From the NCBI GenBank assembly GCA_949285255.1, contig CASDXV010000007.1:1-36255 (forward strand): a stretch of DNA of 36,255 nt, read 5' to 3'. Position 1 is the stretch's first letter. The number at the start of each line of letters is the position of its first letter. The translations under genes and the position numbers were made by a program. This DNA is from an uncultured bacterium (GTDB lineage: Bacteria; Cyanobacteriota; Vampirovibrionia; Gastranaerophilales; Gastranaerophilaceae). The notes below the pieces were generated by a model, which was not told where the DNA came from, searched no databases, and saw only the letters and a program-made list of their open reading frames with translations. Shown piece after piece: positions 1 through 36,255 of the stretch.

Positions 1-103
1 CTCGCTTTGCCGCCACGGGCTCACATCCTAAAGCTCGTTTGAAAATTTTAACGGGGCACAAGCCCCGTAGAAAATTTTCTACACTAAGTTCGTATCTTAT
101 TTA
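1..103. other. Hairpin-rich window edge, possibly an intergenic repeat
   Basis: This stretch is clearly more GC-rich than the genes around it. It holds an inverted repeat: a 7-bp stem (51-57 with 62-68, ACGGGGC/GCCCCGT, 4-base loop) extended outward by complementary AT-rich arms (41-49 and 71-79). On the minus strand one frame is open from about 97 to the window edge, but no start codon with a ribosome site is visible. It could be the end of a structured RNA, a dispersed repeat or a gene fragment. The window edge prevents a decision. Confidence 0.4.
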
Positions 104-140
104 GGGGTGCTCTCCAGGTAAAAATTGCACCCCGTTTTTT
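104..140 (+). terminator. Rho-independent terminator upstream of leuS
   Basis: A 7-bp stem GGGGTGC (104-110) pairs with GCACCCC (127-133) and is followed by a T-rich run. It would end transcription entering from the left edge and so isolates leuS. Confidence 0.75.
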
Positions 141-151
141 TATTTTTGCTG

Positions 152-185
152 TATAATGAACAGGTAAAACAATAAATTAAAAGGA
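152..185 (+). promoter_or_regulatory. leuS -10 box and ribosome binding site
   Basis: A perfect TATAAT lies at 152-157, directly after the upstream terminator. No convincing -35 is visible at the right distance. AAGGA at 181-185 sits eight bases before a GTG codon and decides the leuS start. Confidence 0.6.
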
Positions 186-193
186 ATTAGAAC

Positions 194-2656
194 GTGTTAG
201 AAAAAGAGTATTTTCCGCAGCAGATTGAAAAAGAACGCCTTGAAATATGGGAAAAAACAAATCCGCACAAGACATATGACAATTCGGATAAGCCAAAATA
301 TTATGCCCTTTCAATGTTTCCATATCCAAGCGGAAAGCTCCATATGGGACATGTCAGAAACTATACAATAACAGATGTAATTGCAAGATTTAAAAAATCT
401 CAAGGCTACAATGTACTTCACCCTATGGGTTGGGACAGTTTTGGTCTTCCTGCAGAAAACGCAGCTATTCAGCACGGCGCAAACCCAGCCAAGTGGACTG
501 ATGAAAATATTGCATATATGAAAATGCAGTTGAAAAAACTAGGCCTCAGTGTTGATTGGGACAGAGAAGTCACAACCTGCAAAGAAGACTATTATAAATG
601 GACTCAGTGGCTATTTTTGCAACTTTATAAAAAAGGTCTTGCATATAAAAAACAAGCCGCAGTTAACTGGTGCGAGCATTGTGCGACAGTACTAGCAAAC
701 GAGCAGGTAATAGATGGCAAATGCTGGAGATGCGACAATGAAGTAACGAAGAAAAACCTTTGGCAGTGGTTCTTAAAAATCACGGATTATGCGGAAGTTT
801 TACTCCAAGACTTAGATAAGCTCACAGGCTGGGGCGACAACGTAAAAACCATGCAGGCAAACTGGATAGGCAAATCAACAGGTACAATTTTAAAATTTAA
901 AGTTAAAAAAATTGAAAACCTTGAAATACCTGTATACACGACCCGTCCGGATACGGCATACGGCATAACCTATCTTGTTGTAGCACCTGAGTACCCTGAT
1001 ATTGAAAAACTTACAACGCCCGAACAAAAAGAAGAAGTCGAAAAATATCGCGAAAACGCAAGAAAAATGTCTGAAATAGAGCGACTTTCAACAGAGCGCA
1101 TTAAAACAGGTGTAGCCCTTGGTACACACATTATTAACCCTTTAACGGGACGTGAGTGCCCTGTATACACCGCAGATTACGCACTTGTTGACTACGGAAC
1201 AGGTGCTGTTATGGCAGTTCCGGCGCATGATGAGCGCGACTGGGATTTTGCAAAAAAATACAACCTCCCTGTTATAAGAGTAATAACAGGCGAAGGTGAT
1301 GACCCTCAAAAGTGCTACCCGCAGTACGGTACACTTATTAACTCGGGCGAATGCGACGGACTTACAAGCGAAGAAGCAAAGAAAAAAGTTACACAAATCG
1401 CCGAAAATGGCGGCTTTGGATACGCAAAAACTCAATACAGGCTTCGTGATTGGCTGATTTCAAGACAAAGGTACTGGGGCGCACCTATTCCTATTATCTA
1501 CTGCGATAAATGCGGCACAGTCCCTGTTCCTGATGAAGATTTACCTGTTAAATTACCTGAAGATGTTGACTTTAGCGTAGTTGGCAAGTCGCCGATTTTA
1601 ACTTCAAAAACATTTATTGATACAAAGTGCCCAATCTGCGGAGCCCCTGCAAAGCGTGAAACAGATACTATGGACACATTTATGTGCTCAAGCTGGTATT
1701 ATATGCGCTATGCCGATGCTCGCGACGATAAAAAAGCATTTGATAAAGAACTTGTGAACAAGTGGCTGCCCGTTGACCAGTATGTAGGCGGTATAGAGCA
1801 CGCTATTTTGCACCTTTTGTACTCAAGGTTCTTTACAAAAGCCCTAAGAGACATTGGTTTACTTGATTTTGACGAACCGTTTAAAAACCTTTTAACCCAA
1901 GGTATGGTACTAAAAGACGGTTCAAAAATGTCTAAATCAAAAGGCAATACCGTAGACCCTGATGAAATATTTGCAAATTACGGTGCAGATACGGCAAGGT
2001 TATTTATTATATCAGACTCGCCTCCGGCAAGAGACTTTGACTGGTCGGATGCCGGTGTAGAGGGCTGCTATAAGTTCTTATGCCGCGTGTACAGATTGTA
2101 TTCAAAATTTCAAGATATCATAGACCTAAATTATCAAATACCTCAAAACCTTGATAAAGAAAGCGAAAAGCTGCTTCGCGAAGTACATATATCTATCAAA
2201 AAAATCACAAACGATATTGAAAATGAATTTCAATTTAACACAGTTACATCAAGATATAGAGAACTTACAAACGCCATATACGAATACATTCGCGACGAAT
2301 CAAAAATAGAAAAAAATGTCTTGAGCTTTGCTCTCTTATCTCTTCTAAGGCTCATCTCGCCTGTTGCAGTGTTTATGAGCGAGGCAATTTACGAGGGGCT
2401 TGGCGCAAAAACATCAATACATGATGAACCATGGCTTAAGTATGATGAAAATTTAGCTAAACAAGCAGATATAACTTTCATTCTTCAAGTAAACGGAAAA
2501 ATCCGCGACAAAGTTGAAATAGCGGTTGATACACCCGAGGAAGAACTAAAGAAACTTGCTCTTGAAAACGACAAAATAAAACAATCACTTGAGGGCAAAA
2601 CGCTTGTTAAATCAATCGTTGTACCAAATAAATTGATTAATTTGGTTGTTAAATAG
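194..2656 (+). CDS. leuS: Leucyl-tRNA synthetase
   Basis: Charges tRNA-Leu with leucine in the cytoplasm (class I aminoacyl-tRNA synthetase). The class I signature reads HMGH at residues 50-53 after the LeuRS-typical YPSGKL. KMSKS is at 578-582. A Cys-rich zinc-like module (CEHC...CWRC) lies near residues 160-180, and the CP1 editing domain follows (TTRPDT and AVPAHDERD segments). The 820-aa length is normal for bacterial LeuRS. The start is a GTG with a good Shine-Dalgarno eight bases upstream; no better start exists. The gene has its own promoter and is closed by a perfect palindromic terminator, so it is probably monocistronic. No T-box leader is seen. Confidence 0.98.
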   Translation: MLEKEYFPQQIEKERLEIWEKTNPHKTYDNSDKPKYYALSMFPYPSGKLHMGHVRNYTITDVIARFKKSQGYNVLHPMGWDSFGLPAENAAIQHGANPAKWTDENIAYMKMQLKKLGLSVDWDREVTTCKEDYYKWTQWLFLQLYKKGLAYKKQAAVNWCEHCATVLANEQVIDGKCWRCDNEVTKKNLWQWFLKITDYAEVLLQDLDKLTGWGDNVKTMQANWIGKSTGTILKFKVKKIENLEIPVYTTRPDTAYGITYLVVAPEYPDIEKLTTPEQKEEVEKYRENARKMSEIERLSTERIKTGVALGTHIINPLTGRECPVYTADYALVDYGTGAVMAVPAHDERDWDFAKKYNLPVIRVITGEGDDPQKCYPQYGTLINSGECDGLTSEEAKKKVTQIAENGGFGYAKTQYRLRDWLISRQRYWGAPIPIIYCDKCGTVPVPDEDLPVKLPEDVDFSVVGKSPILTSKTFIDTKCPICGAPAKRETDTMDTFMCSSWYYMRYADARDDKKAFDKELVNKWLPVDQYVGGIEHAILHLLYSRFFTKALRDIGLLDFDEPFKNLLTQGMVLKDGSKMSKSKGNTVDPDEIFANYGADTARLFIISDSPPARDFDWSDAGVEGCYKFLCRVYRLYSKFQDIIDLNYQIPQNLDKESEKLLREVHISIKKITNDIENEFQFNTVTSRYRELTNAIYEYIRDESKIEKNVLSFALLSLLRLISPVAVFMSEAIYEGLGAKTSIHDEPWLKYDENLAKQADITFILQVNGKIRDKVEIAVDTPEEELKKLALENDKIKQSLEGKTLVKSIVVPNKLINLVVK

Positions 2657-2660
2657 AAAT

Positions 2661-2690
2661 AAAGGCGGTTTTAAAACCGCCTTTTAAATT
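2661..2690. terminator. Bidirectional terminator between leuS and the convergent operon
   Basis: A 24-bp perfect palindrome (2661-2684, arms AAAGGCGGTTTT/AAAACCGCCTTT) follows the leuS stop by four bases. T-rich ends on both strands suit termination of leuS and of the minus-strand genes arriving from the right. Confidence 0.9.
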
Positions 2691-2694
2691 TATA

Positions 2695-3021
2695 TTATCG
2701 TCCTCCGTAGGACATTTGAATATTTGAATCAATTGAAGAGTTAACGCTTTGTATTTCACTTTCAATCATCTTGAGTTGAACCTGATACCTTTGTGCTTGC
2801 TCTTCAAGTCTTTGTTCAACCACCTTTAAGCGTTCCTGTCGTTTCTGCAACGCCTTAGCTTCAGCAGACTCAGGGTCAAGGTCAGTACCCAACGTTTCAA
2901 GGTCACCTGTTGAAGCAGTAAGCTGCAAACGCGAAGAGTTTATCAACATAAGCTTGTATTCAAGGTCAAGCCTCATGCTGTTTAGTTGAATTAATCTGAT
3001 TGTAGATACAATTAAACCCAT
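2695..3021 (-). CDS. Small coiled-coil protein, short member of an axial-like family
   Basis: Function unknown. The 108-aa product has no signal peptide. Residues 1-38 align without gaps to the start of the 341-aa protein encoded at 4379-5404, with ten identities including M1-G2, Ser6, Arg9, Leu13, Glu21-Tyr22, Asn28, Arg31 and Leu34. Residues about 55-100 are a charged coiled coil rich in Glu, Gln, Arg and Lys. It therefore looks like the minimal form of the longer protein, with N- and C-terminal helices and no middle domain. Its ATG follows the stop of the upstream 89-aa gene by one base with only a weak ribosome site, which suggests translational coupling. It is the last gene of the minus-strand cluster before the leuS terminator. 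Confidence 0.7.
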   Translation of the reverse strand: MGLIVSTIRLIQLNSMRLDLEYKLMLINSSRLQLTASTGDLETLGTDLDPESAEAKALQKRQERLKVVEQRLEEQAQRYQVQLKMIESEIQSVNSSIDSNIQMSYGGR

Positions 3022-3022
3022 T

Positions 3023-3292
3023 TTATCTCATTTCGTTGAACTTATTTCCCCTTAGGAAAACGTGCTCGTTGTTTTGTGCAATAAGTTTTTCCATTTGATT
3101 CAGCTTGTAGATTTGGTAATTCAGTCTGTATTTTACCATTTTTCTTTTCTTGTTCATTGAAAAGAAATTCTTTAGCATCGATACAAATTCTTTAGAAAGT
3201 AGCTTAAATGGATTTTTTCTGATTAAAAAACTTTTTGAAAATCCAAGAAAGTTTCTCATCCTTTTTAAATTTGTTTGGATACTTTGTTGCAC
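3023..3292 (-). CDS. Basic small protein, unknown function
   Basis: I do not recognise this 89-aa product. It is strongly basic (many Lys and Arg), predicted mostly helical, and has no signal peptide or clear membrane segment. The start is a GTG preceded by a very good AAGGAG seven bases upstream (minus strand, about 3300-3306), which supports a real gene. It is followed one base later by the 108-aa coiled-coil gene, so the two are almost certainly cotranscribed and perhaps act together, for example as a chaperone or partner; that role is only a guess. Confidence 0.65.
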   Translation of the reverse strand: MQQSIQTNLKRMRNFLGFSKSFLIRKNPFKLLSKEFVSMLKNFFSMNKKRKMVKYRLNYQIYKLNQMEKLIAQNNEHVFLRGNKFNEMR

Positions 3293-3306
3293 GAGCTTAC
3301 TCCTTT

Positions 3307-3324
3307 TTTAGGGGTAACCCTAAA
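3307..3324. other. Small hairpin in the leader of the 89-aa gene
   Basis: TTTAGGG (3307-3313) and CCCTAAA (3318-3324) form a 7-bp stem with a 4-base loop immediately upstream of the ribosome site of the gene ending at 3292. On the minus strand it is not followed by a T run, so it is probably a leader structure. The rest of the gap to 3481 is AT-rich and shows no clear gene. Confidence 0.4.
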
Positions 3325-3481
3325 CTTATAAAAACATAACTCGAGATAAAATTGCCTAAGAATAATTATCCTCACTGAATTTAAAAGAAATAAATATCCT
3401 TAAAAACCAACCTATATCTATATTTTATAACGACATAAGTCAGTAGAAACTTTATTTTTGAAATATAAATTTTACAAAAGT

Positions 3482-4303
3482 TTACAAATCTTGTACCAGT
3501 TTCTGATCGGATTCAATATCGTTTTTAAGAGTTTTTCTAACAATATCCGCCTGCGTATCAAGCATTTTGCAAACAGTTTCTATGTTTTTAACCCTATCAG
3601 ATAAAATAACATCAGCGTTAGATGTAATTCTGCCAGTTACATTCTGATAAGCACTAACAGCAGCGTTACCTGTACCTTGCATTAAGTTACCTGCGACAAT
3701 CGCACCAAGACCCCATTCGCCCATATATGGCGACATTGCCTGCAATAAACCGCCCCAGCCTGATATCATGCCGGCCAGAGGAAGTACAATATTTTGCCCA
3801 AAACTAAAACCGCCTGATGCAGTTCCTAGTGCCGCAGTCGCTGTATTCATAGCGGCAATACCTGCTGAGCTTACCGCATAACCCGTGGCTAATCCCGCAG
3901 CACCGCCTGTTGGCGTACCTTCAGAGCCAAATCCAAGAGTAATTCCTGCTGCACCTGAGGGAAAGCCGGGGTAAGAACCAAGGTTGCCTATACCAAAGGC
4001 TGAAGTTGCACCATCATAAGATGCGGTTGAACCTGTTATCGGTGACCAGTAGGAAGTTCCCGGTATATTCATCATATTACTGCCGCCCATTACGGGCATA
4101 AAAATACTGGGTGAAAACATGCTGGCTAATTGCCACAAAAACCCGCCTGCGGTGCCAAAACCGCTGCCGGAAGAAGCAGAGCTTGAAACCGTTAAATCCC
4201 TTAAGCGGTCATAGGTTTCATACAACTCAGCTTTTGCAATAGAGCTTGCCGAGCCATACTTATTTGCTATTGTAAGTGAGTGCATGTTTTTGTAAGAAAC
4301 CAT
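3482..4303 (-). CDS. Gly/Ala/Ser-rich signal-less protein, unknown
   Basis: Not recognised. The 273-aa product starts at ATG 4303 behind a GAGGG-type ribosome site. Residues about 1-45 are a helical head. Residues about 45-225 are very rich in Gly, Ala, Ser and Thr with hydrophobic stretches (around 50-75 and 165-205). Residues about 225-273 form a charged helix. There is no N-terminal signal peptide. A polar helical head, hydrophobic Gly/Ala-rich centre and helical tail resemble secreted pore-former or translocator layouts, but no homology is claimed. It sits between the two coiled-coil genes of the same strand. A structural or surface protein is equally possible. Confidence 0.6.
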   Translation of the reverse strand: MVSYKNMHSLTIANKYGSASSIAKAELYETYDRLRDLTVSSSASSGSGFGTAGGFLWQLASMFSPSIFMPVMGGSNMMNIPGTSYWSPITGSTASYDGATSAFGIGNLGSYPGFPSGAAGITLGFGSEGTPTGGAAGLATGYAVSSAGIAAMNTATAALGTASGGFSFGQNIVLPLAGMISGWGGLLQAMSPYMGEWGLGAIVAGNLMQGTGNAAVSAYQNVTGRITSNADVILSDRVKNIETVCKMLDTQADIVRKTLKNDIESDQKLVQDL

Positions 4304-4335
4304 TAATACTAACCCTCGTGTATTTTTTAATTATT

Positions 4336-4363
4336 GCACCATGCCAAACTTTTGACATGGTGC
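4336..4363. terminator. Intercistronic hairpin, possible weak terminator
   Basis: GCACCATG (4336-4343) pairs with CATGGTGC (4356-4363). On the minus strand the stem is followed by A-rich rather than T-rich sequence, so it is at best a partial terminator or an mRNA-stabilising stem between the 341-aa and 273-aa genes. Confidence 0.45.
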
Positions 4364-4378
4364 ATATTGCTGATTTTA

Positions 4379-5404
4379 CTAAGCGAATGTCTTAAATGTT
4401 GATTCGACGTTCTTTTGGATAACTTCTTTAACCGCATCCATTTCGGTTTTAAGAGCTTCTTGTTCTGTATCAAGTTGTTTTAGTCTTAATTCTAGAGTTC
4501 TGTCTTGTTGTTGGATAATTTCTGTTCTTGCGTTGATATCTTGAATAGCTCTTTCATAAACCATTTTTTGGTATTCATAGTCTTTCATGGCTGCTTCATA
4601 GCCTTCAGAATCGTTTACTTGAGTTAAATCAAGTTCAAAAGATTTACCTGCAAGTTTAGCGTTTAAGTCTTCATTATCAACATTTGTAATTTTTACTGAT
4701 TCAAATCTGCCATCTGTTGTTGTGTCAAATGAAGCTGTGGCATTTGCAGTCTTTTTAACCGTAGCATCAGCTGCAAAGTATTGAGTTAAACCGCCTGTGT
4801 ACATCTCTGATGGGTCATCAGGCAAGGTAGCATTTGCTATATCATATGATGAGATATAATATGTTCTCTCGCCTGTTTCACCTTTATTTACCGTATATTT
4901 GTAGTATGTATCATCTTGCGGACGTCTTGTAGCATCATTGCTTATAATTGCCGAGTTTATTATTTCGATATTACCTTTATCAATACCTGTAGCGTCAGCA
5001 GGAGTTATTTCATACTCTTTGCCGTCAATGTATATTTTTTGAGGAGTTTGATTATCAAACTGCATAGGAGTACCTTGGGTAATAGGGCTTGAAGAATAAC
5101 CTTTACGTTCTACTTCAGAGTATTCAATAACAATGTTATAAGCTCCTGCAGCACCACCTGTTGCAGTATCATATTTTGTAATTGAGAAATCTTCACCCAT
5201 TGAATCAAATACGTAACGAGTGTTATAGTAATCAGTTGCACTCGGCGGAGTAGGAACTTGCAGAGTTAACATCTGGTTAAACAAACCTGCGCTTTCATTT
5301 GCAAGCACTGTTCTTTGTTGGTTAACTTGTTGTCCTTCATATTCAACGTTGGTTTTTCTTGCCGTAAGACCTAAAAATCTTGCTTGGCTTGCTGCCATTC
5401 CCAT
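4379..5404 (-). CDS. Signal-less coiled-coil protein, long member of an axial-like family
   Basis: Function unknown. The 341-aa product starts at ATG 5404 with GGAGG 11 bases upstream. Three parts are visible. Residues 1-50 are an N-terminal helical motif (MGMAASQAR, then EYEGQQVNQQR) that recurs in the 108-aa protein at 2695-3021. Residues about 60-265 are a Thr/Asp/Tyr-rich, probably beta-rich, middle domain. Residues about 275-341 are a long charged coiled coil. No signal peptide is present. Terminal helices flanking a variable globular domain resemble the general plan of flagellar and type III axial proteins, which are exported without a cleaved signal; this is an analogy, not a detected homology. 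It is the first gene of the cluster that ends at 2695. Confidence 0.7.
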   Translation of the reverse strand: MGMAASQARFLGLTARKTNVEYEGQQVNQQRTVLANESAGLFNQMLTLQVPTPPSATDYYNTRYVFDSMGEDFSITKYDTATGGAAGAYNIVIEYSEVERKGYSSSPITQGTPMQFDNQTPQKIYIDGKEYEITPADATGIDKGNIEIINSAIISNDATRRPQDDTYYKYTVNKGETGERTYYISSYDIANATLPDDPSEMYTGGLTQYFAADATVKKTANATASFDTTTDGRFESVKITNVDNEDLNAKLAGKSFELDLTQVNDSEGYEAAMKDYEYQKMVYERAIQDINARTEIIQQQDRTLELRLKQLDTEQEALKTEMDAVKEVIQKNVESTFKTFA

Positions 5405-5550
5405 TGTTTTCTATGCCTCCATTGTTCTTATGTTAGTAATATCGGCATATCTGTTTTTCAACTTTAATTTTTGAATATTTTTGTTACATTTTCTTAACAT
5501 TTAATCAAAAACCAATAGCAAATAACCACACATTATCGACCTTATACAAG

Positions 5551-5579
5551 CTTATTAATAATAATTTTAAAAAAGTCAA
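5551..5579 (-). promoter_or_regulatory. Candidate promoter for the 341-aa protein gene
   Basis: On the minus strand TTGACT (5579-5574) is followed after 17 bases by TAATAA. It lies back to back with the nagA promoter. The rest of 5405-5599 is AT-rich with no gene. Confidence 0.35.
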
Positions 5580-5587
5580 AATACGGG

Positions 5588-5593
5588 TATAAT
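5588..5593 (+). promoter_or_regulatory. nagA -10 box giving a leaderless transcript
   Basis: A perfect TATAAT ends six bases before the nagA ATG, which puts the expected +1 on the A of the start codon. The -35 position holds only TTTTAA. No Shine-Dalgarno is present. Confidence 0.6.
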
Positions 5594-5599
5594 AATCTT

Positions 5600-6490
5600 A
5601 TGAAATACATAGACACACACATCCATGGTGCTTTTAGTGTAAATTTTAACACCTCGGATTACAAAGAAACAAAAACCCTCCTAAGAGAATTTAAAAAGAG
5701 AAACATAATAGCTATATGCCCTACTCTTGTAGGTGATAGCATAGAAAACCTTAAAAAAAGATTTGAGCTTTTTAAGAAACTAAAAGAAGAACACAAAAAG
5801 GATGAATGCTACATTATAGGGCTGCATCTTGAGGGAACTTTTCTAAACCCTGATAAACCCGGTATTCAGGATAAAAATGTTTTTCTAAAACCTAATATTA
5901 AAAACTTTACAGAGCTTGCGGGAGATTTTGAAAATATTATAAAAATAGTGACTATTGCCCCTGAGCTTGATGAAAACAATGAACTTACCAGATACCTTGA
6001 AAATAAAAACATAAAAGTGCACGCAGGTCATACTTTAGCAACAAATAAGGGCCTTGCAAGCGCAACGACACACCATTTTAACGCTATGCCGCCACTTTTG
6101 CACAGAGGAGAAAACCTTGCGCTTGATACCCTATTGGATAATGAAATATACTGCGAGATTATAGCAGATGGCGCTCATGTGAGCGATAATATGCTAAAAC
6201 TTTTCTTTAAGGTAAAAGACAGCAAGAAAATTATTATGATAAGCGATGCACTGCCTGCAGCAGGAAGCAAAAAAGAAATTGAATTTTGCGGCAAGAAAAT
6301 ATCGCCCGAAGGTAAAGACAAAAACGGCACTCTGGCAGGTTCTGTTAAACTTATAGATGAAATAGCAAAATATGTTCTTGATAAAAAAATTGTAAATAAA
6401 AAAGAGGTTTTGGATTTTGTTTTTAATAACCCTCTTGAGCACTTAAATTTAGAGAAAGAAGAAGAAAAATATATAAAAAATTTAGCATAA
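5600..6490 (+). CDS. nagA: N-acetylglucosamine-6-phosphate deacetylase-like, N-terminally short
   Basis: Predicted to remove acetate from N-acetylglucosamine-6-phosphate in amino-sugar metabolism (amidohydrolase superfamily, cytoplasm). Family motifs in order are DTHIHG (residues 5-10), HLEGTF with the metal-binding Glu, AGHTLA, THHFNAM, ADGAHV, SDALPAAG with the catalytic Asp, and GTLAGS. At 296 aa it is well below the usual roughly 380 aa. The protein begins at the metal-binding barrel motif and lacks the N-terminal strands of the small beta domain. No in-frame ATG, GTG or TTG exists upstream before the TAG at 5516, so the short form is genuine unless the sequence has an error. The start is leaderless. 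The substrate could be another N-acetyl sugar phosphate. Confidence 0.85.
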   Translation: MKYIDTHIHGAFSVNFNTSDYKETKTLLREFKKRNIIAICPTLVGDSIENLKKRFELFKKLKEEHKKDECYIIGLHLEGTFLNPDKPGIQDKNVFLKPNIKNFTELAGDFENIIKIVTIAPELDENNELTRYLENKNIKVHAGHTLATNKGLASATTHHFNAMPPLLHRGENLALDTLLDNEIYCEIIADGAHVSDNMLKLFFKVKDSKKIIMISDALPAAGSKKEIEFCGKKISPEGKDKNGTLAGSVKLIDEIAKYVLDKKIVNKKEVLDFVFNNPLEHLNLEKEEEKYIKNLA

Positions 6491-6498
6491 ATCGGCTA

Positions 6499-6547
6499 TT
6501 GTTAGAATGTTAAAATATGCTAGAATATTGATATATTTAATTAGGAG
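6499..6547 (+). promoter_or_regulatory. Promoter and ribosome site of the secreted 154-aa gene
   Basis: TTGTTA (6499-6504), a 16-base spacer and an extended -10 TGC-TAGAAT (6518-6526) form a good vegetative promoter. AGGAG at 6543-6547 precedes the ATG by five bases. Confidence 0.65.
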
Positions 6548-6552
6548 TTTAT

Positions 6553-7017
6553 ATGCACATAAAAATAAAAACAGCACTTTTTTGTACAATATTTGCAATG
6601 TTTGTAGCCTTTACACCCGTATACAGTGCGCCTCAGTCATCTGTACCCGTCAAGGCAGCGCCTCTTAGCGTAGTTGATGCGCCTCAAAAATACCTTAATA
6701 AAACAATTGTTATGAAGGCTACTTTTGACAAGTTTTCAACACTTGGACTGGACTACAAAAAAGCAATGCGCTCATCTGCTGATTACATAGGCTTTTTAAT
6801 CCAAAGAGATGATGTTATTGACCACAATGTGCCGCTTTCAGAGATGAAACTTTTTATAAAAAGAGATTATGCAGAAAAATTCATAGAGCTTGACACCGGC
6901 GATAAAATAGAAATTACGGGAAAAGTGTTCTCAAACGCTCTTGGCGACCCGTGGGTAGATGTTAGTAAAATTACAATACTACAGAAAAAACCATCTTCTG
7001 ACAAAAACAAAAAATAG
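6553..7017 (+). CDS. Secreted small protein, possible OB-fold
   Basis: The 154-aa product has a classical Sec signal peptide (Lys-rich start, hydrophobic core, likely cleavage after VYSA near residue 26). The mature part carries a repeat-free beta-rich domain with the sequence GDKIEITGKV followed by DPWVDVSKI, a layout common in small OB-fold proteins; that assignment is tentative. It is probably periplasmic. It has its own extended -10 promoter and a strong ribosome site. The GH57-type gene follows after 28 bases and may be read from the same transcript. Ligand and role are unknown. Confidence 0.75.
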   Translation: MHIKIKTALFCTIFAMFVAFTPVYSAPQSSVPVKAAPLSVVDAPQKYLNKTIVMKATFDKFSTLGLDYKKAMRSSADYIGFLIQRDDVIDHNVPLSEMKLFIKRDYAEKFIELDTGDKIEITGKVFSNALGDPWVDVSKITILQKKPSSDKNKK

Positions 7018-7045
7018 ATATTAACTACAGTTTGGCATTAAGAGT

Positions 7046-9583
7046 ATGAGTGAAAAAACAAAACAAAATAAAACAGCAAAACATACAAAATATCTCACAA
7101 TCCACGGGCATTTTTACCAGCCGCCAAGGGAGAACCCTTGGATTGAAGAAATAGAGCTTCAAGAAAGCGCTACCCCTCGTCATGACTGGAATGACAAGAT
7201 TTGCTGGCAGTGCTATGAACCAAACTCCGTTTCAAGAATAGTAGATAATCAAAACAGAATTTTAAACATAGTAAATAACTATGAGCTTATGAGCTTCAAC
7301 TTTGGCCCTACACTTTTAAGCTGGATGGAAGTACACGCAAATAGTGCCTACAGAAGAATTATAGAGGCAGATAAAAACTCTGTGTCACTTCATCAGGGTC
7401 ACGGCTGTGCCATAGCCCAGGTTTATAATCACATAATACTGCCTCTTGCCAACCTTAATGACAAATATACTCAGGTAATATGGGGCATTAAGGACTTTGA
7501 AAAAAGATTTGAAAGAAAACCCGAGGGCATTTGGCTTGCTGAAACCGCAGTTGACGCTCAAACCCTTGAGGTGCTTATAGATTGCGGTATTAAATATACA
7601 ATTCTCTCCCCGCATCAGGCACAGTGTGTCAAAAGTCTTGAAAAAGAAGATACTTGGCATGATGTAAGCTGGGGAAGCATTGACCCGTCTATGCCATACA
7701 GGTATTTCCCTGATGAGGACGACAAAGAAAGATACATAGATTTATTTTTCTATGACGGAGCAATTTCAAAGTCTGTAGCGTTTGACAATCTTTTGTGTGA
7801 CGGTAATAAATTTGCAAACAGGCTGCAAGACGGCTATGTTCAAAACAGAAATCATCCGCAGCTTGTAAATATTGCAACAGATGGTGAAAGCTACGGACAC
7901 CACACAAAATTCGGCGATATGGCCCTGTCTTACGTGCTTGAAGTTAAAGCCGAAGAACTCGGCTTTAAAATAACAAATTACGGATGGTTTTTGGAAAAAT
8001 TCCCACCAAAATTTCAAGTGGAAATTAAACCCCAATCCTCTTGGAGCTGCTGCCATGGTGTAGGCAGATGGGCAGATGACTGCGGCTGCTCAACAGGAGC
8101 ACAACCGGGGTGGAATCAAAAATGGAGAAAACCTCTAAGAGATGCTCTTGATTATGTCAGGGATGAACTTATAAAAGTCTGCTCCTGCGAGGGTTCAAAG
8201 TATTACAAAGATTTTTGGGACGCAAGAAACAAATATATAGATGTCATTTTAGACAGAAGCGAAGAAAGCTACGAAAAATTCTTCAAAGAAAACGCCATAA
8301 AAAACCTCACTCAAAAAGAAAAGACAAAAGCCATAAAACTTATGGAAATGCAGCGCTTCTGCCAGCTTATGTACACAAGCTGCGGCTGGTTCTTTGCAGA
8401 AATTTCAGGTATAGAAACAACTCAAATAATGAAATACGCCCTAAGAGCAATGGAGATAGCACAAGAGTTTACAAATATAGATATAGAAAAGAAATTCCTC
8501 TCAATATTAAACAAAGCAAAAAGCAACATTGAAGGCTTTGGCACGGGAAAAGACGTGTTTGAAAAGTTTGTTAAGCCCTCTGTTGTTACAATAGAGCGCT
8601 TAACGGCACAGTGGGCATTTTCAAGCAAGTTTTTAAACCCCGAAGATTTAGATGAAATATACTGCTACAAAGTTAAAAAAATAAACACAAAAACCCTCAA
8701 AAAAAACCAAGCCTCAATTAACTTTGGCAGAATAGAATTTACATCAAAAATCACTTTTGAAAAGTTTGATATGTCATATGTTATTTTTAACACTTCAAGC
8801 GGTGAATACTACTGTAGTGTTAAAAAACTAACAGGACAAAACGAATACACAGACGACAAACAAAAAATCACCGACGTCTTTATGTCAAATGACTTAATTG
8901 AAACCCTAAAGACGATACAGGAGAGAATTTCAAGCTCTTACTACACGCTTAAAGACATACTAATTGACAGAAGAAAAGTAATTCTTGAAAAAATTCTTTT
9001 CTCAAAACTTATAAAAACAGAAAAAACATACCGCGAACTTTACGATGAACTTAAAGCACCTGTCTCATATTATATGGATTTGGGCATGGATATTCCTGAT
9101 GTATTTAGGGTAAGCGCTAAATTTACCCTTTTGAGGAAACTTGAAAATGAACTTGAAAAAATGGAAGATTTTTGCGACGAAAAAGCAGTAGCTAGAATAG
9201 TCCTTATAAAGCATAATGCGGATAAATTTTATATCAATCTTAATAAATGCAGGGCAGGCTCAATAATTTCAATAAAACTTGAAAACCTTATAAAAAAACT
9301 TGCCTCAGATATGCAAATTTCAACTGCCGATAATATTTTAGGTCTATTAAACATTCTTGAAAAACTAAATATTCAAGCAAATATTAATGAGGCGCAAAAT
9401 ATATTCTTTGAAGAGATATATTCAAAAATAAGTATCTTGATAGAGCATCTTGAAACATCGGATGATAAAAACACCGATAGAACTCTTGCGCTTAAAATAC
9501 TTGAAATCGGTCAAATGTTAAACATAAATACAGAGTTCTTTAGGCCGCATATAGATAAAGCAAGTCTGCCAAAAAGGAAATAA
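7046..9583 (+). CDS. GH57-family glycoside hydrolase with DUF3536-like C-terminal part
   Basis: Predicted cytoplasmic alpha-glucan-acting enzyme of family GH57 (amylase, amylopullulanase or branching-type activity). The N-terminal domain shows IHGHFYQPPRENPW (about residues 18-31), the nucleophile motif WLAETAVD with Glu166, and the acid/base motif ATDGESYGHH with Asp279. The region after about residue 330 is Cys-rich (CCHG, CGCS) and then helical, as in DUF3536 members. The 845-aa length fits that subgroup. There is no signal peptide. The start ATG has only a weak TAAGAG upstream and probably depends on readthrough from the preceding gene. Its stop is one base from the stop of the convergent gene, with no terminator between them. 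The exact substrate cannot be told from sequence. Confidence 0.85.
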   Translation: MSEKTKQNKTAKHTKYLTIHGHFYQPPRENPWIEEIELQESATPRHDWNDKICWQCYEPNSVSRIVDNQNRILNIVNNYELMSFNFGPTLLSWMEVHANSAYRRIIEADKNSVSLHQGHGCAIAQVYNHIILPLANLNDKYTQVIWGIKDFEKRFERKPEGIWLAETAVDAQTLEVLIDCGIKYTILSPHQAQCVKSLEKEDTWHDVSWGSIDPSMPYRYFPDEDDKERYIDLFFYDGAISKSVAFDNLLCDGNKFANRLQDGYVQNRNHPQLVNIATDGESYGHHTKFGDMALSYVLEVKAEELGFKITNYGWFLEKFPPKFQVEIKPQSSWSCCHGVGRWADDCGCSTGAQPGWNQKWRKPLRDALDYVRDELIKVCSCEGSKYYKDFWDARNKYIDVILDRSEESYEKFFKENAIKNLTQKEKTKAIKLMEMQRFCQLMYTSCGWFFAEISGIETTQIMKYALRAMEIAQEFTNIDIEKKFLSILNKAKSNIEGFGTGKDVFEKFVKPSVVTIERLTAQWAFSSKFLNPEDLDEIYCYKVKKINTKTLKKNQASINFGRIEFTSKITFEKFDMSYVIFNTSSGEYYCSVKKLTGQNEYTDDKQKITDVFMSNDLIETLKTIQERISSSYYTLKDILIDRRKVILEKILFSKLIKTEKTYRELYDELKAPVSYYMDLGMDIPDVFRVSAKFTLLRKLENELEKMEDFCDEKAVARIVLIKHNADKFYINLNKCRAGSIISIKLENLIKKLASDMQISTADNILGLLNILEKLNIQANINEAQNIFFEEIYSKISILIEHLETSDDKNTDRTLALKILEIGQMLNINTEFFRPHIDKASLPKRK

Positions 9584-9584
9584 C

Positions 9585-10205
9585 CTAAAACGGCTTAGCA
9601 AGAGCTTTAATGCCTTCAAACTCATATAGGAGCTTGGTTTTCTTACCATCGGCAATATGAGTTGCAAACATGGCGCAAACTATTGCTTCAAGAGAAGATG
9701 CGGCGAGCATATTATCAGGAAGCTCGTCAAATCCGTATTTTAGCTTAAGCGAATTTTGCAAACTCTTACAATCAGGAGAAGTCCTTGCAAGATAGTGCGC
9801 ACTTAGTCCATAAGCCTGTCTTAGCTGGTTAATGTCACATCTATATACCTCTAAACCCTCCTCTTTGATGTTAAGTAACACATCACACAACCTATTAGAG
9901 AGCCTTTTTGTCCATTTTTGCCTGTTAATTTTAAAATAGTCGCCAAGCATTTTATAATTTTTTGAATGTATTCTCCATTTACCTTCAAGCAAGGAGTTAT
10001 CATAAGGCACGGAAACACAGATAATTGAGTTGTGGATATATGGTGATGTATTTAAAAAAAGCTCGATATCCTGAGCAAAATAAAACTTGTCCAAAAGCAA
10101 AATTTTTGAATTTCTGTCTAAAACACAAACGGAACTGTCGTAGTTAGAAGAGTTTGACAACGACAAACCGATGAAGAAATTTTGTTTTCTTGACTTTTCA
10201 ACCAT
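9585..10205 (-). CDS. DUF429-like RNase H-fold protein, possibly inactive
   Basis: The 206-aa product resembles DUF429 proteins, predicted nucleases of RNase H fold: an N-terminal strand (FIGLSLSN), a second strand pair (SVCVLDRNSKI), and a C-terminal helix with DNMLAASSLEAIVCAMFA. In typical members the first strand carries an acidic residue (GID pattern); here that position reads GLSLS, so a catalytic Asp may be missing. The assignment is by pattern only. The ATG at 10205 has no Shine-Dalgarno and lies directly after a very good promoter, so the mRNA should be leaderless. It shares a compact bidirectional promoter with the ABC exporter. Confidence 0.6.
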   Translation of the reverse strand: MVEKSRKQNFFIGLSLSNSSNYDSSVCVLDRNSKILLLDKFYFAQDIELFLNTSPYIHNSIICVSVPYDNSLLEGKWRIHSKNYKMLGDYFKINRQKWTKRLSNRLCDVLLNIKEEGLEVYRCDINQLRQAYGLSAHYLARTSPDCKSLQNSLKLKYGFDELPDNMLAASSLEAIVCAMFATHIADGKKTKLLYEFEGIKALAKPF

Positions 10206-10244
10206 ATTTAAGAGTATAATTAACTATAATCATTTTTTCAAGGA
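10190..10244. promoter_or_regulatory. Symmetric bidirectional promoter
   Basis: Minus strand: TTGAAA (10241-10236), exactly 17 bases, TATACT (10218-10213), then +1 next to the ATG at 10205. Plus strand: TATAAT at 10215-10220 overlaps the minus -10 by four bases; a TTGACT at 10190-10195 with a 19-base spacer is a possible -35. A second TATAAT is at 10225-10230. AAGGA at 10240-10244 is the ribosome site of the exporter and overlaps the minus -35. Confidence 0.65.
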
Positions 10245-10249
10245 AAATT

Positions 10250-12025
10250 TTGTCCTTTATGTTTATTTCGGTTTTTATAGATTTTATAAACACTTTTGCA
10301 AGAGAATTCAGATTTAGGCTGGCTTTTCTCTTGTTGTTATCTTTAATAGCCGCAGGATTTGAGTTTTTAGGCCTTTCGCTTATCTACACTTTTGCAATCT
10401 TGCTTAGCAAAAATGAAATATCTATATCTATCTTAAACGCACTGAATATCCAAAATAGCCCCAAAATTCTGCTTTTGCTGGGCATTTTGGTTGCTTTTAC
10501 ATACATTTTTAAAGACATATTTATGATTTTATACATAAAATTCCAAAACGGACTTATTGCAAGAATTACAAACAAGATTTTTGAAAAAAACTATAAACTT
10601 TTCATTGGTCAGAATTATCTGCTTACAAGAAAAATCTCAAAATCAGACAAACAAAGAATTTTAGGCGAATCAATAAACATAATAATGAACGATTTTGTGG
10701 GTGCGGTACTATCTCTTATAGTAAATCTTATCGTTGCTTTTGGTATAATTCTTTACCTTTTTGTAAAATTTAAAACAACAGCAGTTATTATCTCTGTTTT
10801 TATTTTTGTCATTTGGTTTTTAGAGAGCAAATATTTTAAAACCCAAGCAAAAAAATACGGTGAAGCACTGAATATTACAGACAGAGAAAAACAAAACTTT
10901 ACCCTTGCCACAGTTGATTCTCAAAAAGAAGTAATAATTTATAACAAAAAAGACGATTTTTCAGATGTTGCAAACAAAATACAAAAACAATACACAAAAT
11001 GCAGATGCAATATGAGCACTAATAGGGCAATGCCTATGTATTTCACAGAAATCGGCGTTATGAGCACTTTTGTCTTGTTTGTTATTTTGCAGTTATTAAA
11101 AAACCCTGACGGCGCCGTCCTTGGTGCAGGGCTTGCAGCAATTGCAGCGGTAATTTTAAGAATCGTACCTACAATAAACAAAACTCAAAACTGTCTATAT
11201 GGCATAAACAGCTCAAAATACGAAGCTCAGTGGTTTTTAAACACTATAAAATCACTAAATATTAAAACCCCTCAAGCTGAAAAAAATAGCACCCCTCTTG
11301 ATTTTAAAGATAAAATAGCTTTTTTGGGGGTAAATTTTTGCTACGAAGACAATAAAGAAGTGCTAAAAGATATCAATTTTGAGATAAAAAAAGGCGAATT
11401 TGTAGGCATTACAGGGTTATCAGGCAGTGGAAAAACTACTCTTTTCAACCTTATATGCGGACTTTTAGAGCCTTGTAGCGGTGAAATTACAATTGACAAT
11501 GTAAAACTTGATAATACTAACGCTAAAATATGGCAAAATAACATAAGCATTCTCTCGCAAGAATTTTCACTCCCATTTAATACCATATGGCAAAATGTGG
11601 TACTTGAGCCTGATGAAAATAAAATAAAAAACTACAACTTTGAAAAAATAATACTTGCCCTTAAAAATGCAGGATTGAAAGAAGAAATATACTCTGACCT
11701 TCAAAAAAACCCATCCGACCTCTCTTGCGGTCAAAAACACAGAGTTGCGCTATCTCGAACATTTTACTTTGAAAGAAACATAATAATGCTCGATGAAGCA
11801 ACGGCGGCTCTTGATGTTGAAGCGGAAAACGAAATAAACAAAACACTTGAGCAAATTAAAGGAACTAAAACAATAATAGCAATAGCTCACAGGATAAAAA
11901 CCCTTAAAGACTGTGACAAGCTTATTTATATTGATGGGGGCAAAATAGTTGACACAGGCACTCTTGAATGCCTTTGCAAAAAACATCCGCCCTTTAAGCA
12001 CTTGGTTGATTTGTCAAAATTTTAA
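10250..12025 (+). CDS. ABC exporter (fused membrane and ATPase domains), PglK/MsbA-like
   Basis: A 591-aa half-transporter that would dimerise in the inner membrane and export a lipid, glycolipid or similar substrate. Residues 1 to about 330 contain about six hydrophobic segments. The ATPase domain has Walker A GLSGSGKTT (about 388-396), signature LSCGQ (about 491-495, with Cys where most have Gly), Walker B IIMLDEA (about 508-514), and the H-loop AIAHR. Overall style resembles PglK-type oligosaccharide flippases, but no glycan cluster is adjacent, so the substrate is open. The start is TTG at 10250, chosen because AAGGA lies five bases upstream; ATG 10259 would be 14 bases away. Confidence 0.9.
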   Translation: MSFMFISVFIDFINTFAREFRFRLAFLLLLSLIAAGFEFLGLSLIYTFAILLSKNEISISILNALNIQNSPKILLLLGILVAFTYIFKDIFMILYIKFQNGLIARITNKIFEKNYKLFIGQNYLLTRKISKSDKQRILGESINIIMNDFVGAVLSLIVNLIVAFGIILYLFVKFKTTAVIISVFIFVIWFLESKYFKTQAKKYGEALNITDREKQNFTLATVDSQKEVIIYNKKDDFSDVANKIQKQYTKCRCNMSTNRAMPMYFTEIGVMSTFVLFVILQLLKNPDGAVLGAGLAAIAAVILRIVPTINKTQNCLYGINSSKYEAQWFLNTIKSLNIKTPQAEKNSTPLDFKDKIAFLGVNFCYEDNKEVLKDINFEIKKGEFVGITGLSGSGKTTLFNLICGLLEPCSGEITIDNVKLDNTNAKIWQNNISILSQEFSLPFNTIWQNVVLEPDENKIKNYNFEKIILALKNAGLKEEIYSDLQKNPSDLSCGQKHRVALSRTFYFERNIIMLDEATAALDVEAENEINKTLEQIKGTKTIIAIAHRIKTLKDCDKLIYIDGGKIVDTGTLECLCKKHPPFKHLVDLSKF

Positions 12026-12028
12026 AAA

Positions 12029-12056
12029 GACCCCTTTTGGATATCAAAAAGGGGTC
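12029..12056. terminator. Terminator between the ABC exporter and the 80-aa gene
   Basis: GACCCCTTTTG (12029-12039) pairs with CAAAAAGGGGTC (12045-12056). On the minus strand it is followed by TTTTT, so it mainly ends the 80-aa gene. It can also act on the exporter transcript. Confidence 0.75.
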
Positions 12057-12072
12057 AAAATGAGCAGAAGGA

Positions 12073-12315
12073 TTATTTTTTAGAAAAGCATTGCCTTGCG
12101 ACAGAAAATAATTTAACAAAAGATTCGATAAAAGCTATCAAACTTTCGACAAGGGCTTTTTCCTCCTCTTCTTCCACTCCTTTTATGTCTATCAGCTCAA
12201 GTAGAAAATTGTAAATAAAAGTTTTTTTGTTCTTTGTTTTAGCATACTCAGCAAGTGTACCTGCAAGATTTGCCATTTTTGAGAAAACATCTTTAATTAC
12301 TTCACTCTTTGCCAT
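12073..12315 (-). CDS. Small helical protein, unknown function
   Basis: The 80-aa product is not recognised. It is predicted helical, with an acidic run (GVEEEEEK) in the middle and a hydrophobic C-terminal helix (ESLIAFIESFVKLF) ending in Lys-Lys. No signal peptide is seen. A near-consensus AAGGAGG lies about six bases before the ATG and a strong terminator follows the stop, so it is very probably expressed as a single gene. The C-terminal hydrophobic helix could allow peripheral membrane binding or dimerisation. Confidence 0.7.
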   Translation of the reverse strand: MAKSEVIKDVFSKMANLAGTLAEYAKTKNKKTFIYNFLLELIDIKGVEEEEEKALVESLIAFIESFVKLFSVARQCFSKK

Positions 12316-12401
12316 TTATACCTCCTTCAACTTGTTACAGAATGATTTTATCCGCATTTTTGGTTGAAAATTTTTTTTAGGTGACAGGTAAAACCAAATA
12401 T

Positions 12402-12441
12402 TTAACAAAAATGTAAAATTTGTGTTACAATTCATACAAAG
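12402..12441 (+). promoter_or_regulatory. Promoter of the small membrane protein gene
   Basis: TTAACA (12402-12407) and TACAAT (12426-12431) are separated by 18 bases. The leader would be about ten bases and includes AAAGG. The remaining sequence from 12316 shows nothing further. Confidence 0.45.
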
Positions 12442-12447
12442 GTAGTT

Positions 12448-12720
12448 ATGGAAAAAAATAAAGACAACGCTTTTTTTTGGATAGGAACGCTATTTTTAGT
12501 CGCAGCGCTTCTTGTTTTGACCTTTTTACCAAAGATAATTTTTGACTTTATACCGTTTTTTTATATAGAAATTAACAAATTCAGAAGTATAGGTTTAGCA
12601 CTGTTTTTAATTGTGCTGGCTTTTTATTTTATGAGCAAAAATACATACAAAAAGCAGCTTTTGGCGGCTGCTTTAGGGTTTTTATATTACTTTGTTTTTA
12701 TTAACTTTTTTGCAGACTAA
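12448..12720 (+). CDS. Small integral membrane protein, unknown
   Basis: A 90-aa product with about three hydrophobic segments (roughly residues 9-28, 46-62 and 68-87) separated by short basic loops. The family is not recognised. AAAGG lies a few bases upstream of the ATG and a plausible promoter precedes it. Its TAA stop overlaps the TAG stop of the convergent outer-membrane factor gene inside a shared CTAA, and no terminator separates the two, so the pair should produce overlapping antisense 3' ends. Confidence 0.7.
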   Translation: MEKNKDNAFFWIGTLFLVAALLVLTFLPKIIFDFIPFFYIEINKFRSIGLALFLIVLAFYFMSKNTYKKQLLAAALGFLYYFVFINFFAD

Positions 12721-14426
12721 ATCTCATCCTCATCAGCATTATCAAGCGCCGGCAGAGTCTGACCTATTGCGCGCTCAAGGTTTGCTTTAGCGCTGTTAAA
12801 TTGATAAATCGTATTAAGATAAGACAATCTGGCGTCGTAATACTGGATTTGAGCCTCTTTGTACTCAATGGCATCACTTACACCGACTCTATACCTGCCT
12901 TGAGAGAGTTCATAATTTTCTTTTGCTTTTTTGACCGCCAACTTTGCCACAGGAACTCTTTGCTTAGCGTCAACAAGTTTTACAAATGTGCTTTGAATAT
13001 CATAGTAAATATCATTTACCGTAGCTTTTGAGTCGTATTTTTGCTTTTCAAGCTGAGCGCGGGCTTCTTTTATCTGGTTTCTTATAAGAAAAGGGTTAAT
13101 TGCAGGGAATGTTAAATACCCGCCAAAATCCCACCAGTTGGTATCTGCTACGGTATTATTAACCCCGCCTATTGAGTAATTTGCCTGAAAATTAAGCGAT
13201 GGAAAATAAGTTTTTTTAGCAAGTTTTACAGCCTGATCGGCCGTTTCAACATTGATTTTTGCTATTTTTAGCTCAGGACGGGCCTCGTTTGCAATTTCAA
13301 CAGCACGCCTCATATCTATATCAACATCCTGAAAAGGTGCGGATGTATCAATAATATAAGGGGGTATAAAAGGCAGCCCCATTAAATTATTCAAATTTGA
13401 AATTGCGATATCAACATTGTTGCTTGCACTTATTAACTTTGCTCTGGCATCTTCCATATTAACCTGAGCAATCGTAACATCAACTTTCGGTTTTGTTCCG
13501 ACTTCATAGAAAGCAAGCGCCTGATTATACATAATTTCAAACTGTTCAAGGGTTTCTTGGGCTACTCTTTTTGCTTCAATTGCATAAATCAGGTTATAGT
13601 AAGCGTCTTTCAATTGACATACCACTTCATTTACAACAGAATCGATATTTGACTTAGAAGATTCCCAGTTGAGTTTATCTATTGTGTATTGGTTTTGGGT
13701 ATAGCCAAAGTCATAAACAAGCTGAGATATGCCGATTGAGCCCATTACATATTTTGTAAACGGGTCAATAACAAAGCCTCTGCTTCTAAAGTTGCTCATA
13801 TCAGGCTTAATCCTTGATATTCCGCCCTGAAGATTTACGACGGGAGAATAGTTAGATAAAGTCTGACCTTTTCTAAATTTCATAGCCTCAGCATTAGCAT
13901 AAGCCGCTTTAATTTTTGGATTATTGATAAGAGCAAGTTCAAGGCAATCTGCTAGATTTAATTCAAGAGTTTTTTGCACCGAACCTGCTATAGTTATGGA
14001 TTTATCTGAACTGTTGCCGACAGGCATATAACCGTCAATCGGGATTAGATATTCATCATATTTATTTTCTTTTTTCTTCTTTTCTTTTTTAGGCTTTTTA
14101 ACTTCTTGCTTTTTTGCAACGGCTTCTTTGTTTTGCTCTTGTTTTTCTACAGGCTCTTTTGCTACCTGTTCAACATCTTTTTTTTCTCTTTTTTTGAAAA
14201 ATTCAAATGTCTTTTTCTCGCGCTTTGCTTCTTCTGTAGTTTCTTTTTTATCTTTTTTGAAAAAACCTACATTTTTTTCTTTATTTTGAGCTTTTGCATA
14301 TGCAAGGTACTCGTTTTCTAAACTTATGCCCTCATGCCAGCTTGCTTCATTATCTTGCGCAAAAGCAGGCAAACAGTTAAGAAAAACGAGATTTAATATT
14401 ATAAAATAAGACAAAAATCTACGCAT
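12717..14426 (-). CDS. TolC-like outer-membrane efflux protein with a Lys/Glu-rich linker
   Basis: Outer-membrane channel of a tripartite efflux pump, with two OEP repeats over residues about 130-560 (helical segments such as [18 protein letters not shown] and the second-repeat counterpart [16 protein letters not shown]). I place the start at ATG 14426, not further upstream, because a signal peptide begins there (MRRFLSYF to AFAQ) and AAAGGGA lies upstream. The product is 569 aa. The start overlaps the pump gene's stop by eight bases, which suggests translational coupling. Residues about 28-118 are an unusual charged segment of Lys and Glu with repeated FFKK units before the channel domain. 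It is the last gene of the mfp-rnd-tolC operon. Confidence 0.92.
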
Positions 14427-17400
14427 CGTGGTTGTTTCCCTTTTTAGCGTTTTTCTCGCGTCGCTTTTTAGCCGCATCTTCTCTTGCCTGTTGAATTACA
14501 ACGTAAAATGCCGGAACAAGGATAGTACCTACAATAGCAGCTGCTATCATACCGCCAAAAACCGTCATACCAAGAGAACGACGGCTCTCAGCCCCCGGGC
14601 CTACGGCAAAGACAAGAGGCAGCATACCTAAAATAAAGGCAATTACAGTCATCATAACGGCCCTAAATCTTATCCTTGCAGCTTCAATTGCAGCATCAAA
14701 TATGCTCATTCCCTGCTCTTCGCGGGCGGTTTTTGCAAACTCGATAATCAAAATCGCCTGTTTTGCAGCAAGACCGATTAACATAATAAGCCCTATTTGA
14801 GCGTACAAGTCAAGCGAATAACCTGCAATATATTGAAACACCAGAGCTCCAAGCATTGCAATGGGTGCAATCAGCATAACACCAACAGGAAGCATCCAGC
14901 TTTCATACAACGCAACCAAGAACAAATAAACAAATATCAACGACATTGCGAGCACAACTGTCGTCTGTCCGCTTGATTCAATCTCTTGCAAACTTGTACC
15001 TGACCAAGCAAAAGTCATATCCTCAGGTAAAACCTCGTTTGAAATTCTCTCCATTTCCTTAATCGCCTGACCAGAGCTTTTTCCCTTTGCAGGGTTACCG
15101 CTTATCTGAACGGATTTATACATGTTAAACCTTGTAATATCATAGGGCCCTGTTACGGGTTCAATCCTTACAACAGAACTTAAAGGAGATGACTTACCGT
15201 CAGATGATTTAATATAAACCTTGCTCATATCGGCAGGTGCAGAACGAAAAGCCTCCTGAGCCTGCAAAACTACACGGAAAACACGACCATACAGGTTAAA
15301 GTCATTAACATAAGTCTGACCAAACTGAGAAGATAAAGCCGTATATATCTCATCTACAGGAATGCCCTGAGCAAGAGCTTTTGCATAGTCAATATTAATC
15401 AAAAACTGAGGAATGTTAGCGTTAAACTGAGTAAATACTCCCGTTACAACAGAACTCCTGTTAGCTTCATAAATAAGCTTATTAGCCTCATCATTAAGCT
15501 CCTGCGGTGTTCTGTTTGCTTTATCCAAAAGCTGATACTCAAAACCGCCATACATACTAAGACCTGTAATTGCAGGAGGTATGAAAGAAAATATCTTTGC
15601 ATTAGGATACTTTGCACTTAGAGCATTTACATTTGAGCGAATATCATCAAGAGTTTTTTTAGACTGGTATTTTTTCTCTTTACTCATAAAGATTTGCTTG
15701 TACCAAGGCACTGCTCGCCTTTCTTCCCAAGGTTCAAAGTGGGTAATAATCATCGAAGTATTTTGACCGTTAATACCCTCTAAACCAAGGACGTTATGCA
15801 CGCCGGGGATTTTTTTAATATCTTTTTCAAGTTCATCTGTTATAGACATAGTCTTAGACAAAGAAGAACCGTCTTTCAGCTGAACACTTGTAAATAAAGC
15901 ACCAGAGTCTTCATTGGGTAAAAAGCCTGTGGGAATTATTTTAAAGAGGAATAAAAGTGCAACAACAAGAGCCACATATGTAATTTTTGTTCTTGAAGGC
16001 TTTTCAATATAGTATTTTGAACCTTCAATATATGTATCTCTTATCCTGTCAAACATTCTGTTGAATTTTTTAATTGTAATATCCCAAGCGGTTGCAATAA
16101 ACTCACCCCAAGCCTTAATAAGCGCTATACCTTGAAGATTTTGATTGTGCGACCAGTAATCCTTGTACAATTCTCTATATTTATTAAAGAAAGTTCTTTT
16201 TGGCAACTCATCTTTTGATTTTAAAATAGTAGCACATAACGCCGGAGCCAAAGTAAGAGCTACAAGGGTTGAAAAACCTATTGAGACAGCAATTGTAACG
16301 GCAAATTGCTGATACATTTTACCTGTAATACCTGGGATAAAAGCAACCGGAACAAAAACTGCCATCAGAACAAGAGAGGTAGCTAGGACCGCACCTGAAA
16401 CCTCATCCATTGAAATTATAGCGGCATCACGCGGCGAAAGACCCGCCTCAATGTGCCTTTGTACGTTTTCAATAACAACAATAGCATCATCTACTACAGT
16501 ACCTACCGCAAGTACAAAGCCAAAAAGCGTCAGGGTATTTATCGAAAAACCAAGTATAGCAAAAATAATTATTGTACCTATTAAAGACACGGGAATTGCA
16601 ACAAATGGTATAAAAGGCGCTCTGACATCCCCCAAAAAGAGGTACACAACCATAATTACAAGAAATATTGCAAGAACAATTGCCTTTATAACTTCACTTA
16701 ATGATTCTTTGATAAAATCTGTTGAATCCCTAAATACCTCATAAGCTATGCCCTCAGGAAAACCCTTGGAGAGCTCTTGCATTTTTTTGTTACAGTTATT
16801 TGCAAGCTCAACCGCGTTAGCATCAGCAAGTTGAATTACCTGAATAACCGCAACAGGCTGCAAGTCAACTCGTCCTAAGTAATCGTAAGTTTCTGAATCA
16901 AGCTCGACTTTTGCAACGTCTGAAACCTTAATAACAGAGCCGTCAGGGTTAGATTTTACAATGATATTTTCAAATTCTTCAACCGTCTTTAATCTGCCTG
17001 AAGTCCTCAAGACTATAGACATGTCTTTTTTATTTACAAGGGGCTCGTTACCAATATTACCTGCGGGGACTTGAGCGTTTTGAGCAGCAACTGCGGCATT
17101 AACATCGGCAGGCGAAATATTTAGCGCAGCAAGCTTTTGGGCATCTAACCAAATGCGCATAGCGTAATCTCTGCCGCCAAATACCACAACTTCGCCAATG
17201 CCCTCAACACGGGCAAGTTCATCTTTTATAAATATTGATGCGTAGTTTGCAAGGTCAACAAGACTTTTTGAACCGTCAGGAGAAAAAACCTTGTAGATTA
17301 CAAGACCTGCGCCTGCGGTAGATTCTTTAATTGTAAGACCGTATCTTTTAACCTCGTCAGGCAAACGAGCGGTCGCAAGAGAAGTTTTGTTTTGAACATT

Positions 17401-17715
17401 TACTACCGCCATGTCAGGATTTGTACCGACTTTAAAGTAAATACTCAACTTATAGCTGCCGTTTTTGGAGCTGGATGTCATATAGAGCATATCTTCTACA
17501 CCGTTTACGGCAGATTCAATAGGAGCAGCAACTGTTGACTCTATAACATCAGAACTTGCACCGGGATATGTAGCGGAAACAATTACCTGAGGAGGAGTGA
17601 TTGTAGGATATTGTTCAAAAGGCAGACCCTTAAGAGCAATTAAACCCGCTAAGGTTATAACAAGCGAGATTACAATTGCAAATCTTGGTCTGTCTATAAA
17701 AAACTTTGAAAACAT
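14419..17715 (-). CDS. RND multidrug efflux permease (HAE1/AcrB family)
   Basis: Proton-driven inner-membrane pump that takes substrates from the periplasm and inner leaflet and passes them to the outer-membrane channel. The 1098-aa length, the start [13 protein letters not shown], two large periplasmic loops and about twelve membrane segments fit the HAE1 family. The proton-relay residues are present: paired Asp in [11 protein letters not shown] (about residue 410) and Lys in [15 protein letters not shown]. The ATG lies 11 bases after the stop of the fusion-protein gene, with a weak ribosome site. Substrate range cannot be read from sequence; drugs, bile salts or fatty acids are typical. Confidence 0.96.
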
Positions 17716-17726
17716 ACTCTATACCG

Positions 17727-18890
17727 CTACTTTTTATCCTTCAACTTAACAAGTTCATCTTCTTTTAGTACAACAACGGGCTTATCTGCTATAACTTTTA
17801 CCAAACCTTGCGATATGTACTCTTCGCCCGCATTTAGCCCTGAAGTTACTATCCAGTATTTTTGATATTCATTTGAAACTTTTATGTATTTTTTTCTTGC
17901 AATTGAATCTTTGTCAACCACATATACATATCTGCCCTCTGAATCTTGCAGGACACAGTCTTGAGGAACAACTAATTTTTTATTTAGTTTATTTGAATAA
18001 ACTTTTACTTTTACAAAATCCCCCGGGATAAGCTTGTTGTCAGGATTTTTAAATGTTGCACGAAGTGCAATTGTACCTGTAGTTTGAGAGATTTGGTTAT
18101 CCCAAAAATCCTCTACACCCTTATGCTCGTACTTGGTACCGTCAGGCAGAGTAATCTCAACACTTATAGGCTGCTCTTTTTTATCCTCGGGAATAATTTC
18201 ATTATCCCTTAAATTAGCAAATTGTTTAGAATCAACACTATACGTAACATAAATAGGGTTAGTACTTACAACACGGGCTAAAGCTCCGCTTTGAGTGCTT
18301 ACATAGTTACCTTGAGTAACATTTAGCATACCTATTCTACCGTCAATCGGAGAAGTTATTCTTGTGTAGTTATAATTTCTTTTGGCATCATTAACCGCAG
18401 CAATTGCGGCTTTAACAGAGGCATTTGCTACATCTCTTTGAGCAAGCGTATCATCGTAAGTTGACTTTGCAATATAGTCTTTTGCAACAAGCTCTTTTGA
18501 GCGCGCAAAGTCTTTACTTGCTTTAACTGCCTGCGCCCTTGCAGTCGCAAGGTCGGCTTGTGCTTTATTTAGAGCAATTAAGTACTGCTGAGGTTCAATT
18601 ATAAACAAGACTTGCCCTTTTTTAACAAAATCACCTTCGTTAAATCTTTTTTCCTGCAAATACCCGTCAACTCTGGCAACAAGGTCAACCGAGTACTTTG
18701 CAACAATTCTGCCCGGGGCTTCTATTTCATTTTTATATTCAATTTCACCGGCTTGAGAAAGCTTCACTTTTGGCGTCATCATGGCACCCATCATTTTTGC
18801 ACGCATGAACTCGCCAAACTTCCCGCTGCACCAGCGAAATGCAACAAGAGCAATTATAACAAGCAAAACAATGCTTACTTTTTTCTTCAT
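17727..18890 (-). CDS. RND periplasmic membrane-fusion protein
   Basis: Adaptor joining the RND pump to the TolC-like channel. I choose ATG 18890 (387 aa) because GAGGA lies just upstream and the product then opens with MKKK and a membrane anchor (VSIVLLVIIALVAF). Domains in order are the anchor, a first biotinyl-lipoyl half (VDLVARVDGYLQEK then EGDFVKKGQVLF), a helical hairpin (about 95-165), a second lipoyl half (ITSPIDGRIG), a beta-barrel region and a membrane-proximal domain. It has no lipobox, so it is anchored by its N-terminal helix. It is the first gene of the operon and carries its promoter. Confidence 0.94.
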   Translation of the reverse strand: MKKKVSIVLLVIIALVAFRWCSGKFGEFMRAKMMGAMMTPKVKLSQAGEIEYKNEIEAPGRIVAKYSVDLVARVDGYLQEKRFNEGDFVKKGQVLFIIEPQQYLIALNKAQADLATARAQAVKASKDFARSKELVAKDYIAKSTYDDTLAQRDVANASVKAAIAAVNDAKRNYNYTRITSPIDGRIGMLNVTQGNYVSTQSGALARVVSTNPIYVTYSVDSKQFANLRDNEIIPEDKKEQPISVEITLPDGTKYEHKGVEDFWDNQISQTTGTIALRATFKNPDNKLIPGDFVKVKVYSNKLNKKLVVPQDCVLQDSEGRYVYVVDKDSIARKKYIKVSNEYQKYWIVTSGLNAGEEYISQGLVKVIADKPVVVLKEDELVKLKDKK

Positions 18891-18921
18891 AATATCCTCA
18901 AAATGCTTCTCCTCAAATAAA

Positions 18922-18950
18922 ATACTACCATTAAAAATATATACAATCAA
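18922..18950 (-). promoter_or_regulatory. Promoter of the RND efflux operon
   Basis: On the minus strand TTGATT (18950-18945) is separated by exactly 17 bases from TAGTAT (18927-18922). The leader is about 25 bases and ends in GAGGA before ATG 18890. Confidence 0.6.
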
Positions 18951-18957
18951 CAAGTCG

Positions 18958-18975
18958 GTACTACTTTAGTACTAA
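18958..18975. promoter_or_regulatory. Candidate operator upstream of the efflux promoter
   Basis: GTACTA occurs at 18958-18963 and again at 18969-18974, one helical turn (11 bp) apart. The second copy lies in the perfect palindrome TTAGTACTAA (18966-18975). The pair abuts the -35 box of the efflux operon, a place suited to a regulator. No regulator gene is adjacent. Confidence 0.4.
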
Positions 18976-19031
18976 TGCTAAATCTATACCCGGGTGGCAT
19001 TAAAAGAAAATTACATATGTCATAATGAAGC

Positions 19032-19232
19032 ATGAAAGAATATATGGTTGGAAAAAATATGAAACTAGGAGAATACTTTAAAGACATAAATCAAAAGGCA
19101 GATGCGATAAATAAAAGAGCCAAAAACCCTTTTGTGGATTATGACTACTCACACAATCCTTTTAAGGGAGCATTTAAGCAAACCTATATCTGGATTGAAA
19201 AAGAAGAGCCAAAAAAGGATGAATTTAATTAA
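19032..19232 (+). CDS. Small hypothetical protein
   Basis: A 66-aa polar product, not recognised, with two NPF tripeptides and several aromatic residues in its second half and a Lys/Glu-rich tail. The start is uncertain: ATG 19032 has only GAAG nearby, and a CATAAT at 19021-19026 would again give a leaderless message; ATG 19059 is an alternative. It occupies the gap between the divergent efflux operon and the convergent ABC ATPase gene, whose 3' end it overlaps by eight bases. Confidence 0.45.
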
Positions 19233-20301
19233 GAGCTTCTTTTGTTATCGCGTCAAAAAACTTAAGCTTCATCGGGTCAATTGAAAACTCAATTGTACTT
19301 CCTGAATTGTAATCAGCGGGAACTTTGGCAATGCAGTTAACCTCTCCCAACTTAAAGTACACAACCTTGTGCGAGCCCAAAGTTTCCTCAAATTCAGGAG
19401 TAGCACTAAACTTAATAAGGTTAAAAGGATAATTCACATTTGACTTATCTACAATATCTTCAACCCTAACCCCTACAATAACATCTTCCACGTTTTTCGG
19501 ATAATTTACGGGAGTTGTGGCAAGGTTTACAAATACATTTGCAAAACGAAGTAAACCATCTTTAAGTGTTGCCTTAAAAAGGTTCATAGGGTAATTGCCC
19601 ATAAAAGTTGCAACAAAAGTGTTTTTAGGGTTGTTGTAAATGTTATAAGCGTCATCTGCCTGCTGGATTTTACCCTTATCAAGCACAACTATTCTATCGC
19701 CCATAGTAAGCGCTTCCGTTTGGTCATGAGTAACATATATAAATGTTGTGTTCAATTTTTTATGCAATTTTTTAATCTCAGAGCGCATAGAAACTCTTAA
19801 CTTGGCATCAAGATTACTTAGTGGTTCATCCATTAAAAATACACTAGGTTCACGAACTATAGCACGTCCAAGAGCAACCCTTTGCCTTTGCCCGCCTGAT
19901 AATTCCCTTGGCTTATAGTCAAGGTAATCTTCAAGCCCTAAAATCTCAGCGGCATTATTTACACGTCTTTTAATCTCGCATTTAGCCATTTTTCTGACAC
20001 TTAGGCCAAATGCCATATTATCAAATACGCTTAGGTGCGGATATAGCGCATAGCTTTGGAAAACCATAGCAATATCGCGGTCTTTAGGCAAAACGTTGTT
20101 AACGCGCCTTGAGCCTATGCAAATCTCGCCCGATGTTGGTTTTTCAAGACCTGCTATAGTTCTTAAAAGAGTTGACTTCCCGCAGCCTGAAGCACCTACA
20201 AGCACTACAAATTCTTTATCATTAATTTCAAGTGAAATATTATCCAGAATAACCTTTTTACCAAAACATTTGGTTATGTTATTTAATACAACTTTTGCCA
20301 A
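19225..20301 (-). CDS. Solo sugar-type ABC ATPase (MsmK/UgpC/MalK family)
   Basis: A 358-aa ATPase that would energise carbohydrate importers from the cytoplasmic side. It shows Walker [10 protein letters not shown] (about 36-44), Q-loop [11 protein letters not shown], signature LSGGQRQR (about 135), Walker B VFLMDEP, H-loop THDQTEA, and a C-terminal TOBE/regulatory domain (about 240-355). No permease or binding-protein genes are nearby, so it may serve several transporters elsewhere, as MsmK/MsmX-type proteins do. The start is a TTG at 20301 with GAGGA eight bases upstream; the nearby in-frame ATG is followed two codons later by a stop. It follows the pseudo-kinase gene by 17 bases, in one operon. 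Confidence 0.92.
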
Positions 20302-20318
20302 CTAATTCATCCTCTAAA

Positions 20319-21452
20319 TTATTTGCGCTCAACAGGAACGACAAAACTAACCATAGTACCAAAAGCAGGTTTTGAATAAACCCATATATCACCCTTGAAG
20401 TATTTAATAAACTTTTTGACAAGAACAAATGCTAATTTCATACCAATTGAACGCTTGTTTTTGTTTATATATGTATAAGGCTCAAAAAGCGTATTTAGCT
20501 CTTCTTCATCGAGCAAAAGCTCGCTTGCTTTCATTTCAAAAAGCACATACTGCGAAGGGTCAAGCTCGCCCTTGCTGTCAAACTCATGAGTTTCAAGAAA
20601 AGCAACCGGCGGATTTCCCGCACTTAACATGACTCTTCCCACTTGAGTGTTTTGTAAAAACACATCCAAAATGCTTTTTATAACATATTCAAACACCCCG
20701 GGGTCAAGGAAACATCCTCTTGAAAAAAGTGAAGAAAAATTATGTTCAAAAAGCATTTTTCTTTTTGTAAAAAACGGTTCATACTGCTTAACTATAGCAC
20801 TTAGGAGATTTACAATATCAAAATTTCTAAAGTCATACTGGTATAGGTTTGACTCAAGTCTGAAAATTGTAAAAAGTTTTTCTAAATCATATGTCAAATC
20901 TCTTGCGTTTTTATTGATTATATTTACATATTTCATCTGTTTATCAATTAGAACACCACCAACTCCGTCTGAGAGCGCCTTTGAAAAACCCTCAATAGTA
21001 GCAAGATTTGATAAAATTTCACCTGAAATATTAACCAGATAATTGTTTTTTTCATCAATAATACTGCGAGCAATTTCAAACTGTCCGTTTACCATATTTT
21101 GCATTTTGTAGTTTTGGCTAACATCACGAAGAGAAACATAAACCTTGCCCTCTTGAGTATCTCTCATGGCGGAAACTTCAAAATAAAAATCTTCATCAGA
21201 ATTTTTTACTTTTGCTTTTGATACAACAGGCTTTCTAAGCATTACACATTTATTTAAAAGATTCGAGCCGCCGTCAATATAAGATGAAAAAAACTCTCCC
21301 GCCATCTCTATTCTTGAAACACAGAACATCTCAAGTGCTTTTTTATTCGCATCAAGAACCTTTCCCTCAAGGGATACAACCAGCACTCCATCGGGAAATT
21401 TATTAAACATATCTTCTTTATTGGGTCTTTTAAAAAATCTCAATAAGTCCAT
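20319..21452 (-). CDS. PAS and histidine-kinase-like protein lacking the phospho-acceptor His
   Basis: A 377-aa cytoplasmic protein with no membrane segment. Residues about 14-115 are a PAS-type sensor domain (DGVLVVSLEGKVLDAN). Residues about 125-190 are the dimerisation helices, but the H-box reads VNISGEIL, with Gly144 where the autophosphorylated His is normally found. The ATPase-like part (about 200-375) keeps the F-box (LFEPY) and the tail GTMVSFVVP, lacks a clear Asn box and DxGxG, and has a reduced G2 motif (GMKLAF). It is therefore probably a pseudo-kinase that binds or senses rather than signals by phosphotransfer. It is cotranscribed with the solo ABC ATPase, divergent from a STAS-like gene, and probably leaderless. 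Confidence 0.8.
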   Translation of the reverse strand: MDLLRFFKRPNKEDMFNKFPDGVLVVSLEGKVLDANKKALEMFCVSRIEMAGEFFSSYIDGGSNLLNKCVMLRKPVVSKAKVKNSDEDFYFEVSAMRDTQEGKVYVSLRDVSQNYKMQNMVNGQFEIARSIIDEKNNYLVNISGEILSNLATIEGFSKALSDGVGGVLIDKQMKYVNIINKNARDLTYDLEKLFTIFRLESNLYQYDFRNFDIVNLLSAIVKQYEPFFTKRKMLFEHNFSSLFSRGCFLDPGVFEYVIKSILDVFLQNTQVGRVMLSAGNPPVAFLETHEFDSKGELDPSQYVLFEMKASELLLDEEELNTLFEPYTYINKNKRSIGMKLAFVLVKKFIKYFKGDIWVYSKPAFGTMVSFVVPVERK

Positions 21453-21461
21453 TATGAAACA

Positions 21462-21491
21462 ATACTAACACAAACAAAATTAAAAAAACAA
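21462..21491 (-). promoter_or_regulatory. Promoter of the pseudo-kinase/ABC ATPase operon
   Basis: TTGTTT (21491-21486), 18 bases, then TAGTAT (21467-21462) preceded by TGT as an extended -10. The expected +1 is three bases before ATG 21452, with no Shine-Dalgarno. Confidence 0.6.
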
Positions 21492-21599
21492 ATCATCTCT
21501 CAAACTAAAGTATAAAAATCATTAAACCTTAAACTAATTAAACTCAAGATAATAAAAATGTATAATTTATTTACAGATTTTGCAAGGATTTTGAACAAA

Positions 21600-21944
21600 A
21601 TGGATTTTGTTATTAGAAAGCGTGGCAATTTTTGCCTGCTTGATATCAAGAAAGATATTTTTGACACAAATCTACTTACTGAAATATTTGGGTTTATCAA
21701 AAAAAATATAAAAAACAAAAATAACTTAGCACTAAATCTCAAACAAGTTAAGGCTTTTGATTGCGCAAAAACACTTAATTTGCTATTTAAAGAAAATATA
21801 ACTATAGCCGAAGCAAAAGCAGAGCTTATAGTGCAAGCCAACCTCTTAGGGCAAAAATTACCTCTTAAAATATTTTTTAGTGAAGAAGATTTTATGGAGA
21901 ACAAAAGAAGCTATACAAGAAGAAGATTTACTCTTATAAAATAA
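21600..21944 (+). CDS. STAS-like domain protein
   Basis: About 114 aa from ATG 21600. It reads like a single STAS domain, the fold of anti-sigma-factor antagonists: first strand FVIRKRGNFCLLDI, central strand NLALNLKQVKAFD followed by a helix where such proteins carry the regulatory Ser or Thr (here Cys-Ala-Lys-Thr), and a final strand LKIFF. The match is weak and rests on pattern only. ATG 21558 would add 14 residues, but a TATAAT at 21561-21566 and AAGGA at 21584-21588 favour 21600. It is divergent from the pseudo-kinase operon, so the two may form one regulatory module. An enzyme or binding role is not visible. Confidence 0.55.
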   Translation: MDFVIRKRGNFCLLDIKKDIFDTNLLTEIFGFIKKNIKNKNNLALNLKQVKAFDCAKTLNLLFKENITIAEAKAELIVQANLLGQKLPLKIFFSEEDFMENKRSYTRRRFTLIK

Positions 21945-21949
21945 AAAAA

Positions 21950-21971
21950 CCGATAACAAAAATGTTATCGG
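21950..21971 (-). terminator. Minus-oriented terminator-like hairpin
   Basis: CCGATAAC (21950-21957) pairs with GTTATCGG (21964-21971). On the minus strand the stem is followed by TTTTTTTATTTT. On the plus strand no T run follows. It would stop transcription coming from the right, although no minus-strand gene is seen there. Confidence 0.6.
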
Positions 21972-22039
21972 GCAAAACAGTTTACGAGTGAGAGTGGAAT
22001 ATGCACTAAAAAAATAATATAAGTCTTAAATTTCTGTGT

Positions 22040-22062
22040 AAATAGCCACTTAGGCTATTTTT
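22040..22062 (+). terminator. Terminator after the STAS-like gene
   Basis: AAATAGCC (22040-22047) and GGCTATTT (22053-22060) form an 8-bp stem with a 5-base loop, followed by two more T residues. Confidence 0.55.
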
Positions 22063-22105
22063 ATAAACCTTAGAATTAAAACGCATTTTCAAAAAATAAG
22101 CAATC

Positions 22106-22114
22106 TGATATAAT
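22106..22114 (+). promoter_or_regulatory. Extended -10 promoter of the PilZ gene
   Basis: TGA-TATAAT is a perfect extended -10. The predicted +1 (22121) is two bases before the ATG, and no ribosome site is present. Confidence 0.65.
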
Positions 22115-22122
22115 AGAGCAAT

Positions 22123-22773
22123 ATGGAAGAGTATTTAAATTACATAAGCGCAGAAAAGAAAATCGACCTTATAATAAGAACCCCAAACGGGCCTATAAGG
22201 TTTTTTAGCACATTTAAAAATCAAGACGAAAATAAAATTACAATTTCAAAACCCACCAGCAAAAACCTTGCATTCTCTTGTGTTGCAAATCAACCGGTTG
22301 AAATATACGCATACACAAACGGTGGCGTATTTAAGCTTAAGTGCAAATTTATATCCTGCTCGCAAAACGAATGCCTGCTAACCCTGCCTTCATCGGTAGA
22401 GAAAATGCAAAGACGGGAATATATAAGAGTGGATTTAAAAATCAAAACATTACTTGATTTATTTATCGGCGACAGCAAAAAAACAATTCAAGCTACATCA
22501 AGAAATATAAGTGCTAAAGGCATTAATCTTTTGCTTGAAGAAGATATATCGATTTATTCAAAAATAGAGCTAAAATTGCTTTTTGAAGAAGAAAACATAT
22601 TAACTCTTGCAAAAAAAGTAAAAATAAAACCCGTAAAAATAGGCGAGAGAACCTACTACGACACATCACTTGCATTTATCACCATAAACGAAAAAGGAAT
22701 AAATTTTATAGTTAAAAAATGCTTTGAATTTGAAGCAGCACAAAGAAGAAAATTGCTTGATTCGCAAACATAA
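22123..22773 (+). CDS. PilZ-domain cyclic-di-GMP binding protein (YcgR-like)
   Basis: A 216-aa cytoplasmic protein with an N-terminal YcgR-N-type beta domain (about 1-95) and a C-terminal PilZ domain (about 97-205). The c-di-GMP contacts are visible as QRREYIRVD (RxxxR motif, about 98-106) and NISAKG (the D/NxSxxG motif, about 126-131). YcgR-type proteins adjust motility, secretion or exopolysaccharide in response to c-di-GMP. The start follows an extended -10 directly. The stop overlaps the ribosome site of the next gene, so PilZ and the secreted glycine-zipper protein are one operon. The target in this organism is unknown. Confidence 0.88.
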   Translation: MEEYLNYISAEKKIDLIIRTPNGPIRFFSTFKNQDENKITISKPTSKNLAFSCVANQPVEIYAYTNGGVFKLKCKFISCSQNECLLTLPSSVEKMQRREYIRVDLKIKTLLDLFIGDSKKTIQATSRNISAKGINLLLEEDISIYSKIELKLLFEEENILTLAKKVKIKPVKIGERTYYDTSLAFITINEKGINFIVKKCFEFEAAQRRKLLDSQT

Positions 22774-22782
22774 GGAGAATCT

Positions 22783-23511
22783 ATGAAAATGAAAAAATTT
22801 TTCAGTATTTTACTTAGTATTACTTTTGTCAATTTTATGTTTAGCGGTTTTGTCTTTGCACAAGATTACGAAAACCCTCCGTGTGAAAAAGAAGTAAGCG
22901 TTGAACATCTTGCGCCTCATAAATATTCAAAGGTTAATCTTGTAAAAGTAACAGATGTAGAAAGTATTGTGCAAAAAGAAAATGTTATAGAAATATCATT
23001 TGCGCAAAATTTTAACTCAAAGTACTACAAAGAAGGCGACTTTATACAGTTTGAATTTCTGGATAACTTAGTAACACAGGAAGGAACTTGCATAATTCCT
23101 AAAAAATCATCCCTTATTGCAAAAATAACAAGCATCAAAAAACCTCGCTGGTTCTCAAGAAACGCTATTGTTTGTGTTAATTTTACCCATATAATCTTCC
23201 CTGACGGCAAAAATATCCCGGTGTGTGCCAAAATTGTCGGAAAGAAGAATTATCTTCAGATGACCGGTAAAGACACAGCCAAAAAAATAGCAGCCTACAC
23301 AATATCAATAGGTGGAGTTGGAACAGGGTTAGGTGCAGCAATTGGTGTTGCAGGGGGTAATGTCATAACAGGACTTATTATAGGCGGTTCTGTTGGCGGC
23401 GGCGTAGGGCTTATCTCGGGTATTGTTTCCCCCGGACTTCACTATAAAGCAAAAAAAGGGCAAAAACTGCCTATCATGCTTGAAGACAACTTAAAAGTAC
23501 CTAAAATGTAA
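22783..23511 (+). CDS. Secreted glycine-zipper protein
   Basis: A 242-aa product with a clear Sec signal peptide (MKMKKFF to VFAQ, about 26 residues). The mature part has a beta-rich region (about 45-160), then a Gly-rich hydrophobic stretch (about 172-215) with the repeated GxxxG spacing of glycine-zipper membrane segments, and a short basic tail. The family is not recognised by name. AAGGAGA lies five bases before the ATG. Cotranscription with the PilZ gene suggests an envelope role under c-di-GMP control; that link is inference. Confidence 0.75.
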   Translation: MKMKKFFSILLSITFVNFMFSGFVFAQDYENPPCEKEVSVEHLAPHKYSKVNLVKVTDVESIVQKENVIEISFAQNFNSKYYKEGDFIQFEFLDNLVTQEGTCIIPKKSSLIAKITSIKKPRWFSRNAIVCVNFTHIIFPDGKNIPVCAKIVGKKNYLQMTGKDTAKKIAAYTISIGGVGTGLGAAIGVAGGNVITGLIIGGSVGGGVGLISGIVSPGLHYKAKKGQKLPIMLEDNLKVPKM

Positions 23512-23560
23512 ATCCTATTGTTACAAAATGTAAAATTAAAACAAAAAAATATAAAGTTTT

Positions 23561-23599
23561 AAACTGAGCGTGACGAATAACAATTTGTACGCTCAGTTT
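23561..23599 (+). terminator. Terminator after the PilZ operon
   Basis: AAACTGAGCGT (23561-23571) pairs with ACGCTCAGTTT (23589-23599): an 11-bp stem with a 17-base loop and a short T run. It separates the operon from the 741-aa gene. Confidence 0.6.
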
Positions 23600-23653
23600 T
23601 AGTATAAATTTACAAGGAATTACGACAAATAAACAGGTGCGAAAGGAAATAAT

Positions 23654-25879
23654 ATGGGAACAGATTTAAACTCAAACATCTTAGGGGTGAAAAAGGCAAG
23701 CGAGTTAACTAACGTAACAGGCAACTTGAATAGTATTTATTCAAAATCCAGAACAGAACAACAAGAAGCCTTGTCGCAGTTATTTAAGCAAAAGTATTTT
23801 AACTCAACAACTCAAAAAGCTACAATCAATAATCAAATCGAAACTCTTGAAGAAAAAATTAAAGAATTTGACGATAAAATAAAAGAACTTGAAGAGCAAA
23901 TTGCAGATAAGCAAGATGAACTTGATAAATTAAAAACTCAAATTGCAGATAAAGTTGCAAAAATAGTAGCAGACACAGAAGAATATGAAGCAACTTCAAA
24001 AAGAAGAGTTGACCAAGCAATAGATAACGCTCTTTATCATTATGAAAGTGACAGTCACTCAAAGAGAAACGGTGGCGAAAAAACTCTTAGCGACTTTATC
24101 ATAGAACAAATGGGCCTAGTAACGGGTCAAATTACAGGCGGCAGAGTTAATATCGATAAAGCTATTGAAGAACTCGGCACACCACAAACAGAACTCAACG
24201 GCATAGTGGGTGAGATGGAAGGTCTTGTTGATGATATAGACGGACTTAACTCACAATATGCTACAACAAAAAGTACTCTTGACCTGTTAAAATTAACCAA
24301 AAACAACATGACAGATGCAGCAGGCAGCTATCAAACATCAGACACTGACCCATCTGTACCTATATTTACTCCTGCAAAAGAAGACTTAGCTGACGGATAT
24401 CTGGCACAGTATACATCTCGTATGGCAAACAGAGAAAACCAAACAAACCTTCCTTCGGTAGCAGATAAACAGGCAGTAATTGACAAGTATAGCGGAAATA
24501 TTGCAGCACAAACCCAAGGTGTAGACCAATACAGCACTAAAAATGCACAATTACTATCGTTCTCTCAAGCGCTGGACAAAGGTCTAATAAAAGATATGCA
24601 AAATGCAGGCTTCTCTAAGAAAGAAATGCTTGACACAATAAAAGAACTTTTCCCATCAACAGGCATTTCTCACGGAGATGACGGCAGACCTGTTATACCT
24701 TGGGGCCATGGTTCAGACGCGCAAGCTATATACAGAAAATTTGAAGATAGCTTTGGCAAAGTCGAAGGAGCAGTTCAAAGAGATGACCTTCAAGTTGCCG
24801 AAATGGACAAAGCAATCAAAAACGACAAAATTGTCACAGAAATGAAGAATAATAACTTCAGCTGGAAAGAAACCGCTTATACTTTGACAAGGCTATGGCC
24901 CGGCGGCGGCATTGGCTACACATTAGGCGAAAAAGAAGTAACTCTGCCTATAGGTGATAAAAACTCAAAAGGTACTTATGACGCCCTTGAAGCAGAAATC
25001 AAGAAAAACTATCCTGATGTTAAAATAAACAGAGGTACGTCTGATGAAACCGTTAAAGATGAAGTAAAACACACTGACCCTGTAGGTTTCCACATTGGCG
25101 ACAATAGCTACGAATTTGCAATAGACAGAAATCAAGACGGTGTATTGAATGACTTCACAGAAATGGTAGGCGCAAATGGCGTAGACGGCATGGAAGAACT
25201 TGCACTGTTTGATACAGACGGCGACGGTCACATCAGTGGTGATGAACTTAAAAATGTTCTTGTACTTAACACCGAACACACAAACCGCGACTACGAATTC
25301 CTAAGCGCAGAACAACTGGGTATCAAAGACATTGACCTAAGCTCATTTACCGAAAAAACTCAATCCAGAGGCGATGGCGTTGAAGGCAGCGAAGACTTCA
25401 TCAACATTAACAACTCATTAATAACAGGAACATTCAACATCACAATGAACGACGGCAAAAATGCCGAAGGTTACCAAAAATTCGTAACCGAAGAGTACAT
25501 GGAAGCAGTATATAACCCGATTTTAGGTGAAAATGTATACTCAGAACTTGACGGCGATACTGTTGATAATGTAATAGACGATAACTTCAAAGATGCAGAC
25601 GATAAACTTGGCAACTTAAATGAATTTGCAGATTTAATTAAAGATGCTAAAGAATATGGCAACATCAAAGCAGCACTTAGAACAAAACTTAACAATGCAC
25701 AAAATGAAGCTTATGGCTACAAAGCTCAACAAACAGCAGAACACATTGACGGCTACAGCGCTGATGCTCCTAAGGTTGACCTTGAAATGTCAATTGATGA
25801 AGCAGATAGAGTAATAAACGAATACCTGGAAGCTGCCGAAAAAGAAAAAGAAGAAGAAGAAAAACAAAAACAAGAATAA
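23654..25879 (+). CDS. Large signal-less coiled-coil protein with EF-hand motifs and an internal repeat
   Basis: Function unknown. The 741-aa acidic product has no signal peptide or membrane segment. Residues about 60-110 are a strong coiled coil (repeated IKELEEQI-type heptads). Residues about 302-367 and 382-450 are two copies of one unit with a shared pattern I-x2-M-x-N-x2-FS-x-KE, an L-x-P-x2-GI step and a later V-x2-P-x-G. Two EF-hand-like calcium loops follow: DRNQDGVLNDF (about 490) and DTDGDGHISGDE (about 520-531). The tail is a Lys/Glu run. AAAGGA lies seven bases before the ATG and a strong terminator follows. It may be a calcium-dependent surface or exported protein, perhaps related in export route to the 2695-5404 cluster; that is inference. 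Confidence 0.75.
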   Translation: MGTDLNSNILGVKKASELTNVTGNLNSIYSKSRTEQQEALSQLFKQKYFNSTTQKATINNQIETLEEKIKEFDDKIKELEEQIADKQDELDKLKTQIADKVAKIVADTEEYEATSKRRVDQAIDNALYHYESDSHSKRNGGEKTLSDFIIEQMGLVTGQITGGRVNIDKAIEELGTPQTELNGIVGEMEGLVDDIDGLNSQYATTKSTLDLLKLTKNNMTDAAGSYQTSDTDPSVPIFTPAKEDLADGYLAQYTSRMANRENQTNLPSVADKQAVIDKYSGNIAAQTQGVDQYSTKNAQLLSFSQALDKGLIKDMQNAGFSKKEMLDTIKELFPSTGISHGDDGRPVIPWGHGSDAQAIYRKFEDSFGKVEGAVQRDDLQVAEMDKAIKNDKIVTEMKNNNFSWKETAYTLTRLWPGGGIGYTLGEKEVTLPIGDKNSKGTYDALEAEIKKNYPDVKINRGTSDETVKDEVKHTDPVGFHIGDNSYEFAIDRNQDGVLNDFTEMVGANGVDGMEELALFDTDGDGHISGDELKNVLVLNTEHTNRDYEFLSAEQLGIKDIDLSSFTEKTQSRGDGVEGSEDFININNSLITGTFNITMNDGKNAEGYQKFVTEEYMEAVYNPILGENVYSELDGDTVDNVIDDNFKDADDKLGNLNEFADLIKDAKEYGNIKAALRTKLNNAQNEAYGYKAQQTAEHIDGYSADAPKVDLEMSIDEADRVINEYLEAAEKEKEEEEKQKQE

Positions 25880-25899
25880 GCTTCAAATCTAATAAAATT

Positions 25900-25927
25900 A
25901 AAGGCTCTCAAAATGAGAGCCTTTTTT
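25900..25927. terminator. Bidirectional terminator between the EF-hand gene and recF
   Basis: AAAGGCTCTCA (25900-25910) pairs with TGAGAGCCTTT (25914-25924) with a 3-base loop, followed by TTTTTT on the plus strand and by an AT-rich, T-containing run on the minus strand. The T run reaches into the recF stop codon. Confidence 0.9.
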
Positions 25928-27017
25928 ATATCTTTTTACCTTGAGAAATTTTTACAATATCAACGTCAGATAAAAACTCCTCATCAAATGCTAAAGTATC
26001 AACACTTGTGATTATTGTTTGCGTATCATCTGAAATTGCTCTTAAAAGATAGTTTTGACGAACATTATCAAGTTCAGCTAAGACATCATCTAAAAGTAAA
26101 ATCGGCACTTCGCCTGTTTTATCTTTTATAATATCAAGCTCTGCAAGCTTAAGGGCTAACACAAGAGTTCTCTGCTGCCCTTGCGAGGCATATTTTTTTG
26201 CATCAATTTTATTTATATAAAAAGAAATATCGTCCCTATGAGGCCCAAAAAGACACTGTGCACGACGCATTTCTTCATCTTTTATTGAGCATAATTTTTC
26301 ATATATTGCTTGAGATAGTTCCTTTAGTGAAAGACTTGAATCTATTTCACACTCATAACCCAAAGAAAGATTTTCTTCGCCTGATACTGTTTTGTGTTTT
26401 TCTTTTGCAATTTTTTCAAGTTCACACAAAAACTTAACTCTTAGATAAATAATATTAGCTGCAGCAATTGACATTTGAAGATTGTAAGCATCCAGCAAAC
26501 TCATATCCTGAGAATACATAGACAAAAAATTACTCTTTTGCAGCCTTATTTTATTAAACTTTGCAAGTTTATCATAATGCGCGCCGTACACTTGGCATAT
26601 TGCTAAATCAAGCCATTTTCTTCTATTTGAAGGCTCTCCTCTCATAAGCATTAAATCAGCGCTTGAAAAGTTTACCACTTTTAAAACCCTTAAGAACTCC
26701 TGTGATTTTGTTTTTTTAAGTCCGTTAACTTTTAAGATTTTATTTTTTGGAGGATTTATAAGAACCTCAAGAGAAACTTCAACATCGTTTTTTGTACAAA
26801 GAGCAGATATACTTAAGCTTTCTGCACCAAATTTAATAAGTTCGGAGTCTTTTTTAATTCGGTTAGAATTAAGCGCGCTTAAATAATAAACCGCCTCTAA
26901 AAGATTAGTCTTGCCTTGAGCGTTTTTACCCACAAAGAGGGTTTTTCTTTTTAAAAAGTTATGTTCAAGTGTTTCATAGTTTCTAAAGTTATTTAATTTT
27001 ATAGAATTTAAAAACAT
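25926..27017 (-). CDS. recF: DNA replication and repair protein RecF
   Basis: SMC-like ATPase that binds gapped DNA and helps RecOR load RecA. The 363-aa product shows Walker A GKNAQGKTN (about 30-38), the RecF-typical NFSSADLMLMRGEPSNRRKWLD segment in the arm, signature YASQGQQRTLVLALK (about 280-294), and Walker B PILLLDDVLAELD (about 310-322). The length is normal. It is not beside dnaA, dnaN or gyrB here, unlike in many genomes. AAAGG lies about ten bases before ATG 27017. The promoter faces the PfkB kinase promoter. Confidence 0.96.
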   Translation of the reverse strand: MFLNSIKLNNFRNYETLEHNFLKRKTLFVGKNAQGKTNLLEAVYYLSALNSNRIKKDSELIKFGAESLSISALCTKNDVEVSLEVLINPPKNKILKVNGLKKTKSQEFLRVLKVVNFSSADLMLMRGEPSNRRKWLDLAICQVYGAHYDKLAKFNKIRLQKSNFLSMYSQDMSLLDAYNLQMSIAAANIIYLRVKFLCELEKIAKEKHKTVSGEENLSLGYECEIDSSLSLKELSQAIYEKLCSIKDEEMRRAQCLFGPHRDDISFYINKIDAKKYASQGQQRTLVLALKLAELDIIKDKTGEVPILLLDDVLAELDNVRQNYLLRAISDDTQTIITSVDTLAFDEEFLSDVDIVKISQGKKI

Positions 27018-27028
27018 ACTATTAGCCT

Positions 27029-27070
27029 TTGTATAAAGTTATTATAGTATGTATAATAAAGAAAAGACAA
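27029..27070. promoter_or_regulatory. Divergent promoters of recF and the PfkB kinase
   Basis: Plus: TTGTAT (27029-27034), 17 bases, TATAAT (27052-27057). Minus: TTGTCT (27070-27065), 18 bases, TATAAT (27046-27041). The two promoters are interleaved, so polymerases should compete. Confidence 0.65.
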
Positions 27071-27092
27071 TTTTAAAGAAAAGAGAGAAAAA

Positions 27093-28148
27093 ATGTTTGA
27101 TGTTATTACAATAGGCTCGGCTACTTTAGATATATTTGTTGAAAGCGACGGAGCAAATATCGTTTCTGTTAATTCACTGAAGAAAAAAACGGAATTTATG
27201 TCATTTCCGTACGGAGCAAAAGTTGAAATAGACGGTTTTTCAAGAAACATAGGCGGAGGCGGCATAAACACTGCTGCAAACTTTGCTAACCTCGGTTTAA
27301 AAACATCTACCATAATTAAACTCGGGAATGACGAGATTGCCCCTGTTATAGAAAATAAAATGAAACATGACAAAGTGGACACATCAAACATTATTCACTC
27401 TAAAGACTATCTGACGGGGCTTTCAATCATCCTTGTAAGTTTTCAAGGGGATAGAACAGTCCTTGCCCACAGGGGTGCAAACGCCACTATCAGCGAAAAT
27501 GAGATAGATTTCAATAAATTCAAAGAAGCAAAATGGCTCTATGTTGCCCCTCTTGCGGGAGATACAAACAAACTTCTTGATAAAATAGCAGATTATGCGG
27601 CAAATAACGGCATAAACCTTGCAATTAACGCTGGAAGCACGGCAATTAAAAAGGGCGAGAGGTATTTTAACAATATTTTAAAAACCGCAAAAATAGTCGT
27701 TATGAACAAAGAAGAAGCCTCTATGCTTACAAAAATCGAAGTTCGTCCCGATACAAAAGATGAAAAATTCTCTGACGCTGAAATTCACCCCGATGTTATT
27801 ACCATGCTCAAAAAACTTCACTGCAAAGATGACTCAATTGTAGTTATAACTGACGGTAAATACGGCGTATACAGTTATGATGGCAAAAATTTCTACCATG
27901 CTCCGGAATTTAGCGCAAAAGTTGTATCTACCCTTGGCGCAGGTGATGCCTTTAGCTCAACTCTTGTTGCATCTGTTCAAAAATATGGAGAAGATATTAT
28001 AAAAGCACTTTCTTACGCTTCTGTTAATGCTGCAGCGGTTATTGAAAAATTTGGCGCACAGGAAGGGTTTTTAACCTTTGAACAGATAGAAAAAAGGCTT
28101 GCTAAACACCCTGAATATAAGGTAAAAGTTATAAATGCGGCTGGATAA
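27093..28148 (+). CDS. PfkB-family carbohydrate/nucleoside kinase
   Basis: ATP-dependent sugar or nucleoside kinase of the ribokinase family. The 351-aa product shows the N-terminal substrate-binding Gly-rich motif NIGGGGINTAANFANLG (about 52-68) and the C-terminal signature with the anion hole and catalytic Asp, STLGAGDAFSSTL (about 275-290). Substrate (ribose, adenosine, fructose or other) cannot be fixed by eye. A purine-rich AAGAGAG lies before the ATG. Its 3' end overlaps the RqcP gene by 14 bases, so the two are translationally coupled. Confidence 0.9.
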   Translation: MFDVITIGSATLDIFVESDGANIVSVNSLKKKTEFMSFPYGAKVEIDGFSRNIGGGGINTAANFANLGLKTSTIIKLGNDEIAPVIENKMKHDKVDTSNIIHSKDYLTGLSIILVSFQGDRTVLAHRGANATISENEIDFNKFKEAKWLYVAPLAGDTNKLLDKIADYAANNGINLAINAGSTAIKKGERYFNNILKTAKIVVMNKEEASMLTKIEVRPDTKDEKFSDAEIHPDVITMLKKLHCKDDSIVVITDGKYGVYSYDGKNFYHAPEFSAKVVSTLGAGDAFSSTLVASVQKYGEDIIKALSYASVNAAAVIEKFGAQEGFLTFEQIEKRLAKHPEYKVKVINAAG

Positions 28149-28383
28149 ATTTTTAAAAGTATCAAGATTGATTAAAAGAAGAACCGTTGCAAACTCTGTG
28201 TGCGAGAGCGCCAGAGTATTTGTAAATGACAATCCTGCAAAGCCTGCTAAGACAGTGAAAGCAGGGGATGTTATTACAATAGAATTTAAAGACACAATAA
28301 AAAAAGTTCGCATACTAAAAGTACCTGAGGGAAATGTATCTATAAATCAAGCCCCAGAGTTGTATGAAGAAATTGCCCTATAA
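28135..28383 (+). CDS. rqcP: S4-domain RNA-binding protein RqcP
   Basis: An 82-aa S4-domain protein that opens MRLDKFLKVSRLIKRRT, matching the RqcP (YabO) pattern more than Hsp15. RqcP works with RqcH on obstructed 50S subunits to drive C-terminal alanine tailing in ribosome quality control. The S4 core with RVFVNDNPAKPAKTVKAGD follows. The start has no ribosome site of its own and lies inside the end of the kinase gene, so translation is coupled. Coupling of RqcP to a sugar kinase is not an arrangement I know. Confidence 0.88.
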   Translation: MRLDKFLKVSRLIKRRTVANSVCESARVFVNDNPAKPAKTVKAGDVITIEFKDTIKKVRILKVPEGNVSINQAPELYEEIAL

Positions 28384-28389
28384 AAGAAG

Positions 28390-28406
28390 AGCCGCATAAA
28401 GCGGCT
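28390..28406. terminator. Weak terminator-like hairpin after rqcP
   Basis: AGCCGC (28390-28395) and GCGGCT (28401-28406) form a 6-bp GC-rich stem with a 5-base loop. No clean T run follows on the plus strand; the minus side is T-richer. Confidence 0.4.
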
Positions 28407-28508
28407 GATTAGGGATATTTAATTTGTTACGCATTTGTAACAAGTTTTATTCTACTTAATTCACCCCGCCTCAACATCATCCGATAAAGCGAATAAAAAA
28501 GAGTGTTT

Positions 28509-28524
28509 TCATATAGATATATGA
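28509..28524. promoter_or_regulatory. Inverted repeat upstream of the sigma factor gene
   Basis: TCATATA (28509-28515), two bases, TATATGA (28518-28524) is a perfect 7-2-7 inverted repeat about 60 bases before the sigma factor gene. It could be an operator. No clear Shine-Dalgarno lies close to ATG 28586; AGAGGA at 28562 is too far to be typical. Confidence 0.35.
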
Positions 28525-28585
28525 TGTCAAATTAACAAGATTAAATGACAATAATATCAAAAGAGGACTTGGGATATATACTGAA

Positions 28586-29413
28586 ATGACTCAGGAAAAC
28601 ATTGAGGTCGATTCATACAAAAAAATAGTCAGATTATCTGACCAAGAGCTTAAAGCGCTTTGGGAAGAGTATTATGCTGACCGTACGAACAAAGTCGTGC
28701 GTGATAAGTTAATTGTACAGTATATCTACCTTACTCGCTATGTAATAGGGCGTGTTAAGGTGAATTTACCCCCGAGTTTTTCTTACGAAGATATTGCAAG
28801 TTATGGTGTTGAGGGCCTTATAGACGCTATTGAGAAATTTTCCCCAAACAAAGGTGCAAAGTTTGAAACATACGCCCTTATGAGAATAAGAGGTTCTATA
28901 ATAGACAGAATCCGCTCATCAGACTGGCTGCCTCGTACTATAAGAAAGAAAATTAAAGACGTAAAATTAACCGCAGAAAGACTAAAACAAGAACTTGGCA
29001 GGGCTGCTACAACAAAAGAAATAGCAGATGTCATGGGCTTAGAAAAAGAAAAAGTCGAAGAAATTTTAGCCTCAGATACATCTATAGATTCAATTTATGA
29101 TAAAAAAGGTACAGGCGAAGACAGTGTTGAAATTATTGACACAATTGAAGATAAAAACTCAGCACGCCCCGAAGAAGAAGTTGAGAAAAAAGACGCCAAA
29201 AGAGAGCTTGAAGCAGCGCTTAAAAAACTTCCAGAGCGCGAGAGAATGCTGCTTGTGTTCTATTATCATGAAAATATGACCCTAAAAGAAATAGGTGAGG
29301 CGATAAATGTTTCAGAATCTCGCGTTTGCCAGTTGCATGCGCAAGCTATTATGAAATTAAGAAATATTCTAAGCGCTAAACGCTCAGAGAGAATGAACAA
29401 GTCGATTATTTAA
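28586..29413 (+). CDS. Sigma-70 family factor of FliA/WhiG type
   Basis: A 275-aa alternative sigma factor. Region 2 is seen in SYEDIASYGVEGLIDAIEKF and FETYALMRIRGSIIDRIRSSDWLPR (about 68-115); the RSSDWLPR block is typical of FliA/WhiG proteins. Region 3 follows (about 120-155). An acidic linker at about 165-205 leads to region 4 with LPERERMLLVFYYHENMTLKEIG (about 215-237) and a helix-turn-helix to about 265. Length suits the FliA/WhiG/SigB group and is too short for the housekeeping factor. No flagellar gene or anti-sigma factor is adjacent, so the regulon is open. Confidence 0.9.
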   Translation: MTQENIEVDSYKKIVRLSDQELKALWEEYYADRTNKVVRDKLIVQYIYLTRYVIGRVKVNLPPSFSYEDIASYGVEGLIDAIEKFSPNKGAKFETYALMRIRGSIIDRIRSSDWLPRTIRKKIKDVKLTAERLKQELGRAATTKEIADVMGLEKEKVEEILASDTSIDSIYDKKGTGEDSVEIIDTIEDKNSARPEEEVEKKDAKRELEAALKKLPERERMLLVFYYHENMTLKEIGEAINVSESRVCQLHAQAIMKLRNILSAKRSERMNKSII

Positions 29414-29556
29414 TAAACTTGCAGGACAATTAATGTTAGAAAATAAGTCTTATGGGGAATAAATATAACTGGAAAAACAATATATTTATAAATAATGTAA
29501 ACAAAAAATGATATTAAGGAAATTTAATACTTCTATATGTTTTTTAATTAATATAC

Positions 29557-29587
29557 TTGCAATATCAAAGATTTAAAGTATTATATA
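29557..29587 (+). promoter_or_regulatory. Candidate promoter of the NYN gene
   Basis: TTGCAA (29557-29562) and an AT-rich -10 (TTATAT at 29581, or TATATA one base later) are 18-19 bases apart. The leader would be about 70 bases. The preceding stretch from 29414 is AT-rich and shows no gene. Confidence 0.45.
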
Positions 29588-29616
29588 CGTATAAATCAAA
29601 ATCCAAGAAAAGACAA

Positions 29617-29642
29617 ACGGGCGATGATTATTCATCGTCCGT
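29617..29642 (+). other. Stable hairpin in the NYN leader
   Basis: ACGGGCGATGA (29617-29627) and TCATCGTCCGT (29632-29642) form an 11-bp stem with one G-U pair and a 4-base loop. No T run follows, so it is not a terminator for the plus strand. It lies 24 bases before the ATG and could control translation or be a cleavage site. Confidence 0.55.
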
Positions 29643-29666
29643 ATAAGTATTAAGGCGTATATATTA

Positions 29667-30392
29667 ATGATAAAATGTGCAATATTTGTAGACTGGGATA
29701 ATTTAAAACAAGAAATAGCATACATTTCAAATTCAAGTACTTATGAAAAACAACTCAAATCAGATGGTAAGTATAAATTTAACTACAACGATGTTGAAAA
29801 ACTTTTATTTTTAATAAAAAAATTCTTAGACCAAAATTGCAATGAAACCCTTTATAGAATTTTTTTCTATACCGCAAGATGTCTCCCAATTGAACGGATT
29901 AAGGAGGTAATTAAGGGTAAATTTGGCAAAGATAGCTATGAACTGTACGAATCTTATCTTGCATATAACCAAGAAAGGTGCAAACAAGCGTTTTATAAAT
30001 CACAACAATTCCTAGATTACTTATCTAGGCAGGATTTTGTAGCCTTGCGTCTTGGTACATTAAAAATATCGGGCATCTCAAAAGATGGCGAACCAGTCTT
30101 TAACCAAAAACAAGTTGATATGCTTATGGGGCTTGACATCTCTCAAATCTCTTATAATAAATTAGTTGATAGAGTCCTTGTTATAAGCAAAGATTCAGAT
30201 ATGAAGCCAGCATTAAAGACAGCAAGAATAAACGGGATACAAACTGTTTTATGCAACTTGCAAGAGGGTTTTAAACCAGATAACGACTTATTGAGTCATT
30301 CAGATATAATACGAAGACGCTCACTAATAAGTATAGTACAGGAGCTAGAGACAAAAAAATACAAAAAAGCCCCACTTGTTTGCCATACGTAA
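29667..30392 (+). CDS. NYN-domain (PIN-like) predicted ribonuclease
   Basis: A 241-aa protein with the NYN/LabA-type fold related to PIN and FLAP nucleases. The acidic metal-binding residues are in place: Asp9 and Asp11 in IFVDWDN, Asp151 in QKQVDMLMGLD, and Asp176 and Asp178 in VISKDSDM. The C-terminal part (about 200-241) is basic. It is probably an active RNase in RNA processing; related proteins also occur in defence settings, but nothing nearby supports that here. TAAGG lies 11 bases before the ATG. Confidence 0.85.
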   Translation: MIKCAIFVDWDNLKQEIAYISNSSTYEKQLKSDGKYKFNYNDVEKLLFLIKKFLDQNCNETLYRIFFYTARCLPIERIKEVIKGKFGKDSYELYESYLAYNQERCKQAFYKSQQFLDYLSRQDFVALRLGTLKISGISKDGEPVFNQKQVDMLMGLDISQISYNKLVDRVLVISKDSDMKPALKTARINGIQTVLCNLQEGFKPDNDLLSHSDIIRRRSLISIVQELETKKYKKAPLVCHT

Positions 30393-30417
30393 TAATAAAA
30401 TACTTATTTTATAAAAA

Positions 30418-30442
30418 AAATGTTTGTCATAGACAAACATTT
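30418..30442 (-). terminator. Minus-oriented terminator in an apparently gene-free gap
   Basis: AAATGTTTGTC (30418-30428) and GACAAACATTT (30432-30442) form an 11-bp stem with a 3-base loop. On the minus strand it runs into at least eight T residues. It would end a transcript arising in 30443-30620. No plus-strand T run follows. Confidence 0.75.
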
Positions 30443-30620
30443 AAAACACGAGGATATTAAGAGAGAGTAAATAGTTCTTTTTTATTCAAGATTCCTGCCA
30501 AAACTTGCAGTATATCTTATTTTGTCCTTCCTTTTAATTTGAATTCCCTTACTCTTTAATAAAGTTTTTTTCTGTTTTAAAATTGCCCTGTGCAATAAAA
30601 TTATTAAGAAATTTTAAGCA
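30443..30620 (-). ncRNA. Possible minus-strand small RNA
   Basis: This gap lies between two minus-oriented terminators (yidC's at 30625-30651 and the one at 30418-30442), which implies a separate transcript. On the minus strand a TATACT near 30510 could be a -10, giving an RNA of about 90 bases, but the -35 is poor. No convincing ORF is present. Tentative. Confidence 0.3.
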
Positions 30621-30624
30621 ATAA

Positions 30625-30651
30625 AAAACCGACCCTAAAAAGGTCGGTTTT
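30625..30651. terminator. yidC terminator
   Basis: AAAACCGACC (30625-30634) pairs with GGTCGGTTTT (30642-30651) around a 7-base loop. T runs follow on the minus strand and, partly, on the plus strand. Confidence 0.9.
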
Positions 30652-30668
30652 AAAATATTTTCTATATT

Positions 30669-31754
30669 CTATTTAACTTCTTTAGCTTCTATTTTCCTTG
30701 CGTTGTCAATGTCACCTGAAGCGGAAGTCTTTTTCTTTTCATCTTCTTTATCAAGCTGCTTGTTAATAATAACGGTTTGAACAATTTGGAAAACATTACT
30801 TGTTACAAGATACAAAAGAACACCTGCAGGAATTGGAATAAACACAAATGTTAAACCTATCATAAGAGGCATTACAGTACCCATAGACTTTTGTATAGCC
30901 TGCTGCGTGGGGTCTTGTTGAGCGCCTTTTTGCGTTTGCATCATAACTTTTTGAGAAACCCACATAGTCAGCGCAAAAAGCAGTACAAGAACTATAACAT
31001 CATAATGTACGGAGCTTTGGACTTGTGCCGTTTGAACATTTGCGACGAGGATATTATCCATAGGCGTAAATGTTACTTTTTCTGTTTCTTTTGTTTGATT
31101 ATCTATTACATTAATTTCAGCTTTTGTAATTTCCTTAAGCTCAGCAAAGCTTAAATTTAAGCTATCAGGATACATTTTAAGGTCAAAGTTTTGATTAGGT
31201 TTAATATCACCCTGAACAGTTATAGCCTTTGTCGGACGGCTGATTTTAACATCGTTTATAACCTTGTCGCCAATGTACACTGTGGCGGTTTTGCCTGCGG
31301 TGAATGTATCATAAGGCCCAGCCACAAACTTACCGTCAAAAGACCTGCCTGCCGTACTTTTAATGGTTGCATCTAGTCTTTTTATAAACAAAAAGCTCGC
31401 ATCGCCTGCCTGTTGTATAAACTGAGGGCTCATAAGTGCAGTGTACAAAAGAATAAATATCGGCAACTGCAATAATAGCGGTAAGCAGCCTGCCATCGGG
31501 TTAAATTTGTGCTCTTTATAAAACTCCATCATCTTTTGCTGCATCATCTCAGGATTACTTTTGTATCTGTCCTGAATAGCTTTCATTTTAGGCTGCAAAA
31601 GCTGCATAGAGCGCATAGAGCGCTGCTGAGAAATGCTCGATGGCCACATACACGCTCTTACTATTATTGTCAAAAGTATAATCGCAAGACCCCAGTTACC
31701 GGCAATTTTGGCCAGTGCTTGCAATATCGAAAGGGTAAATCCTACAAAATCCAT
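30669..31754 (-). CDS. yidC: Membrane protein insertase YidC/Oxa1/Alb3 with an extracytoplasmic insert
   Basis: Inserts and folds inner-membrane proteins with or without SecYEG. Core features are the first membrane helix with the conserved groove Arg (Arg33 in TIIVRACMWP), the cytoplasmic helical hairpin with RSMRSMQLLQPKMKAIQDRY (46-64), the helix NPMAGCLPLLLQLPIF (85-100) and the C-terminal helices (252-335). The long N-terminal periplasmic domain of proteobacterial YidC is absent, as in Gram-positives and cyanobacteria. Residues about 130-250, in the loop outside the membrane after the second helix, contain an extra beta-rich segment that the short YidC form lacks. AGGAGAG lies just before the ATG. 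It is divergent from mnmE, a neighbour in many bacteria, though usually on the same strand. Confidence 0.95.
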   Translation of the reverse strand: MDFVGFTLSILQALAKIAGNWGLAIILLTIIVRACMWPSSISQQRSMRSMQLLQPKMKAIQDRYKSNPEMMQQKMMEFYKEHKFNPMAGCLPLLLQLPIFILLYTALMSPQFIQQAGDASFLFIKRLDATIKSTAGRSFDGKFVAGPYDTFTAGKTATVYIGDKVINDVKISRPTKAITVQGDIKPNQNFDLKMYPDSLNLSFAELKEITKAEINVIDNQTKETEKVTFTPMDNILVANVQTAQVQSSVHYDVIVLVLLFALTMWVSQKVMMQTQKGAQQDPTQQAIQKSMGTVMPLMIGLTFVFIPIPAGVLLYLVTSNVFQIVQTVIINKQLDKEDEKKKTSASGDIDNARKIEAKEVK

Positions 31755-31814
31755 ATTCTCTCCTATGTTGCCATGCCCAATCGGGCGCTTATAATTTTAA
31801 TTTTACATTAAACA

Positions 31815-31823
31815 TGATATTAT
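31815..31823 (+). promoter_or_regulatory. Extended -10 promoter of mnmE, leaderless
   Basis: TGA-TATTAT ends six bases before the mnmE ATG, so +1 falls on the start codon. There is no ribosome site. Confidence 0.6.
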
Positions 31824-31829
31824 TCATAT

Positions 31830-33158
31830 ATGAATTACTCATTTGATACAATATGCGCTATAGCTACCCCTATAAGTACAGGGGGGATAGGTGTAATAAG
31901 AATTAGCGGAGATAACTCCATAGAAATTGTACAAAAAATTTTCAGCAAAAAAATCACCCCCGAAGTGATTAACCATGGCTGGATAGTAAAAGACGGCAAA
32001 AAAATCGATGAGGTAATTGTCCTGCCCTTTGTAGCACCCAAAAGCTACACGGGAGAAAATGTGGCAGAAATTCAAACCCACGGCTCACCTGTTATAATAA
32101 ATGAAATTTTAAATATAGTCCTTGAAAGCGGCGCAAGATTGGCTCAGAGGGGCGAATTTACAAAAAGAGCATTTCTAAATCATAAAATTGACTTATCTCA
32201 AGCCGAAGCAGTACTTGATTTAATCAACGCAAAAACGCAGAAATCAGCCCAAGGGGCAGCAAACAACCTATCTGGCGCACTTAGAGTAAAAATTGAAAAA
32301 ATAAAAGATGAAATTTCATCAATTTTAGGTAAAATCATTGCCTCCCTTGATTTTCCCGAAGATGTTGCAGAAGTTGACCATGAGGAAATTATTAAAAAAA
32401 CACAAAGCGCGATTGATGAAATTAATGAAATTTTAAAAAATGCCCGCATGCACAATATTTTAAGACAAGGGATAAAAATAGCCATTGCAGGCAGACCAAA
32501 TGCGGGCAAATCCTCACTTTTTAATAAGCTTTTAAATATCGACAGGGCAATTGTTACTGAAATTGAGGGTACAACAAGAGATACTATCACAGAAACTCTT
32601 GAAATAGAGGGTATTTCAGCTACTCTTATCGATACTGCCGGTATTAGAGAAAATAACACCGACAAAGTGGAAAAAATAGGTATAGAGCAGTCAAAATCAG
32701 CAATTGACGACTCAGACATTGTTCTTTGCCTCTATGACGGCACAGAGGGTATCAAAAAAGAGGACGAAGAAATTTTTGCCCTTGCAAAAGACAAAAAACA
32801 TATAATCATAAAAACAAAAAGTGACATTTGTGACAATAAAAAAGCGGACAATGAAATATCAATAAGCTCGCTAACGGGCGATGGTATTGAAGAATTGAAA
32901 AAAAGAATTTACAAAGAAATTATAGGTCTAAATCCCGCAGAGAGCGAGTTTTTGACAAATCAAAGACACCAGCACTGCCTCAGACTATCTCTTGAAGCGC
33001 TTAACAACGCCCTTATCGGCGCTAAAGCTCAAGAGTTACAAGACCTTATAAGCATTGACCTTAAAGCTGCCGTTACAAACCTTGGAGAAATCAGCGGAGA
33101 GGTCATTACGGACAATATTTTAAATAATATTTTTGAAAACTTCTGCATAGGCAAATAA
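31830..33158 (+). CDS. mnmE: tRNA uridine-5-carboxymethylaminomethyl modification GTPase
   Basis: With MnmG it modifies the wobble uridine of certain tRNAs. The 442-aa product has the N-terminal formyl-THF-binding domain (ATPISTGGIGVIRISG, about 12-27), a helical domain, and an inserted G domain with G1 GRPNAGKSS (about 221), TTRDT, and DTAGIR, and it ends with the functional CIGK motif. Length and order are normal. The ATG at 31830 follows an extended -10 directly. It is divergent from yidC. Confidence 0.97.
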   Translation: MNYSFDTICAIATPISTGGIGVIRISGDNSIEIVQKIFSKKITPEVINHGWIVKDGKKIDEVIVLPFVAPKSYTGENVAEIQTHGSPVIINEILNIVLESGARLAQRGEFTKRAFLNHKIDLSQAEAVLDLINAKTQKSAQGAANNLSGALRVKIEKIKDEISSILGKIIASLDFPEDVAEVDHEEIIKKTQSAIDEINEILKNARMHNILRQGIKIAIAGRPNAGKSSLFNKLLNIDRAIVTEIEGTTRDTITETLEIEGISATLIDTAGIRENNTDKVEKIGIEQSKSAIDDSDIVLCLYDGTEGIKKEDEEIFALAKDKKHIIIKTKSDICDNKKADNEISISSLTGDGIEELKKRIYKEIIGLNPAESEFLTNQRHQHCLRLSLEALNNALIGAKAQELQDLISIDLKAAVTNLGEISGEVITDNILNNIFENFCIGK

Positions 33159-33301
33159 TTTTTGTAAAGAAATGTAAATAAAATTACCCGCATTGTTATA
33201 AAAAAATTTATTGGGGGAATAGTAAGGGTGTAAAGATAATATGAAAAATAAGTTTCATAAAGTTTTCTCTCTAATTCCTCTCTCTAATATGTGGTAAATT
33301 T

Positions 33302-33328
33302 ACTGGCTCTTTGGGTCAGTTTTTTTTA
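33302..33328 (+). terminator. Terminator between mnmE and panD
   Basis: An 8-bp stem (33302-33309 with 33313-33320, two G-U pairs) is followed by TTTTTTTT. It lies about 140 bases after the mnmE stop; the AT-rich sequence between them shows no gene. Confidence 0.7.
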
Positions 33329-33347
33329 TGTTTGATTTTTATTTTTC

Positions 33348-33356
33348 TGCTACAAT
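33348..33356 (+). promoter_or_regulatory. Extended -10 promoter of panD
   Basis: TGC-TACAAT places +1 at about 33363, three bases before the ATG. No Shine-Dalgarno is present. Confidence 0.6.
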
Positions 33357-33365
33357 AGTTGAGCT

Positions 33366-33713
33366 ATGTTAATGGAATTTTTATACGCAAAAATACACAG
33401 AGCCACCGTAACTGACGCTAATCTCAACTACGTAGGCTCAATAACAATAGATAAAGCCCTCCTTAAGGCTTCAAAAATTAAAGTCGGCCAAAAAGTAGAA
33501 ATCCTTGATATAAATAACGGCGAGAGATTTTCAACTTATGTAATCGAGGGTGAAGAAAACTCAGGAGTAATTTGCCTAAACGGCGCTGCCGCAAGAAAAG
33601 TTCAAAAAGGCGACAAAGTAATAATCGTCGCCTACGCAATATTAAACGAACAGGAATCTGAGACATTCAGCCCAAGCATTGTTCATGTTGATGAGAATAA
33701 TAAAATCATCTAA
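33366..33713 (+). CDS. panD: Aspartate 1-decarboxylase
   Basis: Converts aspartate to beta-alanine for pantothenate and CoA. The pyruvoyl-dependent enzyme is made as a proenzyme that cleaves itself between Gly24 and Ser25, visible here as YVGSITID in exactly that position when ATG 33366 is used; a second ATG two codons later is possible. The 115-aa length is slightly short but within the family. [20 protein letters not shown] near the C-terminus is typical. Its stop shares CTAA with the stop of the convergent ilvN. Confidence 0.95.
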
Positions 33714-34189
33714 CTTCTTGACAGAGCAACTTTACCGCTTCTTACAAAATCTTTGTAACCGTAGGGTTTAATTAACTCAATTAAAGCCTGTATTTGTTTT
33801 TCATCATCAACTATCTGAAGAGTGTAGGTTTTATCGGTAATATCAATGACTTTAGCACCCGTAACTTCGGCTATTCTTAGGATTTTATCTGCATCTTCGT
33901 CTTTAGGCTGAATTTTAATCATAACAATCTCACGCTCTATTGCCTCATTTACGGACAAATCAGACACTTTAAGAACGGGAATCAGCCTGTGGAGCTGTTT
34001 ACAGATTTGCTCAATTGCCTCCTGAGTTGCAACAGTTGTAATTGTTATTTTTGAATAGTTTCTGTCAATTGTAGGAGCAACGGTAAGGCTTTCTATGTTA
34101 TATCCGCGTCCTGAAAACAAGTCTACAACGCGCGACAGTACGCCTGCTTCATTTGTAACCAAAATAGATATTGTATGTAATGTGCTCAT
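33710..34189 (-). CDS. ilvN: Acetolactate synthase small regulatory subunit
   Basis: Regulatory subunit that gives valine feedback control to acetolactate synthase. An N-terminal ACT domain ([30 protein letters not shown]) is followed by the C-terminal small-subunit domain (about 80-159). I choose ATG 34189 (159 aa) because AGGAGAG lies five bases upstream. The in-frame ATG 34204 lies before that site and inside the ilvB end. The ilvB stop overlaps the ribosome site, so the genes are coupled. Confidence 0.95.
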
Positions 34190-34197
34190 AATCTCTC

Positions 34198-35913
34198 CTA
34201 GCAAACTTTCTGGTCATTTGACAGTAAAACCTTATTCAAAGGCTGCCCTGCAAGCACCCAAGGATAAACCATCTCAAAATTTTCTACAACAAAATCAATA
34301 AACACAGAGCAATTTGACTCCATAGCCTCTTTTAACGCAGGTATAATGTCTTCTTCTTTTTCTACCCTTATACCCTTAGCACCATATGCTTGCGCTAATT
34401 TTACAAAATCCGGAGCAGAAATTTTTGTTTCACTGTAGTGTTTATTAAAGAGTTTTTCCTGCCACTGACGAACCATACCGAGATAGCCGTTATTTATAAC
34501 GCAGTTTATTACCTTTAAGCCATAATCCATACAGGTTGCAAGCTCTTGGATATTCATCTGAATTGAGCCGTCGCCTGCAATGTTAAGAACAAGGGCATTT
34601 TTATCCGCAACGGCAGCACCCATTGCAGCAGGGAAACCAAAACCCATAGTACCTAAACCGCCCGATGTTATAAAGCGTCTTGGCTCATCAAACTTAAACA
34701 TCTGAGCACACCACATTTGATGTTGCCCGACTTCCGTGCAAACAATAGGTTTAAAGGCTTTTGTGTACTCATAAATTGTCTCAATAACCTTAACAGCACT
34801 GAGTTTATCTGACGGGCACTCGGGAATTGCTCTTTTTTGCTTCCATTCGTCAATTTGTTTAAGCCACTTTTCTTTTGCTTCATGGTCAATGGTAAAGGGT
34901 TTTGATGAAAGCTCTTTTATCATTGCGCTAAGTACATTTTTAGCATCACCAACAATTGGAATATCAACCTTAACATTTTTTGAAATTGAACATGGGTCAA
35001 TATCAACGTGGATTACCTGAGAATCTCTTGCAAAGCGTTTGAGGCATCCTGTAATCCTGTCGTTAAATCTTGTACCTACCGCAAAAATAACATCCGCATG
35101 GACAACTGCAAAATTTGCCCAGTAATTACCGTGCATGCCAAGCATACCAAGGCTTTGAAGAGAACTTTCAGGATAAGTTCCCTTGCCCATCAAGGTGTGT
35201 GCTACAGGCATTTCAAGCAACTGTGCAAGCTTTGTCAGCTCTTGATGAGCACCGGCTTGCAAAACTCCGCCGCCTGAGATTATAACAGGTCTTTGAGCTT
35301 CTCTTAAAAGCTTAAGCGCCTTTGAAATCTGGAGCGGGTGGCCTTTGTATGTGGGGTTATAACCGACAAGTTTAACTTCTTTTGGGTATTCAAAAGCAGC
35401 TTTAGCAGTTAATACGTCTTTTGGCATGTCAATTACAACAGGGCCGGGTTTACCTGTTGTAGCAATATAGAATGCCTCTTTTATAATTCTTGCCAAATCT
35501 TTTACATCTTTTACAAGGTAATTGTGCTTGCAGCAAGAGCGTGTAATTCCAACTATATCAGCCTCTTGAAAAGCGTCATTACCAATTTGCTCTGTTGACA
35601 CCTGACCTGTAAATACAACAAGCGGATAGCCGTCATAATAAGCGTTTGCTATACCTGTTACAGTGTTACATGCCCCAGGCCCCGATGTAACAAGCGCAAC
35701 ACCGGGACGACCCGAAACTCTTGCATAACCTTCTGCAGCATGAATTGCAGCCTGCTCGTGACGCACCAAGTAGTGTTTAATTTTATCTTGGTTATATAAT
35801 GCCTCATAAATGTTCAAAATGACGCCGCCGGGGTAGCCAAAAATCTCATCAACCCCCTCTGCCTCAAGTGATTTAAGGAATATTTGTGCGCCCGTGAACA
35901 TTTCTTTAGCCAT
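34198..35913 (-). CDS. ilvB: Acetolactate synthase large catalytic subunit
   Basis: Thiamine-diphosphate enzyme that joins two pyruvates (or pyruvate and 2-ketobutyrate) in valine, leucine and isoleucine synthesis. Visible are GVDEIFGYPGG, the catalytic Glu in RHEQAAIHAAEGYAR (about residue 52), the FAD-binding middle domain and the TPP motif GDGSIQMNIQEL to NNGYLGMVRQWQ (about 440-480). The 571-aa length is normal. GGAGAG precedes ATG 35913. It forms an operon with ilvN and is divergent from the SulP gene. Confidence 0.97.
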   Translation of the reverse strand: MAKEMFTGAQIFLKSLEAEGVDEIFGYPGGVILNIYEALYNQDKIKHYLVRHEQAAIHAAEGYARVSGRPGVALVTSGPGACNTVTGIANAYYDGYPLVVFTGQVSTEQIGNDAFQEADIVGITRSCCKHNYLVKDVKDLARIIKEAFYIATTGKPGPVVIDMPKDVLTAKAAFEYPKEVKLVGYNPTYKGHPLQISKALKLLREAQRPVIISGGGVLQAGAHQELTKLAQLLEMPVAHTLMGKGTYPESSLQSLGMLGMHGNYWANFAVVHADVIFAVGTRFNDRITGCLKRFARDSQVIHVDIDPCSISKNVKVDIPIVGDAKNVLSAMIKELSSKPFTIDHEAKEKWLKQIDEWKQKRAIPECPSDKLSAVKVIETIYEYTKAFKPIVCTEVGQHQMWCAQMFKFDEPRRFITSGGLGTMGFGFPAAMGAAVADKNALVLNIAGDGSIQMNIQELATCMDYGLKVINCVINNGYLGMVRQWQEKLFNKHYSETKISAPDFVKLAQAYGAKGIRVEKEEDIIPALKEAMESNCSVFIDFVVENFEMVYPWVLAGQPLNKVLLSNDQKVC

Positions 35914-35933
35914 GTTTTCTCTCCATTAGTTTT

Positions 35934-35975
35934 TGGTATAATTGCATTATACTATGAAAAAATTAAAAGTGTCAG
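35934..35975. promoter_or_regulatory. Divergent promoters of ilvB and the SulP gene
   Basis: Plus: extended -10 TGG-TATAAT (35934-35942), with +1 about five bases before ATG 35954. Minus: CTGACA (35975-35970), 18 bases, TATAAT (35951-35946). The ilvB -35 lies inside the first codons of the SulP gene, so each promoter blocks the other. Confidence 0.6.
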
Positions 35976-36255
35976 GAGATTTAACCGGAGGATTTTTAGG
36001 GGCGGTAATAGCGCTGCCTCAAGCTTTAGCCTTTGGTGTAGCAATCGGAGTAGGCGCCGCAAGCGGATTATGGGGTGCTGTTATTTTATGCTTTTTGGTC
36101 GGAGCGTTTGGTTGCAACCAGCCGCTTTTATCAGGCCCGACAGGCCCTGCAGCAATTGTCACCGCATCGGCTTTAGCTATTGTAAACGGAAATATTGAGG
36201 CACTTTTTGCGATAATATTATTATCGGGCATTTTTCAGATAATTATCTCTCGCAC
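35954..36255 (+). CDS. SulP family anion transporter (5' part, cut by window end)
   Basis: The first 100 codons of a SulP/SLC26-type anion transporter (sulfate, bicarbonate or similar), running off the right edge. The frame is open to the end. GDLTGGFLGAVIALPQALAFGVAIG (residues 8-32) matches the first SulP membrane segment, and SGPTGPAAIVTASA (about 60-73) matches the conserved third-helix region. The N-terminal extension is very short. The ATG has no ribosome site and lies five bases after the predicted +1. Whether a C-terminal STAS domain exists cannot be seen. Confidence 0.85.
   Translation, partial: MKKLKVSGDLTGGFLGAVIALPQALAFGVAIGVGAASGLWGAVILCFLVGAFGCNQPLLSGPTGPAAIVTASALAIVNGNIEALFAIILLSGIFQIIISR

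What the first reader, a model, noticed from the sequence alone, without database searches (positions are those of the whole stretch)
2695..5404. Two paralogous signal-less coiled-coil proteins with an axial-protein-like plan
The 108-aa (2695-3021) and 341-aa (4379-5404) proteins align without gaps over their first 38 residues with ten identities, and both end in a long charged coiled coil. The longer one carries a beta-rich domain in between. Neither has a signal peptide. Terminal helices around a variable domain is how flagellar and type III axial proteins are built. Together with a basic 89-aa protein and a Gly-rich protein on the same strand, this could encode an undescribed exported filament or surface assembly.
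Basis: partly seen in the sequence, partly recalled or inferred. Interest (0 to 1): 0.72.

Follow-up and report, generated by a model that had tools for sequence, protein, structure and literature searches.

The report
Flagellin-like protein family beside second flagellar exporter
Two neighbouring genes of a gut relative of cyanobacteria belong to an apparently undescribed protein family with conserved helical ends and a variable middle, like flagellin, and may form the exported parts of a second flagellum-type machine that these bacteria keep even after losing their flagella.

Summary
The 341-aa (P0001) and 108-aa (P0002) proteins are paralogs, linked through ~109-aa relatives outside the order. 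Their family, A1, matches no Pfam, NCBIfam, PHROGs or PDB family beyond coiled-coil noise. It is in 127 of 127 sampled genomes of the order and joins a conserved N-helix and C-helix around nothing or a hypervariable insert (AlphaFold). P0001, the Gly-rich, the basic protein and P0002 are conserved neighbours; sigma-28-type boxes are enriched before long members. Flagellin is missing from 84 of the 127 genomes, yet FliA is kept in 126 and a FlhA2-class FHIPEP in 82 of those 84. Genes of a second flagellar-type apparatus accompany FlhA2 in the genomes inspected. Outside the order, A1 and the FlhA2 clade occur in the same 15 of 79 genomes, perhaps by one common origin. Best reading: exported axial or tip subunits of that apparatus. 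Export and assembly are inferred; no homology to known axial proteins was found.

The parts
4379..5404 (-). P0001: long family member, N-helix + beta-rich variable domain + long C-helix (341 aa)
2695..3021 (-). P0002: minimal family member, two-helix hairpin (108 aa)
3023..3292 (-). P0003: basic 89-aa protein; a relative lies directly upstream of the P0002-type gene for 23 of 23 short members in the 80 collection loci
3482..4303 (-). P0004: Gly/Ala-rich 273-aa protein with hydrophobic middle, conserved neighbour of the family; relatives also sit beside it outside the order
5439..5466 (-). sigma-28 (FliA)-type promoter box, 14 of 16 positions, 34 bp upstream of P0001; the only site in the window scoring 14
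3427..3454 (-). weaker sigma-28-type box (13 of 16), 134 bp upstream of P0003; sites of this score also occur elsewhere in the window, but P0003-type genes of relatives often have one
28586..29413 (+). FliA/WhiG-type sigma factor (TIGR02479, 238.5 bits, cut-off 189.6), candidate regulator
23654..25879 (+). 741-aa coiled-coil protein with an EF-hand-like stretch (below Pfam cut-off), possible member of the same regulon (13 of 16 box at 23552-23579, 74 bp upstream)

Best explanation
P0001 and P0002 belong to an apparently undescribed family of the gut order Gastranaerophilales and of some other lineages of its class (Vampirovibrionia, a name recalled; the tools call them only 'same class'). Its core is a ~109-aa two-helix protein (N-helix, short turn, C-helix); long members carry a fast-evolving domain at the turn, as flagellins do. 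P0001, P0004, P0003 and P0002 are conserved neighbours, transcribed at least partly from FliA-type promoters. The products most likely leave the cell through a second flagellar-type export apparatus (FlhA2 type), separate from the motility flagellum, and assemble on its rod as axial, filament-like or tip subunits; short members would be core or adaptor subunits, long members would display variable domains. Shown: homology, architecture (predicted structures), gene order, promoter enrichment, co-occurrence. Inferred: use of this apparatus, export, polymerisation, place outside the cell.
For: Paralogy. Conserved gapless termini with hypervariable middle. In 80 loci 121 ORFs carry both ends, 0 the N end alone, 2 the C end alone (the loci were ranked by whole-length match, which favours pairing); outside the order the 26 distinct ORFs in 30 fetched loci are 108-124 aa with both ends. 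23 of 23 short members in the 80 loci have a P0003-type ORF directly upstream and P0001- and P0004-type ORFs in the locus. Sigma-28 box score 13 or more upstream of 40 of 93 long members against 9 of 458 other ORFs (Fisher p 2e-26, relatedness ignored). FliA over cut-off in 126 of 127 genomes, flagellin in 43 of 127, family in 127 of 127. Genes around FlhA2 confirmed by Pfam. Outside the order the family is in 15 of 79 genomes, the same 15 that carry FlhA2 at 1010 bits or more; the other 64 score 743 or less or nothing. In flagellin-less G091 and G021 the gene group lies about 3 and 5 kb from fliE2-fliF2-...-flhA2. Best PDB fold match of P0001 is a flagellar filament chain, E = 2e-4.
Against: No sequence homology to any axial protein tested (the comparison alignments held 3-12 sequences, so power is limited) and none in Pfam or PDB. 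Fold-search superpositions are poor (query TM 0.10-0.18, rmsd 21-35 A for the flagellar hits among the top nine), no control model was searched, and the P0002 hairpin matches generic coiled coils, none at E <= 0.001. Family and FlhA2 may share one common origin: the 15 outside genomes fall in 3 families and one FlhA clade, and 16 FlhA sequences of family-negative genomes form the neighbouring clade, so a related exporter exists without a detectable family member. FliA boxes (13 or more) stand before only 1 of 8 long members from genomes known to lack flagellin (14 of 28 in flagellin-bearing ones) and 3 of 23 members outside the order. Two flagellin-less genomes (G053, G130) show no full-length FlhA yet keep the family. 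In the window's genome the operon and the FlhA2 operon lie on different contigs (C7, C11). The second FliPQR set is assigned to FlhA2 by elimination, in one genome.
Confidence: 0.55

Rival explanations
1. The proteins are cytoplasmic export helpers (FliJ-, FliT- or FlgN-like coiled coils or chaperones) or regulators of the apparatus, not exported subunits.
For: Short members are ~109-aa helical hairpins; a YscO (FliJ-like) structure is among the P0002 fold hits (rank 25, E 0.74), and the one FliJ-like sequence compared gave 3.2%, both not significant but higher than for flagellin or rod proteins. They share the apparatus's distribution.
Against: Up to 21 family matches per genome (matches are not gene numbers) and a large hypervariable beta domain between conserved ends fit surface-exposed subunits better than chaperones.
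Confidence: 0.17
2. They are secreted effectors or adhesins: the conserved ends are export and oligomerisation parts, and the variable middle is the working domain released or displayed outside, without building a filament.
For: Long members vary from 234 to 549 aa in the 80 loci; some long members sit in virus-classified contigs beside terminase genes, as accessory factors do.
Against: The insert-free form is conserved and multi-copy outside the order, so the ends have a role of their own; both ends are present in every member seen except two C-only ORFs.
Confidence: 0.18
3. They are FliA-controlled proteins with no link to a type III exporter, for example a cytoplasmic cytoskeletal or envelope coat assembled from coiled coils.
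For: No export was shown; association with FlhA2 could reflect one shared ancestry.
Against: Exact coincidence with the FlhA2 clade rather than with other FlhA types (22 of the 64 family-negative genomes have another FlhA), and listed family matches 8-15 kb from FlhA2 on the same contig in eight genomes of four genera.
Confidence: 0.1

Closest known systems
Bacterial flagellin and hook-associated proteins (PF00669 family, FlgK/FlgL)
   Same: Conserved N- and C-terminal helices around a hypervariable domain, no hydrophobic N-terminal stretch, FliA-type promoter boxes, multi-copy; flagellar chains are the best Foldseek hits of P0001.
   Different: No sequence homology (hhalign 0.1-0.2% probability); family present in all 84 sampled genomes of the order without a flagellin match.
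Type III needle and inner-rod proteins (SctF, SctI/FliE)
   Same: Short helical hairpin with a Pro-containing turn, ~80-110 aa (likeness to SctF recalled, not computed).
   Different: No needle or FliE family among those shown for 29 members (25 of 80 Pfam and 25 of 48 NCBIfam families shown); hhalign to FliE2 0.2-0.4%.
Flagellar-type T3SS kept without a flagellum (Buchnera basal bodies; Myxococcales NF-T3SS; PMC3459982, passages)
   Same: Export apparatus conserved in organisms without a filament, in Myxococcus earlier annotated as a relic.
   Different: Here, in G018, it has its own FlgB, FlgC, FliE and two FlgF/G-like rod proteins, coexists with a flagellum in part of the order, and travels with a new candidate substrate family.
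Reduced flagellum of gut Melainabacteria (Di Rienzi 2013, PMC3787301; Soo 2014, PMC4040986; passages)
   Same: The 13 flagellar genes shared by four genomes include two flhA and, on one contig, flgG-flgG-flgC-fliF-fliH-flhA-fliI, the operon order seen here.
   Different: Those passages read the missing parts as flagellum loss or reduction; here FlhA1 and FlhA2 are separate clades and only FlhA1 disappears with flagellin. The substrate family is not mentioned in the passages seen.

Membership tests
Flagellin (Flagellin_N, PF00669) | matches the Flagellin_N profile | tested here: not met
   P0001 and P0002 have no such Pfam hit at E <= 1; hhalign with 7 flagellins 0.1-0.2%
Flagellin (Flagellin_N, PF00669) | conserved helical termini flanking a variable domain | tested here: met
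Flagellin (Flagellin_N, PF00669) | exported by FlhA-type T3SS and polymerises | not testable with these tools
   needs experiment
Rod/hook/FliE axial proteins | Flg_bb_rod, Flg_bbr_C or FliE profile | tested here: not met
   P0001 and P0002; hhalign 0.4% or less:
Type III needle (SctF) | needle family profile | tested here: inconclusive
   no needle family among the 25 of 80 Pfam and 25 of 48 NCBIfam families shown; no direct profile-profile test
FliA (sigma-28) regulon | TAAAGTTT-N(10-13)-GCCGATAA promoter (consensus recalled) | tested here: met
   14/16 at 34 bp before P0001; 40 of 93 long members vs 9 of 458 controls at 13 or more; but 1 of 8 in flagellin-less genomes
Flagellar-type T3SS (second apparatus) | FlgB, FlgC, FliE rod genes (criterion of Abby and Rocha, PMC3459982, passages) | tested here: met
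   Pfam hits in G018 (L040) for FliE, FlgC, FlgB and in G021 for FliE; relatives in G000 by BLAST; not surveyed across all genomes
Flagellar-type T3SS (second apparatus) | core export genes FlhA, FlhB, FliP, FliQ, FliR, FliF, FliH, FliI | tested here: inconclusive
   FlhA2, FliF, FliH, FliI (G018) and second FliP, FliQ, FliR (G000) found; a second FlhB was not searched for; the gene at the FliG position has no Pfam hit
Non-flagellar T3SS (injectisome) | outer-membrane secretin and needle | not tested
   no secretin search was run

The most novel reading that the evidence does not exclude
These bacteria possess a distinct flagellum-derived surface machine, retained and probably used after loss of motility, whose external fibre or tip is made of a protein family unrelated in sequence to flagellin, hook, needle or pilin, with diversifying variable domains facing the gut host or neighbours; phages of these bacteria carry their own copies.
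Probability: 0.4. Interest if true: 0.87.

Novelty: new variant of a known kind. Interest (0 to 1): 0.72.

Why it matters
Gut Gastranaerophilales without flagellin have been described as having lost a working flagellum. If a second flagellar-type exporter with its own large, variable substrate family persists in most of them, they are not bare non-motile fermenters but carry an unstudied surface machine. It would be a further repurposing of the flagellum, with candidate subunits named gene by gene, and a concrete set of proteins to look for in stool proteomes and cryo-tomograms.

Tried and rejected
Phage structural gene: rejected for the window locus (no PHROG hit for P0001-P0004 at E <= 0.01; family in 127 of 127 genomes), although some long members sit in virus-classified contigs. 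The single phage-record hit (MW495066.1) lies among bacterial housekeeping genes and looks like a bacterial contig. No P0002 match on plasmids.

Direct homology to flagellin, FlgB, FlgC, FlgE, FlgG or FliE: tested by hhalign, not found. P0004's C-terminus resembles the family's C-coil only weakly (13% and 4%). PDB by sequence: none for P0001-type; for A1 the best hit is E 0.058; for the short members a designed coiled coil at E 4.3e-5 and a monopolin subunit at 0.0059. Family libraries gave only coiled-coil-like noise: P0002 best Pfam E 0.0023, below cut-off; 29 short members best Pfam 0.00017 and best NCBIfam 4.6e-5, scattered over 80 and 48 families; P0001 best NCBIfam 0.059, a phage tail model.

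Motility flagellum as the partner: rejected, because the family is present in all 84 genomes of the order without a flagellin match.

Match numbers per genome are not gene numbers: N and C halves may be separate rows, candidates were capped at 20 (13) and phage-borne copies may be included. Row lists of the genome searches are cut, so FlhA2 was judged from the best E-values. One search failed (my script read gapped rows) and was redone. The counts included secondary N-hits and were redone. In one search family starts were set by the N motif and control starts mechanically, which may favour the family. One search's P0003 count has no control of the same length.

Papers: passages only for PMC3787301, PMC4040986, PMC5877343, PMC4451040, PMC3459982, PMC4914512; abstract and outline for PMC9380563. 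That the family or the second apparatus is undescribed rests on searches (listings, and the passages named), in an open-access library without preprints.
Full report
Where it is. The window is contig 7 of a 1.6-Mb draft genome of 43 contigs. The 80 best relatives of the locus in the genome collection are MAGs, many titled Candidatus Gastranaerophilales, others Melainabacteria, Cyanobacteria or just 'uncultured bacterium'; where a title states a source it is animal gut, faeces or rumen. The host is therefore most likely a gut member of Gastranaerophilales, the non-photosynthetic sister lineage of Cyanobacteria.

Observation. Both proteins exist as described. The gapless N-terminal match is 10 of 38, reached in 0.027% of shuffles. 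Directly, profiles barely link P0002 to P0001 (10.1 bits N; 8.1 bits C, not above shuffles). The link is made by 109-aa relatives outside the order: P0002 aligns with one at 38% identity over 105 residues without a gap, E = 4e-21, and the same protein scores 75.9 bits against the P0001-type N profile. P0002 is thus the family in minimal form and P0001 a member with a domain inserted at the turn.

Architecture. In 61 P0001-type sequences the mean pairwise identity is 79% for residues 1-45, 24% for 46-260 (38% gaps) and 68% for 285-341. AlphaFold2 gives helix 4-47, a beta-rich middle and helix 266-340 for P0001 (pLDDT 79.9, pTM 0.46), and a helix 3-46 / helix 53-105 hairpin for P0002 (pLDDT 88.9, pTM 0.72). 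In 80 loci from the genome collection 121 ORFs carried both ends, none the N end alone, two the C end alone; the loci were picked by N-terminal patterns but ranked by whole-length similarity, so this is somewhat biased. Outside the order the 26 distinct ORFs in the 30 loci fetched are 108-124 aa with both ends; a few unfetched matches lie in longer open frames, up to 226 aa.

Fold comparison. The best PDB matches of the P0001 model are flagellar: rank 1 the Azotobacter flagellar filament (E = 2e-4, probability 0.82), and ranks 2-6, 8 and 9 are chains of flagellar filament, cap or hook-filament junction entries, 8 chains of 5 entries in all; rank 7 is a herpesvirus glycoprotein. Only rank 1 has E <= 0.001, and query TM-scores of these flagellar hits are 0.10-0.18 with rmsd 21-35 A, so this supports a similar order of elements, not a superposable fold. 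The P0002 hairpin gives no match at E <= 0.001; the top ones are the coiled coil of a type III translocator and other coiled coils. By sequence no relation to flagellin, FlgB, FlgC, FlgE, FlgG or FliE was found (hhalign 0.4% or less with alignments of 3-12 sequences), nor to Pfam, NCBIfam, PHROGs or PDB families beyond coiled-coil noise; the strongest such hit is a designed coiled coil at E 4.3e-5 for the short members.

Gene neighbourhood. In the window the order on the minus strand is P0001, P0004 (Gly-rich), P0003 (basic), P0002. The same order stands in another family of the order (G018, with one small ORF between). In flagellin-less G021 the first three genes stand in that order (the fourth would cross the edge of my two stretches), and G091 has a P0002-type gene at the matching place beside the FlhA2 operon. 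In the 80 collection loci all 23 short members have a P0003-type ORF directly upstream, and their loci also hold P0001- and P0004-type ORFs; in one (L199) the short gene is on the other strand from the long one. Of 96 long members with room, 42 are directly followed by a P0004-type gene. P0004-type genes also sit next to 109-aa members in one family outside the order (L222, L230, L244).

Promoters. Upstream of P0001 is a sigma-28-type box (TAAAGTTG-N12-GCCGATAT, 34 bp before the start), the only site in the window with 14 of 16 positions; sites with 13, such as those before P0003 and the 741-aa gene, also occur without a gene nearby. Upstream of long members in the collection, 40 of 93 have a box with 13 or more, three of them perfect, against 9 of 458 other ORFs; short members, which lie inside the gene group, 0 of 23. 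Before P0003-type genes 17 of 32 reach 13 within 220 bp, without a control of that length. Against this: among genomes of known flagellin status, 14 of 28 in flagellin-bearing but only 1 of 8 in flagellin-less genomes reach 13, and outside the order 3 of 23. The window itself encodes a FliA/WhiG-type sigma factor above NCBI's cut-off (28586-29413); such a factor is over the cut-off in 126 of 127 genomes of the order although flagellin is found in only 43 of 127.

A second export apparatus. In the window's genome and 20 relatives, 18 of 21 show three FHIPEP matches: FlhA1 (~880 bits), FlhA2 (~700 bits) and a soluble protein with only the cytosolic half. FlhA1 lies with FliP-, FliQ-, FliR- and FlhB-like genes (by eye). 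FlhA2 lies, in G018, in an operon with two FlgF/G-like proteins, FlgB, FlgC, a transglycosylase-like gene, FliE, FliF, FliH and FliI. Pfam confirmed there FliE, FlgC, FlgB, two FlgE/F/G D1 domains, FliF, FliH and FliI with a T3SS ATPase C-domain, and in the window's genome a second FliP, FliQ and FliR, a FliM/N domain protein, the soluble FHIPEP half and the transglycosylase; two genes at the FliG position had no hit. The second FliPQR set is on another contig and is assigned to FlhA2 by elimination. In 127 genomes of the order FlhA1-type rows (857 bits or more) occur in 41, all among the 43 with flagellin; none of the 84 without flagellin shows one. Of those 84, 82 have a full-length FHIPEP whose best E-value matches the FlhA2 class; G053 and G130 do not (the row list is cut, so this is read from the table of best E-values). 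A tree of 45 FlhA sequences puts FlhA1 with E. coli FlhA and FlhA2 in a separate, fully supported clade, though long branches are flagged.

Co-occurrence. The family is in 127 of 127 genomes of the order. Across the class, 194 genomes: 115 of 115 inside the order and 15 of 79 outside. A FlhA2 profile run on the same 79 gives 1010 bits or more in exactly those 15 and 743 or less, or nothing, in the other 64, of which 22 have another type of FlhA. The FlhA2 sequences of the 15 form one clade with those of the order, and 16 FlhA sequences of family-negative genomes form the neighbouring clade. So this may be one shared acquisition; the 15 belong to only three families. In flagellin-less G091 the P0002-type gene is about 3 kb from fliE2, and in G021 the P0003-type gene about 5 kb, each followed by fliF2, the FliG-position gene, fliH2 and flhA2. 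Among listed hits, family matches lie 8-15 kb from FlhA2 on the same contig in G021, G091, G069, G121, G065, G051, G071 and G049 (in six of these the listed row is the C half only). In the window's genome the two loci are on different contigs (C7, C11).

Reading. The most economical account is that these are outer parts of the second apparatus: exported through FlhA2, built on a FlgB/FlgC/FlgG-like rod, with the minimal hairpin as core subunit and long members adding variable domains. Shown: family, predicted architecture, gene neighbourhood, promoter enrichment, co-distribution. Inferred: which exporter is used, export itself, assembly, exposure outside.

Literature. Di Rienzi et al. 2013 (passages) list 13 flagellar genes shared by four genomes, including two flhA and, on one contig, flgG-flgG-flgC-fliF-fliH-flhA-fliI, and report that MEL.A1 lacks filament, cap, junction and rings, read as reduction. 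Soo et al. 2014 (passages) say only 3 of 9 genomes have complete flagella sets, the rest a subset. The termite-gut genome paper (passages) reports flagellar and chemotaxis genes. Soo et al. 2015 on Vampirovibrio (passages) describe flagella and a type IV secretion system. Abby and Rocha 2012 (passages) use flgB, flgC and fliE as markers of flagella and cite flagellar loci reused for secretion, as proposed for Buchnera. Kaplan et al. 2022 (abstract) report an inner-membrane structure linked to the flagellar T3SS in other bacteria. Searches gave no listing whose title or abstract start names a second flagellar-type system or this family in these bacteria; the library lacks most subscription papers and preprints.

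Verdict. It is best called a new variant of a known kind: a flagellum-derived export system with a new candidate axial family.

Noticed in passing
MW495066.1 (INPHARED 'Microcystis phage MaAM05'), 132602-132931; locus L254: A 109-aa family member lies among glyS, gatD, secDF, acpS, smc and scpA/B: this stretch of the record looks like a bacterial chromosome fragment deposited as a phage.
   Followed up: partly
L248, L251, L253 (IMG/VR contigs): Family members (565-aa ORFs in L251 and L253, an N-terminal match in L248) lie just downstream of a terminase-like gene (PHROGs-confirmed in L248 and L251) and a 76-aa protein, so members of the family seem to travel in phages or prophages.
   Followed up: partly
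window 23654-25879: 741-aa coiled-coil protein with an EF-hand-like stretch and a 13/16 sigma-28 box 74 bp upstream; L211 9665-12460 (931 aa) has a similar-looking start and a 15/16 box: possible further substrates.
   Followed up: no
L035 8641-10089; L039 5888-7369: Soluble protein carrying only the FlhA cytosolic domain, listed in 21 of 21 genomes; in G018 it stands near FliJ-, FlgD- and FlgE-like genes (read by eye). Function unknown.
   Followed up: partly
window 4336-4363: Inverted repeat between P0001 and P0004, seen by eye and not tested, possibly a partial terminator setting the ratio of the two products.
   Followed up: no
Genomes G053 and G130: Flagellin-less genomes with no full-length FHIPEP at 99% and 97% completeness but with 14 and 12 family matches; may be assembly gaps or recent losses.
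   Followed up: no
L119-L124 and L129 (family f10): Family f10 has two FlhA types, one in the clade next to FlhA2, yet no detectable family member: a related system with other or diverged substrates.
   Followed up: no
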